Shown: positions 1 to 64,000 of the stretch, piece by piece
Layout of the letters: every line of letters begins with the position of its first letter
Numbering within the stretch: the stretch's first letter is position 1
Assembly: GCA_020846145.1 (NCBI GenBank)
Contig: JADLEL010000217.1
Span: forward strand, 1 to 64,000
Length of the DNA: 64,000 nt
Reading direction: 5' to 3'
DNA from: Pirellulales bacterium
GTDB taxonomy: Bacteria > Planctomycetota > Planctomycetia > Pirellulales > Thermoguttaceae
The notes under the pieces: generated by a model
Databases searched by the model: none
What the model was told of the DNA's origin: nothing
The model's input: the letters and a program-made list of their open reading frames with translations, nothing else
Position numbers and translations under genes: made by a program

Positions 1-126
1 AATGGGACTGTCCCCCTTGCGCCGCGGGAAGGGGACAGGTCCATGTTTTCGGCCTACCGTTTGTCCACAAAATACGTTTTCACGCCGAAAAATGGACCAG
101 TCCCCGACCGGGGCGTGAACGCTTAC
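1..126. repeat. Intergenic palindromic repeat, copy A (continues left of window)
   Basis: This stretch is the reverse complement of 21680-21805, with only a few mismatches near its right end. It contains an imperfect palindrome whose arms start GGGGACAGGTCCATG and end ATGGACCAGTCCCC, so it could fold as a long hairpin. It encodes no plausible protein. Copy B continues beyond the point matching position 1, so copy A is probably cut by the window edge. A diverged third copy of the core lies at 58409-58493. It looks like a miniature non-autonomous mobile element. Confidence 0.8.
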
Positions 127-221
127 GAATATGCGAAAAAATCCAATGACAGGTTGGAAACCTGTCCTACGAATGAAGAGGATTTTGAACCATGCCCGGC
201 TTTGCCGGTAATGTTTTTGGA

Positions 222-770
222 TTAGAGGGTAAAAATCTCCACCACCGGAACGGTAAAACCGGGAAGGAGGTCGGGGCATTCGAGAAGGTCGGTTTCGGAG
301 AATCCTTGCGGCTCCGCGTCGCGGCGATGGACGATGACCGTTTTGGTCCGCGGATCGACGAGCCAGACGACGAGGCAACCGGCGCGGAGCCAATCTTGAA
401 CTTTGGAAGAAATATCGCCGGGCCGGTCGCTGGGAGAGAGCACTTCGACGGCCAGGTCGGGAGCGCCGGGGAAGAATTTCGGCACGCCTTCGGGCGGCAT
501 CCGCTCGGAGCGAATGAACGCCACGTCCGGTACGCGGACGGTGTCGGGATTGGTTTCGAGGAGAAAGCCGGCTTCGCCCGAAACGACGATTCCCAAACGG
601 CGGGAATAGACGAAACCTGCCAGCGTGGTATCGATTTTCGTGACCACCCAACCGTGGTTGAAAAAAGCCGGTGACATCATAACCAATTCTCCCCGCAGCA
701 ACTCCGATGGCCCGATGTCGCCGAGTTCGAAGTACCTATCCGCCGTTAATAATTGTGCTAGAGTCGCCAT
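222..770 (-). CDS. Uma2 family endonuclease-like protein (DUF820)
   Basis: The 182-residue product has the Uma2/DUF820 fold of the PD-(D/E)XK nuclease superfamily, a family heavily expanded in cyanobacteria and planctomycetes. Visible family features are a conserved glutamate near residue 28 (GEL), the PDVAF segment with Asp 82, LAVEVLSPSD with Glu 109, and a lysine near 123. These match the putative metal-binding acidic residues and lysine. The length is typical. No strong ribosome binding site precedes the ATG. No toxin or antitoxin partner is adjacent, and the cellular role of the family is not settled. Confidence 0.85.
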   Translation of the reverse strand: MATLAQLLTADRYFELGDIGPSELLRGELVMMSPAFFNHGWVVTKIDTTLAGFVYSRRLGIVVSGEAGFLLETNPDTVRVPDVAFIRSERMPPEGVPKFFPGAPDLAVEVLSPSDRPGDISSKVQDWLRAGCLVVWLVDPRTKTVIVHRRDAEPQGFSETDLLECPDLLPGFTVPVVEIFTL

Positions 771-953
771 GCCGTTATTCTAGTTGGTTTGGAGAAAAAA
801 CTCAATCCCTAGCCGCTGAATAGCCAGATGCCGCATTATCGGGGGGGACAGGCGTTCTCTTGTTCTATCGACGGCTTTTCAAGTCGCGGTTTGGTCGTTA
901 CATTGACGATTATCTCCTTCCCTCAAACCTCTCACACGAAAGCCTAAACGACC

Positions 954-2204
954 ATGTGCGCATCGCCTCTCGTGAAAAAGGACAATTTGGCGCGGGTTCT
1001 CGATCGTGCGCTGGATGCCGGCGGCGGCTTGCTGCGGCTCGCGCCCAACTGGGTGCCGCGGAGCTTTTTGCATCCCGGCAAGCGGATCAAACTGGCCCCG
1101 ACCGACTGGTACGCCCTGGGCACGCATCGCGGCGGCATCGACGAACGCTGGTTCGCCAGCACCACCGAGGCGATGAACGACAATCGGGCCGACGACGAGG
1201 GATTGAGCTACTGCGTCTTCGAGGGGCAACGGTTCCTGCTCCGCGACGCGGTGGCCGAAGCCGGCCCGCGGCTCATCGGCGCGGCAATGTGGGAAAAATA
1301 CCAACGCTGGCCGGTCTATTCCAAATTTTTCGACAACATGGGCCCCATCCCGCACCACATGCACCAGGACGCCGAGCACGCCGCCTTGACCGGCCAGCAG
1401 GGCAAGCCCGAATGCTACTACTTCCCGCCGCAACTCAACGCCGCCGAGAACCATTTCGATTACACGTTCTTCGGCCTGGAGCCGGGCACCACGAAGGCCG
1501 ACGTCCGCCGCTGCCTGGAAAATTGGAACAAGGGGGACAACGGCATCCTCGATCTGTCGAAGGCGTATCGCCTCAAGCCCGGCACAGGCTGGATGGTGCC
1601 CGCCGGCGTGCTCCACGCGCCCGGCTCGATGTGCACCTACGAGCCGCAATGGGGTTCCGACGTTTTCGGCATGTTCCAATCGCTGGTCGAAGGGCGGGAA
1701 GTGCCTTGGTCGCTCTTGGTCAAGGACGTTCCGCCGGAGAAGCACCAGGACCTCGACTTCATCGTCGGGCAACTGGACTTCGAGAAAAACGTCGATCCGT
1801 ATTTCAAGGAGCATACCTACGTCGAGCCGATCTGCGATGAAATCGCCTCCGGGCCGGGCTATACCGACCGCTGGATCGACTACGGCCGCTTCGACGGCGA
1901 GCAACTCGTCTCGGCCAAAGAGCTGACGGTGATGCCCGGCGCGAAGTGCGTACTCACGGACCCCGGCGCGAGCGGTTGGATCACCGTGCAGGGCGGCGGG
2001 CGGATGGGCGCGCTCGATTTGCAAACGCCGGTGATGATCCGTTTCGGCGAGGAACCGTGGGACGAAGTGTTCATCACGCATGAAGCGGCGACGGCCGGCG
2101 TAACGATCGAAAACACCGGCGGCGAGCCGTTGGTCGGGCTGCGCTACTTCGGCCCGGCGACGCATAAGAACATGCCGGAGATCGGGGATCATCGGAAGAA
2201 ATAA
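954..2204 (+). CDS. Cupin-fold protein, phosphomannose isomerase-like
   Basis: The 416-residue soluble protein resembles class I mannose-6-phosphate isomerases and related cupins. Residues 133-160 hold a histidine cluster (PHHMHQDAEH) followed by KPECYYFPPQ, consistent with a His/Glu metal site. A second metal-ligand-like segment, PAGVLHAPGS, lies near residue 220. The C-terminal 130 residues form another beta-rich, cupin-like half. There is no signal peptide. The ATG is preceded by a poor Shine-Dalgarno sequence. A sugar-isomerase role is inferred from fold and metal motif only; the substrate cannot be read. It stands alone, with a convergent Vsr gene downstream. Confidence 0.7.
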   Translation: MCASPLVKKDNLARVLDRALDAGGGLLRLAPNWVPRSFLHPGKRIKLAPTDWYALGTHRGGIDERWFASTTEAMNDNRADDEGLSYCVFEGQRFLLRDAVAEAGPRLIGAAMWEKYQRWPVYSKFFDNMGPIPHHMHQDAEHAALTGQQGKPECYYFPPQLNAAENHFDYTFFGLEPGTTKADVRRCLENWNKGDNGILDLSKAYRLKPGTGWMVPAGVLHAPGSMCTYEPQWGSDVFGMFQSLVEGREVPWSLLVKDVPPEKHQDLDFIVGQLDFEKNVDPYFKEHTYVEPICDEIASGPGYTDRWIDYGRFDGEQLVSAKELTVMPGAKCVLTDPGASGWITVQGGGRMGALDLQTPVMIRFGEEPWDEVFITHEAATAGVTIENTGGEPLVGLRYFGPATHKNMPEIGDHRKK

Positions 2205-2337
2205 CACCCGGGCCGAAGGACCATCGTTCACCCGGCCCAGGGCAACGCCCGGGGGAACGGTTCGCTTATGAAAATCTTCTCGGCCCAAAGGGCCAACCAT
2301 TCTCCCTTTTTGAGGAGTTCGATCGGCATATATTGGG

Positions 2338-2751
2338 CTATCTTAGAAAACGAAGAAGGCGGCTTTGCAGTCGGCCCATTTTCGCTGCGGCGGTTTGGCA
2401 CTCCCAGACGACCAACACCTTCCATCCAAGCCGCCGCAACGCCGCTCGATGCAGGCGGTCTCTTTCTCGGTTGCGATTCAACTTCGCGTTCCAATAAGCG
2501 GCATGCGATTGGGGCCGGCGGCCGCCGCGATTGCAGGAATGCAGGTGCCAAAAACACCCGTTGACGAGGATGATTTTCCGCAGCCGGGGAAACACGAGAT
2601 CGGGCTTGCCCGGCAAGCTGCGAACGTGCAAACGATACCGATATCCCATGCCGTGGACCATTCGGCGAACGACCATTTCCGGTCCGGTGTCTTTTCCCCT
2701 CACCGCCGCCATGATGCGCGAACGAACGGCTTTGGTTACGGTGTCGGTCAT
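2338..2751 (-). CDS. vsr: Very short patch repair (Vsr) endonuclease
   Basis: The 137-residue protein matches Vsr mismatch nucleases along its whole length. Vsr nicks next to T:G mismatches created by deamination of 5-methylcytosine. Key elements are the N-terminal SRIMAAVRGKDTGPE segment, catalytic Asp 51 in GKPDLVF, GCFWHLHSC at 65-73 with zinc-ligand Cys/His, WNAKLNRNRERD at 87-98, and the terminal VLVVWEC strand. The gene lies in the same island and orientation as a C5-cytosine methyltransferase at 4245-5321, its expected functional partner. A small gene and the restriction enzyme lie between them. Confidence 0.95.
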   Translation of the reverse strand: MTDTVTKAVRSRIMAAVRGKDTGPEMVVRRMVHGMGYRYRLHVRSLPGKPDLVFPRLRKIILVNGCFWHLHSCNRGGRRPQSHAAYWNAKLNRNRERDRLHRAALRRLGWKVLVVWECQTAAAKMGRLQSRLLRFLR

Positions 2752-2857
2752 GTTCGGAAGTCCCGATACGTTCCGAATTTGGGAGCAAATCGAAAGTGTG
2801 GTAGGATTCCTCTAAAACGATGCAAACCTTTATCAGTCAGTTTACAGGAGAACTACA

Positions 2858-3037
2858 ATGGACGCGAAGGCAACCCAGACAGTGCGCAAGGACTTCTTGG
2901 CCTGGACAGGCGGTTTTCCTCCCGATTCGGAAATGCAGATATTTGTTTACATGGAATACGCGCACGGGGCTGATCGCCCCGACGCTGACGACGTGCGCGA
3001 AATGCTGCGGGACTGGATGAACTCTGGTGAAGATTGA
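2858..3037 (+). CDS. Small acidic hypothetical protein (59 aa)
   Basis: An open frame of 60 codons starts with ATG at 2858, preceded by a good Shine-Dalgarno (AGGAGAAC, about 8 bases upstream), and ends in TGA at 3035-3037. The peptide begins MDAKATQTVRKDF and contains the aromatic run LAWTGGFPPDSEMQIFVYM, then an acidic helical tail ending MLRDWMNSGED. It runs divergently from vsr and converges with the restriction gene. I do not recognise a named family. The clear ribosome binding site and protein-like composition argue that it is real. A link to the restriction-modification genes is only positional. Confidence 0.6.
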   Translation: MDAKATQTVRKDFLAWTGGFPPDSEMQIFVYMEYAHGADRPDADDVREMLRDWMNSGED

Positions 3038-3085
3038 CACTCCAGTTTCATTCGCAGGTCAGGATTCACCGGATTACTTGAACAA

Positions 3086-4192
3086 TTATTCAGGAATGGC
3101 CCATTCGCCCGTGAGTCGCGTCAAGTCATATCCGCGCCTTTCCAGAAAACGATGAACCGTTTCCGTTTGTGCATTATTTGTCAATGGAAATTCCAATGAA
3201 AGTTCGTTAAGGACGGACTCCAAGAGATCTTTCCCAAGCGAATCGCAATACTTTGGCCCGCACGCTAGCCCATACCATCGCGAAAGGTCTTTCTCGGTAA
3301 TCACGCCGCGAAGGTTATCGCCAAGGCCAAGCTGGTGCGCCACAGCGGAAATCGTCTTCGCTTCCATACTTTTGCAAACGATGATAAGTTTCTCGGCACG
3401 CGAACGGTCGGAAATGGTTTCAAAGTTGTGCGGCGTCAGGGAGACATGTTTTACCTGAACTGCTGGCCCAAAATTCGCCCACATATCGAGGCCAGCGTCC
3501 GCGGCATTCGCAGTGCCAATTCGGTAAAGCCTCGCGGGCTGTTCAATCCTCGGATGGTTCCGGTCCACGCCAAGCACTAAGCGAGCGAATTCCTCGAAGT
3601 CGCGTAGAACATCTGAATTTTCGTCCACACATAGCGTGACTTTCGCGTCAAGATGCTTTGTGACAGTATTGAACAGTGCATAAACGACAATCTCGTAAGC
3701 TTTATCGACGCTGCGGCGAAATCTTTTATCTTCCTCAAATAGACTCAGAAACACAGATAGATCGAATTCTTTTGCCTTATCTGGATGCACGCTTTCGATT
3801 ATCCGCAAGATACCTGCTATACGATCTAACAATATCCCATAAACATACGCTTCGACAATTCCGCCGTTCCGCCGATTAATATCCCCGAGCGAAACCATGG
3901 CCGCTGGCGGCAACTTTCCGGCATCGAACATCTGGTCCCAGTAGCGAGAGTTGAGATCGGGTGCCCGGCCGTAAAGTTCTTTTGCGATTTGACGGCACCA
4001 TTCATAGGACTTGCGTCTGTATTCCTGAAGAGTTGCCAAATCAACATCCTTCTGGACGCGATTTCGGAAAAGTATCTCAGCAATTGCAATCGGCTTATAA
4101 AGGTGAGCTCGCCCACGCTTAACAAGATCATCAAGCCGTGCTTTCGCTTCAGATAAACTCATGGTAGTCGTGGCGCGTTGTCGTTTTGCCAT
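3086..4192 (-). CDS. HaeII-family type II restriction endonuclease
   Basis: The 368-residue protein resembles HaeII (Pfam RE_HaeII), whose prototype cleaves RGCGCY. From memory of the HaeII sequence, matching blocks include LYKPIAIAEILFRNR (31-45), the VEAYVY segment near 113, DKAYEIVVYALF (163-174), and NAADAGLDMWANFGPAVQVK (229-249). The last block fits a PD-(D/E)XK active site, with Asp 236 and the Q-V-K ending at Lys 249. The gene is about 50 bases downstream of the cognate-type C5 methyltransferase on the same strand. Local GC is clearly lower than in the flanking genes, which suggests horizontal acquisition. Specificity for RGCGCY is predicted, not shown. Confidence 0.85.
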   Translation of the reverse strand: MAKRQRATTTMSLSEAKARLDDLVKRGRAHLYKPIAIAEILFRNRVQKDVDLATLQEYRRKSYEWCRQIAKELYGRAPDLNSRYWDQMFDAGKLPPAAMVSLGDINRRNGGIVEAYVYGILLDRIAGILRIIESVHPDKAKEFDLSVFLSLFEEDKRFRRSVDKAYEIVVYALFNTVTKHLDAKVTLCVDENSDVLRDFEEFARLVLGVDRNHPRIEQPARLYRIGTANAADAGLDMWANFGPAVQVKHVSLTPHNFETISDRSRAEKLIIVCKSMEAKTISAVAHQLGLGDNLRGVITEKDLSRWYGLACGPKYCDSLGKDLLESVLNELSLEFPLTNNAQTETVHRFLERRGYDLTRLTGEWAIPE

Positions 4193-4244
4193 GAAAGTCT
4201 CGTGTGTTTGGCGGTTCGCAACAAACGCCGCGAAGTTGAAAAGG

Positions 4245-5321
4245 CTAGAATAGCAGTGGCTGGCATTGAGCCGTAGAAGCGGCCTTGGATTCCTTCACGG
4301 CCAGCATGATTTGCTTCGCAATGGCCCGAATAACCGGCACCGCAACGCTATTCCCCGCTTGTTTACGGATTGCCGTGTGATTTACAACGATCTTGAACGA
4401 ATCGGGATAACCTTGAATTCGTAGCATTTCTCGCCCACTTGGGCGACGCTGTCCATTCACAAGCATGTAGTTATATGAGGCATTCGCCCTTAATGCACAC
4501 GAATACGGAAAAATGCCAATATGCCCACCTTTGTTTTCGTGCCATATCGATGGATAAAATGGTTTTTTCCCCTGCTTCTTCAGCCGGGCTAATCGTTTCT
4601 TCTGAATCATATCAGAAGCCCAGAGCTTTGAATTAATTTGATCGTCCGGCTCAAGAATTTCGTTTAGAGTTGGCCGCTGTTCATGCGGTTTTGGAAATGA
4701 AAAACGAATGTTTGCCAAAAAACCGACTATGAAGGTTCGCTCACGCTTTTGGCATACACCGTAATCCAAGGCATTCAATATAGCGGTATGTGTATGGTAT
4801 CCGAGTTCCGTTAACCGATTGACAACCGTCGCATACGTTCGCCCGGAATCGTGCGTCTTAAACTGTTTTACGTTCTCCAAAAAGATCACCGGAGGGCGCT
4901 TGGCTTTCAGGATCTCTTCGATGTTAAAAAAGAGCGTTCCGCGGGTGTCCGCAAAACCCTTTTGGCTGCCGATAATGCTAAAGGGCTGGCAAGGGAATCC
5001 GGCCAGCAGAATATCGTGGTCGGGAATCTCGCCCGGCGATACCTTCGTAATATCCCCGGCGGGCCGATCGCCGAAATTGGCTTCATAAGTGTCCTTAGCT
5101 TCTTCGTCCCACTCCGATGAAAAAACGGACCGGCCGCCCACCGATTCGAAGCCGAGCCGTATTCCGCCGATTCCGGCAAAGAGATCGATAATCCTAAATC
5201 CTTTGTCCCATTTGACTTTTTCAATCTCACCGAAATCGGCGTCGATATCGCACTCCGGGCCGTGGCGCTCATACTTGATCGACTTCAAAAACGAGTTCAT
5301 ACTGTTCATGGCATGGTTCAC
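4245..5321 (-). CDS. DNA (cytosine-5)-methyltransferase of the HaeII-like R-M system
   Basis: This 358-residue enzyme transfers methyl from S-adenosylmethionine to cytosine C5. Ordered motifs are visible: motif I FAGIGG (48-53), motif IV GFPCQPFS with catalytic Cys 111, motif VI ENV (149-151), motif VIII QKRERTF, the conserved RPSGREMLRIQGYPDSF block of motif IX, and motif X QAGNSVAVPV. The variable target-recognition region between VIII and IX is short, as in enzymes with a single target. The listed start is GTG; in-frame ATG codons 4 and 7 codons later are alternatives. It precedes the HaeII-like nuclease, so the methylase would be made first. Confidence 0.93.
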   Translation of the reverse strand: MNHAMNSMNSFLKSIKYERHGPECDIDADFGEIEKVKWDKGFRIIDLFAGIGGIRLGFESVGGRSVFSSEWDEEAKDTYEANFGDRPAGDITKVSPGEIPDHDILLAGFPCQPFSIIGSQKGFADTRGTLFFNIEEILKAKRPPVIFLENVKQFKTHDSGRTYATVVNRLTELGYHTHTAILNALDYGVCQKRERTFIVGFLANIRFSFPKPHEQRPTLNEILEPDDQINSKLWASDMIQKKRLARLKKQGKKPFYPSIWHENKGGHIGIFPYSCALRANASYNYMLVNGQRRPSGREMLRIQGYPDSFKIVVNHTAIRKQAGNSVAVPVIRAIAKQIMLAVKESKAASTAQCQPLLF

Positions 5322-5408
5322 GGGTTTTCACGACATCCTTAAACATCCGAAATTATAACGAAAACGCAATAGCCCACAAGTAGGGTGAAAAGGGCTGAAA
5401 ATCCCTGA

Positions 5409-5831
5409 TTCCCTACCGCACCCAAAACTTTTCCCTTGTCGCATCCCACACCGGCGCAAGAGAAGGCGGCGGCGAAGGAGTTGGACGGCTTGCGCAACCG
5501 CTGGCTCAATCCGCCGGAATGGACGCGGACCGAAATCCTCGAATTCCCCGGCTCGGTTTCCGGCCCCTGGGCGCGGTACGTCGTCGAGCCGAACCCCAAA
5601 GGCATCGGCACGGTCCGCTGGCCGCGGCTCGTTCCCAAAGACTCCGATTGCGCCGCGCAGCTCAAAAAACGCACCCTCACCAACCTCTACAACCAGCGCC
5701 CCCAATGGCTCCAAGACGCCCACGCCGCCCTCGACGCCGCCGTCGCCGCCGCCTACGGCTGGGAACCGAATCTAAGCGATGAAGAAATTTTGGAACGGCT
5801 CTTGAAATTGAATTTGGAGAGGAGTAAATAG
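5409..5831 (+). pseudogene. 3' fragment of a large class I DNA methyltransferase (MmeI/YeeA type)
   Basis: The frame is open from just after a TGA at 5406-5408 to the stop at 5829-5831, and a TTG start at 5436 would give 131 residues. The sequence (ELDGLRNRWLNPP, then RTLTNLYNQRPQWL, AHAALDAAVAAAYGW and SDEEILERLLKLNLER) is the typical C-terminal tail of roughly 900-1000-residue DNA methyltransferases related to MmeI. The catalytic region (FxGxG and NPPY motifs) is absent, and the upstream DNA is the 5' flank of the HaeII-like methyltransferase gene. This is best read as the scar of a replaced or deleted restriction system. Confidence 0.75.
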
Positions 5832-5842
5832 TTTTCCGCCTA

Positions 5843-5958
5843 CTGTCTATACTGTGTTCGGTTGAGATTGACACAATTCGACATATTGGACAGCGAGCCG
5901 GGGGGTTTATCCCCTCGGCTCACTTGAAATCGGACAATCTCAACCGAACGCAGTATAA
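5843..5958. repeat. Palindromic intergenic element with a nested REP-like hairpin
   Basis: About 21 bases near 5850 (TATACTGTGTTCGGTTGAGA...) recur inverted at about 5936-5958, giving a long hairpin. Nested between the arms, 5893-5923 is a second hairpin (GCGAGCCGGGGGG, loop TTTA, then the complementary arm) related to the REP-like repeat at 19109-19190 and 29954-30035. Codon use and length do not support a gene. Confidence 0.65.
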
Positions 5959-6417
5959 CGTTATGCCATTAGTTTTCAGGATTGAGGAATGATCCTCAAA
6001 GTTTTTCGCCCGATAAACGCAAGTCGTGAAATCACCATGAGTTGCGATAAGATGAGCGAGGATCATCTATTCGAGGAAAGACGCCCTTTTTTCGCATTTC
6101 CCATAGGGGTAGGGAAGGCCGATTGGTTTCGGCCTCCCCTACCCCTATCATAAAAGGTACGCATTGGTTGCGGCTACGCCGCGCTAGGAATAATACGGGT
6201 TAGCGGAATGAATCAGTGTAAGAGGAGGAAAAAGAGGGAAAAGGGGAAATAGTTTTTTACTAAAGAAGGCAAGAAACAAGCTGAAAACAATTTTCCATTT
6301 TTTCTCTTTCCCCTTTTTCCACATTACACAATAGGTAACTCCATTCGGCTACAATGATACCAAAATTCCAGTAAGAGAACTGTTCTCCTAGGTTTTAGAC
6401 CTGATACGTGCCGCCGC
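5959..6417. other. Intergenic region with two fold-back repeats, no gene
   Basis: This convergent spacer has no credible ORF. 6103-6149 is a near-perfect hairpin (ATAGGGGTAGGG arm, its complement CCCTACCCCTAT). 6151-6192 carries a sequence (AAAAGGTACGCATTGGTTGC) repeated at 58586-58624. A purine-rich arm at about 6217-6250 is complementary to a pyrimidine-rich arm at about 6296-6330, with GTGTAA/TTACAC at the outer ends. One or more hairpins could act as bidirectional terminators between the facing genes. Confidence 0.6.
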
Positions 6418-7728
6418 TCACCCGATTTGCGATATTTTATCCGCTTCCTCCCGCGCGATTTCCGCCCATTGCCAAAGGCGGTGGGGTTGGTAGCGGACGG
6501 TGGAAATATCTTTCATAATCAGTTCGATATGGCAAGCGCTACCGGCCTTATCCAAAAAATCTCGAATGTCGGCCCGGGCGCGTTCGGGATGCCAATCGTC
6601 TTCGGCGAGAATCGCCGGACTGGGCTTGCGGCTGACGACGTAATCGCTCCCGATGCTTTCGACGGTCCGCTGCGTATCGCACCAGGGGCTGACGGAAATT
6701 TTGCGCAGGTTCGGAATCCGCCGCAAGAGGTCGATCTTGCGGTCGAGCGGCTCGCAGCAGCCATAGTAGGTCAAGCCCCAGCGGTCCAGCCAGCGCAGAT
6801 CGTGCTTCAAGGCGAAGTCCCAGTGCATCCGGGGCGACACTTCCGAAAAAATCTGCGCGTTCGAGCAGCCCCATAGGTTTTTCGGCCGCACGCGCCGCGG
6901 ATCGTATTCCGCGCCGGGCAGATTCTTCGTGTAGCCGTAGCCGCCGGAGCCGATGCGGGTGTTGTCGCAGTCGAGCGAGAGCACGTTGAGCCGCTCGAAC
7001 TGGTCCAACTCGGCCATCCACGCATCGACCATCCGCTCCACGCCCGCGCAGACCAACTCCGGCCGCTCCACCAAGTCGATCATCGCTTCCTGAATGCCCC
7101 ACCAGCGAATGAGATAATCCCAGGGAGTGAACCAGATATGCGTTTGGCCGACTTTTTTGACCGGCATGATGTCGCCGAACACCTCGCACATCGCTTGGTG
7201 GCGATAATGCGTGGCGGCCTCGTCGTGCGTAACCACCGGCATTTTGATCTTTTCCAAATCGGCGAAATCGCGGATTTGGATCTTGAAATGCCGTGAAACC
7301 ACGTCGCTCGACCGATCGGTCCTGACGATATCGACGTCCTCGATGATGCCGAAATCGGTGCTGTGGACGGCCAGCGGGCAGGCCAAATAATCGCTCACGA
7401 TCATATCGCCCGGCAAGTGCCGCCATTGGTAGAGCGTGCGCCGCAGATCGCGTTCCCAGTCGCGCGCCCAGGGATGCTCGGCCGTAAGCGCCAACTCCCC
7501 GTCCACGTCCATTTCGTGCCAGCAGATTTCGTTGATCCACACCATCGGCCGTTCCGATTCCAGATCGTTGAGCTTTTGCCACAACCGGGCCTTTTCCTTG
7601 TGGACCGGCAGCGCGGCAATGCGGGCAAGCTCGCCGGCCAAGCGGCGGAGGATGTCGATATCCTTCGCCGGCAGCTCGATTTCTTCGGCGATCGGCGGCG
7701 GTTCGTAGTGGCTGGGATCGTGCAGCAT
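6418..7728 (-). CDS. URO-D-like superfamily protein
   Basis: The 436-residue product has the TIM-barrel layout of uroporphyrinogen-decarboxylase-like proteins, a family that includes cobamide-dependent methyltransferases. Notable segments are HYRHQAMCEVFGDIMPVKKV mid-protein, LSLDCDNTRIGSGGYGY, and LTYYGCCEPLDRKIDLLRRI, which gives the Cys-rich segment near the barrel's C-terminal end. It lacks the porphyrin-specific features needed to call hemE. The ATG at 7728 is chosen because it starts 7 bases after the TGA of the upstream fucosidase gene, so the two are probably cotranscribed. A longer frame to 7788 would overlap that gene. Substrate unknown. Confidence 0.75.
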   Translation of the reverse strand: MLHDPSHYEPPPIAEEIELPAKDIDILRRLAGELARIAALPVHKEKARLWQKLNDLESERPMVWINEICWHEMDVDGELALTAEHPWARDWERDLRRTLYQWRHLPGDMIVSDYLACPLAVHSTDFGIIEDVDIVRTDRSSDVVSRHFKIQIRDFADLEKIKMPVVTHDEAATHYRHQAMCEVFGDIMPVKKVGQTHIWFTPWDYLIRWWGIQEAMIDLVERPELVCAGVERMVDAWMAELDQFERLNVLSLDCDNTRIGSGGYGYTKNLPGAEYDPRRVRPKNLWGCSNAQIFSEVSPRMHWDFALKHDLRWLDRWGLTYYGCCEPLDRKIDLLRRIPNLRKISVSPWCDTQRTVESIGSDYVVSRKPSPAILAEDDWHPERARADIRDFLDKAGSACHIELIMKDISTVRYQPHRLWQWAEIAREEADKISQIG

Positions 7729-7735
7729 GGCAATC

Positions 7736-9460
7736 TCATTTATCGTGATAGAGTTGAAATTCGCAAATCGACGGGGCCTCGACGGCATCGAGCAGATTCA
7801 ATCGGACTTTGCGACCGGTTACCGGCGCAAACTTCGCGGAGAACTCCTCGCCGATCGTCGTTCCCCGATAGAAAGTCCTCCATTGTCCGTTCTCCTCGAC
7901 CTGCAACTCGAACCGCCGAATCCGGCCGTAAGCCTCGACGATCTCCGTGCGGTTGAATGTCAGCGGTTGGCCGAGATCCACTTCGAGCCAGGCGGAGTGC
8001 GTTCCGGTGTCGCAGCCCCAACGAGTCAGGGGATCGTCATCGACGGCGAAATCCGGCCCGTATTTTCGCACCCTTTGGCGATAGACGTTCGAGGCCGCGG
8101 CCTTTTTACCGAAGGTCAGGGAGCCGGTCGGATTGGGGATCGCTTCCAGTTCGGCGACCGGGCCGTCCATCGTCAAGGCGATAATCGTATCGAGCGGTTG
8201 CCGATCCGCCGGCGGAACGCGAACGACGATCGATTCCGCGGATTGTTCGACGGTCGCCTCGCCGCCGGTCAGCAGGCGATGGGACACGACTTTCTTCGGC
8301 AGCGGCGGGAGTTTTACGCTTTCACCGGGCCACTTGATGACGTGCACGTAGATGGTGTCGCCGCGAGAGGTGGTTCCGCCCCAGCGCGCGGGCCGAATCG
8401 GTCCGCCGTTCGTGCCGTAGATGCTCTCCCCGTATTGTTTCAGCCACGCGCCGATCTCCCGATAGCGCTGGGCCTGGCGCGGCTCGATGCGTCCGTCGGG
8501 CATGGGACCGGTATCCAGAGCCAGATTTCCCCCGCGGATGGAACAGTTGACCAGCAAGTCGATGCACTGCTTGAGCGATTTGATTTTATCGTCGGGTTTC
8601 CACGCCCATTGCGTCCCCAAGGTTACGCAGGATTCCCAGGGCCGATCGACTTGGAATTTGCCCACCGTTTGTTCGGGCGTGTCGTAGTCGCCTTGAAGGC
8701 CGTAGCGATTGTTGATGACCAGCCAGGGTTGGAGCGAACGGGCGAGGGGGATGAGTTTTTCCGCGTCCCAGTCGCGGGCTTCGCCTCCCAGGCCGTCGAA
8801 CCAGAGACCGTCGATTTTTCCGTAATTCGTGAGGATTTCGCGGATTTGGCCGTGCAGGTACTCGATGTAGCGGGCGTGGTTGGCCGTGCGGTAATCGGGA
8901 TGGTGCCAATCGGGCTGCGAATAGTACACGATCAATTTCATGCCCGACTCGTGGCAGGCGTCGGCCACGTCTTTCAGCACGTCGCGTTTCCACGCCGCTT
9001 CCGGCCCCGTGCTCTTATAGTCGGTGAGCTTCGTATCGAACAAGCAATAGCCGTCGTGGTGCTTCACCAGGAATATTATGTACTTCGCCCCGCCCTCCCG
9101 CGCGATCTCGACCCACTCGCGCGCGTCGAAGCGGTCGGGCTTCCACTTTTTATACAGATTGTCATAGACCGCGGCGGGCGTGGGGCCTCTGCCGCCTTCC
9201 GGGATTCGCGTCTCGATCGGCTTGGTTCTCGAGAGGCCGCGCGACCAGCCGATATCCTCGCCGGTCAAAGTCACCGGCCCCCAACACACGAACATTCCGA
9301 ACCGCATCTCCCGCCAGGCCTCGACGATCTCCGGTTTGGCATTCAGTTCGCCGGGAGGGGAGGGATCGGCGGCATTCAATTGCCCGGGTCGCATGCACAA
9401 TTTTCCGGTCGCGAGCAGGCCGATCGCGGCGAGAACGAGGATTTTGCGGTAGTGTTTCAT
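7736..9460 (-). CDS. Secreted alpha-L-fucosidase (GH29) with C-terminal F5/8 C domain
   Basis: The 574-residue protein has a signal peptide (MKHYRKILVLAAIGLLATG, processed around residue 31) followed by a GH29 barrel that removes alpha-linked L-fucose. Diagnostic pieces are MRFGMFVCWGPVTLTG, YIIFLVKHHDGYCLFDT, and DGLWFDGLGG near residue 218, whose Asp is the expected nucleophile. A beta-rich domain follows the barrel, and residues about 450-574 resemble a coagulation factor 5/8 type C carbohydrate-binding domain (AVDDDPLTRWGCD, SAWLEVDLGQP). It is the first gene of a likely two-gene unit with the URO-D-like gene downstream. Export implies action on external fucose-containing polysaccharides such as algal fucan; that target is inferred. 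Confidence 0.93.
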   Translation of the reverse strand: MKHYRKILVLAAIGLLATGKLCMRPGQLNAADPSPPGELNAKPEIVEAWREMRFGMFVCWGPVTLTGEDIGWSRGLSRTKPIETRIPEGGRGPTPAAVYDNLYKKWKPDRFDAREWVEIAREGGAKYIIFLVKHHDGYCLFDTKLTDYKSTGPEAAWKRDVLKDVADACHESGMKLIVYYSQPDWHHPDYRTANHARYIEYLHGQIREILTNYGKIDGLWFDGLGGEARDWDAEKLIPLARSLQPWLVINNRYGLQGDYDTPEQTVGKFQVDRPWESCVTLGTQWAWKPDDKIKSLKQCIDLLVNCSIRGGNLALDTGPMPDGRIEPRQAQRYREIGAWLKQYGESIYGTNGGPIRPARWGGTTSRGDTIYVHVIKWPGESVKLPPLPKKVVSHRLLTGGEATVEQSAESIVVRVPPADRQPLDTIIALTMDGPVAELEAIPNPTGSLTFGKKAAASNVYRQRVRKYGPDFAVDDDPLTRWGCDTGTHSAWLEVDLGQPLTFNRTEIVEAYGRIRRFELQVEENGQWRTFYRGTTIGEEFSAKFAPVTGRKVRLNLLDAVEAPSICEFQLYHDK

Positions 9461-9545
9461 TCGATTTCCTTTCGTCTTTGGGGTGCAATAAAAAATGGAA
9501 CGGATCGTTCAACGCAATCCGCACGGCGGATGCCAATGAGTTTCT

Positions 9546-9637
9546 GTTGCGGATGGTGCGCATCTCGTAGGGTGCGTGCTTGCACGCACGCGTATTCTGC
9601 GGGAAAACGCTGCGCGTGCGTGCACGCACCCTACATG
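9546..9637. repeat. Inverted repeat (GTAGGGTGCGTGC family), copy 1
   Basis: 9568-9590 (GTAGGGTGCGTGCTTGCACG...) is complementary to 9613-9635, forming a strong hairpin upstream of the fucosidase gene. The left part, starting GTTGCGGATGGTGCGCAT, is repeated in direct orientation at 10315-10360 beyond the URO-D pseudogene. Confidence 0.75.
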
Positions 9638-9654
9638 ATGTTTCCGTTCGGGAA

Positions 9655-10245
9655 CTAACGATAGTCGCCGAATTCTTCGACGGCGTCGAACATCGCCAAT
9701 ACATTCTCGACCGGCGTCTCCGCCAAAATATAATCGCGGCTCGCGCCGGTCACGTAGCCCCCGCCGGGAGCCATGCCCGCCAGCACTTCGCGGATTTTAT
9801 GCCGAACGATATCGGGCGTAACTTCGATCGGGACGCGGTGCGAATCGATCGCGCCATTGAAGAGTATAGTTTGGCCGTAATTCGCTTTCAATAAGGTCAA
9901 ATCCATCCCCTGGCAACACGGTTGCACGACGTACAAGCCGTCCGATCCGGCCGCGGCGAGCGCCGGGATCAGCGACTCGAATCCACCGCGGCATTGCAGT
10001 TGCACTTTCAAACCGTAGGCGTGGCCAGGATCGATCAAACGGCGTAAATGCGGTAAAACGAACCGCTCGAAGAACTGGGACCGAGTAGCAGGCCTGTCCG
10101 ACTCCCAAAATCGTTGCCGATGAAAAATATGTCGAGCGCCTCGGCGCACCGCCGGAGATCGGCCCGCACACCTTCCGTCACAGTTTCGCCACGCATCTAT
10201 ATAACCGGCGAGGACTTGCGTCAAGCGGAAGAGATGCTTGACCAA
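9655..10245 (-). pseudogene. Decayed URO-D-like gene
   Basis: The last 150 or so codons align with URO-D-like proteins (HLRRLIDPGHAYGLKVQL, FNGAIDSHRVP, APGGGYVTGASRDYILAETP). Upstream, the expected FFIGNDFGSRTG segment appears only in another frame around 10090-10140, so at least one frameshift lies near 10078, and another probably near 10190. The N-terminal half of a normal 350-residue protein is missing. The usual LHCCGG metal-binding motif reads LQCRGG here. These changes together indicate a dead copy. Intact relatives in the window are at 6418-7728 and 28728-29846. Confidence 0.85.
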
Positions 10246-10314
10246 CTGGCGAAGTCGGGCTGAAGAGCGCGGCTCGAATAGCGCTTCATTTCACCACAGG
10301 CCGGTCGAATCCCC

Positions 10315-10366
10315 GTTGCGAAAGGTGCGCAAATCGTAGGGGGCGTGCAAGCACGCGCCCTGCCTG
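10315..10366. repeat. GTAGGGTGCGTGC-family repeat, copy 2
   Basis: This contains GTTGCGAAAGGTGCGCAAATCG followed by the hairpin GGGCGTGCAAGCACGCGCCC. The first part is a direct, slightly diverged copy of 9546-9570, so the URO-D pseudogene is bracketed by two members of one repeat family. Confidence 0.65.
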
Positions 10367-10467
10367 AAGTTACCCCAACGAAATCGCCAGGCACGGGCGT
10401 CTCGACAGCCGTCGGGCGATTGAGCCGGCCTCGCTACGCTTGGTTCGGATTATTGTGTTACTATGTC

Positions 10468-11502
10468 TCACCGCTCCGCGTTCACCGCGTCGATCAACTG
10501 CCGCAGCCTGCCGAAATTGCGGCGATTGAAGCGGAAGATGAGCCGCGGCAGTTCGGCCAGCAGCGGATCGTCGCGTTCGTCGGGCAAGGCGCCGCCGAGT
10601 TCGATTTTGCCCTCGAGGAGGATGTCGGCGAAATTCGCGTTGAGCGCATCGAGCAGCGATTCGCTCGGCGCCTTCATCATCCGGATGACGAGTTGCTCGC
10701 GGACGTAGCGCATGCTGTGGTAAACGCGGTAGAAGCCGATGATCTCCGCGACCGCCGCTGCGACGCTGTCGGTCCGTTTGTAGAGCGAAAGGTCCTCCGC
10801 CGAGATCATTCCGCGGGCCAGCAACTGCCGCTCGACGAAGTCTTGCCACGCGCCCCAGTAATCGCCGCCCGGCTCGTCGAGCATCACGATCGGCAGCATG
10901 TCGTGCTTGCCGGTTTGCAGCAGCGTGAGCACTTCCAGCCCCTCGTCGAGCGTGCCGAAGCCGCCGGGCATGAGGCAGATGGCGTCGGTCTCTTTCACGA
11001 ACATCAGTTTGCGCGTGAAAAAGTATTTCATGTGGACCAGTTTCGCGTCGCCGGCGATGACTTTGTTGGCCGATTGCTCGAACGGGAGGAGGATGTTCAG
11101 CCCCATTGAATTTTCCCGGCCCGCACCCAGGTGTCCCGCCTCCATGATCCCGCTGGCCGCGCCGGTGATGATCAGCCAACGGTTGGCGGCCATCGCGCGG
11201 CCGAACTCCACGGCCATTTGGTAAGCGGGCCGTTCGGGCGGCGTCCGCGCCGAGCCGAACATCGTTACCTTGCGCAGCCGGCGATACGGCGAAAAGACTT
11301 TGAAGGCGTAGCGCAACTCGCGGAGCGTGCGGCGGATGATTTTCAAGTCGCCACGGCTGGGATGATCCCCTGCCATGTGGTCGGCCGACTCCTTGATCTG
11401 TGCGATCAATTCCGCAATGTGCTTCGCGGCAAGAGCTTCATCGGGTTCGGAATCGGGATCTGCAGCGTCGGGGGATGCGTTCACGGAATCGTAATCGAGC
11501 AT
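10468..11502 (-). CDS. LOG-family (Rossmann-fold nucleotide-binding) protein
   Basis: The 344-residue protein carries the LOG signature PGGFGTLDE together with MFGSARTPP and ITGAASGIMEAGHLGAG. LOG proteins form a Rossmann-like fold and hydrolyse nucleoside 5'-monophosphates such as cytokinin ribotides; many bacterial members are misnamed lysine decarboxylases. Here an N-terminal extension of about 80 residues and a C-terminal extension of about 100 residues, ending FNRRNFGRLRQLIDAV, flank the core, as in the longer TIGR00730-type members. The ATG at 11502 is preferred over the one 13 codons upstream because the DNA between is low-complexity leader repeat, not protein-like. Neither start has a Shine-Dalgarno sequence. 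Confidence 0.85.
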   Translation of the reverse strand: MLDYDSVNASPDAADPDSEPDEALAAKHIAELIAQIKESADHMAGDHPSRGDLKIIRRTLRELRYAFKVFSPYRRLRKVTMFGSARTPPERPAYQMAVEFGRAMAANRWLIITGAASGIMEAGHLGAGRENSMGLNILLPFEQSANKVIAGDAKLVHMKYFFTRKLMFVKETDAICLMPGGFGTLDEGLEVLTLLQTGKHDMLPIVMLDEPGGDYWGAWQDFVERQLLARGMISAEDLSLYKRTDSVAAAVAEIIGFYRVYHSMRYVREQLVIRMMKAPSESLLDALNANFADILLEGKIELGGALPDERDDPLLAELPRLIFRFNRRNFGRLRQLIDAVNAER

Positions 11503-11761
11503 GAGAGGTGATAGGAAGGATGAATGTTGAATGCTGAACATTAAGCAGCCATCGGGTATCGACCGAAGACTGGACAGAGAATGTCCGGCGAAGGAAAGGC
11601 GAACAATAACTCTTTTTTAAGCCGAAGAATTCATTCAGCATTTCGCTTTCAATCTTACTTCCGGATCCCCAAATTCTCCAGTCTCAAGAAACGCCGCCAG
11701 CCCGGGGTGCTGGGAACCGGGCTGGTAAAATGCGTATTATGGGTAGTTGTCTCTTGTGCCG
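11503..11761. other. Spacer with leader repeat, no gene
   Basis: On the minus strand the 40 bases before the LOG start are ATGTTCAGCATTCAACATTC followed by ATCCTTCC and CTATCACCTCTC, a pyrimidine-rich leader without a Shine-Dalgarno sequence. A partly complementary AATGCTGAATGAATTC lies near 11625-11645, so the leader may fold back. No further coding signal is visible. Confidence 0.5.
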
Positions 11762-12004
11762 TCAAGCGGAAGGGCGGCGATAATGCTGGTAAGCGAGGAG
11801 GACTTCATAAAGGTCCATTGAGATGGAGATTTCGTCGTCGGCGAAATCTCGCAGCCATGTGCGGCGCGACTGTACGGCATCGGCCAGGAGCGGCATAACC
11901 TCCATGAGTGGTACGGTTACCTTCTCGTGGGCGATTTCGGCCGTATTTTCCTTGGTGGTTTCATCTTGGGGGCCGTAGTAAACGCGTAAATGACTTGCAT
12001 TCAT
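11762..12004 (-). CDS. Small conserved hypothetical protein (80 aa)
   Basis: The peptide MNASHLRVYYGPQDE...DAVQSRRTWLRDFADDEIS...EVLLAYQHYRRPSA looks like a compact soluble planctomycete protein of unknown function. I chose ATG 12004 because GGAAGGA lies about 9 bases upstream; a longer frame reaching 12118 would swallow that ribosome binding site. The protein has an acidic central helix and no signal peptide or membrane segment. It faces away from the Tex gene downstream. Confidence 0.7.
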   Translation of the reverse strand: MNASHLRVYYGPQDETTKENTAEIAHEKVTVPLMEVMPLLADAVQSRRTWLRDFADDEISISMDLYEVLLAYQHYRRPSA

Positions 12005-12376
12005 GGCACTTGATCCTTCCATGGAGCGCCCACCCTGTCTGTGTTGCGTTATATCGGCAGGAGGCATCTTGCGGATTTGATCTTTTTGGAGGAAAATACT
12101 GGTTTTGCACGCCAACACTGTTGGCGCGATGATAACCGGGAAACCGATTAAGACCTTTATGCCGAGAACGGTCAGGGTCGCGGTAAACTTTTTCGAGAAC
12201 GGGCGATAAGGATAATTTTCGCCGTTTTCTAGTAAAAAAGCGGTTTCCCAAAATAATTCCGAGTCATATCCCTAAGCCTTAGGGCCGATTTCGGCGCAAC
12301 GCGTCCCTCGCCGGCAAACCGAGGGCCTTCCGCCCGAATCGATTGACTCCAAGCACTTTTTCGGATTGTCTCTCCC
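12005..12376. other. Divergent promoter region, no gene
   Basis: This region separates the 80-residue gene (minus) from the Tex gene (plus). It holds the palindrome CGCCAACACTGTTGGCG at about 12111-12127 and an imperfect inverted repeat near 12200-12230 (GAACGGGCGAT ... CGCCGTTTTC). Either could be an operator or an attenuator. I see no RNA gene. Confidence 0.45.
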
Positions 12377-15300
12377 ATGGCGAGCACGGTAACGATCGAT
12401 CTGCGGCAAGTAGCCCGCGGCCTGGACATCCCCGCAAAACAAGTTCAAGCCACCGTAGAACTTCTCGATGAAGGCAATACGGTCCCCTTCATCACCCGAT
12501 ACCGCAAGGATCGAACCGGCGGATTGGATGAAGAGCAAGTTCGGACGATTCAAGACCGGCTGACGAAGATGCGTTTGCTTTCCGAGCGGAAGCAAACGAT
12601 CTTGCGTTCGATCGAAGCGCAAGGCAAGCTGAGCGAGCAGCTCGCCAAGCAAATCCTCGCCGCGGCGACGACGAAGCGGCTCGAGGACCTGTACTTGCCC
12701 TTCAAGCCCAAGAAGCAAACGCTGGCCACGACCGCGCGCAGCCGGGGATTGGAAGGACTGGCGCGGGAAATCCTGGAGGCCGATCCGCTATGCGCGAAGC
12801 TCGACGCCCGGGCCGCCGATTACGCCAGCGCGGATCGCCAAGTGCCCTCCGGGGCCGACGCCTTGCTGGGCGCGGGCCACATCCTCGCCGAGCAATTCAG
12901 CGAGCACGCCGAAGTGCGGCAGCGCCTCCGCGAGATCATGCAGCGCACGGGAGTGATCGTCAGCACGCGGATCGCGCCCGAAATCAAGACCGCGCCCGCG
13001 CCTTCGCCCGCTTTGGAGAAATCGGAAAAGCTCGCGCCGGGCACGCACAGCGTCGATGCCGTGGCGCCGGCACACGATGCGCAGGGCATCGCCACGCACG
13101 CCGAAGCGGCCGATCTGCCCGAGCCGGTTTCCCAGGAATCGACCGCCGCGGCGGAACCCCTCGACGGCGAAGCGCGGAACGCCGTCGCCGTTTCGACGGC
13201 CACGGCGGGCAGCGCGTCGGAAGCCATTCACGCCGCCGACTCGATTTCCGCCGAAACGGAGATCGAGCGAACGCCCGCCGAGCAGGCAAGCGTTTCCGAG
13301 CCGTTGGATTTGCGATCGTCCGCCGCGGAAACGCATTCCGGCGATGCGGTCAGCGCGCACGACACCGCCGCGGCAGCCGGCGAAATTCCGCCCGCCGCCG
13401 GCACGGACTCCCTCGCGCAAGTCGCCGCGGCGCAATTCGCCGCCGGCGATCTCGCGCCCTCCTTGGACGCGCACGGCGCGGGCGCGCAGATCGTCAGTTC
13501 CGCCACGGCGCGTCCGCCGGCGCCGACGGCCGCGCAGCGCCGGCAGATGGAGCGCCAGGCCGCCCGCGAGCAGCAGCGCGCCAAGCGCGAGCAAATGAAG
13601 AAGCGGCTCGAGGAAAAGCGGATCAAATCGTTCCGCGATTACTTCGATTACCGCGACGAGATCAAGCGCATGCCGCTGCATCGCGTACTGGCCCTCAACC
13701 GCGGCGAGCGGTCGAAGATCCTCCGCGTGAAGATCGAGACCGATTTGCAGGCGATGGTCAACGCGGTCGAGGAGATTCTCGTGCCGCCGACGCATCCGCA
13801 CGCCGACTACCTTCGCGGCTGCGCCCGCGACGCGCTCGCCCGGCTGATTCTGCCGAGCCTCGAGCGCGAAGCTCGCCGCGAATTGACCGAGCGCGCCGAA
13901 GCGCACGCCGTGGATGTCTTCGCCAAGAATCTGCGGAATTTGCTCTTGCAGCCGCCGATCCGGAATCACCGCGTGTTGGCGCTCGATCCGGGCTTCAAGA
14001 GCGGCTGCAAATACACGGCGCTCGACCAGTTCGGCAACCTCCTGGAGCACGGCGTGATCTTCCTCGTCGGCAAGCCCGACCACCGCGCGCAATCCAAGCA
14101 GAAGATCGTCGAGGTCATCAAGAAATTTCAAATCACGGTGGTCGCCATCGGCAACGGCACCGCCTGCCGCGAGGTGGAAAAATTCGTCGCCGGCGACGTG
14201 CTGGGGGGCGAACTTATCGAGCGCGGCGTCGCGTACGTGATCGTCAACGAGGCCGGCGCGAGCGTCTATTCCACCAGCCGCTTGGGACGGGAAGAGTTCC
14301 CCGATTACGACGCCACCCTCCGCGGCGCGATCTCCATCGGCCGCCGCTTGCAGGACCCCTTGAGCGAACTCGTGAAGATCGAGCCGGCCAACATCGGCGT
14401 GGGATTGTACCAGCACGACGTGAAGGCCAAGCACTTGAGCGCGTCGTTGGACGGCGTGGTCGAATCGTGCGTGAATTACGTCGGCGTCGATGCGAACATG
14501 GCCAGTCCCGCGCTCTTGAGCTACGTATCGGGCTTGAACCAACTGACCGCCCGGCGACTCTACGAATACCGCCGCGAGCACGGGCCGTTCCGCAATCGCG
14601 AACAACTTCGGCAGGTGCCGGGCTTGGGCGAGGCGACTTTCGTCCAAGCCGCTGGATTCCTCAAGATTTCCAACGGCGACAATCCCTTGGATTTCACCTG
14701 GATTCATCCCGAAAGCTACGAGGTCGCCTCCCGCCTTCTCGAACGCTTGGGCTGCACCCCCGCCGATCTCTCCGACAAGGCGAAAGTGGCCGAACTGACC
14801 GAACGCATCTCCGCGCTCAATGTGGACGAATTGGCCGCCGAGTTGCAAATCGGCGCGTTGACCTTGAAGGACATGCTGGCCCAATTCGTCCGTCCGGGCC
14901 GCGATCCCCGCGAGGACTTGCCCCCGCCCGCCTTCAAGCACGGCATCTTGAAACTCGAAGATCTGTGTCCCGGCATGGAACTGACCGGCACGGTGCTGAA
15001 CGTGGTCGATTTCGGCTGCTTCGTCGATATTGGCATGCACGACAGCGGCCTGGTCCACGTAAGCCATTTGGCCGACCGCTTCATCCGCGATCCGCACGAA
15101 GTGGTTTCGGTGGGCGACGTGGTGAAGGTCTGGGTGCTCTCGGTCGAGAAGGAACGGCGGCGCGTTTCCCTGACGATGGTCCAACCCGGCACCGAACGGC
15201 CGCGGCCGCCGCGCCGCCAACCGCGCGGCGAAGGCCAATCGGGCGAGGGCGCTCCGGCGGAAGGCGCAGCGGCCGAAGGTCCGGCAACGGGCGCTCCACC

Positions 15301-15961
15301 GCAACGCGAGCAAGGCCACGGCGGACGGCCCCCGCGGCGCGATCGCGGACTCCGGCAAGGTCGTCCCCCGCAAGGAGAACGGCCGCAAGGAGAACGGCCC
15401 CCGCAAGGAGATCGTCCGCAAGGAGAACGTCCGCAAGGAGAACGGCCCCCGCAAGGAGATCGTCCGCAAGGAGAACGGCCACCGCAAGGCGAGCGACCGC
15501 AGCGCGACCGGCCGCCGCGCCAACAAGGCGGCCAGGGAGGCCAGGGCGGAGGGCGTCCCTCCCGATACGGCGGGCCGCGCCGCGGCGCGTCGCACGATCG
15601 TTCGCACGGCCCTTACGAAGCCAAAGCCAAGCCCAAACCGGTGATTCCCCTTACCGACGAAATGAAAAAGGGCAAGGAGCCGTTGCGGACTTTCGGCGAC
15701 CTGTTGCAGTTTTACGAACTCCAGCAGCAGCCGGCCGATATGTCCGTTCCTCAATCGGCCGATGAACCCCCCGTGCCGGCGCCCGAGCAAGCGGCTCCCC
15801 CCACGGCCGAAATTCCCGCAGCGCAAACCGTCGTGCCGCCGACCGACGGCGAAACCTCGATTATCGCTGATACGCCGCCCGAACCGGGGCCGGTCGAAGA
15901 AAAAACTCCACCCGTGGTCGATGTCCAAGCGGAACGGCCCGCTCCCAACGAAATCGGCTGA
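12377..15961 (+). CDS. tex: Tex-family RNA-binding transcription accessory protein, with large insertions
   Basis: The 1194-residue protein is far longer than a usual Tex (about 720-780). Residues 1-205 are the helical N-terminal Tex region (VPFITRYRKDRTGGLDEEQ). About 208-413 are an Ala/Glu/Pro-rich low-complexity insertion. The Tex core resumes at RIKSFRDYFDYRDEIKRMP, with a YqgF/RNase H-like domain from about 529 (LALDPGFKSGCK), helix-hairpin-helix segments (GPFRNREQLRQVPGLGEATF) and an S1 RNA-binding domain at about 865-935 (GTVLNVVDFGCFVDIG). The tail 937-1194 is disordered, with PQGER/PQGDR repeats around 998-1040. Tex acts on RNA and transcription elongation in the cytoplasm. No frameshift is seen, so the insertions appear to be translated. 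Confidence 0.9.
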   Translation: MASTVTIDLRQVARGLDIPAKQVQATVELLDEGNTVPFITRYRKDRTGGLDEEQVRTIQDRLTKMRLLSERKQTILRSIEAQGKLSEQLAKQILAAATTKRLEDLYLPFKPKKQTLATTARSRGLEGLAREILEADPLCAKLDARAADYASADRQVPSGADALLGAGHILAEQFSEHAEVRQRLREIMQRTGVIVSTRIAPEIKTAPAPSPALEKSEKLAPGTHSVDAVAPAHDAQGIATHAEAADLPEPVSQESTAAAEPLDGEARNAVAVSTATAGSASEAIHAADSISAETEIERTPAEQASVSEPLDLRSSAAETHSGDAVSAHDTAAAAGEIPPAAGTDSLAQVAAAQFAAGDLAPSLDAHGAGAQIVSSATARPPAPTAAQRRQMERQAAREQQRAKREQMKKRLEEKRIKSFRDYFDYRDEIKRMPLHRVLALNRGERSKILRVKIETDLQAMVNAVEEILVPPTHPHADYLRGCARDALARLILPSLEREARRELTERAEAHAVDVFAKNLRNLLLQPPIRNHRVLALDPGFKSGCKYTALDQFGNLLEHGVIFLVGKPDHRAQSKQKIVEVIKKFQITVVAIGNGTACREVEKFVAGDVLGGELIERGVAYVIVNEAGASVYSTSRLGREEFPDYDATLRGAISIGRRLQDPLSELVKIEPANIGVGLYQHDVKAKHLSASLDGVVESCVNYVGVDANMASPALLSYVSGLNQLTARRLYEYRREHGPFRNREQLRQVPGLGEATFVQAAGFLKISNGDNPLDFTWIHPESYEVASRLLERLGCTPADLSDKAKVAELTERISALNVDELAAELQIGALTLKDMLAQFVRPGRDPREDLPPPAFKHGILKLEDLCPGMELTGTVLNVVDFGCFVDIGMHDSGLVHVSHLADRFIRDPHEVVSVGDVVKVWVLSVEKERRRVSLTMVQPGTERPRPPRRQPRGEGQSGEGAPAEGAAAEGPATGAPPQREQGHGGRPPRRDRGLRQGRPPQGERPQGERPPQGDRPQGERPQGERPPQGDRPQGERPPQGERPQRDRPPRQQGGQGGQGGGRPSRYGGPRRGASHDRSHGPYEAKAKPKPVIPLTDEMKKGKEPLRTFGDLLQFYELQQQPADMSVPQSADEPPVPAPEQAAPPTAEIPAAQTVVPPTDGETSIIADTPPEPGPVEEKTPPVVDVQAERPAPNEIG
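15366..15510 (+). repeat. Coding tandem repeats (PQGER/PQGDR units)
   Basis: Units of 15 or 18 bases built on CCGCAAGGAGAACG repeat about nine times in the Tex gene, encoding alternating P-Q-G-E-R-P and P-P-Q-G-D-R-P steps. Unit length is always a multiple of three, so gains or losses would keep the frame. Such a tract is expected to vary in copy number between strains. Confidence 0.9.
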
Positions 15962-15998
15962 AATGAATTTTGGCTTTGAAGGTGCGCAAGAAGAAAGG

Positions 15999-16108
15999 AC
16001 GAATGACGAAGCTCGAATGACGAAAGAAGGTCGAAGCATCGAGGCCAAAGAATTTTCGGCATTCCTACTCCGGATTTCTTACGTCATTCGAGCTTCGTCA
16101 TTCGTCAT
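15999..16108. repeat. Fold-back repeat (CGAATGACGAAG type)
   Basis: About 24 bases from 15999 (ACGAATGACGAAGCTCGAAT...) are exactly complementary to the arm ending near 16106. Each arm is itself made of repeated CGAATGACGAA units. The element lies in the leader of the gene starting at 16185 and would make a very stable mRNA hairpin. Confidence 0.8.
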
Positions 16109-16184
16109 TGTAGATCGAGCTGCCGCCTCCGTACTGAATTCAATCCCTTTCGCCTTCCCCTTTCCTCCTTCCGCCTTCCTTCTC

Positions 16185-16670
16185 ATGGATTTTCAACAAC
16201 GGCTGCAAAAGGCGATCGAGCGCGGCTCGCGGGCGGGCGACGAGCAAGCGCGGGCCGAGCGCGATCGGGAACTCAACGAAAAGGAACTGCAGCGGCTGCA
16301 CGCCCAGTACCGGCTCGAACTCGGCGAACGCATCGAGCGCTGCCTGGCCCAGGTGGCCGACCAGTTTCCCGGCTTCCAGTTGGAATCGATCGTCGGCGAG
16401 CGCGGCTGGGGGGCGGCCATCGCCCGCGACGATCTGCGCATCGACCGAATCGCCGGCCGCACCAACGGTTTCAGCCGCCTCGAGATGTTCATCCGCCCCT
16501 ACTCTTCCTATCGCCTTCTCGAACTCGCCGCCAAGGGCACCGTCCAGAACCGCGAGGTCTTCAACCGCACCCAATACCAGCGCCTCGCCGAGGCCGATCT
16601 CACCAGCTTCACCGAAATGATCGACCACGGGGCGCTCGAATTCGCCGAAATGTACGCGGCGAAGAAATAA
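16185..16670 (+). CDS. Conserved hypothetical protein, charged N-terminus (161 aa)
   Basis: The product starts MDFQQRLQKAIERGSRAGDE and has an N-terminal stretch rich in Arg, Glu and Lys (about residues 5-55) with coiled-coil character. A compact region follows, with VADQFPGFQLESIVGERGWG and LEMFIRPYSSYRLLELAAKG. No catalytic motif, signal peptide or membrane segment is visible. The ATG is preceded not by a Shine-Dalgarno but by a pyrimidine-rich leader (TTCCTCCTTCCGCCTTCC). The gene is 14 bases upstream of the nucleotidyltransferase gene on the same strand, so the two may be cotranscribed. Function unknown. Confidence 0.7.
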   Translation: MDFQQRLQKAIERGSRAGDEQARAERDRELNEKELQRLHAQYRLELGERIERCLAQVADQFPGFQLESIVGERGWGAAIARDDLRIDRIAGRTNGFSRLEMFIRPYSSYRLLELAAKGTVQNREVFNRTQYQRLAEADLTSFTEMIDHGALEFAEMYAAKK

Positions 16671-16684
16671 AGGGAATTTCTCGC

Positions 16685-17005
16685 ATGAAAACCCTCGATC
16701 GAGACATCCTGGACGAGATCGTGCAACGCCTCGCGGCCGAATTCCAGCCCGAGCAAATCTACCTTTTCGGCTCCCATGCCTGGGGCGAACCGGAGGAGGG
16801 AAGCGATTTCGACCTCTACGTCATCGTCTCCCAGAGCGCGGAAAAACCGATCGAAAGGGTGAAACGCGCGCGCCGATGTCTCGGCCGAACCGGCGTCGCC
16901 ACCGATATTCTCGTGAAAACGCGGGCGGAAGCCGAACGGTTCCGGTCCGTTCGAGCCTCGCTCGAGTTCAAAATCTTCCATGAAGGAGTGAAGGTTTATG
17001 GATGA
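16685..17005 (+). CDS. MNT-type nucleotidyltransferase domain protein
   Basis: The 106-residue protein is a minimal nucleotidyltransferase with the GS-x(10)-D-x-D signature (LFGSHAWGEPEEGSDFDLYV, residues about 27-46). Stand-alone MNT proteins commonly pair with HEPN-domain proteins as antitoxins that AMPylate the HEPN toxin, or act as orphan nucleotidyltransferases. AGGGAA lies before the ATG. A frame overlapping its stop (ATG at 16998) ends after only 24 codons, so no HEPN partner is present. The next gene is convergent. The toxin-antitoxin reading is therefore weak; the fold assignment is firm. Confidence 0.85.
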   Translation: MKTLDRDILDEIVQRLAAEFQPEQIYLFGSHAWGEPEEGSDFDLYVIVSQSAEKPIERVKRARRCLGRTGVATDILVKTRAEAERFRSVRASLEFKIFHEGVKVYG

Positions 17006-17080
17006 AGCAAAGATGTATCGGTCATGGGATGATTGCATCATCGGCGCTGAACGTGAACCGGCGCGTCCCTAGCGGCGCCT

Positions 17081-19102
17081 TTATCGCGGGCGAGTCGCCG
17101 CCGGCTGCCCCGCCGCGCTCGCCGTCCGCCGCCCGCGCAAATCGGCGAGATGCTCCAGCAGAATCCGCCGCACTTCGAGCACCGCCGCGGGATGCGCGTG
17201 AACCGTGGTGTGGTCGGCGGGCACGGCGATCTCCGAAGCCGCAAAATCGACGTGCGCGCTCGAAAGCGGCACCACTCCGTCTCCCTGCTCGGCGAAGGGC
17301 TTTGCGTACCAGGGCAGGGAAACGTCGCCCACGATGTTGTGGTACTTCACCCACGGCGGCCGGCGCGCCGCAAGCATCACCGGCACGATCGGCGACTTCG
17401 GCGAGAGCGAATCGATGCTCGTCTTTACCTTCAACAGCGAACCATCGACGAACGCTCCCGGATTTTCCCGGAAGATGGTTTCCTGCGTCAGGTCCAAGAT
17501 CGTTTGCGGAAAGGTGATGATCTTTTCCAGCATCCATTGCGTGGTCTGTTTCGAGAACGGGCTGCCCCGATGCGGCGTGCCGATCGTAACCACCTGGCGG
17601 ACCGACGCATTCGGCTCGAAATAAAACGTCTGCCGCAGCTTTTCCCGCACGTCCGCCGCGGTCTTCAGCGAATCGAGCGGCTCCTTGCTCACGAGTTTCC
17701 AATAATCGTCGCCGCTGGGGAGCGTCTGCAATTCCGCAAGCAGCCCGCCCATGCTATGCCCCACGAGCACCATCTGGTCCAACGCCGGCTCCCGCCGGTT
17801 CGGATCGAGCGCCTTGTGCGCCTCGGCTAAATCGCCGCGCAATTGCGCGGCGCTCAGCCAGAACGGCTGGCCGGTGGGATACAGATAGAACCAGAATTGA
17901 TAATTATCGCGAATCTCCGGCAGGTTCCGGAGATCGTTGAACATCTCCATCCAGGTCATCGGACTGGACCACAGGCCGTGCACCAGCACGACGGGGATCT
18001 TGCCCGGCTCGTACGGCTGCACCATGTACAGGCCCATGATCGGCTTCGGCCGGCCGGGCTGGATTTGCTTCAGCAAAGCGTCGGGCTTGAGGAGTCCCAC
18101 CGTGGCCAGCGCGTCGAGTTGCGGATTCGAGAGAAAATACGCCAGCGGCGTGGTCAAATCGCTCTCCAGCGGAACCCGGTGGTAGCCGACCATCGTGTCG
18201 TGCGTCGCGAGCGGATCGTAAAGCTCCAGTACGCCCTGCGCGCGGCCGGCGTTCTTTCGCGAATCGATCTCCTCCGGATTGAGCGGCCGCAAAAAGGCCG
18301 TGACGGGAAAGCTCAAGTCGGGCGGATAGTATTTCGCGCCCACCGGCTCGTTCTCGTAACTCTTCCGCACCGCGATCAGCGGCACGCCCAGCCCGTGCGT
18401 GAGATATTGATTTTTCAGGCCCTTGACCTCGAAATCGGAACAGAACTCGAAGCGTTTGAAATCCGAGTCGCTCCACCGCGAACCGACCAGTTTGCATTCG
18501 ATGTCCCAGGTGCCGGCGGCGGTGTGGATGCTCCGCGTCGAGCCGGGCTGAAGCTGCTTGTCCGCGACGATGATCCGCAGGCCCGCCTCGAGCGCCCCGT
18601 TGTACAAATCGCACGCCCCGCGATACTGCGGATCGTACGGATTCCGCGTGCCGGCGTAGCGGCCGTCGAAGAGATACTGATAGGCGTACAGCACCGCGGC
18701 CCCGTACAGATCGAGCGCGACTTGCTGGTCGTAATTTTCGGCGGTCTTTCCGCCCAGGTAGGCCAGTTCGCCCATCGCATACGTCCGCTCGGCGACGGGT
18801 ATCTGATCGTTGAACGCTTGCAGTTGCGCGATCGTCGGCCGCGGATCGCCCTTCGGCTTGTAGCTCAAGTTGTGAATCCGCAGCAGTTGCACGGTCCGCG
18901 GGCTCGGCTGCGGTCCCCAATAGGAACCGAGCTGCAGTTCCTCGCCCAGCGGATTTTGCGGCACCGACCGCAAGCTCACGCGGTTCGACGAGCATCCCAC
19001 CGGCGCGACGAGCGCAGCCGTCAACAGGACGCTGAGCAGAACCGTCCGCCGCCGCGCCGCGAAGATTTTCGTCGTTGGGATATTGTTCGACATCGTAACC
19101 AA
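17081..19102 (-). CDS. Alpha/beta-hydrolase lipoprotein (lipase/esterase-like)
   Basis: The 673-residue protein has a lipoprotein signal ending LVAPVGC (Cys 37), so it is probably anchored to a membrane facing the periplasm or outside. The first 350 residues form a family-specific region. The hydrolase starts near residue 370 with VVLVHGLWSSPMTW. The nucleophile elbow GHSMGG lies at about 447-452; GDGVVPLSSAHVD and DHTTVHAHP near the end provide candidate acid and histidine. VVTIGTPHRGSPF is typical of bacterial lipases and esterases. The substrate is unknown. An ATG three codons later is an alternative start. A REP-like palindrome lies directly upstream, leaving little room for a promoter. 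Confidence 0.85.
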   Translation of the reverse strand: MVTMSNNIPTTKIFAARRRTVLLSVLLTAALVAPVGCSSNRVSLRSVPQNPLGEELQLGSYWGPQPSPRTVQLLRIHNLSYKPKGDPRPTIAQLQAFNDQIPVAERTYAMGELAYLGGKTAENYDQQVALDLYGAAVLYAYQYLFDGRYAGTRNPYDPQYRGACDLYNGALEAGLRIIVADKQLQPGSTRSIHTAAGTWDIECKLVGSRWSDSDFKRFEFCSDFEVKGLKNQYLTHGLGVPLIAVRKSYENEPVGAKYYPPDLSFPVTAFLRPLNPEEIDSRKNAGRAQGVLELYDPLATHDTMVGYHRVPLESDLTTPLAYFLSNPQLDALATVGLLKPDALLKQIQPGRPKPIMGLYMVQPYEPGKIPVVLVHGLWSSPMTWMEMFNDLRNLPEIRDNYQFWFYLYPTGQPFWLSAAQLRGDLAEAHKALDPNRREPALDQMVLVGHSMGGLLAELQTLPSGDDYWKLVSKEPLDSLKTAADVREKLRQTFYFEPNASVRQVVTIGTPHRGSPFSKQTTQWMLEKIITFPQTILDLTQETIFRENPGAFVDGSLLKVKTSIDSLSPKSPIVPVMLAARRPPWVKYHNIVGDVSLPWYAKPFAEQGDGVVPLSSAHVDFAASEIAVPADHTTVHAHPAAVLEVRRILLEHLADLRGRRTASAAGQPAATRPR

Positions 19103-19108
19103 ACAAAA

Positions 19109-19190
19109 AGCGAGCCGCCGGGTTTATCCCGGCGCTTCGGCCTGAATCGCTCCCGGAACGAAGCGCCGGGATAAACCCGGCGGCTCGCTT
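19109..19190. repeat. REP-like palindromic pair, copy 1
   Basis: AGCGAGCCGCCGGGTTTATC and the following CCGGCGCTTCG are followed 20 bases later by their reverse complement, with arms of about 31 bases. The same paired structure occurs at 29954-30035, and a single diverged unit at 5893-5923. Each arm can also fold on itself. No coding content. Confidence 0.85.
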
Positions 19191-19337
19191 GGCGCGCAAT
19201 CCGACCCAAAATAAGGAGGGCACAATAAAGAGAGAGCCAAAAAGCGTCAAGGGCGATTCGAGAAAACGACCCTCGCGAAAGCACTGCCAGCACTGCTGGC
19301 ACTTGCTTGGCAGGTCCCTCCTGCCGGGTGGGACTTG

Positions 19338-19889
19338 TTAGCTATATTCTTCCTTCAACAACCGCAACTGCCCTTCGATCCACTCTGCCGCCCGACCGAA
19401 CGACGGAAAATGCAGCGCCAAGAGCAGCGCCATGATGCCGGCGGCGGCCAGCGCAATCGGCGAGCATTCGAGCATATAGGCCACGAGCAGAAAAAACGTC
19501 GGACCTTCGATTAACGCGGCCGAAACGATCAGTTTGCTTTGCAGCAGGGATATTGCTTGCCGCCCGGCTTCTTCTTCCAACTCGTCGAAACGAATCCCCC
19601 GCGTTCCGGCGTCTCGTTGAGTCGAATTCTGCTTGAGATTGCCGAGAATCTTTTTCCGTCCCGTAGCGACTATAATTGTTGGTACAACCGCGCGGGGAAT
19701 CATCGCCAAAACGGCAACGCCCAGCGCGAGGTAAGTTACCAATTTCGAATCGGCGTCCGTTGGGATCAAAGGCGAAACGACTATCGCAACCACGGCGAAC
19801 ACCACGCAGCCCATGACCAACGCCGCAACGATGATTTGCATCGCCCGTACGCGGCCGGGAAGCTCGTCGCGCCAGTTTGGCAAAGGCAT
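19338..19889 (-). CDS. Four-helix membrane protein of unknown function
   Basis: The 183-residue protein starts MPLPNWRDELPGRVRAMQII. Hydrophobic segments suggest four transmembrane helices, roughly 16-40, 48-70, 123-143 and 146-163, in two hairpins separated by a polar region (GRKKILGNLKQNSTQRDAG). ATG 19889 is chosen because AGGAGAG precedes it; the frame stays open to 20156 but that part would overlap guaA and lacks signals. No motif identifies a function. The arrangement, with a pair of helices, a charged loop and another pair, is seen in many uncharacterised planctomycete proteins. Confidence 0.75.
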   Translation of the reverse strand: MPLPNWRDELPGRVRAMQIIVAALVMGCVVFAVVAIVVSPLIPTDADSKLVTYLALGVAVLAMIPRAVVPTIIVATGRKKILGNLKQNSTQRDAGTRGIRFDELEEEAGRQAISLLQSKLIVSAALIEGPTFFLLVAYMLECSPIALAAAGIMALLLALHFPSFGRAAEWIEGQLRLLKEEYS

Positions 19890-20091
19890 GGTACTCTCCT
19901 TAATGGATAGAGGTGAACTGCCTTTTGTTATACAACGATCTCCCCGCAGCACAATAGGGGGGTATTTCCTGCTTTGCCCCAAGATAATCTCCAATCCCTC
20001 TTCCTCTATCGGGTGGGCTGCTTCTGCCATTACCCTCTGGTATCCCTCCCTGGAACACTTATAATAACCGGTTTTCCCTGTGGTATTGCAA

Positions 20092-21645
20092 ATGACAAAA
20101 GTCGCCGACGAGAAAGTCTTGGTCTTGGATTTCGGATCGCAATACGCCCAACTCATCGCTCGTAGAGTGCGACAGCAGAAGGTCTATTGCGAGATCGTCC
20201 GACACGATATCTCCGCCGCGCGAATCCGCGAGATCGCCCCCAAAGGCGTCATCCTCTCCGGCGGGCCGGCCAGCGTCTATGAACGGGGCGCTCCCCAGTG
20301 CGACACGGAAATCTTCCGCCTGGGCATCCCCGTGCTCGGCATCTGCTACGGCATGCAACTCGCATGCGATGCATTGGGCGGCCACGTGCAAAGCGCGCCC
20401 GCGCGGGAATACGGCCGCGCGCACTGCCGGGTCATCGACGCAAACAACGAGCTTTTCGCCGGCTTGCCCGCGAAATTCGAAGTTTGGATGAGCCACGGCG
20501 ATCAGATTTCGCAAATCGCCGCCGATTTCCTCTCCTTGGCGGCCACCGAAACCTGTCCCTTCGCCGCCGTCAAACATGCCGTGCTGCCGCTCTACGGCCT
20601 GCAATTCCACCCCGAAGTTACCCACACGCCGCGCGGCCAGGATATTCTCGGCAACTTCCTGATCAAGGTCTGCCGTTGCCGCGGCACTTGGGAACTGGGC
20701 GATTTCGCCCGCGAGACCATTGCCGCCATTCGCGCCCGCGTGGGCGATGATCGCGTGATCTGCGGGCTCTCCGGCGGCGTCGATTCGGCCGTCACCGCCG
20801 CGCTCATTTCGCAGGCCGTCGGCGACCAGCTTTCCTGCATTCTCGTCGATAACGGCCTGCTCAGAAAGGCCGAGGAAGAGGCGGTCATCCGCGAGTTTAC
20901 CAATCACTTCAAGGCCGATCTGCACGTCGTCCATGCCGAGGAAAAATTTCTCGAAGCCCTCGCCGGCGTCGTCGAGCCGCAGGAGAAGCGCAAACGCATC
21001 GGCCATGCGTTCATCGAGTGCTTTAGCGACGAAGCGGCGAAGATCGAGAACGCGAAATTCCTCGCCCAGGGCACGCTCTATCCCGACGTGATCGAAAGCG
21101 GCGGCACGCCCGACGGCCCGGCGGCGACCATCAAGCTGCACCACAACGTGGGCGGACTGCCCGAAGATTTGGCCTTCGAACTGATCGAGCCGCTCCGCGA
21201 CCTGTTCAAGGACGAAGTCCGCGCGCTGGGCCTGCAATTGGGGCTGCCCGAGGACGTCGTCTGGCGGCATCCCTTCCCCGGACCGGGCTTGGCCGTGCGC
21301 TGTCTGGGCGAAGTTGCGAAAATCAGGCTCGACACGCTCCGCGACGCCGACGCCATCGTGATCGAAGAGATCAAAAAGGCCGGCCTTTATCGCAAAACCG
21401 CGCAAGTTTTCGCGGTGCTGCTGCCGGTGCAAAGCGTGGGCGTGATGGGCGATGCCCGCACCTACGCCGACGTCGTTGCCGTCCGCGCCATCGCAACGGA
21501 AGACTTCATGACCGCCGACTGGTGCCATTTGCCCTACGATCTTTTGGCCCGCATCTCCACCCGCATCATCAACGAAGTGCAGGGCGTCAATCGCGTCGTG
21601 TACGATATCAGCAGCAAACCTCCGGCCACCATCGAGTGGGAATGA
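20092..21645 (+). CDS. guaA: GMP synthase (glutamine-hydrolysing)
   Basis: The 517-residue enzyme converts XMP to GMP with ATP and glutamine in purine synthesis. The N-terminal class I amidotransferase has the nucleophile in GICYGMQ (about residue 82) and the His-x-Glu pair in HPEVTH (about 177). The ATP-pyrophosphatase loop SGGVDS follows at about 227. The C-terminal dimerisation domain is complete ([15 protein letters not shown] ... [13 protein letters not shown]). The ATG at 20092 is preferred; a GTG four codons upstream is possible. A TATAAT-like hexamer at 20060-20065 could be its -10 box, though no clear -35 is visible. Confidence 0.98.
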
Positions 21646-21679
21646 GGAGGGGGCTTGCGCATCGTCATCAAGAAATTTT

Positions 21680-21880
21680 GTAAGCATCCACGCCCCGGTC
21701 GGGGACTGGTCCATTTTTCGGCGTGAAAACGTATTTTGTGGACAAACGGTAGGCCGAAAACATGGACCTGTCCCCTTCCCGCGGCGCAAGGGGGACAGTC
21801 CCATTTTTGCGGCGATTAAACACATTTACGGCACCATCATCTTTTGCGCCGCAAAAATCGGGACAGTCCCCTGTGAACGG
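21680..21880. repeat. Intergenic palindromic repeat, copy B, with adjoining hairpin
   Basis: 21680-21805 is the inverted near-identical copy of 1-126. Immediately to the right, GGGGGACAGTCCCATTTTTG at about 21790 and CAAAAATCGGGACAGTCCCC ending near 21871 form a further inverted repeat, so two nested palindromic modules sit side by side. No ORF is supported. Confidence 0.8.
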
Positions 21881-22054
21881 TTACGAAATTTTCAGCTCTC
21901 TTGAAAATGCAAAGTTAGCGGTCCTGCAAATACTATCCGACGGATTAACGCGACAATTTTATACCGTTGCTTCAGGGATGGCGGTACGACTGCCATCCCA
22001 ACTCCCTGTCGTTTTACGATTATCGAACCCCAAGCATAACGGCATCCGTCCACT
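21881..22054. repeat. GATGGCAGT-hairpin element, copy 1
   Basis: 21915-21936 (TTAGCGGTCCTGCAAATACT...) is found inverted at 50681-50700. It is followed by the hairpin GGGATGGCGGTACGACTGCC...CCC at 21975-21999. Related hairpins occur at 34619-34643 and 50640-50666. The element fills most of the space between guaA and the first Hsp70 gene. Confidence 0.65.
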
Positions 22055-24076
22055 ATGACCCGCGAAATCCCCATCGGCATCGATCTCGGCACCACCTTCT
22101 CGGCGGTGTCGTATATCGACCATGCCGGGCATACCCTGGTGATTCGCAATGCCGAAGGAGAAATTCTCACGCCTAGCGTGGTGCTTTTCGGCGAGAACGA
22201 AGTCATCGTCGGCAAGGAGGCTCGAAACGCCGCCGCGGTCCAACCCGACCTGGTGGCGCAGTGGGTCAAACGCGACATGGGTTCGCCGTTTTACACGCGG
22301 CCCATCCACGGCCAAAAGTTGCCGCCCGAAGTGATCCAAGGCTGCATCCTCCGGAAACTCAAGCTCGATATCCAGCGCACGCTGGGCCGCGTCGATCGCG
22401 TGGTGGTAACCGTGCCGGCCTATTTCGACGAAATCCGCCGCAAAGGCACCGCCGACGCCGCCGAAATGGCGGGACTGAAAATCCTCGATATCGTCAACGA
22501 GCCGACCGCCGCCGCGCTCGCGTTCGGCGAAACGCTGGGTTATCTCTCGCCCACCGGCGCGCCGCAAAAGGAGATGACCATCTTCGCGTACGATCTCGGC
22601 GGCGGCACCTTCGACGCCACGCTGTTGAAACTCGCGCCGGGCGATATCCGCACCCTCGCCACCGACGGCGACGTGATGCTCGGCGGGCACGATTGGGACC
22701 TGCGGCTGGCCGACTTCGCCGCCGACGCCTTTCAAAAGCAGCACGGCCTCGATCCCCGAAAAAATCCCGCCGCCATGAACCGTACGCTGGCGGCGGCCGT
22801 CGAAGCGAAACATACGCTCAGTGCCCGCGTGCGCGCCTCACTCCGCGTGGAAATGGCCGGCCGCGCGAGCGAAGTCCAAATAACGCGGGAGCAGCTCGAG
22901 GAAATGACCGCCGACCTGCTCGAACGCACTTCCTACACCACGCGGCAATTGCTGGCCGCCGCCGGGCTGGAGTGGAAGGACATCGACCGGCTGCTGCTGG
23001 TGGGCGGATCGACGCGGATGCCGATGGTCGTGAACGCGCTCCGCCGGATGAGCGGCCTGGAGCCCGACCACACCGTAAATCCCGATGAAGCCGTCGCCCG
23101 CGGCGCCGCGCTTTATGCGGGCTATCTGCTCGCCAAGGAATCGGGCGACGTGCGGAAAGCGGCATTCGAGATCACGAACGTGAATTCGCACAGCCTGGGC
23201 GTGGAGGGGATCGATCCCGACACCTTGCGGAAGAAAAACTTCGTGCTCATCCCCCGCAACACGTCTTTGCCCGCCAAAGCGACCGAGCGCTTCTCGACCA
23301 AAATGGAAGGACAGCGTTCGATCGTGCTCAGAGTTCTCGAGGGCGAGAGTACGATTCCCGGCGAATGCACGGCCATCGGACGGACCGCGATCCGCGATCT
23401 GCCCGCCGGACTCATCAAAGGCTGGCCTATCGACGTTACTTTCGAATACGGCAGCAACGGCCGGCTAAGCGTCCACGCGGTGGTGCCGGGCACCAGTCAC
23501 GAAGCGAAATTGGATTTGGAACGCGACTCCGGCATGACGCGCGAAGGCATCGAACAATGGAAACGCTCCGTCGGTGAAGCCGCCGGATTCAACTCCTTCG
23601 AGTCGATGCTCCAAGACGTGCTGGGCATCAACATCCCCCTCGCTCCGTCAATCGAGAATCCCGAAGCCTCCCCTCTCCGGGCACCGACCGATGGTCGGTC
23701 GGCGGGCGCCACGGAGTGTTCGGGGCCGGGGGTGAGGGCTTATGATTCCGCGCCTTTGGACGATTCCCCGGCTGAAAAACTTTCCCCCATCCCCCCATGC
23801 AAGCCCGGCGCGTCTGCCCTGCGAACCTTCGCCGCCAAGCCGCAATCGCTGGCCGGCGCCGCTCCGCTCTGGGAGGAAGCGGAGCATATCCCGGTGGAAA
23901 ATACCGTTGAATTCGCCCCGGAGAAGCCCAATGGAAAACCGCCTTCCGCCGGCATGTCGCTTTCGAGGGTGCTGTTCAACGCGATCGGTTTTGCCGTTTT
24001 TTCCGCCTTCGGCTTGGCATTGGGTTATGCGATATTACACTATATAATGCCCGATAAGTTCAAATGGCCTTGGTAA
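22055..24076 (+). CDS. Membrane-anchored Hsp70-family protein
   Basis: The 673-residue protein has a complete Hsp70 ATPase domain: IGIDLGTTFSAV (7-18), VNEPTAAALAFG (about 148), YDLGGGTFDAT (about 183) and LLVGGSTRMPMV (about 317). A beta-type substrate-binding region follows (NSHSLGVEGIDPD ... ), ending in a shortened helical lid. About 540-620 is low-complexity linker, part of which looks like an inserted palindrome. Near 635-662 there is one transmembrane helix (FNAIGFAVFSAFGLALGYAI), with a short basic tail. There is no DnaK-type C-terminal EEVD motif. No DnaJ or GrpE gene is adjacent. The second Hsp70 gene follows, suggesting a duplicated, specialised chaperone pair. Confidence 0.92.
   Translation: MTREIPIGIDLGTTFSAVSYIDHAGHTLVIRNAEGEILTPSVVLFGENEVIVGKEARNAAAVQPDLVAQWVKRDMGSPFYTRPIHGQKLPPEVIQGCILRKLKLDIQRTLGRVDRVVVTVPAYFDEIRRKGTADAAEMAGLKILDIVNEPTAAALAFGETLGYLSPTGAPQKEMTIFAYDLGGGTFDATLLKLAPGDIRTLATDGDVMLGGHDWDLRLADFAADAFQKQHGLDPRKNPAAMNRTLAAAVEAKHTLSARVRASLRVEMAGRASEVQITREQLEEMTADLLERTSYTTRQLLAAAGLEWKDIDRLLLVGGSTRMPMVVNALRRMSGLEPDHTVNPDEAVARGAALYAGYLLAKESGDVRKAAFEITNVNSHSLGVEGIDPDTLRKKNFVLIPRNTSLPAKATERFSTKMEGQRSIVLRVLEGESTIPGECTAIGRTAIRDLPAGLIKGWPIDVTFEYGSNGRLSVHAVVPGTSHEAKLDLERDSGMTREGIEQWKRSVGEAAGFNSFESMLQDVLGINIPLAPSIENPEASPLRAPTDGRSAGATECSGPGVRAYDSAPLDDSPAEKLSPIPPCKPGASALRTFAAKPQSLAGAAPLWEEAEHIPVENTVEFAPEKPNGKPPSAGMSLSRVLFNAIGFAVFSAFGLALGYAILHYIMPDKFKWPW
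23664..23741 (+). repeat. Palindromic element inside the Hsp70 coding sequence
   Basis: AAGCCTCCCCTCTCCGG on the left is nearly complementary to CCGGGGGTGAGGGCTT on the right, enclosing the palindrome ACCGACCGATGGTCGGT. The span of about 78 bases keeps the reading frame (about 26 codons) and encodes atypical sequence around SPLRAPTDGRSAGATECSGP in the linker before the transmembrane helix. Confidence 0.6.
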
Positions 24077-24083
24077 ATACTCG

Positions 24084-24227
24084 TTCCCACGCTCCGCGTG
24101 GGAACGCGCCTCCGCGACGCTCCGCGTCGCTGAGGCGCCGAGCGACATCGAACCAGACCTTCGCGCCGCGGACGCCGGAGCGTCCGGCAATTGCGTTCCC
24201 ACGCGGAGCATGGGAACGAGGATAGTT
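24084..24227. repeat. CGTTCCCACG inverted-repeat element
   Basis: CTCGTTCCCACGCTCCGCGT at the left is matched by the inverted CACGCGGAGCATGGGAACGA at the right, with an inner GACGCTCCGCGTCGCTGAGG hairpin. This type of element is widespread in environmental bacterial genomes. It separates the two Hsp70 genes and ends at the ATG region of the second. Confidence 0.8.
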
Positions 24228-24228
24228 T

Positions 24229-25776
24229 ATGACTCGCGAAACGATACCCGCCGTCGGCATCGACTTGGGCACGACCTTCTCGGCCGTGGCGAAGCTCGAC
24301 GAGCGCGGCTTGCCGCTGACGCTGGTCAACGCCGAGGGCGATCACCTCACGCCCAGCGTGGTGCTGTTCGACGGCGACGACGTGATCGTGGGCAAGGAGG
24401 CATTGAAGGCGATCGCCGTCGAAGCTCCCCGCGTGGCCGAATGCTCGAAGCGCGATGTCGGCCACCGCGCGTTCCACAAGACGCTGCAAGGCAAGAAGTA
24501 TCCCCCCGAGGTAATCGAGGCGTTCATCCTCGACAAACTCCGCCGCGACGCCCAGCTTCAAATCGGCCCTTTCAGCAAGGTCGTCATCACCGTGCCGGCC
24601 TACTTCGACGAGGTCCGCCGCAAAGCCACCCAGGACGCCGGCTACATGGCGGGCTTCGAGGTGCTGGACATCATCAACGAACCCACCGCCGCCGCCGTGG
24701 CCTTCGGCTTCCAGCAGGGATACCTCAACGAAGAGGGGAGCACCTCCGAACCGCAGCACGTCTTGGTCTATGATTTGGGCGGCGGCACGTTCGACGTTAC
24801 CGTGATGGAAATCCGCGGCACCGAGTTCATCGCTCTCGCCACCGACGGCGACGTCCGCTTGGGCGGCTACGACTGGGACCAGCGGCTGGTCGATATCGCG
24901 GCCGAATCATTCCTCCGGCGGCACAAGTTCGATCCGCGCGAGGATCCCATCGCCGCCGGCAAGCTGTGGCGCGAATGCGAGGACGCCAAGCGCACGCTTT
25001 CGGTCCGCTCGAAAGCCGCCGTGGCGTGCGATCACAAGGGCTGCTCCGCGCGGATCGAAATCACCCGGCGGCAGTTCGAGGAAGCCACGCTCGATCTCCT
25101 GGACCGCACCCGCTTCACCACCGCGCAAAGCTTGAAGGCGGCGGGCCTCGATTGGTCCGATATCGACCGCTTGCTTCTGGTCGGCGGATCGATCCGCATG
25201 CCGATGGTCCACGCCATGCTGCGGCAACTTTCGGGCAAGGAACCGGACGCCTCGGTCGCCGCCGACGAAGCCGTCGCTTTGGGCGCATCCCTGCACGCGG
25301 GCCTGATCCTCGCCCAACGGCAAGGAAATCCGCCGACCTTCACCATCAAAAACGTCAACTCGCACAGCTTGGGCGTGGTCGGCGTCGATCCCTTGACCGG
25401 CCGCCGCCGCAACGGCACGCTCATCCCCCGCAACACGCCGCTGCCGGTTACCGCCAAGCGGACCTTCAAAACCCGCAAGGAAAACCAGCGCTCGATCCTC
25501 GTCGAAATCGTCGAAGGCGAGAGTCCCTCGGCAGACGACTGCACCCGCATCGGCAAGTGTTCCGTGCGGCGCCTGCCCGAAAATATGCCGGCCCAGTCGC
25601 CGGTGGACGTGCTCTTTCACTACGAACCCAACGGCCGGTTGAAAGTCCGCGTCATCGTGCCCGGCGCGGACCGCCAAATCGCCACCGAAATCGTCCGCGA
25701 AAACAGCCTCGCCAAGGAACACCTCGACGGCTGGCGGAAATTCATCTGCGGACTGGAGCCGACGGAGTATCGATAA
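24229..25776 (+). CDS. Second Hsp70-family protein (soluble)
   Basis: The 515-residue protein parallels its neighbour: GIDLGTTFSAV (9-19), VNAEGDHLTPSVVLF, IINEPTAAAVAFGF (about 150), YDLGGGTFDVTV (about 182), LLVGGSIRMPMV (about 318) and NSHSLGVVGVDP (about 378). It stops shortly after a truncated substrate-binding domain (VDVLFHYEPNGRLKVR) and lacks both the helical lid and the transmembrane segment of the first protein. The ATG is close behind an inverted repeat; no strong Shine-Dalgarno is visible. The similarity suggests a tandem duplication followed by divergence of the C-termini. The client substrate is unknown. Confidence 0.92.
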   Translation: MTRETIPAVGIDLGTTFSAVAKLDERGLPLTLVNAEGDHLTPSVVLFDGDDVIVGKEALKAIAVEAPRVAECSKRDVGHRAFHKTLQGKKYPPEVIEAFILDKLRRDAQLQIGPFSKVVITVPAYFDEVRRKATQDAGYMAGFEVLDIINEPTAAAVAFGFQQGYLNEEGSTSEPQHVLVYDLGGGTFDVTVMEIRGTEFIALATDGDVRLGGYDWDQRLVDIAAESFLRRHKFDPREDPIAAGKLWRECEDAKRTLSVRSKAAVACDHKGCSARIEITRRQFEEATLDLLDRTRFTTAQSLKAAGLDWSDIDRLLLVGGSIRMPMVHAMLRQLSGKEPDASVAADEAVALGASLHAGLILAQRQGNPPTFTIKNVNSHSLGVVGVDPLTGRRRNGTLIPRNTPLPVTAKRTFKTRKENQRSILVEIVEGESPSADDCTRIGKCSVRRLPENMPAQSPVDVLFHYEPNGRLKVRVIVPGADRQIATEIVRENSLAKEHLDGWRKFICGLEPTEYR

Positions 25777-25971
25777 GAAGTATGAAGGATGAAGTATGAA
25801 GGAAGAATGTAACATGGTCTTAGGTCTTGGTTTTTTGGTCTTCGCCAAGCCCTAAGATCCAAGTCCTAAGCCCCAAGTCCCAAGCCCTAAAATCCAAGTC
25901 CTAAGACCCAAGTCCTAAGCCCCAAGACCAGAATCCTTAAAACCAAAACCTGTCCATTAGGAGCCATTGCC
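25777..25971. repeat. Low-complexity leader of AAGTCCTAAGCCCC units
   Basis: GAAGTATGAAGGAT units at 25780-25805 are followed by repeats of CCAAGTCCTAAG and CCCCAAGTCCCAAG from about 25845 to 25930. GGTCTTAGGTCTTGG near 25815 is complementary to CCAAGTCCTAAGACC near 25898, so the leader of the ThuA-like gene can fold back. No coding sequence is seen. Confidence 0.65.
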
Positions 25972-26799
25972 ATGAAACGCCGCGAAATGTTGCTCACGAC
26001 CGGAGCCGCCCTGCTGGGCATTTCCGCCTTCCCCTTTGGCTGGGTGGCGGCGGCCGACGATAAGAAGAAGTCCAAAATCCTGTATTTCACGAAAAGCGCC
26101 GGCTTCGTGCATTCGGTCGTCGATCGCAAGGGAAAGCCGCTGGCCTTCTCCGAAAAAATCCTCACCCAGTTGGGCGAGAAACACGGCTTCGAGGTGGTCT
26201 GTAGCCAAGACGCCGCCGTCTTCGACGGCGATCTGGCCCAATTCGACCAATTTGTCTTTTACACCACGGGCGAACCGTTCAGCAAGGCACAGAAACGAAA
26301 ACTGCTTGATGCCGTAACCGCCGGCAAGCCTTTCGTGGGCATCCACGCCGCGACCGACACCTACCGCGGCAAGAAGGAAATCGATCCCTTCATCGCCATG
26401 ATCGGCGGAGAATTCCTCAACCACGGCGAACAGCAAAAGGCGAAGCTGAAAGTCGTCTCGCCGCGGTTCCCCGGCGCGAAGGACCTCGGCGATGGATTTA
26501 AGATGACCGAAGAATGGTACGCCTGCAAGAATTTCGCCAAGGACATGCACGTCATCCTGCTGCAGGAGACCAAAGGTATGAAGGGCGAGATGTACAAGCG
26601 ACCCGACTTCCCCGCCACCTGGGCGAAAATGTCCGGCAAGGGCCGCGTCTTCTATACCTCGATGGGACACCGCGAAGACGTTTGGGAAAACAAAATATTC
26701 CAGGACGTGCTCCTCGGCGGCCTCTCCTGGGCACTGGGCAACGTCGAGGCCGACATCGCTCCCAACCTCGCCCAAGTCGCCCCGGAAGCGAACGGGTAG
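25972..26799 (+). CDS. ThuA-like domain protein, exported
   Basis: The 275-residue protein starts MKRREMLLTTGAALLGISAF, a Tat-like or Sec-like signal cleaved near AAA (residues 22-27). The rest is a ThuA-like, glutamine-amidotransferase-fold domain: ILYFTKSAGFVHSVV, QFVFYTTGEPFSK, FVGIHAATDTYRGKKE and GRVFYTSMGHREDVWEN. ThuA-like proteins are linked to trehalose and other sugar metabolism and are strongly expanded in planctomycetes, often beside secreted oxidoreductases; the chemistry of this group is not established. AGGAGCC precedes the ATG. No obvious operon partner lies downstream, where a convergent gene begins. Confidence 0.88.
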   Translation: MKRREMLLTTGAALLGISAFPFGWVAAADDKKKSKILYFTKSAGFVHSVVDRKGKPLAFSEKILTQLGEKHGFEVVCSQDAAVFDGDLAQFDQFVFYTTGEPFSKAQKRKLLDAVTAGKPFVGIHAATDTYRGKKEIDPFIAMIGGEFLNHGEQQKAKLKVVSPRFPGAKDLGDGFKMTEEWYACKNFAKDMHVILLQETKGMKGEMYKRPDFPATWAKMSGKGRVFYTSMGHREDVWENKIFQDVLLGGLSWALGNVEADIAPNLAQVAPEANG

Positions 26800-27058
26800 A
26801 TATTAACGAGGCTTCGCAGGGTGCCACGGATGGCTTGTCCATCCGTGTTTCCCGCACTGATGGACTTTTCCAGCAGTGCCGACAACGAAGATGCAATGAA
26901 TCGAAAATAAGGGCAAAAAAGATTACCACGGAGACTCGGAAACGTACTCGCCGGTAAAAAAAATAGCAATCGCGCAAAGGGGATAAATCACGACGAAAAA
27001 CTCCGTGTCTCCGTGGTACTATTACTCGTTCCCAAATTCCCCCCGGGAATGAGTGAAA
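26800..27058. repeat. Convergent spacer with three hairpins
   Basis: The spacer holds CACGGATGGCTTGTCCATCC...G (about 26823-26846), then GCACTGATGG with its partner CCAGCAGTGC (about 26856-26881), and a long fold-back whose arms are TACCACGGAGACTCGGA at 26924 and CTCCGTGTCTCCGTGGTA at 27001-27018. Between converging genes these could act as transcription terminators. Confidence 0.7.
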
Positions 27059-28279
27059 TCAGTGAACCTCCAGCGCTTGGTTCAGGTCGGCGATTAGGTC
27101 TTCGGCGTTTTCGATGCCGCAAGCCAGCCGGATCATGTTGTCGGGGATGTTCCACTGCCGGCGCTGCTCGGGGGAATAATCGTAGTAGCTCAAGACGAGC
27201 GGCTGCTCGATGAGCGATTCCACGCCGCCTAAGCTGGGCGCGATGTGCGGAACGCGGACCGCATCGACCACGTCGGCGGTCTGCCGCCAGTCGGCGTTTT
27301 TTACGGTGAAGGTAACTACGCCGCCGCAGCCGCGCATGGTTCGCCGCGCGAGTTCGTGCTGCGGATGGCTCGATAGGCCGGGATAGTAAACCGTCTCGAT
27401 CCGCGGATGGCCGGCCAAAAACTCCGCCACGGCTTGGCCGTTGGCGTTGTGCCGCTCGATGCGCAGTTCGAACGTTTTCAGGCCCCGGAGAAGCAGATGC
27501 GCGACTTGCGGGCTGCCCATCAGGCCCAAGAGGCCGCGGAAATTCCGCAGCGGCTCCATTTTTTCCCGCGAGCCGAGGACCACGCCCGCCAACAGGTCGT
27601 TGTGGCCGCCGAAATACTTGGTGCAGGAGTGCAACACGTAATCGATGCCGTAATCCAGCGGGCGGATGTTGTAGGGCGTGGCCAGCGTGGCGTCGATGGC
27701 CGTTTCGACGCCGCGCCGCTGCCCCAAGGCCGCGATCCGCTCCAGATCGAGCACGCTCAGGTGCGGATTGGTGGGGAGTTCGCCGAAAATGAGCCGCGTG
27801 GCGGGCGAAATCGCCGCCTCCAATGCGGCGTAATCGCAAGCCGGCACGAGCCGCGTAGTTATCCCGAAGCGGGGCAAGGTCTCGAGGCAAAGGTCGCGGG
27901 TCCGCAAATAGCACTCGTCGATCAGGACGATTTCGTCTCCCGCGCGGAGTTTGCCCAGGAGCAATCCGGCGATGGCGGTCATGCCGGAAGCATAGAGCAC
28001 GGCGTCGGCGGCGTTTTCCAGCGCGGCGAGTTTCCGTTCGGCCGTTTTTTCGAGCGGATTGCCGTAGCGGGCGTACTCCTCGCGGGGCTGCTTCTCGACG
28101 ATGAATTTCAACAGCGAATCGCTATCGGCAAAGCTGTAGGTGGAGGTCAAAAAAACCGGATCGGTGAGCGCGGAGCGCGCCTTTTCGTGCTCCTCGCCCG
28201 CATGGACGGCCAGCGTTGACCAATTGGGGCCGGGGGAACTTTTCGAAAAATCTTCGGGCATAGCTTTTTCCGGTTTCAT
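27059..28279 (-). CDS. Cys/Met metabolism PLP-dependent enzyme (cystathionine gamma-synthase/lyase family)
   Basis: The 406-residue protein belongs to the trans-sulfuration class of fold-type I PLP enzymes. YARYGNP contributes to phosphate binding, YASGMTAIAGLLL follows, and SCTKYFGGHND near residue 218-228 carries the Schiff-base lysine. APSLGGVESLIEQP and IRLACGIEN near the C-terminus are family hallmarks. Members make or break cystathionine or handle homocysteine; the exact reaction cannot be fixed. A promoter-like pair lies upstream at 28328-28357. ATP sulfurylase, another sulfur-assimilation gene, is about 10 kb away and not in an operon with it. Confidence 0.9.
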   Translation of the reverse strand: MKPEKAMPEDFSKSSPGPNWSTLAVHAGEEHEKARSALTDPVFLTSTYSFADSDSLLKFIVEKQPREEYARYGNPLEKTAERKLAALENAADAVLYASGMTAIAGLLLGKLRAGDEIVLIDECYLRTRDLCLETLPRFGITTRLVPACDYAALEAAISPATRLIFGELPTNPHLSVLDLERIAALGQRRGVETAIDATLATPYNIRPLDYGIDYVLHSCTKYFGGHNDLLAGVVLGSREKMEPLRNFRGLLGLMGSPQVAHLLLRGLKTFELRIERHNANGQAVAEFLAGHPRIETVYYPGLSSHPQHELARRTMRGCGGVVTFTVKNADWRQTADVVDAVRVPHIAPSLGGVESLIEQPLVLSYYDYSPEQRRQWNIPDNMIRLACGIENAEDLIADLNQALEVH

Positions 28280-28327
28280 GGGATGGGATGCGGTTTTGGT
28301 TGAAAAACGGACAAGAGCGAGTTTTTC

Positions 28328-28357
28328 ATTATAAGATTTGTTGATAATTTATTGCAA
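28328..28357 (-). promoter_or_regulatory. Predicted sigma-70-type promoter for the PLP-enzyme gene
   Basis: On the minus strand TTGCAA (28352-28357) is followed after 18 bases by TATAAT (28328-28333), about 50 bases upstream of the start codon, in locally AT-rich DNA. The -10 is a consensus match; the -35 has four of six bases. Confidence 0.55.
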
Positions 28358-28392
28358 GTATAATTCTGAAAAGTTTCATTTTCCCATTTTAG

Positions 28393-28499
28393 CCCGCATT
28401 ATTCCTAAAAGCGATTTGTAGAAGCGGCATCTTGCCGCTTTTGCCTAAAATGCGGCAGAATGCCGCATCTACGATGTTTATGAATAATCCCGGTTAGCT
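28393..28499. repeat. Double-hairpin intergenic element, copy 1
   Basis: AGCCCGCATTATTC and GAATAATCCCGGTTAG form the ends. Inside are two hairpins, AAGCGGCATCTTGCCGCTT and ATGCGGCAGAATGCCGCAT. The reverse complement of the whole unit occurs at 49255-49366 with few changes. The remainder of the spacer to 28727 shows only short palindromes and no gene. Confidence 0.85.
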
Positions 28500-28727
28500 T
28501 CGCGCCGGTGGGCTGAAACAAGTGTATGAAGGAGGAAAAGGGATTCCATTGATCCGCGCCAAGGGTCGGCGCATCGATAATACCCGTAATGATCGCAAGC
28601 TGAATCCCCATGTGAATCACCCACGGAAGATTTGCCCTAGAGGATCGCGCGGGCGGTCGAGTTGGAGAGGCGGCCTCACGGCTCCTCTCCTACTCGACCG
28701 ATCCAACCCCGGTCCGAATCCACTGCA

Positions 28728-29846
28728 TCAATCGATCTTTTTTCCGCGGCGTTTGGCCACGGTGCGATAGACGGCGAGCACGTTTTCCAGCGGGGTGTCG
28801 GGCTGGAGGTTGTGCGAGGGGCCGAGGATGTAGCCGCCGCCGGCGCCGACTTCGTCCATCAGGCGGTCGATTTCCGCCGCCACCTCTAGGGGCGTTACGC
28901 GCTGCAGCCAGCCTTGGACATCGACCGCCCCGTGGAGGGCGAGCTTTCCGGCGAACTCGCGCTTCAACTCGTAGGGATTCATGCCCACCGCGGTCGCCTG
29001 GATGGTTTGCAGGGCGTCCATGCCGCACTCGATGAAGCGGGGAATAATCGCGCGGCTCGAGCCGCAGCAGTGGTGCGAGATTTTCGCGCCGTGGGCGTGG
29101 GCCAGATCGAAAAGCTCCTTTTTCTTCGGGGCGAACAGCCGGTCGAAGGTCCGCGGAGAGATGAGCAGCCCGCGCTGCGAGCCGAAATCGTCGCCGCAGT
29201 ACACGATGTCGATGCGGCCGCCGGCGGCCTGCAAGGCGCGCTCGATGAAGGCCATGTAGAAGCGGTGCCGCCGCTCGACGATCGCCAGATACACGGGGTC
29301 CTCGGCGGCGATGTCGAGCAGGACCTGTTCGACGCCGCGGCCGAAGGCCGTGCCGTTGATGAAATCCTGCACGTTCGTGCCGCCGACGGCGATGGCCGAA
29401 TCGGGATATATCGCGCAGATCGCCGGCAGCGAGGCGTAATCGAACCAATCGGGACTCGGCCAGGGAAAGCTTTCGATTTCCTCCGGCGACTTCCAGGCCG
29501 CGTAAGGCGCGCCGACCGGTTCGGCGTATTCGCCGTATTCGTTGGCCATGGGGCGGCGGCGAATGCCCCAGATGTTGACCGAGGAGCCGTCGTCGAACTT
29601 TGGCAAGCCGGGGCCGACATACGGCGGGTTGACGTAGCGGATATCGGTGCCGAGCCGTTCGGCGACGCGGCAGTCCTCGAGCGTCGATGCGCTGCCGCCC
29701 ATCGCCGGGCCGAGTTCCACGGCGCTCTTGATGCCGAAATGCCGCAATAATCCTTGATGGATTTCGGGCGTGGCGGAGTAATCGCAGGGAGTAAAGTCGG
29801 GCTGCGCGTGGGCCAAGGCCGCGCGGACGCGTTCGCGGGGCGTCAT
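28728..29846 (-). CDS. URO-D-like superfamily protein (possible corrinoid methyltransferase relative)
   Basis: The 372-residue protein has the uroporphyrinogen-decarboxylase-like TIM barrel: MTPRERVRAALAHAQPD at the start, IDIVYCGDDFGSQRGLLISP in the middle, and HHCCGSSRAIIP near residue 257, a His/Cys cluster like the zinc site of MtaA-type methylcobamide methyltransferases. It ends with GGYILGPSHNLQPDTPLENV. The planctomycete expansion of this family is of unknown substrate. ATG 29846 is the start of the conserved protein; sequence reading farther upstream is repeat DNA. A GGAGA lies about 14 bases before it. Confidence 0.82.
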   Translation of the reverse strand: MTPRERVRAALAHAQPDFTPCDYSATPEIHQGLLRHFGIKSAVELGPAMGGSASTLEDCRVAERLGTDIRYVNPPYVGPGLPKFDDGSSVNIWGIRRRPMANEYGEYAEPVGAPYAAWKSPEEIESFPWPSPDWFDYASLPAICAIYPDSAIAVGGTNVQDFINGTAFGRGVEQVLLDIAAEDPVYLAIVERRHRFYMAFIERALQAAGGRIDIVYCGDDFGSQRGLLISPRTFDRLFAPKKKELFDLAHAHGAKISHHCCGSSRAIIPRFIECGMDALQTIQATAVGMNPYELKREFAGKLALHGAVDVQGWLQRVTPLEVAAEIDRLMDEVGAGGGYILGPSHNLQPDTPLENVLAVYRTVAKRRGKKID

Positions 29847-29887
29847 GAGGGGAGTTCTCCGTGATGGGTGATTCGATTTTATTGGTG

Positions 29888-30035
29888 AGCGTCGGGTGCC
29901 ACGGGCATCTTGCCCGTGTATAGGGAAGCACTGGCAAGATGCCAGTGGCACACAGCGAGCCGCCGGGTTTATCCCGGCGCTTCGTCCAGCTAGTACTTTC
30001 AACCGATGCGCCGGGATAAACCCGGCGGCTCGCTG
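29888..30035. repeat. GTGCCACGGGC hairpins and REP-like palindromic pair, copy 2
   Basis: 29890-29915 (GTGCCACGGGCATCTTGCCC) and 29930-29952 (CACTGGCAAGATGCCAGTGG) are two hairpins that also pair with each other. 29954-30035 repeats the REP-like pair of 19109-19190 (AGCGAGCCGCCGGGTTTATC and its inverse). No gene. Confidence 0.85.
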
Positions 30036-30058
30036 TTTCTTTTTTCCACAATATCGGA

Positions 30059-32965
30059 CTATTCGGGGGCGACGGTCATGCAGTCGAGGACGGAATTTTC
30101 GTCGCGATTGCGGATGACCAGCGTATGCTTGCCGGCTTTAAGTTCGGCCGGATCGGTCTCGATCCAATGCCATTTGCCGTACTCTTCGTCGTTGCCCAAG
30201 ATTTGCGGCTCGTTGCCGTCCCAGGCATAGAAGAGGGAATTGTTCGAGGTGTTGTCCCAGAATACCCGGGCGCGGAGGCGGTATTTGCCGTCTTGGGGAA
30301 TATCGACATCATAAGTCGCGGAACCGTTGTCGAGCGGCTTGCCGTTCTTTTCGCCGCGGCCCGATCCCCTGGGAACGAAGACAACGCCGCCGCCCGTGGC
30401 ATCCGCCCAGGCCGCCTTTTGCATCGGCGTCGCAAGTTGGCCGGCTTCGGCTTCGAGGAAAATCGCCGCGGGTGCGTTTTCGAGTTCGAGTGAAGGCACG
30501 GCGTGCGAATCTGTCTCGTACCGCAAGGCAAACTCGTTGCCGCCCGCGCGGAGTTCCGCAACCAAGGTGTTCTCTCCGTCTGCCGTTTGGAAAAAGCTGC
30601 GGAGATTCGTTGTTTTAATATCCTTTGCGCCGGGCGCGGATAGGCGGATTACGCTGATACCCGTGCGATCGGCGTTCAAAGTCGTCTTGAGCCACGAGCC
30701 GGCGGGGATGGCGATCTCCGCCGCCGGGCGTTGCGCACGCGCGTTGAAATCCTTGACCCACGGCTCGATCTCTTTCGGCCCGCCCGCGACGCGCCATTTG
30801 ACGGGCGACGCGATTTTCTTGCCGTCGGGCAGGGTCCAGGTAATTTCCTCCCGCGTCCACGGCTTGGCGTTTTTCGCCATTTCGATGTCTTTTTCGACCG
30901 CCGGAAGATATTTGGCCCAATCGAACTGGCCCATCAGCCATACTTCGTGGGTAACGTAATGCGATTTGGTAATCTCGGCGAGTGTTTTCCAGTGTTCCTT
31001 TGCCGTTTCGAGGTTTTTCACGGCGGCCTTCTTGCGGGCTTCTTCGCCGGTGGCCAGATAGGCCATCAGATCGACGGCGGCGCGGATTTTCGCGGCATAA
31101 TAATGGCCCAGCGCGGCCGAGGCTTTTAGGTCCATCGCCGTGCATTGCCATTCCTTGTTGTCCTTGTCGATCTCCTCAGATGCGTCGATAATGGACATTC
31201 TGATCATGCTAGCTGTAATGCTCAGCATCGCGGCGACCTTCGGCGGCGTCAAAACACTTTCCGGCGCCTTTTCACCCTTCACAATACAGGTCGCCACGTA
31301 GTCGGGGATATTCATCATCGTGTCGTCGATGACGTTCGTGAATATCCACTCGCGGATGTCGTGGAAGATGCCGGCTTCGCGGACGTTCCGTTTTTTCATG
31401 CCGGCCGAAGTGTTCCAATTGCCGACGTTCCCTTCGGGATACCAATCGCCGTTCATGTAGTTCCAGTGGAAGGAAGTGGTCAACGGGATAATCTGGCTCG
31501 ATGCCTGCAGGGCATGGAAGGCAGTCCTTCCGCCCAATTCGCCGAAACGTTCGACAAAGCGGCCGTACCAGTATTCATCCGAGAGCTTGGGATCGTAGCC
31601 CATCCTGCCCCAAACGGCGAAGCGCATCCAATTCTTTTCGAACTCGTACTTCCAGTCGCGGTGCGCGGCGGTTTGCGGGGTGTGGTAGCGGTCGGCCCCG
31701 GGAATCTCGATTTCGGAACCCATCACGAATCCGCCGGACTCGGCTCCGCCGCAGTTTTCGAATACGCCGCGGGCGAAGCCGGGATCGCCCCAGCGCAATT
31801 GGAAAATGCAGTCGTTCCTAAGGTGCCAGAGGAACTTGTAGGGCCGCTGGGGCTGGGTGAACCATTCCATGCGCTCGGGATGCGGCTTCGTCGAGGAATA
31901 CATGTGTTCGCCGTTGAACTTGATGTCGAGCAGGATTTCGCCGGGGAATTTTTCCTTGACGAGCATCTCGGCCGTCTCTTTCGGCTGCGCGCCCCAATAG
32001 CGATAGATGAACGGCGATTTGCGGCCGAGCTTGGCGAGCGTGTCGAGATAAACGTCGCGGATCCATTCGGCGTTCGCGGCGGCCGACATGGGCATGTTCT
32101 CGCCGGGGCAGGTTCCCATGCCCGTCAGTTCCGGGTATTCGCGGAACAACTCCTTGATGCATTCCTTCTGGTAGTCGCGGATCAGCGGGCTGTCCTGTCC
32201 GTCGCGAACCTTGTAGGCCGCCCTGAAGCCGGGAGAGATATGGATATTCCACGTTACCAGGTAGGTGTCGAGGCCGTAGGATTTGGCCAGTTGGAAGATT
32301 TTGTGGAAGTGGGCGATGTTTTTGTCGAGTTGCTCCTGCGAGAGCGTGGTGGCCTCGGGATATTTTTCGAGCCGGACCATCTGGTCGTAGGGATGCGAAC
32401 TCCAGAAGGTCAGCGCATTGTAGCGGTCGTAAGCCATGGTTCGCAGAAATCGGTCCCAGTATTCCAGATCGTAGAACCAGACGCTGTTTTTCTGGTCCTC
32501 GTCGGACATGTAAACGTTGCCCTTCAGCGGCGGATTAAACTTCATCGCCCGCATGAGCAGGAAGGGCGATTCGCTTTTCGGCTTGAGCGCGAGGGGACCT
32601 TTCATGCGAATCCGCTCGGCCGCGTCGAGGCCGCCGTACATCGCTCCGCGGACGTCGCCGCCGGTGATTTTTGCCTGGGCGCCGCGATCGTTCTTCGCCA
32701 CTTCGATTTGAAACGATTCCGGTTTCAAGGCCGTTTTTTCCGCGCCGCTTGGGGCTTTAATCGAAATTTCCAGGGCGGCTTCGCCGTTCGGCGCGATGCT
32801 CCAGCCGGCGGACCGCAGCGCGTTTTCGATTTCCTTGGCCGCGAATCGCAGGGGAGCGATCTCGGTCGGCGCGGAGACGCGGGCGGTTTTTTCCGCCGCG
32901 GACGCCGCCGCGCAGAGGCACGGCAAGACAAACGCTATCGTCAGATTTTTCAGCGCAGTGTTCAT
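30059..32965 (-). CDS. Large secreted glycan-active protein with C-terminal carbohydrate-binding domain
   Basis: The 968-residue protein has a signal peptide (MNTALKNLTIAFVLPCLCAA, cleaved near residue 24). Residues 25-130 look like the alpha/beta domain that precedes the barrel in GH20 and GH67 enzymes (FAAKEIENALRSAGWSI, GGDVRGAMYGGLDAAERIR). A long TIM-barrel-like region follows (YNALTFWSSHPYDQMVRLEK, TGMGTCPGENMP, WHLRNDCIFQLRWGDPGF). About 840-968 resembles a CBM6/35-type jelly roll (FLEAEAGQLATPM ... HTLVIRNRDENSVLDCM). A glycoside hydrolase related to alpha-glucuronidases is my best guess; catalytic residues cannot be assigned. It follows its likely regulator by 33 bases. Confidence 0.65.
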   Translation of the reverse strand: MNTALKNLTIAFVLPCLCAAASAAEKTARVSAPTEIAPLRFAAKEIENALRSAGWSIAPNGEAALEISIKAPSGAEKTALKPESFQIEVAKNDRGAQAKITGGDVRGAMYGGLDAAERIRMKGPLALKPKSESPFLLMRAMKFNPPLKGNVYMSDEDQKNSVWFYDLEYWDRFLRTMAYDRYNALTFWSSHPYDQMVRLEKYPEATTLSQEQLDKNIAHFHKIFQLAKSYGLDTYLVTWNIHISPGFRAAYKVRDGQDSPLIRDYQKECIKELFREYPELTGMGTCPGENMPMSAAANAEWIRDVYLDTLAKLGRKSPFIYRYWGAQPKETAEMLVKEKFPGEILLDIKFNGEHMYSSTKPHPERMEWFTQPQRPYKFLWHLRNDCIFQLRWGDPGFARGVFENCGGAESGGFVMGSEIEIPGADRYHTPQTAAHRDWKYEFEKNWMRFAVWGRMGYDPKLSDEYWYGRFVERFGELGGRTAFHALQASSQIIPLTTSFHWNYMNGDWYPEGNVGNWNTSAGMKKRNVREAGIFHDIREWIFTNVIDDTMMNIPDYVATCIVKGEKAPESVLTPPKVAAMLSITASMIRMSIIDASEEIDKDNKEWQCTAMDLKASAALGHYYAAKIRAAVDLMAYLATGEEARKKAAVKNLETAKEHWKTLAEITKSHYVTHEVWLMGQFDWAKYLPAVEKDIEMAKNAKPWTREEITWTLPDGKKIASPVKWRVAGGPKEIEPWVKDFNARAQRPAAEIAIPAGSWLKTTLNADRTGISVIRLSAPGAKDIKTTNLRSFFQTADGENTLVAELRAGGNEFALRYETDSHAVPSLELENAPAAIFLEAEAGQLATPMQKAAWADATGGGVVFVPRGSGRGEKNGKPLDNGSATYDVDIPQDGKYRLRARVFWDNTSNNSLFYAWDGNEPQILGNDEEYGKWHWIETDPAELKAGKHTLVIRNRDENSVLDCMTVAPE

Positions 32966-32998
32966 CGAAATGTTCCTCGTTAAGTGATGGTGAGTGGA

Positions 32999-34219
32999 TC
33001 ACGAACTTTTATGTGAACCGTTCACGCTGGACGGAGCGGCATGATTCGATTTGGCGCGGAGGCGGAAATCGCTGGGAGTGCAGCCGTGGTAGCGCTTGAA
33101 GGCGGTGGTGAACTGCGCGGCGGTGCTGAAGCCGAGCATGACGGCCACGCGCTGCAGCTTATGCGACGTTTCGGCGAGCAATTGTTTGGCCCGCTCGAAC
33201 CGCACCCGCTCCATCTCTGCCTTGGGAGAGCGGCCGAGCGTTTTGAGCAGGCGGCGTTCGAGGGTGGTCCGGCTGACCATCAAATCGCTCACCATGCGCT
33301 CGACGGTGATTCCTTCGCAGGCATGGTCGCGGATATAGCGCACGGCCATCGCGACCTCGGGATCTTCCATGGCCAGCACGTCGGACGACTGCCGCACGCG
33401 GATTCCCCACGGCGCGTACGCCATCGTCCGATCGGGCGGCGGCCCGCCGGCCATCATATCATCGAGTATCGCGGCTCCGTCGTAGCCCAAGCGGAAGGTG
33501 TCTTGTTCGATGCTGCTCAAGGCGGGCCGGGAAAGCCCGCAAACGATTTCGTCGTTATCGACGCCCAGCACCGCGACTTCGTCGGGGACCGCCAGGCCGG
33601 CGCTCGCGCAGGCCGCGAGGACTTGCCGCCCGCGAATGTCGTTGCAGGCGAATACCGCCACCGGACGAGGCAGACTTTTCAGCCAGTCCGCAAGCTGCGC
33701 TTCGGCCAACTCGCCGCTGGTCTCGTGGACGCCGATGTCGGAACTCGGCGAGCGGACATCCGCGGCATGAAAGACGTCCACTCGATTGCCGGCCGCGCCG
33801 AGAATGCGGAGGAAATGCCCGCAACGCTCGTCGGAGAAATTGATTCCCGGATAGCCGCAAAAGGCGAAGCGGCGAAATCCCCGTTCAAGAAAATGCTCGG
33901 CGGCCAACCGGGCGCAGGCTTCCGGGTCGGTGCAGAGCGTCGCGCAGTCGGGTACGCGATGCGCGCCGCGGAGATCCACGACCGGCAGATGCAACTGGGC
34001 TACGCTGCGGGCCATCTGCGCGCTGTTGATTCGCGAGATGACGCCGTCGCCCTGCCACTGCCGCACGGCCTTCGGCAGTTCATCGGCGACGCTGTGTTCC
34101 AAATGCAGCACCTGCCACGCGCCGTGGTTGCGGATGTAGGACGCGACGCCCAAGAGGCAATTTCGGCCCACCGCGCGGGAAGGTTCGATCAGTAATATCA
34201 CTCTACGCGGTTGCCGCAT
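32999..34219 (-). CDS. XylR-type AraC-family transcription regulator
   Basis: The 406-residue protein combines a periplasmic-binding-protein-like sensor (about residues 5-285, LacI/XylR type: ERGFRRFAFCGYPGINFSDE, VFACNDIRGRQVLAAC, VAVLGVDNDEIVCGLS) with a C-terminal AraC HTH domain (about 300-390: VSRTTLERRLLKTLGRSP, VAVMLGFSTAAQFTTAFKRY). Such proteins sense a sugar and activate catabolic genes. The start MRQPRRV at 34219 is favoured; the frame is open farther upstream without protein-like content. The gene immediately upstream of the 968-residue glycan-active enzyme, with the same strand and a 33-base gap, suggests autoregulated control of that enzyme. Confidence 0.9.
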   Translation of the reverse strand: MRQPRRVILLIEPSRAVGRNCLLGVASYIRNHGAWQVLHLEHSVADELPKAVRQWQGDGVISRINSAQMARSVAQLHLPVVDLRGAHRVPDCATLCTDPEACARLAAEHFLERGFRRFAFCGYPGINFSDERCGHFLRILGAAGNRVDVFHAADVRSPSSDIGVHETSGELAEAQLADWLKSLPRPVAVFACNDIRGRQVLAACASAGLAVPDEVAVLGVDNDEIVCGLSRPALSSIEQDTFRLGYDGAAILDDMMAGGPPPDRTMAYAPWGIRVRQSSDVLAMEDPEVAMAVRYIRDHACEGITVERMVSDLMVSRTTLERRLLKTLGRSPKAEMERVRFERAKQLLAETSHKLQRVAVMLGFSTAAQFTTAFKRYHGCTPSDFRLRAKSNHAAPSSVNGSHKSS

Positions 34220-34678
34220 CGGCCTTTTTCCGTCGAAAAAACGTAAGCCCTGGAGAATATCCCCTCGATAAATTTTGGAAAGGCGAGAAATCGTCGTGCA
34301 ACACCCCAAGTGGATTTCACCATAACCTACAAGCCATCTTCGGGCTACCCCCCCGTTGAAAAATGGCGAAATTTGAATATCTAAAGGTGAAATGTGAATA
34401 GCGGCGCGGATTGGTTTTCCTCCCGGCGGATTACGGCGGGAAAAATAATGCAATCTTCGATTTCATATCGAGAAACGTTGGGGAATTCGCCGCGGAGATT
34501 GCGGCGCAGCGGCAATGAAAGAAAAATCCCCCGGCGGAAACCGAGGGATTCAATGCGGGCCGCGCCGGGCGAAATTCTTCGAGCCGCCGGTTAGCGGACC
34601 GTTGAAAAGTCCGATGTTGGGGTGGCAGTACAACTGCCATCCCATCTTGGAGAGAAATTCCACCTTTTCAACGGGCTG
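34220..34678. other. Intergenic region with hairpins, no gene
   Basis: This region probably holds the regulator promoter. AATCCCCCGGCGGAAACCGA, followed by GGGATT, forms a hairpin near 34530-34555. 34599-34674 is a repeat with ends CCGTTGAAAAG and CTTTTCAACGG enclosing GGGGTGGCAGTACAACTGCC and ATCCC, related to elements at 21881-22054 and 50581-50705. The repeat ends at the stop codon of the TlpA-like gene. Confidence 0.6.
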
Positions 34679-36583
34679 TTAGCGGAGGATTTTTTTCAAC
34701 GCGGCTTCCACTTCGATGGCTTGGATGTTTTTACTGAGCACTTTGCCTTGCGGATCGATCAGGATCAGCGTGGGCACGGTGAGGATGCCGAGCTGGTTGG
34801 CCGGCGGGCTGTCGAGGCCGCCCGGCTCGAAAACTTGCGGCCAGGGCAGCTTGTTTTCGGCCAGATATTTTTCCACTTCCACCCGGTCGTTGTCCAAGCT
34901 CACGCTAACCACCACGAAGTTTTTGCCGTATTTGGCCATGAGTTCCTTGAGCACGGGCATGTCGCGCCGCGCGGCGTCGCTCCAGGTCGCCCAGTATTGC
35001 AGCAGCACGGCTTTGCCGCGAAACTCGGACGCCGATAAATTCAACGGTTTGCCCGAGAGGCTGCGGGCGGCGAATTTGATGGGCTTGCCTTCCGATTCCA
35101 GCCGCAGCCGCGCGCCGATCGCCTTTTGCGCTGCCGTGGAATCGGCAAATTCCTTCTCGATGCGGCCGTACCACTTGATCGCTTCTTCTTCCTGGCCCGA
35201 AAATTCGTCGGCGAACGCCAATTGCAGCATCGCTTCGGCGGCGTCCGGCGCGGCGGGATATTCTTTCAAGAATCCTTCCAAACTTTTCAGCCATTCGGTT
35301 TGGATTTTCGCGCCGTCGGCCTTGGGCGCCTGCCAGGCCAAGGCGTTGGCCGCCATCATTTGCCGGAATTTCACGTAGGCCGCCAGGGTTTTGTCGGCGT
35401 TGTTCTTCTGCAGCGAATCGAAGAGCTTTTCCAGGCGTTCGGCGCCGTCGCGAAGTTGGCCCATCTGCACGGCCGCGCCGATCATGTCGGTGAGCTGCCG
35501 CAGCCACATCGCCCGATCTTCGCCGTTTTTCGCGGCAGCGGCGATTTTTTCGAGCAATTCGGCGCGCTTCTCCAGGTAGGCCGCCTGCCTTTCGGGCGTC
35601 TTCGCCTGGGCCGAGGTTTTATCGTGCTCTTCCAATTCGGCTAGCAGTTTTTGCATCTCGTCGCCGCCGCCGGCGCCGCCGCTTTCGCCCCGATTGGGCG
35701 ATTGGAAAAAGAATCCGCCCGCCACGGCGTCGCTCGGACCGTCGCCCGCCTCGCGCGGCGCGCCGATCGCCTTCCAGCAATCGCCGACTTGAATCAGCGT
35801 TCCGATCTGGACCTGGGCGTGCTTTCCGGCCGTCTGCACGATGGCCGTCACGTTTTCATAGACGCGCAGGTCTTTGGTCGATTCTTCGGTGCCCGCCGGA
35901 ACCGCGCCGGGCTTGTTGCCGCTGAATTGCTCCCACGCGGTTTGCGGTCCGACCGATTTTTGCTTCTCGGCAATTTGTTGGAAATCGGCCTTCAACTTGG
36001 CGAGCTTTTCGGCGAGTTCGTCGGCTTTCGCCTTGCCCAGGCCCAAAGTTTGCAGTTCGTCGGCCGTCAGCGCGACCCGGGCGAAACGATCGTAGTCGCG
36101 GGTCGCCAGCGCGGCCACGATTTCGGCGGTCGCCTCCTCGGCCGAGATGCACTTCCAGGAGTCGATCGCGCCGTCCTCATTCGCATCGATTCCCCAGCGC
36201 GTTCCGCCCGTATTGAACCAGCGGTATTGATCGGCCTTGCCGTTGAAATTCGCGTCGATATCGCGATAGACCTCGATGCCCTCGTTGTAATAGCACCAGC
36301 AATCCACCAGATTGTCGCCGTTGGTGTCGAGAAATCGCCGCAAGGTCTTTTCCTGGGGATCATTAACAATCCAACCGACCTGTCCCCCCAGCTTGTGGGC
36401 GGTAATTTTGCATTTGGCGATTTCTTGAGGAGCGGGCAGATCGAAATCCACGCTCTTTTGCAAGGGTACGTGCTTAAGCGCTTGCTCTGCCGTGGGCGTT
36501 GCCGCCCCCGTCTCGGCAACATTAGTCGCCAAGTAGATTCCGAGAAATAAAGCCGGAGTTACCAAAATACGCAGTCTTTCCAT
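34679..36583 (-). CDS. Exported TlpA-like thioredoxin-fold protein lacking the CXXC motif
   Basis: The 634-residue protein has a signal peptide (MERLRILVTPALFLGIYLAT, cleaved near GAA 27). Residues 85-150 contain EF-hand-like loops (DTNGDNLVD, DIDANFNGKADQ, DANEDGAIDSW), and the middle is helical with TPR-like character. The C-terminal 150 residues are a TlpA/AhpC-type thioredoxin fold (GKAVLLQYWATWSDAARRDM, PVLKEL, VPTLILIDPQGKVL). At the redox site WCxxC is replaced by WSDAAR (about 527-532), so disulfide chemistry is unlikely. Similar modular thioredoxin-like proteins are common in planctomycetes. A structural or calcium-binding role is an inference. Confidence 0.85.
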   Translation of the reverse strand: MERLRILVTPALFLGIYLATNVAETGAATPTAEQALKHVPLQKSVDFDLPAPQEIAKCKITAHKLGGQVGWIVNDPQEKTLRRFLDTNGDNLVDCWCYYNEGIEVYRDIDANFNGKADQYRWFNTGGTRWGIDANEDGAIDSWKCISAEEATAEIVAALATRDYDRFARVALTADELQTLGLGKAKADELAEKLAKLKADFQQIAEKQKSVGPQTAWEQFSGNKPGAVPAGTEESTKDLRVYENVTAIVQTAGKHAQVQIGTLIQVGDCWKAIGAPREAGDGPSDAVAGGFFFQSPNRGESGGAGGGDEMQKLLAELEEHDKTSAQAKTPERQAAYLEKRAELLEKIAAAAKNGEDRAMWLRQLTDMIGAAVQMGQLRDGAERLEKLFDSLQKNNADKTLAAYVKFRQMMAANALAWQAPKADGAKIQTEWLKSLEGFLKEYPAAPDAAEAMLQLAFADEFSGQEEEAIKWYGRIEKEFADSTAAQKAIGARLRLESEGKPIKFAARSLSGKPLNLSASEFRGKAVLLQYWATWSDAARRDMPVLKELMAKYGKNFVVVSVSLDNDRVEVEKYLAENKLPWPQVFEPGGLDSPPANQLGILTVPTLILIDPQGKVLSKNIQAIEVEAALKKILR

Positions 36584-36809
36584 GACATTTCCCTTTTCGA
36601 AATATGCTCAAAACGCACAACGCCTGAAAAACATCGCAGCATCTTCATTTCATTCGGCGAATCGAGGTTGGTAACATAATCCGTTTGCGGAAAATATGCC
36701 GATTCTACACAATTTTCCTGATTCCCAGACTTCTGCCAGGGAATGCCCTGCTGGAGGGGGCTTTCGCCGCGAAGCAAGAGCGCGGGTGGCCCCTCCCCGA
36801 AAGAGCATT
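36584..36809. other. Upstream region of the TlpA-like gene
   Basis: This region contains the leader and presumably the promoter of the minus-strand TlpA-like gene. A short inverted pair (TGCCAGGGAATGCCCTG) lies near 36735. I see no gene. Confidence 0.4.
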
Positions 36810-37149
36810 TGGATAAGGGGATAAGGGGGACAGGCGCGCTTATCGACAAGAGAGGCGAGGTTATGGTAGTCTCCGGGGATGCCGCGCGCCGCACGAATTG
36901 CTCCCGGAGGAATGCTGTTCCACGTCTTGAATCGAGGCGTGGGCCGGATGGACTTGTTTTCCAAGGAGGAGAATTATGCCGCCTTCAAAGACCTCTTGGG
37001 AGCAGACCCGCGAATCGCGGCCGATGCGGATTTGCGCGTATTGCCTAACGCCCAATCGCCGGCACTTGGTGCTTTGGCCCGAACGTGACGGCGAGTTGGC
37101 AGCGTTCATGGCGGCAATCGACGAATAAGCGCGCCTGTCCCACTTATCC
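36810..37149. mobile_element. Relic of a RAYT/REP-type element 1
   Basis: Terminal inverted repeats GGATAAGGGGGACAGGCG at the left (about 36818-36842) and their complement at the right (37124-37149) enclose a broken REP-associated tyrosine transposase gene. The right terminus supplies the last codon and stop of the PEP-CTERM gene at 37144-38067. A second, more deleted member with the same ends is at 38211-38459. Confidence 0.85.
36879..37128 (+). pseudogene. Broken REP-associated tyrosine transposase (RAYT)
   Basis: The frame starts MPRAARIAPGGMLFHVLNRG and VGRMDLFSKEENYAAF, the classical RAYT N-terminus. After about 45 codons it shifts frame; the continuation MRICAYCLTPNRRHLVLWPE is readable in another frame and ends at 37128. 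The catalytic HUH pair normally found as PNHWHLVLWP is mutated to PNRRHLVLWP. Most of the central and C-terminal protein, including the catalytic tyrosine region, is missing. It is inactive. Confidence 0.92.
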
Positions 37150-38067
37150 TAGCATCCTAGAGCGGCGCAACGCGCCCACACAGCTCAGGCCGATGCCGAG
37201 CAGGGCCAACATCCCCGGCTCGGGAACCGCGGGTAGGCGGTAATCGAAACCCGATGCCGACGCGAGGGTGAAGTCGGAGAGGGGAGTATCTCCAATCCAG
37301 ACGCTCCCTCCAAGCCACTGCGCCGAGTTGCCAAATGCCGACTCGGCATCGAAGTTCTGGTCCCATGGCCCCAAGAATTCCCCGCGGACATACGTTGACA
37401 GTTCCGAGATGAGGTTGAACGCCGCGCCATTGGGCACCCGGAAGCGGCCGTGCTGGATCTCGTCGACGTCGATTACACTGCTCGAGGGACCGCTGTAACC
37501 TGCCCCTATGTCATGCTGAAGGCTGGGCCGCGTGATCCAGTCTCCATATTCGTTCAATAACATGCCGAAGCCCATCCTGCTGTACACCAGCGCGTATGGA
37601 GTACTGTTTGCCTCCATGTGCCCGTGCAGCCGGATGGAAAAGACGACATCCACCGGCGCGCCCGGTGCTGCGCTGGGCGTGGATACCGTCAGCACATCGG
37701 TCCATTTCGAGGTGGCATTGATCCAACCATAATGGCCGGTCTGAGGCGCGCCATAGGGCCTGTTTGCCCACATCGACACGCCGGAACCGTTTCTGCCGTA
37801 ATCGGTAAACGCGGCCGCGTTCTGGCCGGACGTAGGAGACGCGCCGGCGGTAACCGGCCCGAAAGTTTGCGAGACATGCGTCGGACAGACATTGATACCG
37901 CAAGACCATGAATCCCCGCTCAGCGTCACCTCGACACTCGGCGAGAAAAGTCCCGCCCGGCCAGGCCCCGCCCAAGCGGAAAGCAAGCCGGCCAGGATCA
38001 GCGCATGTGCGAAACGAAATTGATGCAAGAAACACGAGAAACACGTTTTCTTGGAATTCACGATCAT
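37144..38067 (-). CDS. PEP-CTERM sorting domain protein
   Basis: The 307-residue exported protein has an N-terminal signal (about residues 18-38, HALILAGLLSAWAGPGRAG) and a C-terminal PEP-CTERM tag: VPEPGMLALLGIGLSCVGAL followed by RRSR, recognised by exosortase. The body is beta-rich with Gly, Ser and Asn (GHYGWINATSKWTDVLTV), as in secreted surface proteins of this class. No enzyme motif is seen. The terminal Gly codon and TAA stop lie inside the inverted repeat of the adjacent RAYT relic, so the original C-terminus may have been slightly different. An exosortase gene is not in the window. Confidence 0.9.
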   Translation of the reverse strand: MIVNSKKTCFSCFLHQFRFAHALILAGLLSAWAGPGRAGLFSPSVEVTLSGDSWSCGINVCPTHVSQTFGPVTAGASPTSGQNAAAFTDYGRNGSGVSMWANRPYGAPQTGHYGWINATSKWTDVLTVSTPSAAPGAPVDVVFSIRLHGHMEANSTPYALVYSRMGFGMLLNEYGDWITRPSLQHDIGAGYSGPSSSVIDVDEIQHGRFRVPNGAAFNLISELSTYVRGEFLGPWDQNFDAESAFGNSAQWLGGSVWIGDTPLSDFTLASASGFDYRLPAVPEPGMLALLGIGLSCVGALRRSRMLG

Positions 38068-38210
38068 CCCCCCTGCCTCCTGAAATTTGAGTGTTAGGAA
38101 AGTGATAGGAAATCAATGAATGAGTGATAGGAAATCTGACTTTTCCCACCGGAAAGTATGATCAGTGAGTAGGAGAATGTCAATTGCACTAGAAGGTGGT
38201 TTGACGGGCT
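38068..38210. other. Leader of the PEP-CTERM gene
   Basis: This spacer contains repeated GTGATAGGAAATC units (38101-38136), so a short direct repeat lies in the leader of the minus-strand gene. A CCTGCCTCCTG tract next to the start reads CAGGAGGCAGG on the coding strand, a good Shine-Dalgarno. Confidence 0.6.
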
Positions 38211-38459
38211 GGATAAAGGGGGGGGCAGGCGCGCTTAGTACCTGTCCAACATCAACTCCGCGATTTTCTCGTACCTAGTCTCCCGCCTGGGAACGCAATG
38301 TCCGCGAGGCTCCCGCCTCGCAGAATCGCCAACCAAACCGTGTCCGCGACGAACAAAACGCGGTCTTGATACTGAACAGGTGCTCTGGCCCGAACGTGAC
38401 GGCGAGTTGGCCGCGTTCGTGCCGCAATTGACGAATAAGCGCGCCTGTCCCCCTTATCC
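38211..38459. mobile_element. Relic of a RAYT/REP-type element 2
   Basis: Left terminus GGATAAAGGGGGGGGGCAGG at 38211 and the inverted right terminus at 38434-38459 match element 1. Only about 18 codons of the RAYT 3' part remain (LWPERDGELAAF at 38382-38420). The middle contains other repeat debris. The right end overlaps the last codon and stop of the ATP sulfurylase gene. The element is non-autonomous. Confidence 0.85.
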
Positions 38460-39710
38460 CGCCATCGCCTTGGTGAGAATGGTGGCGGTGCTTTCGCGCA
38501 TCACGCGGGGATCGACCGGTTCGCCGGCCAGCAGGCAGCGGCGGACTTCCTTGCCGGAGATGAACAGCGGCTTCTCGTCCTTGTGGTTGTCCATCAGATC
38601 GACGCGGCCGATCGACTCGTAATAGGCGGCGAAACCGACGTTCAGCGGCTTGATCTGCAGATCGCCGCCGAGCCGGTTGAAAATTTCCTGGGCGTCGAAA
38701 TCGCCCCAAATGGCCGTGCCATCGTGGTACGGCGCATCGGCGTGCTTCCGTCCGATGACGATGTCGGTGAAGCCGAAATTCTGCCGGTAGATGCCGTGCA
38801 TCACCGCCTCTTTTGGCCCGCCGTAGAACATTTTGATGTCCAGTCCGAGCAGGATCACGCGGTCGGGCACCGATTCGCCGCGCGGTCCCCAAAGCGCCGC
38901 ATCGCTATCGCCCTCGCCCAACGAACGATTCTTGATGAGCGCCTCGTAGGTGTGCATCCGCACGTCGGCGTGAACGTCGTCGCCCTTGGTCTCGCCGATC
39001 AGCGGATTCAAGCATGCCCCGGCGTTCAGGCCTTGGCGAAGCAGCGTTTCGAGGCCGTAAACCAAGGCGTATTCGTGCGCCCGATGCAGCGGATTGCGCG
39101 TTTGGAAGGCCACCACCCGTTGCCAGCCTTTTTCGGCCAGCAGCTTGCGGACTTCGCGCGGCGTAAGCACGTATCGGGCGAATTCGGGGTGCTTGGGCTG
39201 CGGCAGGACCTCGATCGTGCCGCCCAACAGGTGCGTTTTGTCGGCGTCGCCCTTGAGGACCATGTCGCCGCCGGGATGATCGGTCCGCTCGGTCAGATAA
39301 ACGCTCTTCAAATAGCGCATCTTGTCCCAGGGAAAAATGTCATTAACGGTCAGCACGGCCACGACTTCCCCCTCCGAACTAATTAGTGCCGCTTTCTGAC
39401 CGACCTTGAGTTGCTTGGCCAACGATTCCGTCACCGGCAGCGAAAGGGGAATCGTCCAGGCGTAGAGTTTGCCGTTGTGTTCGATCACCGATTCATCGAG
39501 CACGCGCTGGTAAGTTGCGGAATCCATCGGGCCGGTCAAAGGGCTAAGCCCGCCGTCGCCGAAACGATAAACCGTCGAAAGATCGGCATCCGAGACGGGC
39601 ACTTTCGCCAGGGTTTTCGCCTCGGCGAGAAAATCGGCTATTTTCTCCGTCGGAACGGTGCGGCAAACAGGCTCACTCAAACCACCATGTGGAGGTATTA
39701 ACGAATTCAT
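38454..39710 (-). CDS. sat: Sulfate adenylyltransferase (ATP sulfurylase)
   Basis: The 418-residue enzyme forms adenosine 5'-phosphosulfate from ATP and sulfate, the first step of sulfate assimilation. It is the homo-oligomeric Sat type, not CysD/CysN. The N-terminal PUA-like domain (residues 1-170) is followed by the catalytic domain with [11 protein letters not shown] (about 199-209), the HIGH-like nucleotide-binding motif, and [11 protein letters not shown] near residue 320. Length is normal. It ends MAG-stop, with GGA and TAA provided by the RAYT element terminus. No adenylylsulfate kinase or reductase is adjacent. Confidence 0.95.
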
Positions 39711-40095
39711 GGGGCAGATCCTTCCTGCACTATCTAGGGGGTGGTGATAAAAGGTAAACCGGCAAGTATAGAGAGCTTAAGTGAGGAGTTCAACCCGAAA
39801 TGTAAAGTGGAGGAGAAGAAACAAGATTGATTTGGTGTAGATTTTAGATTGAAAACCTGTCCAAAGTGGAAAGTGCTTATCCTGTCATAATGGCAGACTT
39901 GACCTATTACAGAGACTCTACAGGAATATCGATGCATGAATTATTTCCGTTGTGTTTTCTCGTGTTTTTGATGTAAGATACCAATAGAAAAGGCTTTACC
40001 GCAAATAATTTAGCGGCGAAAAACAAGATATTTCAGACACTCGGCACTTAAATTGCTAGAGAAGTGATTTAGACCATCCGATCAAAAAACTTGCC
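39711..40095. other. Divergent promoter region of sat and the response regulator
   Basis: AT-rich intergenic DNA (for example 39941-40080) with no ORF. It must contain both promoters. I see no convincing riboswitch or operator, only short palindromes. Confidence 0.4.
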
Positions 40096-40485
40096 ATGCG
40101 ACTCGAAACGCCCTCACTGCTGATTACCGATGACGATCTGGCTTATCGGGAAACCCTGCGCGGGGTGTTCGAGCATCGGGGAATTCGCACGTTATTGGCA
40201 TGCGATGGCGAAGAAGCCCTGAAAATCGTGCAAAGCGAACCGGTGCATATCGTCTTGCTCGATATGCACATGCCCAAACTCTCCGGCCTGGAAACCTTGC
40301 AGCGGCTCAAGGAAATCCGCGCGCTGCTCCCCTGCATTTTGCTTTCCGCCCATTTGGACGAGATCATTATCGAACAGGCGCGCTTGGCCCATGCCTTCTC
40401 GGTGCTCTCGAAGACGGTAACCTTGAGCCAAATTCGCAGCGTCGTTCGTCAGGCCCTGGAACGCACCTATGCCTGGCAGGGGTGA
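40096..40485 (+). CDS. Single-domain response regulator
   Basis: The 129-residue protein is a stand-alone CheY-like receiver: acidic Asp 12 and Asp 13 in TDDD, phospho-acceptor Asp 56 in VLLDMHMPKLSG, Ser 84 in LLSAH and Lys 106 in LSKTV. It has no output domain. It is two bases from the following SDR gene (TGA then ATG), so the two are translationally coupled or cotranscribed. No histidine kinase lies nearby. The output presumably works by protein contact. Confidence 0.93.
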   Translation: MRLETPSLLITDDDLAYRETLRGVFEHRGIRTLLACDGEEALKIVQSEPVHIVLLDMHMPKLSGLETLQRLKEIRALLPCILLSAHLDEIIIEQARLAHAFSVLSKTVTLSQIRSVVRQALERTYAWQG

Positions 40486-40487
40486 TT

Positions 40488-41510
40488 ATGGCGAAGGTAT
40501 TGGTAACCGGTGCGAGCGGATTCATTGGACGGCACCTCGTCTCCGCGCTCGTGTCGCAAGGCGACGAGGTCGCTTGCCTGGTTCGCCCCACCTCGCGCGT
40601 GGATTGGCTGAAACCGTTTGAAATACAGCTCTTTCACGGCGATATCACCGAATCCGGCGGCCTCTCGCAATACGTCGCGGGGCGGGATTATGTCTATCAC
40701 CTCGCGGGCCGCACGCTTGCCTTGACCAGCGGGGAGTACTATCGGGTCAACCAGCTCGGCGTGCGAAATATCGCCGAGGCCTGCGCGAAGCAAACCACTC
40801 CGCCGGTGCTTCTGACGGTGTCCTCTCTCGCGGCGGCGGGGCCGGCGGTTTGGGGGCGGCCATCGATCGAATCCGATCCGCCCGTTCCGGTCTCGGTCTA
40901 TGGCCGGAGCAAACGCGCCGGCGAAATCGAAGCCGAAGCGCGTGCCGATCGCGTGCCGATTACCGTCGTCCGCCCGCCCATCGTTCTCGGCGAGGGGGAC
41001 AAAATGGGCTTGAGCATGTTCTGGTCGATCGATCGTTTCGGGTTTCATCTCGTGCCGAGCTTGGGCCGCAACCGATTTTCATTGATTCATGTGGCCGATT
41101 TGGTGGAACTGATCCTCCGCGCGGCGCGCCGCGGACGAAGGCTTCCGCCGCCGCCTTTGAACGGTTCGCCGCGAACGGGAGAGGGATATTATTTCGCGTC
41201 CTGCGAAGTCGATCCCGTCTATGACGATTTGGGCCGAATGATTGGCAAAGCCCTCGAATGCCGCCGCGTGTTCCCCGTGCATCTGGCGGTTCCATTGGTG
41301 TGGATGGTCTCGGCGGGCGTGGAGGCGATTTCGCGGATCGAACGCCGCCCGCTGTATCTGCACATCGATAAGGCGCGCGAAATCACCGCCGGTTCCTGGT
41401 GCTGCACCTCGCGCGCCGCACGCGCCGACTTCGATTTCCAAGTCGGTGCGCCGCTGGCCGATCGCTTGCGTCAAACCGTCGAGTGGTATCGCCGCGAAGG
41501 ATGGCTTTAA
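40488..41510 (+). CDS. NAD(P)-dependent epimerase/dehydratase (extended SDR)
   Basis: The 340-residue protein has the extended short-chain dehydrogenase pattern: dinucleotide-binding TGASGFIG (7-14, spacing GxxGxxG), a conserved Ser in LLTVSSLAAAG, and YGRSK with Tyr 138 and Lys 142. Residues about 150-260 form the substrate-specific part. Such enzymes act on nucleotide sugars, flavonoid-like or steroid-like substrates; the exact one is unknown. It is coupled to the preceding response regulator, an uncommon pairing that may mean regulated surface-sugar or lipid modification. Confidence 0.88.
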   Translation: MAKVLVTGASGFIGRHLVSALVSQGDEVACLVRPTSRVDWLKPFEIQLFHGDITESGGLSQYVAGRDYVYHLAGRTLALTSGEYYRVNQLGVRNIAEACAKQTTPPVLLTVSSLAAAGPAVWGRPSIESDPPVPVSVYGRSKRAGEIEAEARADRVPITVVRPPIVLGEGDKMGLSMFWSIDRFGFHLVPSLGRNRFSLIHVADLVELILRAARRGRRLPPPPLNGSPRTGEGYYFASCEVDPVYDDLGRMIGKALECRRVFPVHLAVPLVWMVSAGVEAISRIERRPLYLHIDKAREITAGSWCCTSRAARADFDFQVGAPLADRLRQTVEWYRREGWL

Positions 41511-41967
41511 GGGAAATGGCATCTCCCCACCGAAAGTGGTATTATAGTCCACCTTTTCCATCCTTATCGATTTTTCATTCTAGCTAGAGTTTTCCGATTT
41601 TAAGGCCGATAAAGGATGCAGCCTTATTGGTGGCATTCCGGCTATGCGCCACGATTGCCGCAAACCATGAGGAGGATATTTTTTATAAGCTGTTGCAAGG
41701 CATCAACTTATGTAAAATAATCCGGCCGAAAAGCGCAGTTTTTCGACTAAGTTCTTTGACAATAAGCATTTACGGAAAAAGAGCGGAATCCGGCTCACAC
41801 GGCCGATCATTTCCGCAAACCGTGTTTTCCCGGTAAAAGGATTGAGGGTTCCGGCGGATGCTCTTGACATTACTTCTTGCGGCATCTACACTTGGAACGT
41901 GTGAAAAATGCGTAACTTGTAATTGCTCTCATGCAAAAACGACCTCTTCCAAGAGGAGACTCCCGAC
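41511..41967. other. Long leader/promoter region of the HU-family gene
   Basis: About 450 bases without a convincing ORF. The only strong signals are the promoter at 41864-41892 and the AAGAGGAG ribosome binding site at about 41951. An AT-rich stretch at 41670-41790 could bind nucleoid proteins. Confidence 0.5.
41864..41892 (+). promoter_or_regulatory. Predicted sigma-70-type promoter of the HU-family gene
   Basis: TTGACA (41864-41869) is a perfect -35; after a 17-base spacer TACACT (41887-41892) gives a four-of-six -10. It lies about 75 bases before the GTG start. Confidence 0.7.
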
Positions 41968-42336
41968 GTGACGAAAAAAGAAATCGTGCGGACCATTTCC
42001 GAGGAAATCGGACTTACTCAACTCCAAACGAAAGAAATCGTCCAGAAGACTTTCAACGCCATCGTTGAAGCTTTGGTGAGCGAAAAACGCATTGAGCTTC
42101 GCAATTTCGGCGTGTTTGAAGTCAAGCGGCGGGCGCCTCGCAAAGCCCGCAATCCACGCACGAACGAGAAGGTTTTCGTCGCCGAAAAATTCGTCGTTAC
42201 CTTTAAGCCGGGCAAGAAAATGGAAGAACGCGTGAAGGAGTTGGAACGCCAACCCGCAACTTCACGCACGGGTCGCATAAAAGCCGAAACTACTACCGCG
42301 GCAACAAGTTACGACTCCGATGGCAATACCGGCTAA
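41968..42336 (+). CDS. HU/IHF-family DNA-binding protein
   Basis: The 122-residue protein begins with GTG and [20 protein letters not shown], then has the family signature [20 protein letters not shown] at about 50-69. Residues 1-95 match HU/IHF, a dimer that bends DNA. The tail (about 96-122: [19 protein letters not shown]) is extra, Ser/Thr-rich and probably disordered. GTG 41968 is chosen because AGAGGAG lies about 10 bases upstream, inside the longer open frame. With a strong promoter in front it is likely well expressed. Whether it is HU or IHF-like in specificity cannot be decided. Confidence 0.92.
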
Positions 42337-42686
42337 CGAGCGACGCAGGATGGAATTCCGATCGGACGCGTGAGTATTCGTGGATTATGCTTTAGCATGG
42401 CAATCCTTTTGCGAGAATACCCCCCTTTTGTTCGGCTTGATAAAAATCGCCGAATCCCTCCGTTTCAAATCCACTTATCACAACGCCTAGCGGTTGCTCG
42501 GAGCGGTTGCCGACAATGGCTCGGATGATCGGTTGCTCCCGTGCTTAAACCACGGTTTAGCAAGAGGTTATCTACTCTTTTCCCGTAAAAAGCTTATCGA
42601 GTGCGAGGACTGCGACAACACAATTACCCGTTTCCCGGACCGCAAGCACCGGGATGGTTTTGGACGATTCATGGAGGATATATGCT
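42337..42686. other. Spacer before the small lipoprotein gene
   Basis: I see no gene. ATTATGCTTTAGCAT-type AT-rich DNA near 42385 and short palindromes occur. The downstream end carries GGAGGATAT, the ribosome binding site for the lipoprotein gene. Confidence 0.4.
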
Positions 42687-42905
42687 ATGCGCAAGCTTTT
42701 TTTAGGATTGGCTTTCGGAATGATGATCGCGGCCACCAGCGGTTGCATTCTCCCCGCCTATTCGGGCGACCCAACCCGCCGCACGCAGGAATTGATTTAC
42801 ACGTCGGAAAATTTGCGCGCGATCAACGACGAATGGGAACGTTTCTGGTTCCTCGATCAGCCCACGCATTGCACGCCGTACCGTACGCACGGCGGCATTA
42901 TTTAG
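42687..42905 (+). CDS. Small lipoprotein of unknown function (72 aa)
   Basis: The protein begins MRKLFLGLAFGMMIAATSGC, a lipoprotein signal peptide ending in the lipobox TSGC (Cys 20). The mature part is 53 residues: a helix (TRRTQELIYTSENLRAINDE), an aromatic WERFWFLDQP and a C-terminal THCTPYRTHGGII. The ATG is preceded by GGAGGATAT. Similar small lipoproteins with the ending YRTHGGII are, to my knowledge, conserved in planctomycetes, which would imply a cell-envelope role. No neighbouring gene explains it. Confidence 0.75.
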   Translation: MRKLFLGLAFGMMIAATSGCILPAYSGDPTRRTQELIYTSENLRAINDEWERFWFLDQPTHCTPYRTHGGII

Positions 42906-42941
42906 CCAAGCGAAGCGGAGAAAATATCATCGGGCGCGGAG

Positions 42942-42972
42942 CACCATGCCCACGCGAGCCGTGGGCATGCAG
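42942..42972. terminator. Hairpin downstream of the lipoprotein gene
   Basis: CATGCCCACGCGAGCCGTGG...GCATG forms a strong stem (CATGCCCACG / CGTGGGCATG) about 40 bases after the stop. There is no T-tract, so intrinsic termination is uncertain; it may be one more dispersed palindrome. Confidence 0.45.
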
Positions 42973-43127
42973 CCGTTTTTCTCGCTGTGGAACATATCCT
43001 CGACGAGAGGGGTTATGGCGCCCTTGCCAGGGCATGGGGAAATTGACATCCGGCGGATGGAGCCGTTACACTGGAGCCTTGAAATCGGAATTCCGTCTTT
43101 ACCTTCCGCCCGCTTCGCATTCCGCCC

Positions 43128-44048
43128 GTGACCGCATCCCCCCCGCGCCTGGACGTTCGACTCGGCCGACTCCATCTGGCCAATCCAATCACCGTCGCCT
43201 CAGGCACGTTCGGCTATGCGCGGGAGATGGAAGGGCTGGTCGATCTCCACCGCTTGGGCGGCATTCTGCCGAAAACGATCACCCAACTTCCGCGGCCCGG
43301 CAATCCGCCGCCGCGAACGTGCGAAACCGCCGCCGGGATGCTCAATTCCATCGGATTGGATAACGACGGCATCGAAGCCTTCATCGAGAAGCACATCCCT
43401 TACCTTGCATCGCTGGGCACGGCGATCGTCGTCAGCATTGCCGGCAAAACACGGCAGGAATTCGTGCAAATGGCCGCCAGGCTCGAAGGCGTTGCCGGCA
43501 TTTCGGCCCTGGAACTGAACATCTCTTGTCCGAACGTATCCGGCGGGGTCGATTTCGGCACCGATCCGGCCGCTTGCGAGCAGGTCGTTTCCGGCGTTCG
43601 GGCGGTTAGCTCGCTGCCGATCCTCGCCAAACTTACGCCCAATGTAACCGACATCACCCTCATCGCCCGAGCCGCCGAGGACGGCGGGGCCGACGCCCTT
43701 TCGCTCATCAACACATGCTTGGGGATGGCCGTAAACTGGCGCAAGCTGCGGCCGGTTTTAGGGAATATCCTCGGCGGATTGAGCGGCCCGGCCATCAAGC
43801 CGATCGCGCTGCGGATCGTGTATCAAGTCGCCCGGACGGTGAAAATTCCGCTCGTCGGCATCGGCGGCATCGCCACGATCGACGACGTAATGGAGTTTCT
43901 CGTCGCCGGCGCGACGGCCGTGCAGATCGGCACCGCGAATTTTTACCATCCCACCGTCTCGATGCAAATCCTCGACGCCCTGCCCGGCGCATTGGCCGAA
44001 CTTGGCGCGAGTTGCGTCGATGAGGTGGTGGGAACGATCAATGTATGA
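43128..44048 (+). CDS. pyrD: Dihydroorotate dehydrogenase, class 1B catalytic subunit
   Basis: The 306-residue flavoprotein oxidises dihydroorotate to orotate in pyrimidine synthesis. Features are [10 protein letters not shown] (21-30), [20 protein letters not shown] (58-77), the active-site loop [11 protein letters not shown] with Cys 134, and KLTPNVTDI. The phosphate-binding end has [21 protein letters not shown] cysteine as base places it in class 1, and the sequence fits the NAD-linked 1B type, which needs a PyrK electron-transfer partner; none is in the window. The start is GTG at 43128; an earlier start is not supported. Confidence 0.92.
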
Positions 44049-44129
44049 AGGGGGAAGGCGGAAGGCGGAAGGGGAATTCTGAAAATTACGTTTTTCCAAT
44101 TCCGCCTTCCCCCTTCCGCCTTCCCCCTT
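44048..44129. repeat. Fold-back leader repeat (GGAAGGCGGAAGG type)
   Basis: The purine-rich arm at 44048-44078 (GAAGGGGGAAGGCGGAAGGC...) is complementary to the pyrimidine-rich arm at 44098-44129. The pyrimidine-rich arm lies upstream of the trpS start, which has no Shine-Dalgarno but a CCTTTCCTCCC tract. Confidence 0.75.
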
Positions 44130-44172
44130 AATAAACCAATAATCGACACCAATTCCAACCACCTTTCCTCCC

Positions 44173-45141
44173 ATGCGCGTTCTCTCCGGCATTCAACCGA
44201 CGGGCCGTTTTCACTGGGGCAACTATTTCGGCGCGATTCGACAGTACATCGAATTGCAGGATCAGGCCGAGGAGGCGTATTATTTCATCGCCAATCTGCA
44301 CGCCTTGACGACGATCCGCAACCGCGAGGAATTGTGGCGGAACACGCTCGACGCCGCCACCGACCTTTTGGCCCTGGGGCTGGACCCCGGCCGCGCAACG
44401 CTCTTCGTGCAATCCGACGTGCCCGAAGTCTGCGAACTTTATTGGCTGCTGATGACCGGCACGCCGATGGGCCTGCTCTCGCGCTGCGTGGCGTACAAGG
44501 ATAAAGTCGCCAAGGGGATCGGTTCCGACGCCGGGCTGTTCACCTATCCCGTGTTGCAAGCGGCCGACATTCTGGCGTACGACTCGAACCTCGTGCCCGT
44601 CGGCGAGGACCAGGTGCAGCACGTCGAAGTCTGCCGCGACCTGGCGGGCGCGTTCAACGCGATCTTCGGCGAGGTGTTCGTGTTGCCCAAGGCGCGGGTG
44701 ATCGACACTTCGGCCCGCGTGCCCGGCGTGGATGGCGAGAAGATGTCGAAGAGCTACGGCAACACGCTCGAATTGTTCGAGGAGCCTGGCGCACTGAAGA
44801 AGAAGATCATGCGGATCGTCACCGACTCGCGGCCGATGGAGCAGCCGAAAGACCCCGAAAGCGATCACCTTTATCAACTCTATTCGCTGTTCGCCAATGA
44901 CGCCCAACGTGAGGAGATGGCCGCGTTCTACCGCCGGGGCGGTTTCGGCTACGGCGAAATCAAAAAGGCGCTGGCCGACTTGGCGATGAACTATTTCGCC
45001 GCCGCCCGCGATCGCCGCAAGGAACTCGAAGCGAAGCCCGAATACGTCCGCCAGGTGCTCGCCGACGGCGCGGCGAAAGCCCGCCGAAAAGCCTCCGCCG
45101 TGCTGCTCCGCGCCCAACAAGCCTGCGGCGTGAAACCGTAA
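44173..45141 (+). CDS. trpS: Tryptophan-tRNA ligase
   Basis: The 322-residue class I synthetase charges tRNA-Trp. The HIGH-type motif reads FHWGN (13-17), and GEKMSKS is near residue 189-195. [20 protein letters not shown], the tryptophan/AMP-site segment, is near 137. Length is normal. The coding sequence starts ATG directly after a pyrimidine-rich leader (TTTCCTCCC) without a Shine-Dalgarno sequence. The downstream gene is separated only by a tandem repeat. Confidence 0.97.
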
Positions 45142-45146
45142 AATCT

Positions 45147-45214
45147 CCTGTATCCTGTCCCCTGTATCCTGTCCCCTGTATCCTGTCCCCTGTATCCTGT
45201 CCCCTGTTCCCTCC
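45147..45214. repeat. 14-bp tandem repeat in a leader
   Basis: The unit CCTGTATCCTGTCC is repeated four times exactly from 45147 to 45202, with a partial fifth. It directly precedes the ATG of the MazG-like gene and replaces any Shine-Dalgarno sequence. It is not spaced like a CRISPR array. Confidence 0.92.
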
Positions 45215-45216
45215 CC

Positions 45217-45567
45217 ATGTCCGACGCCGAAACCACCGTGGCCGAACTCCGCGCGTTGATTCGCCATTTCGTCGAAGAGCGCGATTGGCGGCAGTTCCAC
45301 GCGCCGAAGAATTTGGCGATGTCGCTGGCCATCGAGGCGGCCGAACTGATGGAGCATTTCCAATGGATTTCGGCGGAACAATCCCGCGAAATCGCCGCCG
45401 ATCCCGGCCAACTCGCCGAAGTCTCCGACGAATTGGCCGACGTTTTATGCTATGCTTTAGCAATGGCCAATCAACTAGAGATCGACCTCTCCGCGGCCAT
45501 CCGCCGAAAAATGAAGAAGAACGAGGAAAAATACCCCGCCGGGGAATTCCGCGGCCGAGCGAAATGA
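45217..45567 (+). CDS. MazG-like nucleotide pyrophosphohydrolase
   Basis: The 116-residue all-alpha protein resembles the MazG/RS21-C6 (dCTPase-like) group. FHAPKNLAMSLAIEAAELME contains the first acidic pair (EAAEL, about 39-43), and EVSDELADVLCYALAMANQL the second (E-x-x-D, about 68-75), which together hold Mg2+ for hydrolysis of NTP to NMP and pyrophosphate. A house-cleaning role against non-canonical or excess dNTPs is likely. It starts at ATG 45217, 2 bases after the tandem-repeat leader, and follows trpS on the same strand. Confidence 0.9.
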   Translation: MSDAETTVAELRALIRHFVEERDWRQFHAPKNLAMSLAIEAAELMEHFQWISAEQSREIAADPGQLAEVSDELADVLCYALAMANQLEIDLSAAIRRKMKKNEEKYPAGEFRGRAK

Positions 45568-45598
45568 GCTGTAGATAAGATAGTAGCGATAGGAATTA

Positions 45599-45720
45599 CA
45601 ACACGGAGGCACGGAGAACACGGAGGATATTACGAAGCACGAATGAAAAAATATTTATCTTTCGATAATTTCTCATTCGTCATTAGCTTACTACTCCGTG
45701 CCCTCCGTGCCTCCGTGTTG
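45599..45720. repeat. Fold-back leader repeat (CACGGAGGCACGGAG type)
   Basis: The arm starting CAACACGGAGGCACGGAG at 45599 is complementary to the arm at 45694-45720 (ending CCGTGCCTCCGTGTTG). Inner CGAATGA and TCATTCG also pair. The element is upstream of the response-regulator gene at 45755 and related in style to 26924-27018. Confidence 0.8.
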
Positions 45721-45754
45721 AAATCCTTCGTTTGTTTCTTTAGAGGAGTCTTCC

Positions 45755-46201
45755 ATGCCCAGCGATAAAATCATTGGCCGGCCGATGGAAGTGCTGTTGG
45801 TGGAGGACGATCTCGAGGACGCCGGCATGACCATCGACGCCTTGCGGCAGGGCGACGTGCCGTGCCGGGTGCATTTGGTCCGCGACGGCGAGGAGGCGTT
45901 GGAGTTCGCGTTCCGGCGGGGCAGATTCCGTCGCGCTCCTCTGCCCGACTTGATCCTTCTCGATTTGGGCCTGCCCAAGCGGGGCGGCCGCGAGGTGCTG
46001 GTCCGACTCAAGGCCGACGAAACCTTGCAGCGGATACCCGTGGTGATTCTTACATCCTCATCCGCGCACCGCCAGATTCTGGCGGAGGAAAATCTGCACG
46101 TCGAAAGCTATCTCATCAAACCCGTCGATTTCGACCAGTTTCGCGGCGTTGTCAAATCGCTCCGCAAATACATGCTCTCCGACGTGCTGCTGCCGCAATG
46201 A
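45755..46201 (+). CDS. Response regulator, Rcp1-like receiver
   Basis: The 148-residue single-domain receiver has acidic EDD (17-19), phospho-acceptor Asp 70 in LILLDLGLPKRGG, Thr 100 in VILTSSSAH and Lys 122 in YLIKPVDF. The YLIKPVDFDQF ending and the DGEEALEF step fit the group of regulators paired with phytochrome-type kinases (Rcp1). The strong Shine-Dalgarno AGAGGAG precedes the ATG. No kinase gene is near. The downstream 170 bases to the tRNA contain no gene. Confidence 0.9.
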   Translation: MPSDKIIGRPMEVLLVEDDLEDAGMTIDALRQGDVPCRVHLVRDGEEALEFAFRRGRFRRAPLPDLILLDLGLPKRGGREVLVRLKADETLQRIPVVILTSSSAHRQILAEENLHVESYLIKPVDFDQFRGVVKSLRKYMLSDVLLPQ

Positions 46202-46371
46202 GTACGCTTCTTCATCGGCTGCAATGCCCAACGGATGGCGACGGTCCGGGGAACCTACGAAAAAATCCTGAAAGGTACTGTTTTGGTAACGTCGGCCCAA
46301 AATGAGCAGGAGAAAGCGATTGCGTTAGAAGCCGCTAACGGCTATGCTCTAAAGGAGTTAGGTCGATTACT

Positions 46372-46444
46372 GCGCCCGTAGCTCAATGGATAGAGCAGCG
46401 GATTTCTAATCCGCTGGTTGTGGGTTCGAGTCCCGCCGGGCGTA
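46372..46444 (+). tRNA. tRNA-Arg (anticodon TCT)
   Basis: A complete cloverleaf can be drawn: acceptor GCGCCCG / CGGGCGT (one G-T pair), D arm GCTC / GAGC, anticodon stem GCGGA / TCCGC around TTTCTAA with anticodon TCT, T arm GTGGG / CCCGC with TTCGAGT, discriminator A. No CCA is encoded. Confidence 0.97.
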
Positions 46445-46797
46445 CTTTGCATAATCCCTCGATAGATTTATAGGATTATTGCATCTCATGGGAAAATCTT
46501 CGTCCAATCCGTAAAAAATCTTTAAGTTCACCAACTTGACAAAGATGTTTGTTGTTAAGTTTTTCCGTTGCAGTGGTTACGGTAAAATTTCCCAAACAGC
46601 CCAACGGATTGGACGAAGGTTTACTTAAATCCTGCATTGGATCCATGTCCAGCAACATTTTCCGGGATTTTCGGGGTGTATTTTGAGGTTGATCTTACAT
46701 TACCTTATAGGGAGGTTTGTATCGAAAAACCGAGAAAGAGCGAGAGCAGCTATCAAACGAGGCGGAAATTTTCTTCCGATACGATATTTCTCGGAAA
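46445..46797. promoter_or_regulatory. Regulatory region with a 15-bp inverted repeat before the ECF sigma gene
   Basis: CTTCGTCCAATCCGT (46498-46512) recurs inverted as ACGGATTGGACGAAG (46604-46618), flanking a segment that contains a TTGACA hexamer at 46536-46541. An AATCCC/GGATT pair lies nearby. No gene is convincing. The arrangement resembles an operator loop controlling the sigma gene, or a remnant element. Confidence 0.45.
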
Positions 46798-47340
46798 ATG
46801 CATCCGATGCTGAATCACGATTCACAAAACGACTTCGTCACGCTGCTGGGACGGCATCAGTCGCAAGTGATGGGATACATATACTCCTTAGTGCACAATA
46901 TATCCGACACCGAGGACCTCTATCAGCAAACGTGCGTCGTCTTGTGGCAAAAGTTCGGCGAGTATCGTTTGGGCTCCGATTTCGGTCGCTGGGCTTGCGC
47001 CATCGCCCACTATATCGTCGCCAATCATTTGCGGCAGCAACGCACCCGCAGCCGCTGTTACAGCGACGAATTTCTCAACGAATATTTGCAGTGGCGCAAT
47101 GATCGCGAGGACTTGGAACTCACCGAAACTTACAACCAAGCCCTGAACGAGTGCATCGACTTGCTCGGCAAATCGGATCGGCAGTTCATCGAAGAGCGCT
47201 ATTGTTCCGGCAAAACGATCAAGGAACTCGCCAAGCAGTACGAGCGATCCGCGCAGAGCTTGTGCAATTCGCTGGGCAGGATTCGCAATGCGCTGCTGAA
47301 ATGCATCGAGCGCAAGCTCGTCTCGGAGGAACGATCTTGA
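46798..47340 (+). CDS. ECF-type RNA polymerase sigma factor (Rhodopirellula/Verrucomicrobium family)
   Basis: The 180-residue protein has sigma region 2 (LLGRHQSQVMGYIYSLVHNI, DTEDLYQQTCVVLWQKFGEY, FGRWACAIAHYIVANHLRQQ) and region 4 (FIEERYCSGKTIKELAKQYE, SLCNSLGRIRNALLKCIERK). It is of the family widely expanded in Planctomycetes and Verrucomicrobia. ATG 46798 is the most likely start; one three codons later is possible. Its stop overlaps the TTG start of the FecR/LamG gene, which fits a sigma and membrane anti-sigma pair. Confidence 0.93.
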   Translation: MHPMLNHDSQNDFVTLLGRHQSQVMGYIYSLVHNISDTEDLYQQTCVVLWQKFGEYRLGSDFGRWACAIAHYIVANHLRQQRTRSRCYSDEFLNEYLQWRNDREDLELTETYNQALNECIDLLGKSDRQFIEERYCSGKTIKELAKQYERSAQSLCNSLGRIRNALLKCIERKLVSEERS

Positions 47341-49022
47341 ACGCCGACCGCCCCCTCCCCCCGCACCTGCAATCGCTGTTCGACGCCGCCTGCGAGGAAA
47401 CGCTCACCGAAGCGCAGACGCTCGAACTCGTCGAGGCGCTGCGCGGCGACGAGCAACTCCGCCGCCGATTCTACCGCTACTGCTGCCTGCACGTCCAATT
47501 GCATTTCGCGCTGCGGGGCAAACGCGCGGAATCGATTTTTCCCTTTGCATTTCAGGAAAACAGTGCCGCGCCGGTCCTCGGCTTTCTGGGCGATCTCCAT
47601 CGAGGCGCGGCGGCGTTCGTCGGCAACCATATCTGGCTCACGCTGTTCCTCGCGTTTTCGATTCTCGGCGCGTCGCTGTTCGGCGTCGCCACTTGGCTGA
47701 TGCCTGCGCGCGAATCGCCGCTGATCGCCACGCTCAATGAAGTGCAAGCCTGCCGATGGGCCGAAGGCGGAAGTCAATCGTCCGCCGGCAGCTTGCCTTT
47801 ACGAACCGGCCACGTTTTGGATTTGGAATCCGGAATGGCCGAAGTGGTATATTACAACGGCGCGAAGGTGCTCATTGAAGGTCCGTTGAAATTCGAACTC
47901 AGGGGCGAGAGCGAAGGATTCCTGCATGCGGGCCGGTTGACCGCCCGCGCCGATACCCTTTCCTCCCGCGGTTTCGCCATCTCCACCTCCGCGGCGCGAT
48001 TCGTCGATCGCGGCACTGAATTCGGCGTCGCCGTGGATGGGCAAGGGCGGGCTTCGGTGGCCGTTTTCGCCGGCGCGGTCGATGCCGAGGCGAAAATCGC
48101 CGCGGGGCGTTGGACCGCTCCTGTCAAGATCGTCGAAGGCGAAGCCCTCGCTTGCGAAGGTTCGAAGTTCGTCGAACGGGCATTCAATCGGCACGACTAT
48201 CCCACGCTGCAACAACCGCCGCCGCCCGCGCTTGTTCAGCCTACCGAACAGCCCATGGCGCCACAACCGCCCATGCCGCCGCCCACTCTGGCAACCTTTC
48301 AACGCTGGACCGCGTTCAGCAAAACGCTGCGCAACCGCCCCGATCTGGCCGCGTATTACGATTTTCAGGCCGATCCGAGCGATTCCAAGGCCCTGGTGAA
48401 CCGCGCGGCGAGCGGTCCGGCGCTTAACGGCGTCATCGAAGGCGCAACGTGGATCAAAGGCCGTTTCGAAGGCAAGGACGCACTCGAATTCAAGCGTACT
48501 GTCGCCGGCGTGCATGTCAACTTGCCCGATGAGATGCAATCGGTCACCGTGGCGGCCTGGATCAATATCGACAGCTTGCCGCACACATATAACGGCCTGC
48601 TGATGTCCGACGGCTCGAAAAGAACGGGCCAATTCCACTGGCAGTTGGCCAAGTGGGGCGGAGTCGGCGCGGGGATGATCAACCCGATCGGCAGCGGTCT
48701 GAAAACCGTCAACCAATCACACATCACGAAATGGAACATCCCCCCCGACCGCTACCGCCGCTGGATCATGCTCGCCATGGTCTGCAACGCGGCGGCCAAT
48801 CAGTACGTCTGCTACTGCGACGGCACGGCGGTCGAATACCTGGAGTTTGTCCAGCGCAAGCCGTTCAAAATCGGACCGGCCACCATCGGCAATTGGAATC
48901 ATTTGGGCGAGGCCCAGAACGATCTCCGCGTATTCGACGGCCGGATGGACGAATTGATGATTTTCAATGCCGCCCTTTCGCCGCAGGAAATCCAGTGGAT
49001 ATACGAGGAGGGCAAACCCTAA
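47337..49022 (+). CDS. Membrane FecR-like / LamG protein, probable anti-sigma partner
   Basis: The 561-residue protein starts TTG at 47337, overlapping the sigma stop as TTGA, with GGAGGA about 7 bases upstream. Residues 1-98 are a cytoplasmic zinc-free anti-sigma-like region (LTEAQTLELVEALRGDEQLR). A transmembrane helix at 99-121 follows, then a FecR-like beta domain (about 160-285: AKVLIEGPLKFELRGESEGF, GRLTARA, TRG-type VDRGTEFGVAV), a Pro/Gln-rich linker (about 290-320) and a C-terminal LamG (about 340-555: AAYYDFQADP, VAAWINIDSL, DELMIFNAAL). Export of the LamG part lets it sense or bind external polysaccharide. The signal is unknown. Confidence 0.88.
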   Translation: MNADRPLPPHLQSLFDAACEETLTEAQTLELVEALRGDEQLRRRFYRYCCLHVQLHFALRGKRAESIFPFAFQENSAAPVLGFLGDLHRGAAAFVGNHIWLTLFLAFSILGASLFGVATWLMPARESPLIATLNEVQACRWAEGGSQSSAGSLPLRTGHVLDLESGMAEVVYYNGAKVLIEGPLKFELRGESEGFLHAGRLTARADTLSSRGFAISTSAARFVDRGTEFGVAVDGQGRASVAVFAGAVDAEAKIAAGRWTAPVKIVEGEALACEGSKFVERAFNRHDYPTLQQPPPPALVQPTEQPMAPQPPMPPPTLATFQRWTAFSKTLRNRPDLAAYYDFQADPSDSKALVNRAASGPALNGVIEGATWIKGRFEGKDALEFKRTVAGVHVNLPDEMQSVTVAAWINIDSLPHTYNGLLMSDGSKRTGQFHWQLAKWGGVGAGMINPIGSGLKTVNQSHITKWNIPPDRYRRWIMLAMVCNAAANQYVCYCDGTAVEYLEFVQRKPFKIGPATIGNWNHLGEAQNDLRVFDGRMDELMIFNAALSPQEIQWIYEEGKP

Positions 49023-49056
49023 GGAGCCGCTACAAAATCAATTGCCACATTCAGGA

Positions 49057-49078
49057 GGCCGGGCATACTCACCCGGCC
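49057..49078. terminator. GC-rich hairpin after the sigma/FecR operon
   Basis: GGCCGGG (49057-49063), loop CATACTCA and CCCGGCC (49072-49078) form a strong stem 35 bases after the stop. There is no T-run, so the termination role is presumed from position. Confidence 0.55.
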
Positions 49079-49254
49079 GGGAGAGACCTGCAGAAATGCC
49101 CGTCTTCCTTATTGGCAGGCAGGAATGCCCGTCCTCCCGTTGCGACCGGCGGTTTTTTCGGAGAGAATAGAGAATATAGAACAATCCGACCGACGGCAGC
49201 GGCATTTCCCCGATCGGATTCACGGGAACCGCCGGCTTGCGGCGATCCAAAATC
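49079..49254. other. Spacer with GGAATGCCCGTCCTCC-type repeats
   Basis: AATGCCCGTCTTCC near 49095 is repeated as AATGCCCGTCCTCC near 49124, with a palindromic TTGGCAGGCAGGAA region between. No gene is seen. Confidence 0.4.
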
Positions 49255-49366
49255 ACTAACCGGGATTATTCAAAAAAATCGTAGATGCGGCATCCTGCCG
49301 CATTTTAGGCAAAAGCGGCAAGATGCCGCTTCTACAAATCGCTTTTACGAATAATGCGGGCTAATA
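49255..49366. repeat. Double-hairpin intergenic element, copy 2
   Basis: This is the reverse complement of 28393-28499: ends CTAACCGGGATTATTC and GAATAATGCGGGCTAA, with hairpins ATGCGGCATCCTGCCGCAT and AAGCGGCAAGATGCCGCTT. The few differences between copies are compensated within the stems in part. Confidence 0.85.
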
Positions 49367-49383
49367 CGACGAAGGTGTAAATC

Positions 49384-50373
49384 ATGCAACGCAGTAGAAA
49401 CAATCGTGCCTTTACCTTGGTGGAACTGCTGGTGGTGATCGCGATCATCGGCATTCTGATTGCCTTGCTCTTGCCGGCGATTCAGGCCGCGCGGGAAGCG
49501 GCGCGACGGATGCAGTGCTCGAACAATCTCAAGCAGATGGGGCTGGCGGTTCATACGCATCTCGACACGCAGAAGTTCTTTCCCACGGGCGGTTGGAGCT
49601 ACTTCCTGGTGGGCGATCCCGACCTGGGATTTTCCAAGCGGCAGCCCGGCGGGTGGTGCTACAATATCTTGCCGGGGTTGGAAAACCGCGGGCTGCACGA
49701 TCTGGGCAAAAAGGGCACGACCGCCGAAAAAATGACCGCCGCCAATCTCCTTGCCCGCACGCCCTTGGCGGTTTTCAACTGCCCCACGCGGCGGGCCGCC
49801 CTCGTGATTCCCAATCCCGCGCACGGGCTCCGCGTGGCTTATAACGCCAGCGATAATCCGGCCAACAACAACGTCCAAACCTGCGGCGATTACGCCGCTT
49901 GCCTCGGCGACGTGTATTGCTACCTCTATACCGCGCTCACGCTGGCGCAGGGCCAATCGCCCACCTATAACTGGCCCGACACCGACCGCCCGCCGAGCGA
50001 GTTGTCGGGCGTAACCTATCTGCGCAGCGAAACCACCATTCGCGGCGTCAAGGACGGCCTGAGCCAGACGATCTATGCCGGAGAGAAGTATCTGAATCCC
50101 AACGATTATCGCACCGGCATCGACCTCGCCGACAACGAAGGGGTCTATCACGGTTTCGACAACGACACCTCCCGCTTCACCGAATGGTCGCCCATCCGCG
50201 ATCGACCCGGTTATTCCGATTTCGACATATTTGGCAGCGCGCACTCCTCGACCTGCAATTTCGTGTTTTGCGACGGTTCGGTTCGCGGCATCGCTTACAC
50301 GGTTGACACTCCCACCTTCTCCCGCCTCGGCAATCGCCACGACGGCAAGCTGATCGACGCGAGTAAATTGTAG
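49384..50373 (+). CDS. DUF1559 prepilin-like protein (H-X9-DG)
   Basis: The 329-residue protein starts [20 protein letters not shown], a type IV prepilin/pseudopilin signal cleaved before Phe 10, with Glu 14 at mature position 5. The N-terminal helix is followed by the DUF1559 region ([31 protein letters not shown]) and the C-terminal motif [12 protein letters not shown], which matches H-X9-DG. This is the paralogue-rich planctomycete family, probably assembled into a type II secretion or pilus-like fibre. No other pilin gene is adjacent. Confidence 0.96.
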
Positions 50374-50761
50374 CGCGATTTCGCGATCGATCGGCGTCGA
50401 AGATGAAAAATAATCGAGAGTTTTTTTAATGACCCAGCGCTCCCAGTTTGGTTCGGAAAACAACAAATCGAGGACCTCGAGAATCGTTCTTCCCGGAAAC
50501 AATTCTCAGCATTCTCCGATTCGCCCCTTCCGAACCGAAAACAGGATATTCGCGGAGGCCGAAAAAGGCCCGCGCCGCTAGTGGTCCGACAAGTATTAAC
50601 CGACGGATTCGCGTTGGAGCGACAGTTGCACTGTCGCCCCGGGGATGACGGTACAACTGTCATCCCCACGACCGGTCAAATAGCATTTGCAGGACCGCTA
50701 GGTCCGCGCTCGTACCATTGGTTTTTCGATCTTGTTTCAATTTTTCAAAAGGAAAACAGCC
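50374..50761. other. Repeat-containing intergenic region upstream of the giant PEP-CTERM gene
   Basis: There is no gene. It holds hairpins GCGACAGTTGCACTGTCGC (about 50618-50637) and GGGGATGACGGTACAACTGT...CATCCCC (50640-50666), and the inverse of AGCGGTCCTGCAAATGCTA at 50681-50700 shared with 21915-21936. The last 30 bases carry AAAAGGAAAAC, a weak Shine-Dalgarno before ATG 50762. Confidence 0.65.
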
Positions 50762-53700
50762 ATGAATCGATTTCTCGCGTGCGTATTGTTCTTTGTGGTT
50801 GCAGGATTGGTCGCCGCGACGCCTCTACGAGCCGCCACGTTGCCCATGAGTTGGATCGGCGCCACCGGCGATTTTACCGTGAGCTCGAATTGGGATCTCG
50901 GCATTCCCCCGCCCCTACCGGGCGTCGACACCTATTACCCTGATATTTCCAACGGCGGGACGGCAATCCTCAATACGACCTACGGAACCCCGCCCACCTC
51001 TCAGCCCCTGCGGCTGTATGTGGGAGGCAATTACGGTGGCAGTACGACGCCCAAATCGGGAACATTCGAAATTCAATCCGGGGGTGCCCTGCAGGTCGAT
51101 AGGTTGTATCTCGGAAATGAGACCGTCTCGACCGGAAAGGTAGCGGCTGCCCTTGGCAAATTGGTCATGACCGGCGGCACGCTCACCGTAGCCACCCAAC
51201 TTCGAATCGCCGGCGCCTCCCAGAGTATCGTCGATCTTAGCGGCGATGCCGCTCTCACGGTTCAAGGGACTGCCGACGCTTATGTGGGCGGAGGTTATAG
51301 TTTCGTGTCCGATGCCGCCACGAACCAGACCGGCGTCATCAAGCTATCCGGAACAAGCATATTCCAGCAAACCTCAAACAACATTTTCTTCGGCTGGGGT
51401 TCTAGCACTGCAGTTAATTCCGGTTACTTGTCACTTCAAAGCGGCACTACGTTCACCTCCGGAACTACCGGAACAAGCAATTTTATTACCGTGGGATATA
51501 GTCCGAATGCTACTTCGCCGGGCACGGGTGTCATCGATCAATTCGGCGGCACCTTTACGGCGGGGAATAGAGGGATTCGGATGGCTAACGGTACCGGTTC
51601 ATGGGGCGTCTATAACATGTTCGGCGGCACTTCTACTCCCAGCGCTCCCGACGGCGTGTACCAATTCAATGTGGGCTATCAAGGAGGAGGCACGGGGATC
51701 GTAAATGTGAGTGGGACCGCCCACATGACTTCCGCGATCACCTTTATCGGGGTTAGAAGCGCCGGGGGCGTCAGTACGGGAATCCTCAATCTCGGCGCGG
51801 TCGGGTCCACCAACGACGCGAGCATCTTCACGGCAAATGTAATAGGGCAGTACGAGGTCGCCTCCAAAGGGTATCTCAACTTCCACGGCGGGCTGCTGCA
51901 GGCGAACATCGATACTACTTCCTTCCTCGCCAACACGAATCCCATCGATGGAATCTATGTCTATGGCGAAGGCGCCAGGATCGACACGAACGGCCACAAC
52001 ATCACGATTGCGGCTAACTCGCCCATGTTGGCGCCCAGCGGCAGCGGCGTAACGAGCATTCCGGTAACCGCCAAGGGCAGCGGCTATAGCGGCGCGCCGG
52101 TGGTCCAAATCACCGGGGGGGGCGGCACGGGCGCTACCGCTTATGCCGTGATGGACGGCGACAAAGTCGATAGTATCGTCATTTCGAATCCCGGCGTGGA
52201 TTATACCTCCACTCCCACGGTGACTTTGGTGGGCGGAGGCGGTTCCGGCGTAACCTTGGGTGCCCTCTCTCTGGCCTCGAATTCCTCCGGCGGTCTAACC
52301 AAGTCGGGAACCGGAACCCTGACCCTCGACGCGGCGAATACCTACACCGGCATGACTACCGTCAACGAGGGAACGTTGAAAATCGCCGCGCCCGCCGCCT
52401 TGACCGGCTCGGCCACCATCAATGCCAACGCGACCTTGTCGATTGCGACCACCATGACCTTGAGCGGCCAAATTTTCGGCACGGCGGGCACGCTGTCGAT
52501 CGATTCCGGCGCTCCGACTCTTGCCGCCAACGCCTACTCCGGCACGGTCGCCCTCAACGGCGGCAATTTGAACTTGTCCGCTACGCATCCCGGAACTCTT
52601 TACGTCAACAACGGCTTTAGCTGGTATCATAACGGCGCCGGCTCCGTTGCCGGAACCACCACCGTGGGCAGTAGCATTTCGGCCACCAGCCAGGACGCCC
52701 TCCTCGGCGGCGCCGGCACCCTCGGCAACGTTACCGTGTTGAACAGTTACGGCAATTCGCCGGGCGTGAAAGGCGGCCTCGAAGCCGGTCAGAACGGCAT
52801 CGGCTCGCTGCACGTGGCCAACCTCACGTTTAACGGCGGTGGATTCGCGTATATCGGCAACGCCACGCAAGGCATCGGGGCCTACACCGGCAGCAACGCC
52901 GCGATCATCGCCGGCGGCACGTTGACCGTGGGCGCGGAAACCGCCGGAACCGTGCAATTCGATCTGGGCGGCGCGAACGTCGCCTCCGGCACCTACCACC
53001 TCATTCAGCACAACGGCGCGATCAATTACCTCAACGGCAGCGCGCTCTCGAATTTCCAGGTGGCGAACGCCGTCCTCTCCGCCCGGCAAACCGCTTCGTT
53101 CGCCGATAACGCGGGAGCGGGAAGCACGCGCTACCTCGATTACGTCGTCGTCGGATTTTATCCCGTCTGGACCGGATTGATAGGCGCAGCCACCGACGAT
53201 ACCTGGTATCAGAACGATACGGCGAAGAAGAACTGGAAGGCGAACACCGACAGCACCCCGCTATCCTTCATCGACGGAAACGTGCCGACCTCCGGCGTCG
53301 GCGACGCCGTGTTGTTCAGCGACGCGGGGGCGGGCCACACGACCGTCGCGATTCCCCTCAACGTCGCTCCGGTAACGGTAACCGTCGATAGCGCCCTGGA
53401 TTATGCGTTCACCACAAACGCCGGCGCCGGCATCGTCGATTCCACGTTTGCCACCGCGCCGAAGACCTTATTGATCAAGAAAAACAGCGGGATGTTGACG
53501 ATCTCTACTCCCAACACCTACTCCGGCGGCACGACCGTCGTCGATGGCACGATCCGCGTCGGCAACGCGACGGCCTTGGGCGCCGGCCCGGTCGGCTTCT
53601 TCCCCGGCGCCGCTTCGACCGCCAGGGTGCAAGTGAACGGCTATAACGTCGCCGTGAGCGGTCTTTCCACCGACGCGCTCACTCCCGGTTCGCCGGTCGT

Positions 53701-56197
53701 CGAAAACGGCAGCGCCTCCGCCGCCGCGTTGACGATCAATAACGCCGCCGACAATACCTATGCCGGCCTGCTGCAGGACGGCGGCGCGGGTTCGCTCGCG
53801 GTAACCTTCGCCGGTTCCGCCCCCTTCACCCTCGCGGCCGTCAACACCTATAGCGGCGACACCACGCTCAGCGCCTACGGCAACCTCAAGATCGGCATCG
53901 ATAATGCCCTGCCGCACGGCGCGGGCAAAGGGAACGTCGTCTTCGACGGCGGCGCCCTCGATATGAACGGGCGCAATCAAACCGTCAACGGCCTCTCGAA
54001 TACCGCTGCCGTGGCGACTATCACGAACACCGCGGCTGCCACGACGGGCACCCTGACCGTAGGCGATAACGATGCCTCGTCCAGCGTGTTCGCCTCCATT
54101 CTCGACAACGGCACCGGAAAAGTCGCCCTCGCCAAGATCGGCGTCGGCACGCTTACCCTCAACAACCCCGCCGACATCTACGGATTGCCCAGCACGTACT
54201 CCGGCGGCACCACGCTCACCACCGGCATTATCCAAACCGGCTACAATGCCGCCTTGGGAACCGGGAGCCTCGACATGGCCGCCGCAACCACGCTCGATCT
54301 GCGCAGCGCCGCGCTCAACATCGGCGCGCTCTCCGGCGACGGACTCATTACGACCACCATGGTCGGCAATGGCGCGGTCCTCACCGTCAACTCGCCCGCC
54401 GCCGCCAATACGTCTTTCGTCGGATCGATCGACAATGGCAGCGGCACCCTGGGATTGACGAAAACCGGCAACGGCACGCTGGCGCTCGGCTCGGCCAACA
54501 CCTATACCGGGGTGACGAAGCTCAGCCAAACGGGATCAACCACCACCAGCACGCTTATCGTGCCCGTCTTGGCCAACGGCGGCGAGACCAGCTCGATCGG
54601 CGCGTCGAGCGCCGATCCCGCGAACCTCTCGTTCAACGGCGGAGCGCTCAAATACACCGGCAGCGTTCCCGTAACCACCGATCGCGGTTTCTACATCGAT
54701 TACAACTGGACAACGATCGATACCGAAAAGGATTTGACCTTCACGGGCTTGGTTGCCAGCACCGAAGCGCACGGCGCGTTGACGAAGGCCGGCTTGGGCG
54801 CGTTATCGCTCACCAACGTCAACAACAATCCCTTCTTTTACCAACTGCAAGTGAGGCAGGGCGTGCTGAACCTCGTCGGCGACGCAACCACCGCCCCCAC
54901 TTACAAAAACCAATACGATGTCAATATCGGCTATAACGGGATGAACGCCGTCCTGAACCTCACCCACGCCAACCTGCTGATGACCGATACGACCGGCAGC
55001 AACGGAACTATCCGCCTCGGTTACGAAAACGATTCCTACGCCTATCTGCCCATCAAGGACGGCGTTTCGGTTACCAACACGACCGACGGCAGCCGCATCT
55101 ATGTCGGTCTGCCCAACGGCTCCGCCGGCGTCGTCGATCAAACCGGCGGCACCCTGATCATGGGCAGCCTGATCGCCCTCGGCGGCGATACGAGTGGGAC
55201 CGGCAACGGCTGGGGGGTTTGGAATATGACCGGAGGCACCGCCGAACTTAATACCAGACAAACCAATGGATTGAGGATCGGCAACGACGCCAACGGCGTG
55301 GGAATCATGACGGTCAGCGGAGCCGCCCATCTGACCACGCATACCAGAATCTATCTCGGCACCTATTCCACGGCGTCCTGCACGGGAATTCTCAACCTCG
55401 GCGCCGTCGGTTCCACCACCGACACGAGCGTCGTTTCCGCGCCCGATTTGGGAAGGTACACCACCACCGGGACCACCGGATTGCTCAATTTCCACGGCGG
55501 CACCCTCCAGGCCATCGCGGACAGCACTGCTTTCCTATCCAGTCCCAATCCCGTCTCGGCGACTTACATCTACGGCGAAGGCGCCGAGATCGACACCCAG
55601 GAATTCAATATTACGATCGGCGTGCCGCTCTCGAAACCGACCGGCCAAGGCGTGGCGAGCATCCCCGTCACCGCCGGCGGGAGCGGATACATCGGACCGC
55701 CGGTGGTCAAAATCCTCGGCGGCGGCGGCGTGGGCGCTACCGCGTATGCCGTGATGGCCGGCGATCAAGTCGATCATATCGTGATTTCGAATCCTGGGAC
55801 CGGATATACCTCCGAGCCGACGATCGTGCTGCAAGGCGGCGGAGGAACCGGAACGACGCTAGGGACTCTCGGCTATGTCGATAACGACGCCTCCAACGGA
55901 GGCTTAACCAAGTTGGGCGCCGGAACGCTCACCCTGAACGGCGCGCTGTCCTATACCGGCAACACCACCGTTGCCGCGGGCACGTTGAACGCCAACACCG
56001 GCATCAACACCCCGACGGCCACGGTTTGGGTCCCCGGCGGTTCCACGCTGAACGCCACCTCCCTCGCGGCCAACGCGCTTACCATCGGCGGCGCCTATGC
56101 CGCCGCTGCCGCCGTGCCGGAACCCGGCGCCTGGCTGATGATTATCGCGGGCTTGCTCGCGCTCGGCATTGCGCGGCGGCTTATCCGCCGCGGATAA
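50762..56197 (+). CDS. Giant autotransporter-type beta-strand-repeat protein with PEP-CTERM
   Basis: The 1811-residue protein starts MNRFLACVLFFVVAGLVAAT, a signal peptide. Nearly all of it is Gly, Ser, Thr and Asn-rich, with passenger-type repeats such as LTKSGTGTLTLDAANTYTGM and LTKTGNGTLALGSANTYTGV. A region of about 300 residues near the N-terminus, ending in GSGYSGAPVVQITGGGG, is duplicated near the C-terminus (GSGYIGPPVVKILGGGG). The end is AAAVPEPGAWLMIIAGLLAL followed by GIARRLIRRG, a PEP-CTERM signal, so it is exported and exosortase-processed rather than a true autotransporter (no beta-barrel). A structural or adhesive surface role is likely. The ATG at 50762 is favoured over one 10 codons upstream. 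Confidence 0.9.
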   Translation: MNRFLACVLFFVVAGLVAATPLRAATLPMSWIGATGDFTVSSNWDLGIPPPLPGVDTYYPDISNGGTAILNTTYGTPPTSQPLRLYVGGNYGGSTTPKSGTFEIQSGGALQVDRLYLGNETVSTGKVAAALGKLVMTGGTLTVATQLRIAGASQSIVDLSGDAALTVQGTADAYVGGGYSFVSDAATNQTGVIKLSGTSIFQQTSNNIFFGWGSSTAVNSGYLSLQSGTTFTSGTTGTSNFITVGYSPNATSPGTGVIDQFGGTFTAGNRGIRMANGTGSWGVYNMFGGTSTPSAPDGVYQFNVGYQGGGTGIVNVSGTAHMTSAITFIGVRSAGGVSTGILNLGAVGSTNDASIFTANVIGQYEVASKGYLNFHGGLLQANIDTTSFLANTNPIDGIYVYGEGARIDTNGHNITIAANSPMLAPSGSGVTSIPVTAKGSGYSGAPVVQITGGGGTGATAYAVMDGDKVDSIVISNPGVDYTSTPTVTLVGGGGSGVTLGALSLASNSSGGLTKSGTGTLTLDAANTYTGMTTVNEGTLKIAAPAALTGSATINANATLSIATTMTLSGQIFGTAGTLSIDSGAPTLAANAYSGTVALNGGNLNLSATHPGTLYVNNGFSWYHNGAGSVAGTTTVGSSISATSQDALLGGAGTLGNVTVLNSYGNSPGVKGGLEAGQNGIGSLHVANLTFNGGGFAYIGNATQGIGAYTGSNAAIIAGGTLTVGAETAGTVQFDLGGANVASGTYHLIQHNGAINYLNGSALSNFQVANAVLSARQTASFADNAGAGSTRYLDYVVVGFYPVWTGLIGAATDDTWYQNDTAKKNWKANTDSTPLSFIDGNVPTSGVGDAVLFSDAGAGHTTVAIPLNVAPVTVTVDSALDYAFTTNAGAGIVDSTFATAPKTLLIKKNSGMLTISTPNTYSGGTTVVDGTIRVGNATALGAGPVGFFPGAASTARVQVNGYNVAVSGLSTDALTPGSPVVENGSASAAALTINNAADNTYAGLLQDGGAGSLAVTFAGSAPFTLAAVNTYSGDTTLSAYGNLKIGIDNALPHGAGKGNVVFDGGALDMNGRNQTVNGLSNTAAVATITNTAAATTGTLTVGDNDASSSVFASILDNGTGKVALAKIGVGTLTLNNPADIYGLPSTYSGGTTLTTGIIQTGYNAALGTGSLDMAAATTLDLRSAALNIGALSGDGLITTTMVGNGAVLTVNSPAAANTSFVGSIDNGSGTLGLTKTGNGTLALGSANTYTGVTKLSQTGSTTTSTLIVPVLANGGETSSIGASSADPANLSFNGGALKYTGSVPVTTDRGFYIDYNWTTIDTEKDLTFTGLVASTEAHGALTKAGLGALSLTNVNNNPFFYQLQVRQGVLNLVGDATTAPTYKNQYDVNIGYNGMNAVLNLTHANLLMTDTTGSNGTIRLGYENDSYAYLPIKDGVSVTNTTDGSRIYVGLPNGSAGVVDQTGGTLIMGSLIALGGDTSGTGNGWGVWNMTGGTAELNTRQTNGLRIGNDANGVGIMTVSGAAHLTTHTRIYLGTYSTASCTGILNLGAVGSTTDTSVVSAPDLGRYTTTGTTGLLNFHGGTLQAIADSTAFLSSPNPVSATYIYGEGAEIDTQEFNITIGVPLSKPTGQGVASIPVTAGGSGYIGPPVVKILGGGGVGATAYAVMAGDQVDHIVISNPGTGYTSEPTIVLQGGGGTGTTLGTLGYVDNDASNGGLTKLGAGTLTLNGALSYTGNTTVAAGTLNANTGINTPTATVWVPGGSTLNATSLAANALTIGGAYAAAAAVPEPGAWLMIIAGLLALGIARRLIRRG

Positions 56198-56238
56198 ATC
56201 CGAGCTAAAGAAAAACTGACGAGAGTTGTTCCTTGGAC

Positions 56239-56274
56239 TTTCGCCGGGAGTCGCATTTCATGCTCCCGGCGAAA
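56239..56274. terminator. Perfect hairpin after the giant PEP-CTERM gene
   Basis: TTTCGCCGGGAG (56239-56250) and CTCCCGGCGAAA (56263-56274) form a 12-bp perfect stem around a 12-base loop, 42 bases after the stop. It probably ends transcription or protects the 3' end. It also argues that the next gene starts downstream, not at 56233. Confidence 0.7.
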
Positions 56275-56313
56275 ACCGTTTCGGCAAAAATTCACCTCGA
56301 CGCACCTGAAATC

Positions 56314-57744
56314 ATGAGCCAAATCCGCCCCCTACGAATTCGCAACTTTACGATCTCCGCTCGGTCTATCTCTTGCATCCCCGCTTTGGCTTTATGCTTG
56401 GCGTTCGTCGCGCCGGCGGGAACCGCCCTCGGCGCGGCGGTGCAGCAGACTTTCGGTTACAAGTCGAGCATCACCAGCGACGCCGGCGGCCCGTTGGATT
56501 TGTACGCGGAACTGAACTACGACAACGCCCGGCAGAATGCGCCCATCGCCGTGGTGATGCACGGTTATTCGGGGAGCACGGGGCACTTCGCCAACGTCCG
56601 CGCCAACGCCCAGCGTTTGCGCGACGGCGGCTTCTTCGTGATTTCGGTCGCCATGCGCGGACGCGAAGGCTCCGACGGCGTCCGCGATTCCGGCGGATTG
56701 GAAATCTACGACATTTACGATGCGGTCGAAAAGGCCAAGACCCAATTCGCTCCCTACGTCAATCCGAACAACATCTCGATCACCGGCTACTCGGGCGGCG
56801 GGGGAAATGCCATGTCGGCCTTGACCAAGTTTCCCGATTATTTCCGCGCCGGCTCCTCGTTCTTCGGCATCTCCGACTATGGCTTGAACACCCAGAGCGG
56901 ATGGTATTTCCTCGGCGCGGCCTCGAACCATCAGACGCAACTCCGCACGGATATCGGCGACCCGACCTTGGGGAACGCGGCCGTTACGGAGCGCTACCGC
57001 GCGCGGGCCTCGAATTTGGCATCGAAGAACAATCCTTACAGCGAAATCCACCTCTTCGTCAACGACAACGAACCGACCTGCCCGAAAATCAACGACTCGA
57101 GCTACCGCGACAGCGCGATCGCCGCCGCGGCTTATCCCGGCGAGTTCAACAACATCAATGTCCACATCGGCGTCGCCGGAACCTATAAGGACTTCAACAA
57201 TAACGGCATCAACGAGAGCCGCGAACAGCAGTATTGGCCGCACGGCTTTCCCACGGCCGATCAGCAATACGCCGCCGAGGCGTGGTATCTCGATCGCTTG
57301 CTCTCCGGCGCGATCCCGCAGCCGGTATTAAACGCTTCCGACCAGCTATTCATCGCCGGTTTCGTCAAGACCAAGCCCTTCGAGTTCTGGGTGGGCGACG
57401 GCCAGAACGCCGCCGGCGAACTTACTTATAACCTCGCCAATGACGAAAAATCCTTCACCCTCGGCATCCTCGGCGGCAATGCGGGCATCACCGGCCGGTT
57501 GAAAGTGGATACCGCCGACATGGCCGGGAAATTGGTGCGGGTCTCCATCAACGGAACCGCGGTGGACGAGTTTACGGGCGGAGGAATCTACCAGCGCGCA
57601 GGCATTCCCAATTCGAGCACGATCGTCCTTGCGGCCGTTCCCGAACCGGGGCAACTCGGCTTCATGTCCACCGGACTGGCCGGTTTGTTGATCTATCGCC
57701 GGCTGCGAAAACATTCCGGCGCGAATTGCCTCACGAGCCTTTAG
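56314..57744 (+). CDS. Secreted alpha/beta hydrolase with PEP-CTERM signal
   Basis: The protein has about 476 residues from ATG 56314 (MSQIRPLRIRN), with a signal sequence ALALCLAFVAPAGTALGAA. The hydrolase core includes IAVVMHGYSGSTGHFANVRA, GGFFVISVAMRGREGSDGV, the nucleophile elbow TGYSGGGGNAMS with the catalytic Ser, and a possible Asp/His in the SREQQYWPHGFPT segment. It resembles esterase/peptidase S9-like and depolymerase-type hydrolases. A beta domain follows, ending VPEPGQLGFMSTGLAGLLIY and RRLRK, a PEP-CTERM signal. The start is uncertain; an in-frame ATG at 56233 lies in the preceding hairpin. The substrate is unknown. Confidence 0.75.
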   Translation: MSQIRPLRIRNFTISARSISCIPALALCLAFVAPAGTALGAAVQQTFGYKSSITSDAGGPLDLYAELNYDNARQNAPIAVVMHGYSGSTGHFANVRANAQRLRDGGFFVISVAMRGREGSDGVRDSGGLEIYDIYDAVEKAKTQFAPYVNPNNISITGYSGGGGNAMSALTKFPDYFRAGSSFFGISDYGLNTQSGWYFLGAASNHQTQLRTDIGDPTLGNAAVTERYRARASNLASKNNPYSEIHLFVNDNEPTCPKINDSSYRDSAIAAAAYPGEFNNINVHIGVAGTYKDFNNNGINESREQQYWPHGFPTADQQYAAEAWYLDRLLSGAIPQPVLNASDQLFIAGFVKTKPFEFWVGDGQNAAGELTYNLANDEKSFTLGILGGNAGITGRLKVDTADMAGKLVRVSINGTAVDEFTGGGIYQRAGIPNSSTIVLAAVPEPGQLGFMSTGLAGLLIYRRLRKHSGANCLTSL

Positions 57745-57746
57745 CT

Positions 57747-57770
57747 CTGGGGGAAATTCCCCCAAGCCTA
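57747..57770. terminator. Hairpin after the PEP-CTERM hydrolase gene
   Basis: GGGGGAAATTCCCCC lies 4-18 bases after the TAG, with flanking CT/AG pairs that lengthen the stem. Position supports termination, though no T-tract follows. Confidence 0.55.
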
Positions 57771-58041
57771 AACGAGACGAAACCACCCGCACCATCGCCG
57801 TGGCCGCCAACGCCGTGGGCATGGACTCGGAACTCGACGCCGTGCTCACGGCATATCCCCGGATTGCAAAATGCACAAGTGGAAGGGTATTGAAGGCCGC
57901 GATCCGCTCGATGGCAAGGCGGATTTTGTGGCGGGGAGAAAATAATTTTCTCGCGTATCCCCGGCATATCCCCAGCGGTTTTTCGAGTTTTTACAAAAAA
58001 TAAGCCCAGACGTAACTCGTTGCTACATCGAGACTTGCGAG
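57771..58041. other. Spacer before tRNA-Ile, no firm gene
   Basis: A frame of about 67 codons (57800-58003) is open but its residues do not resemble a protein with structure, and it has no ribosome binding site. I see nothing else. Confidence 0.4.
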
Positions 58042-58115
58042 TGGGCGCACGAAGATTCGAACTTCGGACCTCGTCCTTATCAGGGACGCGCTCTAACCAA
58101 CTGAGCTATGCGCCC
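58042..58115 (-). tRNA. tRNA-Ile (anticodon GAT)
   Basis: The minus strand folds as a cloverleaf: acceptor GGGCGCA / TGCGCCC, D arm around AGCTCAGTTGGTTAGAGC, anticodon stem CGTCC / GGACG with loop CTGATAA (anticodon GAT), T arm with TTCGAAT, discriminator A. No CCA is encoded. Outside an rRNA operon, which is the usual home of tRNA-Ile(GAT). Confidence 0.96.
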
Positions 58116-58390
58116 AAAATGTCGCACAGTTTCTTCGTGAAATGGACGAAAACGGCCATTTCGATTGCGAAAAACGCGAAACAACGAATTCTACACTACC
58201 ATGCGAACATGTCAAAGGGCTATCCCCCTGGTCATTACTGTCCGGTCATAAGTTGAACAATACCAACTGGTTAGGGCAACGGATTTTTTCGATTTGTGAT
58301 CTGTTGGCCGTAAGTGCTTGCTGGATAGGGATTTTTAAAAAAGTGAAATACATTAATTTGGAGGTTTTAAGACATGCTGCATTCGAGTCC
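58116..58390. other. AT-rich spacer upstream of tRNA-Ile, no gene
   Basis: This should contain the tRNA promoter on the minus strand. There is no convincing ORF and no strong palindrome. Confidence 0.4.
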
Positions 58391-58512
58391 AGGAGAACTG
58401 CAAAGTCCCGACACGAAGGGGACGGGGCCATGTTTTCGGGCAACCGTTTTTCGGCAAAATGCGTCTTTTCATCGAAAAATGGACCAGTCCCCGGACTTTG
58501 CAGTTCTCCTGC
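58391..58512. repeat. Inverted-repeat element with core of family A/B
   Basis: The ends are AGGAGAACTGCAAAGTCC and the exact inverse GGACTTTGCAGTTCTCCT. Inside, 58409-58493 (GGGGACGGGGCCATGTTTTC ... ATGGACCAGTCCCC) matches the palindromic core of the repeats at 1-126 and 21680-21805. So a core shared by three loci is here flanked by different terminal repeats. Confidence 0.8.
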
Positions 58513-58754
58513 CAACCCCTTAGGGGGCTGGCGGGGAAAAGGTATGGGGCCGATCCACTTCCCAGGCGTGAACGCCTGGGGCTACATAAAAGGTACGCAT
58601 TGGTTGCGGCTACACCGCGCCAGGTTAATTTGCCGCTTTCCGAGATATGATTTCACCTTTCTCATGGAGGCGACAAGGATGTTGCTTGGCAAGATATTTG
58701 AGCGGTTCGTCGAGAAAAGCCCGGTACGCGCTGCGCTTGACCCACCCTACATTT
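58513..58754. other. Repeat debris downstream of the GH20 gene
   Basis: The sequence has the palindrome CCCAGGCGTGAACGCCTGGG (58561-58580) and the repeat AAAAGGTACGCATTGGTTGC at 58588, shared with 6152. No gene. Confidence 0.6.
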
Positions 58755-61700
58755 TTACCGATACCAACCTTGCCCCGTGATCGGCTCGATTTTTTTGTGC
58801 GTGTTTGCGGCCTTTTTTTTCGGATAGGGCGGCTCGAATATCCAAGCGGCGGTCTGGTCGTGAATCAGAACCTCCGCCCGGCCGTCTTTGTGGAAATCGG
58901 CGATCCGCACGCCATAGCCGTCCGGCCCCGGTCCGGCGGGGCCGCCGTCATTCTTCGGTGGATCGGTTTCCGCCCGCGCGAAAGCGAAGGGATGACCACC
59001 ACCCATGTCGAATGCTTGCGGCCAATCCCAATCGCGCGTAATGAGGGCATCGCCGCCGTCTGGGCACCCTTGCGGATAGACCAGAATGCCTTCGCCGCTA
59101 TGATATTTTAGCGCGGGCGGGAAAAGCACATTGACGACTTCTCCGCGAGAATCGAGAAAGGCGATGTTATTTCGATTGCCCGCCGGGGGAACCGGTATTC
59201 CGGTGCGTTCCAAAAACGTATTTTGCGCCGCGCCAAGATGGTCGCGGCAGCAATAGATCGCCGTGCAGGCGCGCTTGTCGCCCGAGCGAAAATCGCCGAG
59301 CACCACATGTTGGGCATGGCCGAAATCCTTTTTCCATAGCAGTTTTCCATCGAGCGTTCCCATCTCGACGTCGCCGCCGGCGGCATAAACGACGGCGGCG
59401 GTCGGTGAATCCGCCAACCTGCCGACCTGCAACTGGTCCACGTGGTATTTCGTAACCGGCTGCCGGTGGTTTCCTTCCAGACGCCAGAGCCGCTTGCCGT
59501 CGGCGTCGTAGGCGTCGAAGCCGATGAGGATTTCCTCATTTCCGTCGCCGTCGATATCGAATGCCCGCGGGGAGTGCCCGATCCCGACCGCATCCGATAT
59601 GGTCGCAAGGAGGCGCAAATCGGCGGCTTCATAAAGGAGCGCGGGAGAGGCGTATGCGTAAGGCGGATAACCCTTGTCCGAGTTCTGAACCAGGAGACGA
59701 TTGCCCTTGCGCGTTGCGATGCGCCGTACGATGACATAGTTGTCTGCCCCGAGATCCGTCGATCGCTCGATCTTGCCGGTCGCGGCATCCAAGATCAATA
59801 AGGAGTTCCTTCGTATCGCGGCAATCTGGAGCTTGGCCCTATCCGAAATCAATCCGCACCAGAGCATCTGGTCGGCCACATGGCTCGTGGGACAACGCGA
59901 TTTCAGATAAGGTTCGCCGAGTCGCCAAAGCACTTTGCTTTCGAGGTCGATCGCCGTCAGGCAAAATATCCGCCGCTCCTCGGCGGGCACGGCGTACTTG
60001 GTTCCATCGAACACGTCCGACTGATAGCAACCGGGCGACTGCAAACATAAAAGTTCCAGCCGCCCATCGCCGTCGATGTCGGCGGGATAGACCTCGTTGG
60101 CGGCAAAGCCGTGGAATTTTATGTTTTGCACAGCCGGCAGCAGCGTTTGTTCCGGTATGTTTTGTCGAGCATTCGAGTCCGTCGCCGGTTGCGCGGATGG
60201 GAGCGGAGCCGATGATTTTCGCCATTGATGCATGGCGTCGATCAACCCCGGTTCGGAGTCGAAGCGGTTAAAAAGTTCGATGTTCAAGTGCGCGGGGGTA
60301 AAGACCCGGAGGTAATGGTTCTTCCACTCTTCGCGCAGCCTGGCGCCCGACGCTGCCAAATTATGAAGCTGCCCGTCTTCGTCGTTCCCCGCTTTTAACC
60401 GCGTTAAGGCCAGCGTCAACTCGAGGCGGTGTTGGATGCGGCGGCGCGAGAGATTCCAGCTACGCAGTTCGTCCCGATGCCGTTTTGCCGATCGCAAGGC
60501 CGACTCCCAGAGCGCGTTGTTGCCGGCGATTAGCCGCCGCGAGCTTTCCAACGACGCTCGTTGGCGTTTGAGACCTTGGCTCTCGATCGAGGCGATGAGC
60601 TGCGCGGCTTGTCGATCGGGAGTTAGGGACCAGGTCCGACTCGGCGGATCCCAAAAAAGCCGCCCGCTTTCGGCGGCGGGGAGATCGATCTTGGTTTCCG
60701 ACAAAGCTGCTATTGTCAGCGCGGCGGCCTCCGCATCCGAAAATGCGTATCGCTGCCGGAAGAATCGCTCGAGGAGCGCGGGTACTCCCGCCTCGCGAGT
60801 ATTCCAACCATACGCGGCGCAGGCATATTCCGGCAGGCAGACTTCATGCGGCGAACCGCGGTACGACCAACTCGTGATGATCGTCCCCGCCATTTTCGAT
60901 TGCACCGCTTGCAGGCAACCGGCGCGGATGTTTTCCGTATGCAGCGACATCCGGGGTAAATCGATGAGTTCGCCGGTGCCGCTGCGGGCGGCCGAAGCGG
61001 TAATGGCTTGAAAGCCGGCCTCCCGCAGCAGGGGCGAAACGAGAAATTCGTTGCTCCGATACCACCAATCGACGCCCACGACTTCGCGCGGCAATGTCTT
61101 GGCGGCATCCCGTATTTTGGCGGCAAGTTCCCGCGGTTGTTTTCGCAACTCGAACGGCGCAATCAAGTCGGTCCATATTAGCGGGGTGATTCCCCGCTTG
61201 AGGCAATAATCGACAATCCGCGCATAATGTTTTAAATAGAGGGCGCGAAAATCGCCGGCCGCCGCGCACCGCTTGCACGTGCCGGGAGTGATTTCGTCGC
61301 CGCCGACGTGCAATCGCTTGAGACCGGGATGCCGGGCGACGATCTCGTCGATCAGCGATTGGGCGAACGGCAATACGTCTTCGTTGGCCAGGCAGTAGCA
61401 ATTGCCCTCGTGCCCTTCCGAAAGCCGAATCCCGACCGGATCGTACGCGAGCACGTATTGCAAATGATTCGCGCATTGCATGAGGGGGATGATTTCCTGA
61501 TTGCAGTCATCGGCCGTGCGGCGAATGGCGCAGATTTCCTCTTCGGTGAAGGCGTCGGGGCGGGAGATCGCCGGATGTTTTTGGAAGGGGAACATGCCCG
61601 AGTATTCCATCAAGATCGCGTTGACCTTGTAGCGGGCGAGCGTCCGCATCAGCCGTTGCACGTAGGCCGCGTTGTACTGCTGCGCGGTCATGTCGATCTG

Positions 61701-62213
61701 CACCGCCCGCATGGCCAGTTCGGGCCAATCCCGAATCTTGCCGCGGGGAACCTCGATCGCATCGCTCCCGCTCGACTCGATCAACTGGGCCAGTGTCGCC
61801 AGCCCGTTGAAAACTCCGGCCGAATCGGTCGCCTTGAGTTCGATCGCGTTCTCGCCGACCGTCAACTCGTAGCCGTTCTTCGGCAGATCGGCTTCCGTCG
61901 CGCGCAGCACCCGCACCGCAGCGGCGGAAGGCTCCTTCACCACTTCGACCGGATCGGCCTTTCGCGCTTGCAGTACTTCGTCGAGCAGCCATCGATAACG
62001 GCCGACGTCGTCCGCGAATTGCGCGGAAACGCTCAATCGGATCGACGATTTCAGCGTCAGGGAGCCGGTTCCAGCTTGCAGTTCTTGCGGCGCGGGCAGC
62101 AACAACTTTAAAGCGGAGGTCGGTGTCGGTTTTTCCTCAGCCACCAGCGGAGCCGCCCAAAAGATCGTCGAGATCGCCAGACCGAAAATCAATGATCGAA
62201 CGAGAATTTTCAT
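58755..62213 (-). CDS. Secreted GH20 beta-N-acetylhexosaminidase-like protein with FG-GAP tail
   Basis: The 1152-residue protein has a signal peptide (MKILVRSLIFGLAISTIFWA, cleaved near residue 25), then the GH20b alpha/beta domain (about 30-160) and the GH20 barrel (about 165-500). The catalytic Asp-Glu pair is in LHVGGDEITPG near residue 299. A helical region spans 520-690. The C-terminal 450 residues contain FG-GAP/VCBS-like and PQQ-like blade segments (VYPADIDGDGRLELLCLQSP, AFDIDGDGNEEILIGFDAYD, VRIADFHKDGRAEVLIHD). Expected activity is removal of terminal GlcNAc or GalNAc. The next gene upstream, on the same strand 39 bases away, is the LamG/propeller protein. Confidence 0.85.
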   Translation of the reverse strand: MKILVRSLIFGLAISTIFWAAPLVAEEKPTPTSALKLLLPAPQELQAGTGSLTLKSSIRLSVSAQFADDVGRYRWLLDEVLQARKADPVEVVKEPSAAAVRVLRATEADLPKNGYELTVGENAIELKATDSAGVFNGLATLAQLIESSGSDAIEVPRGKIRDWPELAMRAVQIDMTAQQYNAAYVQRLMRTLARYKVNAILMEYSGMFPFQKHPAISRPDAFTEEEICAIRRTADDCNQEIIPLMQCANHLQYVLAYDPVGIRLSEGHEGNCYCLANEDVLPFAQSLIDEIVARHPGLKRLHVGGDEITPGTCKRCAAAGDFRALYLKHYARIVDYCLKRGITPLIWTDLIAPFELRKQPRELAAKIRDAAKTLPREVVGVDWWYRSNEFLVSPLLREAGFQAITASAARSGTGELIDLPRMSLHTENIRAGCLQAVQSKMAGTIITSWSYRGSPHEVCLPEYACAAYGWNTREAGVPALLERFFRQRYAFSDAEAAALTIAALSETKIDLPAAESGRLFWDPPSRTWSLTPDRQAAQLIASIESQGLKRQRASLESSRRLIAGNNALWESALRSAKRHRDELRSWNLSRRRIQHRLELTLALTRLKAGNDEDGQLHNLAASGARLREEWKNHYLRVFTPAHLNIELFNRFDSEPGLIDAMHQWRKSSAPLPSAQPATDSNARQNIPEQTLLPAVQNIKFHGFAANEVYPADIDGDGRLELLCLQSPGCYQSDVFDGTKYAVPAEERRIFCLTAIDLESKVLWRLGEPYLKSRCPTSHVADQMLWCGLISDRAKLQIAAIRRNSLLILDAATGKIERSTDLGADNYVIVRRIATRKGNRLLVQNSDKGYPPYAYASPALLYEAADLRLLATISDAVGIGHSPRAFDIDGDGNEEILIGFDAYDADGKRLWRLEGNHRQPVTKYHVDQLQVGRLADSPTAAVVYAAGGDVEMGTLDGKLLWKKDFGHAQHVVLGDFRSGDKRACTAIYCCRDHLGAAQNTFLERTGIPVPPAGNRNNIAFLDSRGEVVNVLFPPALKYHSGEGILVYPQGCPDGGDALITRDWDWPQAFDMGGGHPFAFARAETDPPKNDGGPAGPGPDGYGVRIADFHKDGRAEVLIHDQTAAWIFEPPYPKKKAANTHKKIEPITGQGWYR

Positions 62214-62252
62214 TTTGGCGCTTCCTCTCGATTGGGGCAGAAATGGTCAATG

Positions 62253-64000
62253 TCATCGATGGAGGGACGAAATTTCCCGAATTTGCCTCACCTCATCCGC
62301 TTCCAGCGCCCGGCCGTACAGACGCAGATCGGACATGGCGCCGGTGAAGTAGTTCTGTGCTCCGAAACCGATCTTCAGCGGTTCGGCATTCGTTAAATCG
62401 AAGATTCGATCTTCGGAAGCGGTGCACGAGGCGGAAAGCTCGCCATTGACATAGAGCCGCAGTGCCTTGCCTTTGCGCACCGCGGCCAGATGCGTCCAAC
62501 CGCCGCCGATATCGCGCTCGTGGCTGACGACTTGTCCGGCGCGGATCGAGTAAACGCGGCCCAGCGTCCCGTCCGGGTCGCGGTCTTCGGACATGCCGTA
62601 AACCGAGCCGGTCCCGGCGTAAAGGATGCCTCGATAAGAGGCCATAACGGTAACTCGATACCAGGTATCCGCGATCGTGCTGTCGTACGGGGTATTATGG
62701 GCCAGGCTCTTCAACAGGGTCCACTTCGCGTTGTCTTCGTAACGATAGACCTCGGCATGGGGAATCGCGCCGGCGTAGAGTTTGCCGTTATGCACGGTGA
62801 GGTCGTTGATTTCGTTGACCTCGCGTTCGCCTTCCTTGAAAGGCGCGCCCAAGCGGCCGTCGATGGCCCATTTTTCGCCACCGTCGTAGCGCAGCGCATA
62901 GCCTTGCGGCCAGGTGCCGATGTACATCAGGCCGCGGTAGGCGTCGATGCTATGAATCTGCGAGACGCCGAACGGCATCTTGCCGATGCAAGTCCACTTT
63001 TTTCCGCCTTCGTACTTGAAGATGCTGCCGTGGGTTGCGCCGTAGAGCGTGCCGCCGAAGGGCAGCAAATTCTCGAAGTTCTCGCCGTCGGGCGAGCCGC
63101 AATCGATCCATCCGGCGCCGGTATATCTGAAGCATTTACCGGGGACCGCGTTGTTCCTTCCCAGCTTATCCAATCCGAGGTAAAGCTCGCCGTTAAAACT
63201 CGCCATGCACATTACGCGCGTGCTTTCGCCGACCTGGCCCAGGTCGCGCCACTTCGTGCCGCCTTCGTAAACGAAGACGCGCGGTTTTGCGGCGGGGGCA
63301 AATCCCTTACCCCGTTGCGCGCCCCAGGCGCGGCGTCTGCTCCAGATGCCGGTGCCGGCGTAGAGTTTCCCCCGATGAACGTAGAGCGACTGGACGGTAA
63401 GATGGTTGGGATCGTTTCCCAATCGGCCGCAATCGATCCATTTTCCATTCCCCTCCCAACGATAGACGCGGCAGGCATTTTGGGGATCGTCCGCGCCGGC
63501 GATGCCCGCATACAATTGCCCCTCGAACACCACGAGGCTCGTGATCAAGGCGTTGGTCGGGTCGGGCTTGCCGCAATCGGTCCAATCGCTTAAATAGCCG
63601 TCGTCGATGCCGAAATGGACGTGGCGGGTGTCGCACATCGAAGAGTATCCCGAGGCGCTGCCGGCGATGTGGAAGTTGATGCCGCGACGTTTCGCGCCGT
63701 CGAACTTGCTGAGAATATCGCCGAAGACGTTGGTCATCGTCGCTTCCGGCTTCACCCAGACGCCGATCGAGAAATCTTTTGTGCCCAGGTGCAACGAGGC
63801 GTTGTCCGGCACTTCGATCCAGCCGTCGCGGCCGTTGAACGAGGCGGCTCCCCGGGCGGAACCGTCCGGCCCATCAGCAAACGAAACATTTCGGCCCGCG
63901 CCGTGATTCCCTTTCCCCGAGTAGTCCTGGCAGTCGCCCTGTAACTTCCAATGTCCGATGAGTCCATCGGAAAGCTTGGGATTCTCGCCGGCGAAAGACG
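62253..64000 (-). CDS. LamG protein with a beta-propeller-like insertion (5' end outside window)
   Basis: The frame is open from the window edge to the stop at 62253, giving at least 582 residues, so the start is beyond 64000. The visible N-terminal part is half of a LamG/concanavalin fold (LIGHWKLQGDCQDYSGKGNH, GAASFNGRDGWIEVPDNA, FSIGVWVKPEA). About 380 residues of repeated blade-like units follow (LYAGTGIWS, GELYLGLDKL, GTLYGATHGSIFKYEGGKKW, GKLYAGAIPHAEVYRYEDN). The sequence then returns to LamG-like strands (GGWTHLAAVRKGKALRLYVN, GAMSDLRLYGRALEADEV). It probably binds polysaccharide and lies immediately upstream of the GH20 gene, likely in one operon. Confidence 0.8.
   Translation of the reverse strand, partial: SFAGENPKLSDGLIGHWKLQGDCQDYSGKGNHGAGRNVSFADGPDGSARGAASFNGRDGWIEVPDNASLHLGTKDFSIGVWVKPEATMTNVFGDILSKFDGAKRRGINFHIAGSASGYSSMCDTRHVHFGIDDGYLSDWTDCGKPDPTNALITSLVVFEGQLYAGIAGADDPQNACRVYRWEGNGKWIDCGRLGNDPNHLTVQSLYVHRGKLYAGTGIWSRRRAWGAQRGKGFAPAAKPRVFVYEGGTKWRDLGQVGESTRVMCMASFNGELYLGLDKLGRNNAVPGKCFRYTGAGWIDCGSPDGENFENLLPFGGTLYGATHGSIFKYEGGKKWTCIGKMPFGVSQIHSIDAYRGLMYIGTWPQGYALRYDGGEKWAIDGRLGAPFKEGEREVNEINDLTVHNGKLYAGAIPHAEVYRYEDNAKWTLLKSLAHNTPYDSTIADTWYRVTVMASYRGILYAGTGSVYGMSEDRDPDGTLGRVYSIRAGQVVSHERDIGGGWTHLAAVRKGKALRLYVNGELSASCTASEDRIFDLTNAEPLKIGFGAQNYFTGAMSDLRLYGRALEADEVRQIREISSLHR

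Follow-up and report, generated by a model that had tools for sequence, protein, structure and literature searches.

What are the simple repeats that precede six genes in this stretch of planctomycete DNA, and do they act on the expression of those genes? The window, by which we mean the whole analysed stretch of 64,000 nucleotides, carries such repeats in front of the genes at 11502 (minus strand), 16185, 25972, 44173 (trpS), 45217 and 45755. An earlier note described them as gene-specific fold-back leaders that stand in for the Shine-Dalgarno motif, each built from its own unit, and proposed a common mechanism at the level of RNA. As set out below, that observation is partly confirmed and its interpretation partly supported. 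The explanation that we consider probable is that the leader repeats are slippage-prone heptanucleotide fold-back insertions, dispersed by a DNA-level process and kept where they are least harmful.

Repeats in front of six genes in the window

Tandem units are present in front of all six genes. By Pfam, the genes in the neighbourhood encode a LOG/lysine-decarboxylase-like protein (10468-11502), Tex (12377-15961), HSP70 (24229-25776), a ThuA-like protein (25972), dihydroorotate dehydrogenase (43128), TrpS (44173), a MazG-like protein (45217) and a response regulator (45755). The repeats and their arms are as follows.

11509..11538, minus strand: pyrimidine-rich array TTCAGCATTCAACATTCATCC, just 5' of the start of the LOG/lysine-decarboxylase-like gene (10468-11502, minus)
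11634..11659, minus strand: weak partner arm of 11513-11538, 73% complementary
15995..16027, plus strand: purine-rich fold-back arm, units CGAATGA / CGAAGCT, 3' of the tex stop (15961)
16028..16081, no strand: region looping between the arms of the 16185 fold-back
16082..16109, plus strand: pyrimidine-rich arm of the 16185 fold-back, units CGTCATT / CGAGCTT
16145..16180, plus strand: second pyrimidine array, CCGCCTT/CCTTTCC family, adjoining the ATG at 16185; no partner arm, MFE 0
25774..25807, plus strand: purine heptad array GAAGTAT/GAAGGAT, beginning at the TAA stop of the HSP70 gene (24229-25776)
25815..25842, plus strand: arm with G, GGTCTTAGGTCTTGG
25845..25950, plus strand: C-rich heptad array CCAAGTC/CTAAGCC, 5' of the ThuA-like gene at 25972
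44047..44076, plus strand: purine arm GAAGGGG/GAAGGCG, overlapping the pyrD stop codon TGA
44100..44129, plus strand: pyrimidine arm TTCCGCC/TTCCCCC, 5' of trpS (44173)
45144..45212, plus strand: pyrimidine heptad array CCTGTAT/CCTGTCC, between trpS and the mazG-like gene (45217); no partner arm
45600..45626, plus strand: left outer arm of a nested fold-back, CACGGAG units 8-9 bp apart
45694..45720, plus strand: right outer arm of the nested fold-back, CTCCGTG units, 5' of the response-regulator gene at 45755

The 7-bp period is strict in the window units (at 11502 these are TGAATGC-type heptamers), with the exception of the CACGGAG family at 45602-45720, where the spacing is 8-9 bp. A complementary upstream arm, which the earlier note reported for most leaders, is strong at three of them: the fold-backs at 15995-16109, 44044-44133 and 45595-45724 have RNA MFEs of -60, -61 and -63 kcal/mol (z -8.9, -9.4 and -11.2), respectively. 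It is weaker at 25815-25908 (z -3.1) and weak at 11502 (arms of 26 nt, 73%, z -2.5), and the 45217 leader has none (0 inverted pairs; MFE 0). The array at 16145-16180 that touches the ATG at 16185 belongs to a family unlike that of the fold-back above it and is unstructured, and the fold-back of 44173 stops more than 40 nt short of the ATG. As described previously, the side next to the ATG is pyrimidine-rich and carries no Shine-Dalgarno motif at 11502 (minus), 16185, 44173 and 45217; the motif is present at 25972 (AGGAG) and 45755 (GAGGAG). Rfam returned no match above the gathering score at the leaders, and its sole matches in the window are two tRNA genes, at 46372-46444 (plus) and 58042-58115 (minus). 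Separately, 48-bp and 15-bp tandem repeats (CCGCAAGGAGAACGG) lie at 15368-15480 within coding sequence, in the C-terminal extension of the Tex-like protein.

A dispersed population of seven-base arrays

The window and 80 further stretches of the same 5.8 Mb draft genome, 1.35 Mb in all, were scanned for self-matches at every lag from 3 to 30, with genes taken from a simple home-made dicodon caller. One of the four sampled batches had been picked via BLAST hits and was treated as biased, and rates per spacer class were taken from the unbiased subset. Across the 1.35 Mb we found 187 noncoding arrays at lag 7, 136 at lag 14, 79 at lag 21 and 56 at lag 28, against 0-6 at each lag that is not a multiple of seven; arrays of 7-bp units are far beyond chance. 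They comprise 3-20 units of exactly 7 bp, often paired with a facing array of the same family across a loop, and fall into dozens of families (AGGGGAT, AATGATG, AAGGCGG, ACTCTCC, AAGGATG, AATGACG, AAATTGC, ACTGCCT and others), many of which, such as AATGATG and AAATTGC, are not G-rich. Heptamer classes found in at least four arrays number 61. The tandem 7-bp unit length seen in the genome of the window is repeated in a genome from another family of the order (G040), which has 33 arrays at lag 7 and 0-5 at lags that are not multiples of seven.

The claim that each locus has a motif of its own does not survive at genome scale, where units are common to many arrays: among 227 arrays, AAGGCGG recurs in 28, AATGACG in 19, AATGCTG in 15, AAGACCC in 12 and ACAGGAT in 8. 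The fold-back at 16000 likewise has dispersed relatives elsewhere, nested within CACGGAG arms as at 45600-45720. The leader repeats are members of a dispersed heptamer population, neither gene-specific nor limited to leaders, and gene-specific regulatory leaders were rejected as an explanation because the units are dispersed and are found following stops and within genes too. Nor was local duplication among neighbouring spacers supported: 11.8% of spacer pairs less than 3 kb apart share a unit against 11.0% of pairs on different contigs.

Placement between genes and inward polarity

Random placement of the repeats with respect to genes, which would have spoken against the earlier interpretation, is not what we observe. 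In the unbiased subset, and at any gene-calling stringency, arrays occupy 26-31% of co-directional spacers, 2-5% of convergent spacers and 7-12% of divergent spacers (co-directional enrichment, P 8e-7 to 2e-5 against convergent and 2e-4 to 0.02 against divergent). Counted directly, 3 of 87 convergent spacers have arrays compared with 79 of 308 co-directional ones (P about 8e-7). The same preference is seen in G040, with 31 arrays in tandem spacers, one in a divergent and one in a convergent spacer. Intrinsic terminators, considered as an identity for the arrays, are expected at 3' ends including those of convergent pairs, yet convergent spacers are depleted. Such spacers usually tolerate repeats; that they are nearly array-free means that passive survival alone is insufficient, and leaves room for a role in polycistronic mRNA.

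The arrays also have a defined strand polarity. Within 40 bp of a start codon the sense strand is pyrimidine-rich (Y) in 66 of 73 arrays, and within 40 bp of an upstream stop it is purine-rich (R) in 64 of 89. For single families this polarity is near absolute (AGGGGAT 24/24, AGAGTGG 13/13, AATGATG 17/18). An annotation artefact, caused by stop codons within R arrays, was rejected because families that contain no stop on either strand show the polarity as well (13:5 after stops and 16:1 before starts). Where a spacer holds both kinds of array the order is R then Y in 46 of 49 cases, R/Y pairs inside genes follow the same order in 7 of 7, and the few arrays in divergent or convergent spacers mostly obey the rule too. 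We first entertained, and then dropped, a polarity oriented by transcription: an inverted repeat of the form R-loop-Y reads R to Y on both strands, and the intragenic pairs show the same order, so the polarity is inward-facing rather than a matter of transcription direction. Read outward from a gene end, an array is the purine/G-rich strand.

Insertions inside conserved genes

The earlier note had placed the repeats in 5' leaders; they occur equally after stops, and also inside uvrA, mutS, addB, an hsp70-like gene and ubiD. In these conserved genes, facing pairs of stop-free families sit in frame, and only stop-free families are found inside ORFs. The uvrA insert (46 residues) splits residues that match the contiguous positions 624|625 of a solved UvrA structure (2r6f_A). 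The mutS insert is about 66 residues long and falls between positions 591 and 598 of 7ai5_A, immediately ahead of the Walker motif ITGPNMAGKST; the repeat family changes along one of its arms. These intragenic pairs are not leaders, and they reveal the element as inserted DNA.

Several further features of these genes were noted. In-frame low-complexity inserts of the PPSPFRLPPSAF type, encoded by heptad pairs, are present at L010:17091-20000 (minus strand, uvrA), L046:1972-4764 and L058:2819-6205. In the 3' part of L010:17091-20000 (minus), uvrA ends with a stop-free heptad pair; the frame stays open, and uvrA and its neighbour may read as one protein. The insert-bearing uvrA, mutS (just before Walker A) and addB are three DNA-repair genes of the window genome.

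The same junctions carry other units in related genera

A shared architecture despite unrelated sequences, as the earlier note proposed, is borne out beyond the window. The junction between pyrD and trpS carries an array with different units and the same layout in some other genera, and has no array in many others. The units found at this junction are listed by locus.

L093: CTAATCC
L095: CACTATC, running into the ATG
L098: CCCGAAC
L099: TTCGACA, two arms
L102: TTGACGG with TAATCCC
L105: AGGGTTC with CCCGAAT
L115: GGGGCTA with CCGAATC
L117: CTCCTAA

At the clpP1-clpP2 junction, the window genome has AGAGTGG/CCACTCT, two of its relatives (L188 and L190) have AATGACG-type arms and L257 has another unit. 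Array richness is patchy: in a set of 80 named Pirellulales-type loci, 1.1 Mb in total, only 9 contained lag-7 arrays (14 arrays altogether), and 100-kb samples from each of four relatives contained none. The heptamer repertoire is weakly held in common with relatives (13/73 against 6.6 expected).

L188 and L190 come from congeners that are 95.1% identical, and at three spacers the length difference between their arrays is 7, 38 (35+3) and about 14 bp, which indicates that array length shifts by whole units. In both, the heptads further include the stop codon at which the upstream gene ends. A point against the insertion reading is that no close relative showed an occupied site in an array-free state, so that the first insertion step itself was not observed between relatives. 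Other dispersed palindromes, GTTCCCACGC...GCATGGGAAC and GTTTAGCC...GGCTAAAC (L188:12628-14800 and L190:5784-7100, also L109 and L062), have a REP-type look and are distinct from the heptad arrays; they are the source of some of the indel difference between L188 and L190.

Shine-Dalgarno motifs and the RNA hairpin

A Shine-Dalgarno motif is found in 2 of 62 genes whose start abuts an array, compared with 184 of 499 array-free genes and 8 of 28 genes with an array further upstream. Arrays that touch the start do displace the motif, in which the earlier note was right, but 63% of array-free genes have no such motif either, so that its absence is ordinary in this genome.

The arrays could nevertheless be functional intercistronic RNA elements, in which the purine arm that follows the stop and the pyrimidine arm that precedes the start make up either a hairpin or an unstructured S1-binding leader that sets downstream translation or stability and replaces the Shine-Dalgarno motif. 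Their strong bias towards co-directional spacers, the scarcity of the motif at start-abutting arrays, the very stable hairpins at three of the six window loci and the occupation of the same junction by different units in other genera are all consistent with such a role. The arms themselves argue otherwise. If pairing in the transcript were under selection, G-U mismatches should be in excess; in 63 co-directional fold-backs they are not (47 G-U against 62 A-C), so that selection on the RNA hairpin is unsupported. The order of variant units is hardly mirrored between arms (22.5, compared with 21.1 when units are shuffled, and p<=0.05 in 2 of 18 pairs). Between a third and nearly half of the spacers with both R and Y arrays have arms of unrelated families, which cannot pair: 17 of 49 share no heptamer, or 26 of 57 R/Y combinations by a looser pairwise count. 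Many spacers have one arm only, pairs also occur inside genes, and the polarity belongs to the inverted repeat rather than to transcription. RNA-level selection on the hairpins was rejected on the lack of a G-U excess and of mirrored order; functional intercistronic RNA elements seem to us unlikely.

Origin of the arrays

In 32 of 49 spacers the arms have a heptamer in common, compared with 7.4 +/- 2.4 when arms are re-paired, which points to a common origin of the arms. We infer that the slippage-prone insertions favoured here would begin with an event at the DNA level, after which R-rich strands extend from each flank. Replication slippage would then expand, contract and homogenise the arrays, and these would survive mainly where promoters, terminators and reading frames stay unbroken. 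Displacement of Shine-Dalgarno motifs and strong mRNA hairpins would in most cases be by-products, and a local effect on translation or mRNA stability is possible at individual junctions.

A more specific route is the healing of double-strand breaks: before the two ends are joined, their 3' strands would be extended with G-rich heptads by a polymerase that is either template-directed or prone to slippage. The left end would then contribute R, and the right end R on the opposite strand, which reads as Y. There is a precedent in telomerase, which adds repeats to break ends at interstitial telomeric sites. Such healing predicts an inward R polarity whether the site is a start, a stop or the interior of a gene; it also predicts that the two sides of a spacer can carry unrelated families, that the family can change along one arm (as in the mutS insert) and that the order is not mirrored. 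It sits poorly with the excess of arms that share a family (32/49), which is more than independent addition predicts, and counts of reverse transcriptase (PF00078) and Ku (PF02735) do not track array content, for which reason both were rejected as drivers. We regard break healing as improbable. Its fuller form is similarly doubtful: wherever the chromosome breaks or an end stalls, both 3' ends would receive purine-rich heptads, in a process resembling interstitial telomere healing, and the scars would be kept chiefly between co-transcribed genes, with units turning over while position and inward polarity persist across genera.

Very improbable, in our estimate, are non-autonomous elements moved by Y1/HUH (REP-associated, RAYT-like) transposases: the fold-back form fits, and within one family Y1_Tnp matches number 4-17 in array-rich genomes (G000, G030, G003, G004, G013, G026, G006) and 0-3 in array-poor ones (G024, G007, G031, G010, G022, G014), but outside that family array-poor genomes are rich in matches too (G051 has 11 matches yet 0 arrays in 100 kb), the array families have neither a conserved palindrome nor a GTAG/CGTC tag in common, and a Y1/RAYT driver was rejected because its association with arrays holds within that one family only. 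The counts of reverse transcriptase, Ku and Y1 transposase identified no enzyme behind the arrays.

With slippage-prone insertion as the preferred reading, the wider meaning is as follows. Dozens of unrelated heptamers in one genome share the fixed 7-bp unit, the inward polarity of the G-strand and the co-directional preference, and other genera show these features again with other units, much as has been described for the single heptamers of Xanthomonas and Nostoc. This points to a general bacterial process that makes heptad repeats. The clean in-frame inserts in uvrA and mutS, together with the orthologous junctions, provide exact sites at which gain, loss and effect become testable. The findings also call for caution, in that the insertion of a repeat, and not regulation, can be the source both of a long hairpin in an mRNA and of the absence of a Shine-Dalgarno motif.

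Comparison with known repeat systems

The closest parallel is provided by the GGGAATC / GGGGA(T/C)T heptamers of Xanthomonas and Nostoc, of which about 180 copies are dispersed in each Xanthomonas genome. These are mostly intergenic between aligned ORFs, often as facing pairs, with the G-rich strand less than 50 bp after stops and the C-rich strand less than 50 bp before starts; sites are kept between species while length and sequence vary, and a G-quadruplex has been proposed (Rehm et al., 2015; PMC4692102). The 7-bp units, dispersal, location in aligned-ORF spacers, facing pairs, stop/start polarity and lasting sites with changing length and sequence are all shared with the arrays described here. 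The differences are that one motif is involved there against about 60 recurrent heptamer classes here, that convergent ORFs flank 16% of those repeats but about 6% of the present arrays, convergent spacers being clearly depleted here, and that many of the present families are not G-rich, in contrast to the G-quadruplex proposal.

The TAACTGA heptamers of Beggiatoaceae, Cyanobacteria and Bacteroidetes are direct repeats near start codons with few Shine-Dalgarno motifs and indels in 7-nt steps between strains, and a translational role has been proposed for them (MacGregor, 2015; PMC4679880). They resemble the present arrays in unit length, proximity to starts, scarcity of Shine-Dalgarno motifs and 7-nt-step length change. 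They differ in being a single heptamer, oriented forward to the start and with almost no inverted pairs in the BOGUAY genome, whereas the arrays here occur equally after stops and inside genes.

Tandem heptamers dispersed as here are also known from Geobacter metallireducens, with GGGACCG heptanucleotide elements in 49 places between and within genes (PMC2700814), and from Calothrix, with several motifs in one genome (cited in PMC4692102); the portions of these sources consulted report far fewer families and contain no analysis of facing pairs or of junctions. REP/BIME palindromes with RAYT transposases (PMC3733652) are likewise dispersed extragenic fold-backs, but the heptad arrays are tandem 7-bp repeats that have no conserved 20-40 bp palindrome or GTAG/CGTC tag and are almost missing from convergent spacers. 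The tandem repeats of archaeal Borgs (PMC9879509) are, as here, fast-evolving and found between and inside genes; their unit lengths vary and are divisible by three in ORFs, whereas here the unit is always 7 bp and only stop-free families enter ORFs. A literature search of partial coverage found no report of such heptad arrays for planctomycetes. The geometry itself is thus already known for single heptamers, and here it appears in an unusually rich, multi-family form, alongside clear insertions in conserved genes and differing units at orthologous junctions.

Follow-up and report, generated by a model that had tools for sequence, protein, structure and literature searches.

A seven-bladed beta-propeller predicted to lie within a split LamG domain in a patchily distributed family of bacterial proteins

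At the edge of a 64,000-nucleotide stretch of a Pirellulales genome (contig JADLEL010000217.1, positions 1 to 64,000; hereafter the window) lies a gene for a protein with LamG strands at both ends and repeated blades between them, raising the questions of whether a beta-propeller can be nested inside a single LamG domain and what such a protein might do beside the GH20 gene that follows it. The window edge, at base 64000, cuts the gene, and reading of the contig places the whole gene at G000:C217:62253-64055. The complete protein is 600 aa long, and its N terminus, MKNYDKFLALGLSTILLASSFA, looks by eye in the translation like a signal peptide with no nearby cysteine, suggesting that the protein is secreted. 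Residue numbers given here are those of the 581-residue protein encoded within the window, not of the complete 600-aa protein. The features of the locus are collected in Table 1.

Table 1. Features of the LamG/propeller locus and the adjoining GH20 gene, in window coordinates.
Feature	Position	Strand	Basis or remarks
LamG/propeller/LamG gene	62253..64000	-	ORF and full-contig read
N-terminal LamG half	63597..63965	-	residues 12-134; PF13385 positions 1-54; beta strands, pLDDT mostly >90
Nested seven-bladed beta-propeller (predicted)	62541..63596	-	residues 135-486; blade HMM, AlphaFold, VIA-align
C-terminal half of the same LamG domain	62259..62540	-	residues 487-580; PF13385 positions 77-150
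Gln347, blade 5 channel rim	62958..62960	-	invariant in 90 homologues; first residue of strand in model
Glu396, blade 6 channel rim	62811..62813	-	invariant in 90 homologues
Arg448, blade 7 channel rim	62655..62657	-	invariant in 90 homologues
GH20 gene, 1152 aa	58755..62213	-	GH20b and GH20 catalytic domain, GGDE motif
FG-GAP/PQQ-like C-terminal tail of GH20 protein	58755..60143	-	PF13517 E 3.8e-9

When the whole protein is searched against Pfam, Laminin_G_3 (PF13385) is the only model to exceed its cut-off, and the middle 349 residues match no Pfam family; the annotation reads simply 'LamG domain', leaving most of the protein unaccounted for. Searched separately, the N-terminal 136 residues score 19 bits and the C-terminal 101 residues 61 bits, covering the complementary profile positions listed in Table 1. 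Joined in silico, the two halves match positions 1-150 of the 151 in the profile with 79.6 bits, above either half and above the cut-off of 27.6, which bears out the expectation that they make up one complete domain and rules out two separate LamG domains. A profile built from fifteen LamG domains spliced in this way aligns across the junction to the solved LamG-type structures 4qvs (14-220 of 223) and 6hox (12-219), and PF13385 is matched by all 58 members of the family tested. Other LamG_3 domains of the same genome serve as an internal control and are contiguous, for example on contig C220, where positions 1-150 fall within 489 bases. By comparison, a paralogue of the LamG/propeller gene on contig C198, 68% identical, has its LamG_3 match split into two stretches that lie about 980 bases from each other and cover positions 1-55 and 23-151. 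An ordinary C-terminal LamG_3 domain is also found in the window itself, at 48534-48995, within a protein (47151-49022, plus strand) that looks FecR-like by eye. An identification as TafC, offered by NCBIfam, was rejected at 48.7 bits against a cut-off of 410; the shared LamG domain is probably its sole cause.

The region between the LamG halves had been put at about 380 residues, which proves too long: the insert is about 350 residues (135-486). Its repeats begin near W139, W187, W250, W297, W335, W377 and W426, and each continues into a Gly-x-Leu-Tyr-Ala-Gly-like strand. A blade HMM, which counts repeats but does not prove them since it was trained on family members, gives a count of seven in 96 frames out of 103, fragments included. 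Most of the frames without seven blades are fragments or have a single undetected blade. In one variant (L053:3-1166:+) four blades lie between the LamG halves, which may reflect an assembly error in the one metagenome contig that carries it or else a genuine deletion of three blades. AlphaFold, supplied with an alignment of 58 sequences (the window protein and loci from one collection scan), gives a model of the window protein with pLDDT 90.9 and pTM 0.93, and a homologue from Cyclobacterium (Bacteroidota), approximately 36% identical, is modeled with the same strand order and architecture (pLDDT 89.3, pTM 0.86). Alignment of residues 135-489 with virginiamycin B lyase (Vgb, 2z2o) by VIA-align yields a Z of 28.6 and an rmsd of 2.6 over 285 aligned residues, and the Cyclobacterium model reaches a Z of 29.6 against seven-bladed propellers; these alignments bear on the propeller and barely test the LamG part, and because many such propellers score within about 1 Z of one another, the alignments speak to fold and not to function. 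The repeated blades of the original prediction can therefore be counted as exactly seven, by both the HMM and AlphaFold, and neither model shows two complete LamG domains or lacks the propeller. Taken with the profile splice and with conservation of the split across phyla, this confirms, at the level of profiles and predicted structures, that the propeller is nested in the LamG domain. The relative placement of the two domains is as predicted by the models.

Comparison with Kelch proteins indicates how such an insertion might be accommodated. The strand that carries the first Trp would take the outermost place in the last blade; the propeller would then close, with its two ends adjacent. From the repeat register and the secondary structure we infer a closed seven-bladed propeller with Velcro closure. 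With its entry and exit side by side, the propeller would fit into a loop of the LamG domain with neither fold broken.

Relatives were found at 143 loci in one collection scan, the best 80 of which are co-linear, full-length members. According to record titles, homologues occur in Planctomycetota, Armatimonadota, Acidobacteriota, Chloroflexota, Gemmatimonadota, Latescibacterota, Hydrogenedentota, Verrucomicrobiota, Bacteroidota and Hinthialibacterota, although most of these records are metagenome bins whose contigs may be misbinned. Two cultured strains, Cyclobacterium xiamenense and Lacipirellula limnantheis, also carry homologues. The split LamG arrangement is kept in 90 homologues from about ten phyla, the paralogue in the same genome included. 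Of 60 relatives, 14 have a match to the propeller profile, in some cases through a sister family described below, and a search for the whole family in 119 genomes sampled from across the phylum found it in 5, indicating that the family is widespread but patchy. In one Acidobacteria bin (L060:7185-10578) two members lie in direct tandem. A literature search yielded no account of a propeller inside a LamG domain or of this family, which is weak evidence of absence given that subscription papers lay outside the search; the family is apparently undescribed.

In propellers, the innermost strands start at the rim of the central channel. The position compared among the 90 homologues was, in each blade, the one nine residues ahead of the innermost strand's terminal Gly. 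Gln347 in blade 5, Glu396 in blade 6 and Arg448 in blade 7 are each 100% conserved, and all three fall at the start of innermost strands in both AlphaFold models. At the equivalent position of blade 4, 88% of homologues have an Arg, which the window protein does not, and in blades 1-3 the 90 homologues show no residue preference. At position 349, 88% of the homologues have Tyr and 11% have His. The majority clade has a near-invariant set of residues, E-S-N-R-Q-Y-E-M-R-W, at ten positions, whereas ten members, including the window protein, retain the Gln, Glu and Arg together with His349 and, in most cases, Asn398 and Thr450. A branch with SH-aLRT support of 98 separates these ten from the other members. 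A sister family (L156/L157/L160/L163), which has no Pfam name and in which Pfam recognizes no LamG domain, is co-linear with this one over 425 columns in an HMM-HMM alignment (98.9%, E 1e-17, approximately 16% identity), and according to that alignment it has Gln, Glu and Arg at the same three rim sites. The invariant polar pocket probably binds surface sugars or acts on them as an active site. Members of the sister family are fused to GHL10 (L183:4973-7738:-) and to Ceramidase_alk (L182:3788-6853:+). The latter fusion adjoins another Ceramidase_alk protein (L182:1143-3479:-) with an ordinary C-terminal LamG_3 match (positions 44-151), such that the same partner occurs at this locus with and without the propeller.

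The original prediction also suggested a paired secreted glycan-binding system, the gene being next to a GH20 enzyme with an FG-GAP/PQQ-like tail. Such a neighbour is indeed present in the window. The GH20 gene is on the same strand, some 40 bases downstream, and its product is a predicted enzyme that matches PF02838 (E 9.9e-21) and PF00728 (E 4.4e-7) above their cut-offs and has the Asp-Glu pair of the GGDE motif in its translation. A GH20 gene also follows the paralogue on contig C198, but its 683-aa product lacks the FG-GAP tail. Two of the six GH20b proteins of this genome thus adjoin the two LamG/propeller copies; since the two sets are paralogous pairs, they represent one event that was kept and not two. 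Among 93 loci, a GH20 neighbour was found at only four: both copies in this genome, one relative (L036/L056) and one Hydrogenedentota locus (L130), where GH20-like genes flank the LamG/propeller gene on the opposite strand. This rules out GH20 as a general partner and confirms the pairing as specific to a lineage, and because most of the family lacks a GH20 neighbour, cooperation with GH20 cannot be its general function.

Other neighbours elsewhere include DUF4838, ceramidase-like, DUF2961 and DUF1501 genes and more. DUF4838 genes adjoin members at two loci (L042 and L043), one of them with an N-terminal GH67N and GH20b match. At a third (L051:8597-10783:-), a C-terminal LamG half that is 68% identical to that of the window protein runs into DUF4838 with no intervening stop or Met, a fusion whose start is cut by the contig end. 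Ceramidase-like genes (PF04734) are nearby in seven loci. DUF1501 and PSCyt-type neighbours are simply common in planctomycetes. The paired glycan-binding system is thus partly supported: the GH20 pairing is real here but absent at most loci, and the fusions favour a general link to hydrolases. A link to secreted hydrolases, with a partner that changes between loci, is supported.

Prolyl oligopeptidase is a protein in which a seven-bladed propeller is inserted in an alpha/beta-hydrolase. It provides a precedent for a seven-bladed guest propeller, but its host is a protease domain and not a lectin-like jellyroll. A two-domain description of it by cryo-EM is available (PMC12325989). In the Vibrio cholerae sialidase (GH33), a lectin-like domain is inserted in a 'type 2' Asp-box propeller (PMC2716378). 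There, as here, a beta-propeller and a lectin-like jellyroll are joined by insertion in one secreted protein, but the topology is inverse, with a propeller that lacks repeated Asp-boxes placed in the LamG domain. An Asp-box search of the 90 homologues found none in 61 and one in 29, never repeated. In addition, GH33 propellers have six blades and an arginine triad, whereas this one has seven blades and only one Arg among its three invariant rim residues. The absence of repeated Asp-boxes and the number of blades rule out a GH33 sialidase. The best whole-length Foldseek matches (PMC8865650) contain the same two types of fold, arranged in tandem and not nested; they superpose with an rmsd of ~19-32 A over the whole length, and no sequence evidence of common descent with them was found. 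The closest single-domain structure to the propeller, Vgb, whose active site contains a catalytic His, is free-standing and approximately 9% identical, and its rank is tied with many others. Kelch propellers (KLHL20, KEAP1 and the designed SAKe) are the best sequence-profile relatives of the blades, and a profile search of the PDB retrieves Kelch chains at E ~1e-8. However, Kelch propellers have six blades and a di-Gly motif, in place of the seven blades and Leu-Tyr-Ala-Gly-Thr seen here; the di-Gly motif is absent from 86 of the 90 proteins and present as one copy in 4, and among 58 members one matches Kelch_6 in Pfam and six weakly match Kelch_FKB95. This family offers a clear natural example of an entire seven-bladed propeller being inherited as the guest of a lectin-like jellyroll, in a layout that is fixed across about ten phyla and is the reverse of that in the lectin-in-propeller sialidases.

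What, then, might the protein do? We lean, by a narrow balance, toward a secreted two-domain recognition protein with a pocket for glycoconjugates in the propeller, a LamG host and a hydrolase partner. The host would be the LamG domain, a concanavalin A-like jellyroll, with the complete Kelch-like propeller inserted in one hairpin, whose first strand ends in HVHFGIDDG and whose second is GQVVSHERD. On one face of the propeller, the three invariant residues and probably Pro-containing loops of blades 5-7 would form an asymmetric conserved pocket that may bind an extracellular glycoconjugate through a sugar or some other polar moiety, a class of ligand suggested by the partners. The LamG domain may provide a second contact or anchor the protein, and in this lineage the protein may work alongside the secreted GH20 enzyme, whose gene probably shares its operon.

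An invariant polar triad of this kind, kept across about ten phyla and in the sister family, is also typical of an active site, and the propeller could itself be an enzyme, such as a sugar or uronate lyase, a hydrolase or an epimerase, with Gln347, Glu396, Arg448 and Tyr/His349 as catalytic residues and the LamG domain as carbohydrate-binding partner. Tyr/His349 and the wider residue set of the majority clade would fit such a role, as would a top structural match that is a propeller lyase, although neighbouring matches are within about 1 Z of it. Nevertheless, no His is invariant within the propeller among the 90 homologues and no catalytic signature is recognized; neither Pfam nor NCBIfam assigns the propeller to an enzyme. 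Hydrolase domains are, besides, already fused to members of the sister family, an arrangement that fits an accessory role better. We consider catalysis by the propeller possible but doubtful. The more specific proposal that it is an unrecognized carbohydrate-active enzyme is somewhat less likely again; it would make the Gln/Glu/Arg and Tyr/His site that of a new CAZyme family in about ten phyla, with the LamG host as its built-in binding module. Alternatively, propeller and LamG could serve protein contacts in a cell-surface scaffold or adhesin, for example by docking GH20 or in an envelope complex, as Kelch-like propellers, including the profile matches KLHL20 and KEAP1, often bind proteins and the partners differ between loci. 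Yet partners that are not conserved are difficult to reconcile with a dedicated docking surface, and conservation is confined to a few polar residues around the channel rim and does not extend over a broad surface, all of which makes this idea improbable. That hmmscan splits the LamG match of the full protein into two stretches might be taken to mean two partial domains around a propeller, or an artefact of prediction or assembly, but complementary halves that join into one domain, a layout shared by 90 homologues from independent genomes and the agreement of two AlphaFold models render this very unlikely indeed. The invariant triad, spread over three neighbouring blades, offers a precise and testable hypothesis for the ligand or substrate of proteins whose host bacteria, in many cases, degrade complex glycans.

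Several other genes around the locus are worth recording. On the plus strand of the window, positions 50732-56197 encode a protein of 1821 aa that has PATR repeats of the autotransporter type and ends in a PEP-CTERM-like C terminus, followed at 56233-57744 by a secreted alpha/beta-hydrolase (Peptidase_S9/S15 match) that likewise has a PEP-CTERM-like C terminus. A short DNA match at 39446-39479 is due to chance and sits within a gene that reads as sulfate adenylyltransferase. Just past the window end, upstream on the same strand as the LamG/propeller gene (L004:6194-10664), are genes for a GFO/IDH/MocA oxidoreductase, a 629-aa protein and a xylose-isomerase-like TIM barrel, which together look like a sugar-catabolism cluster.
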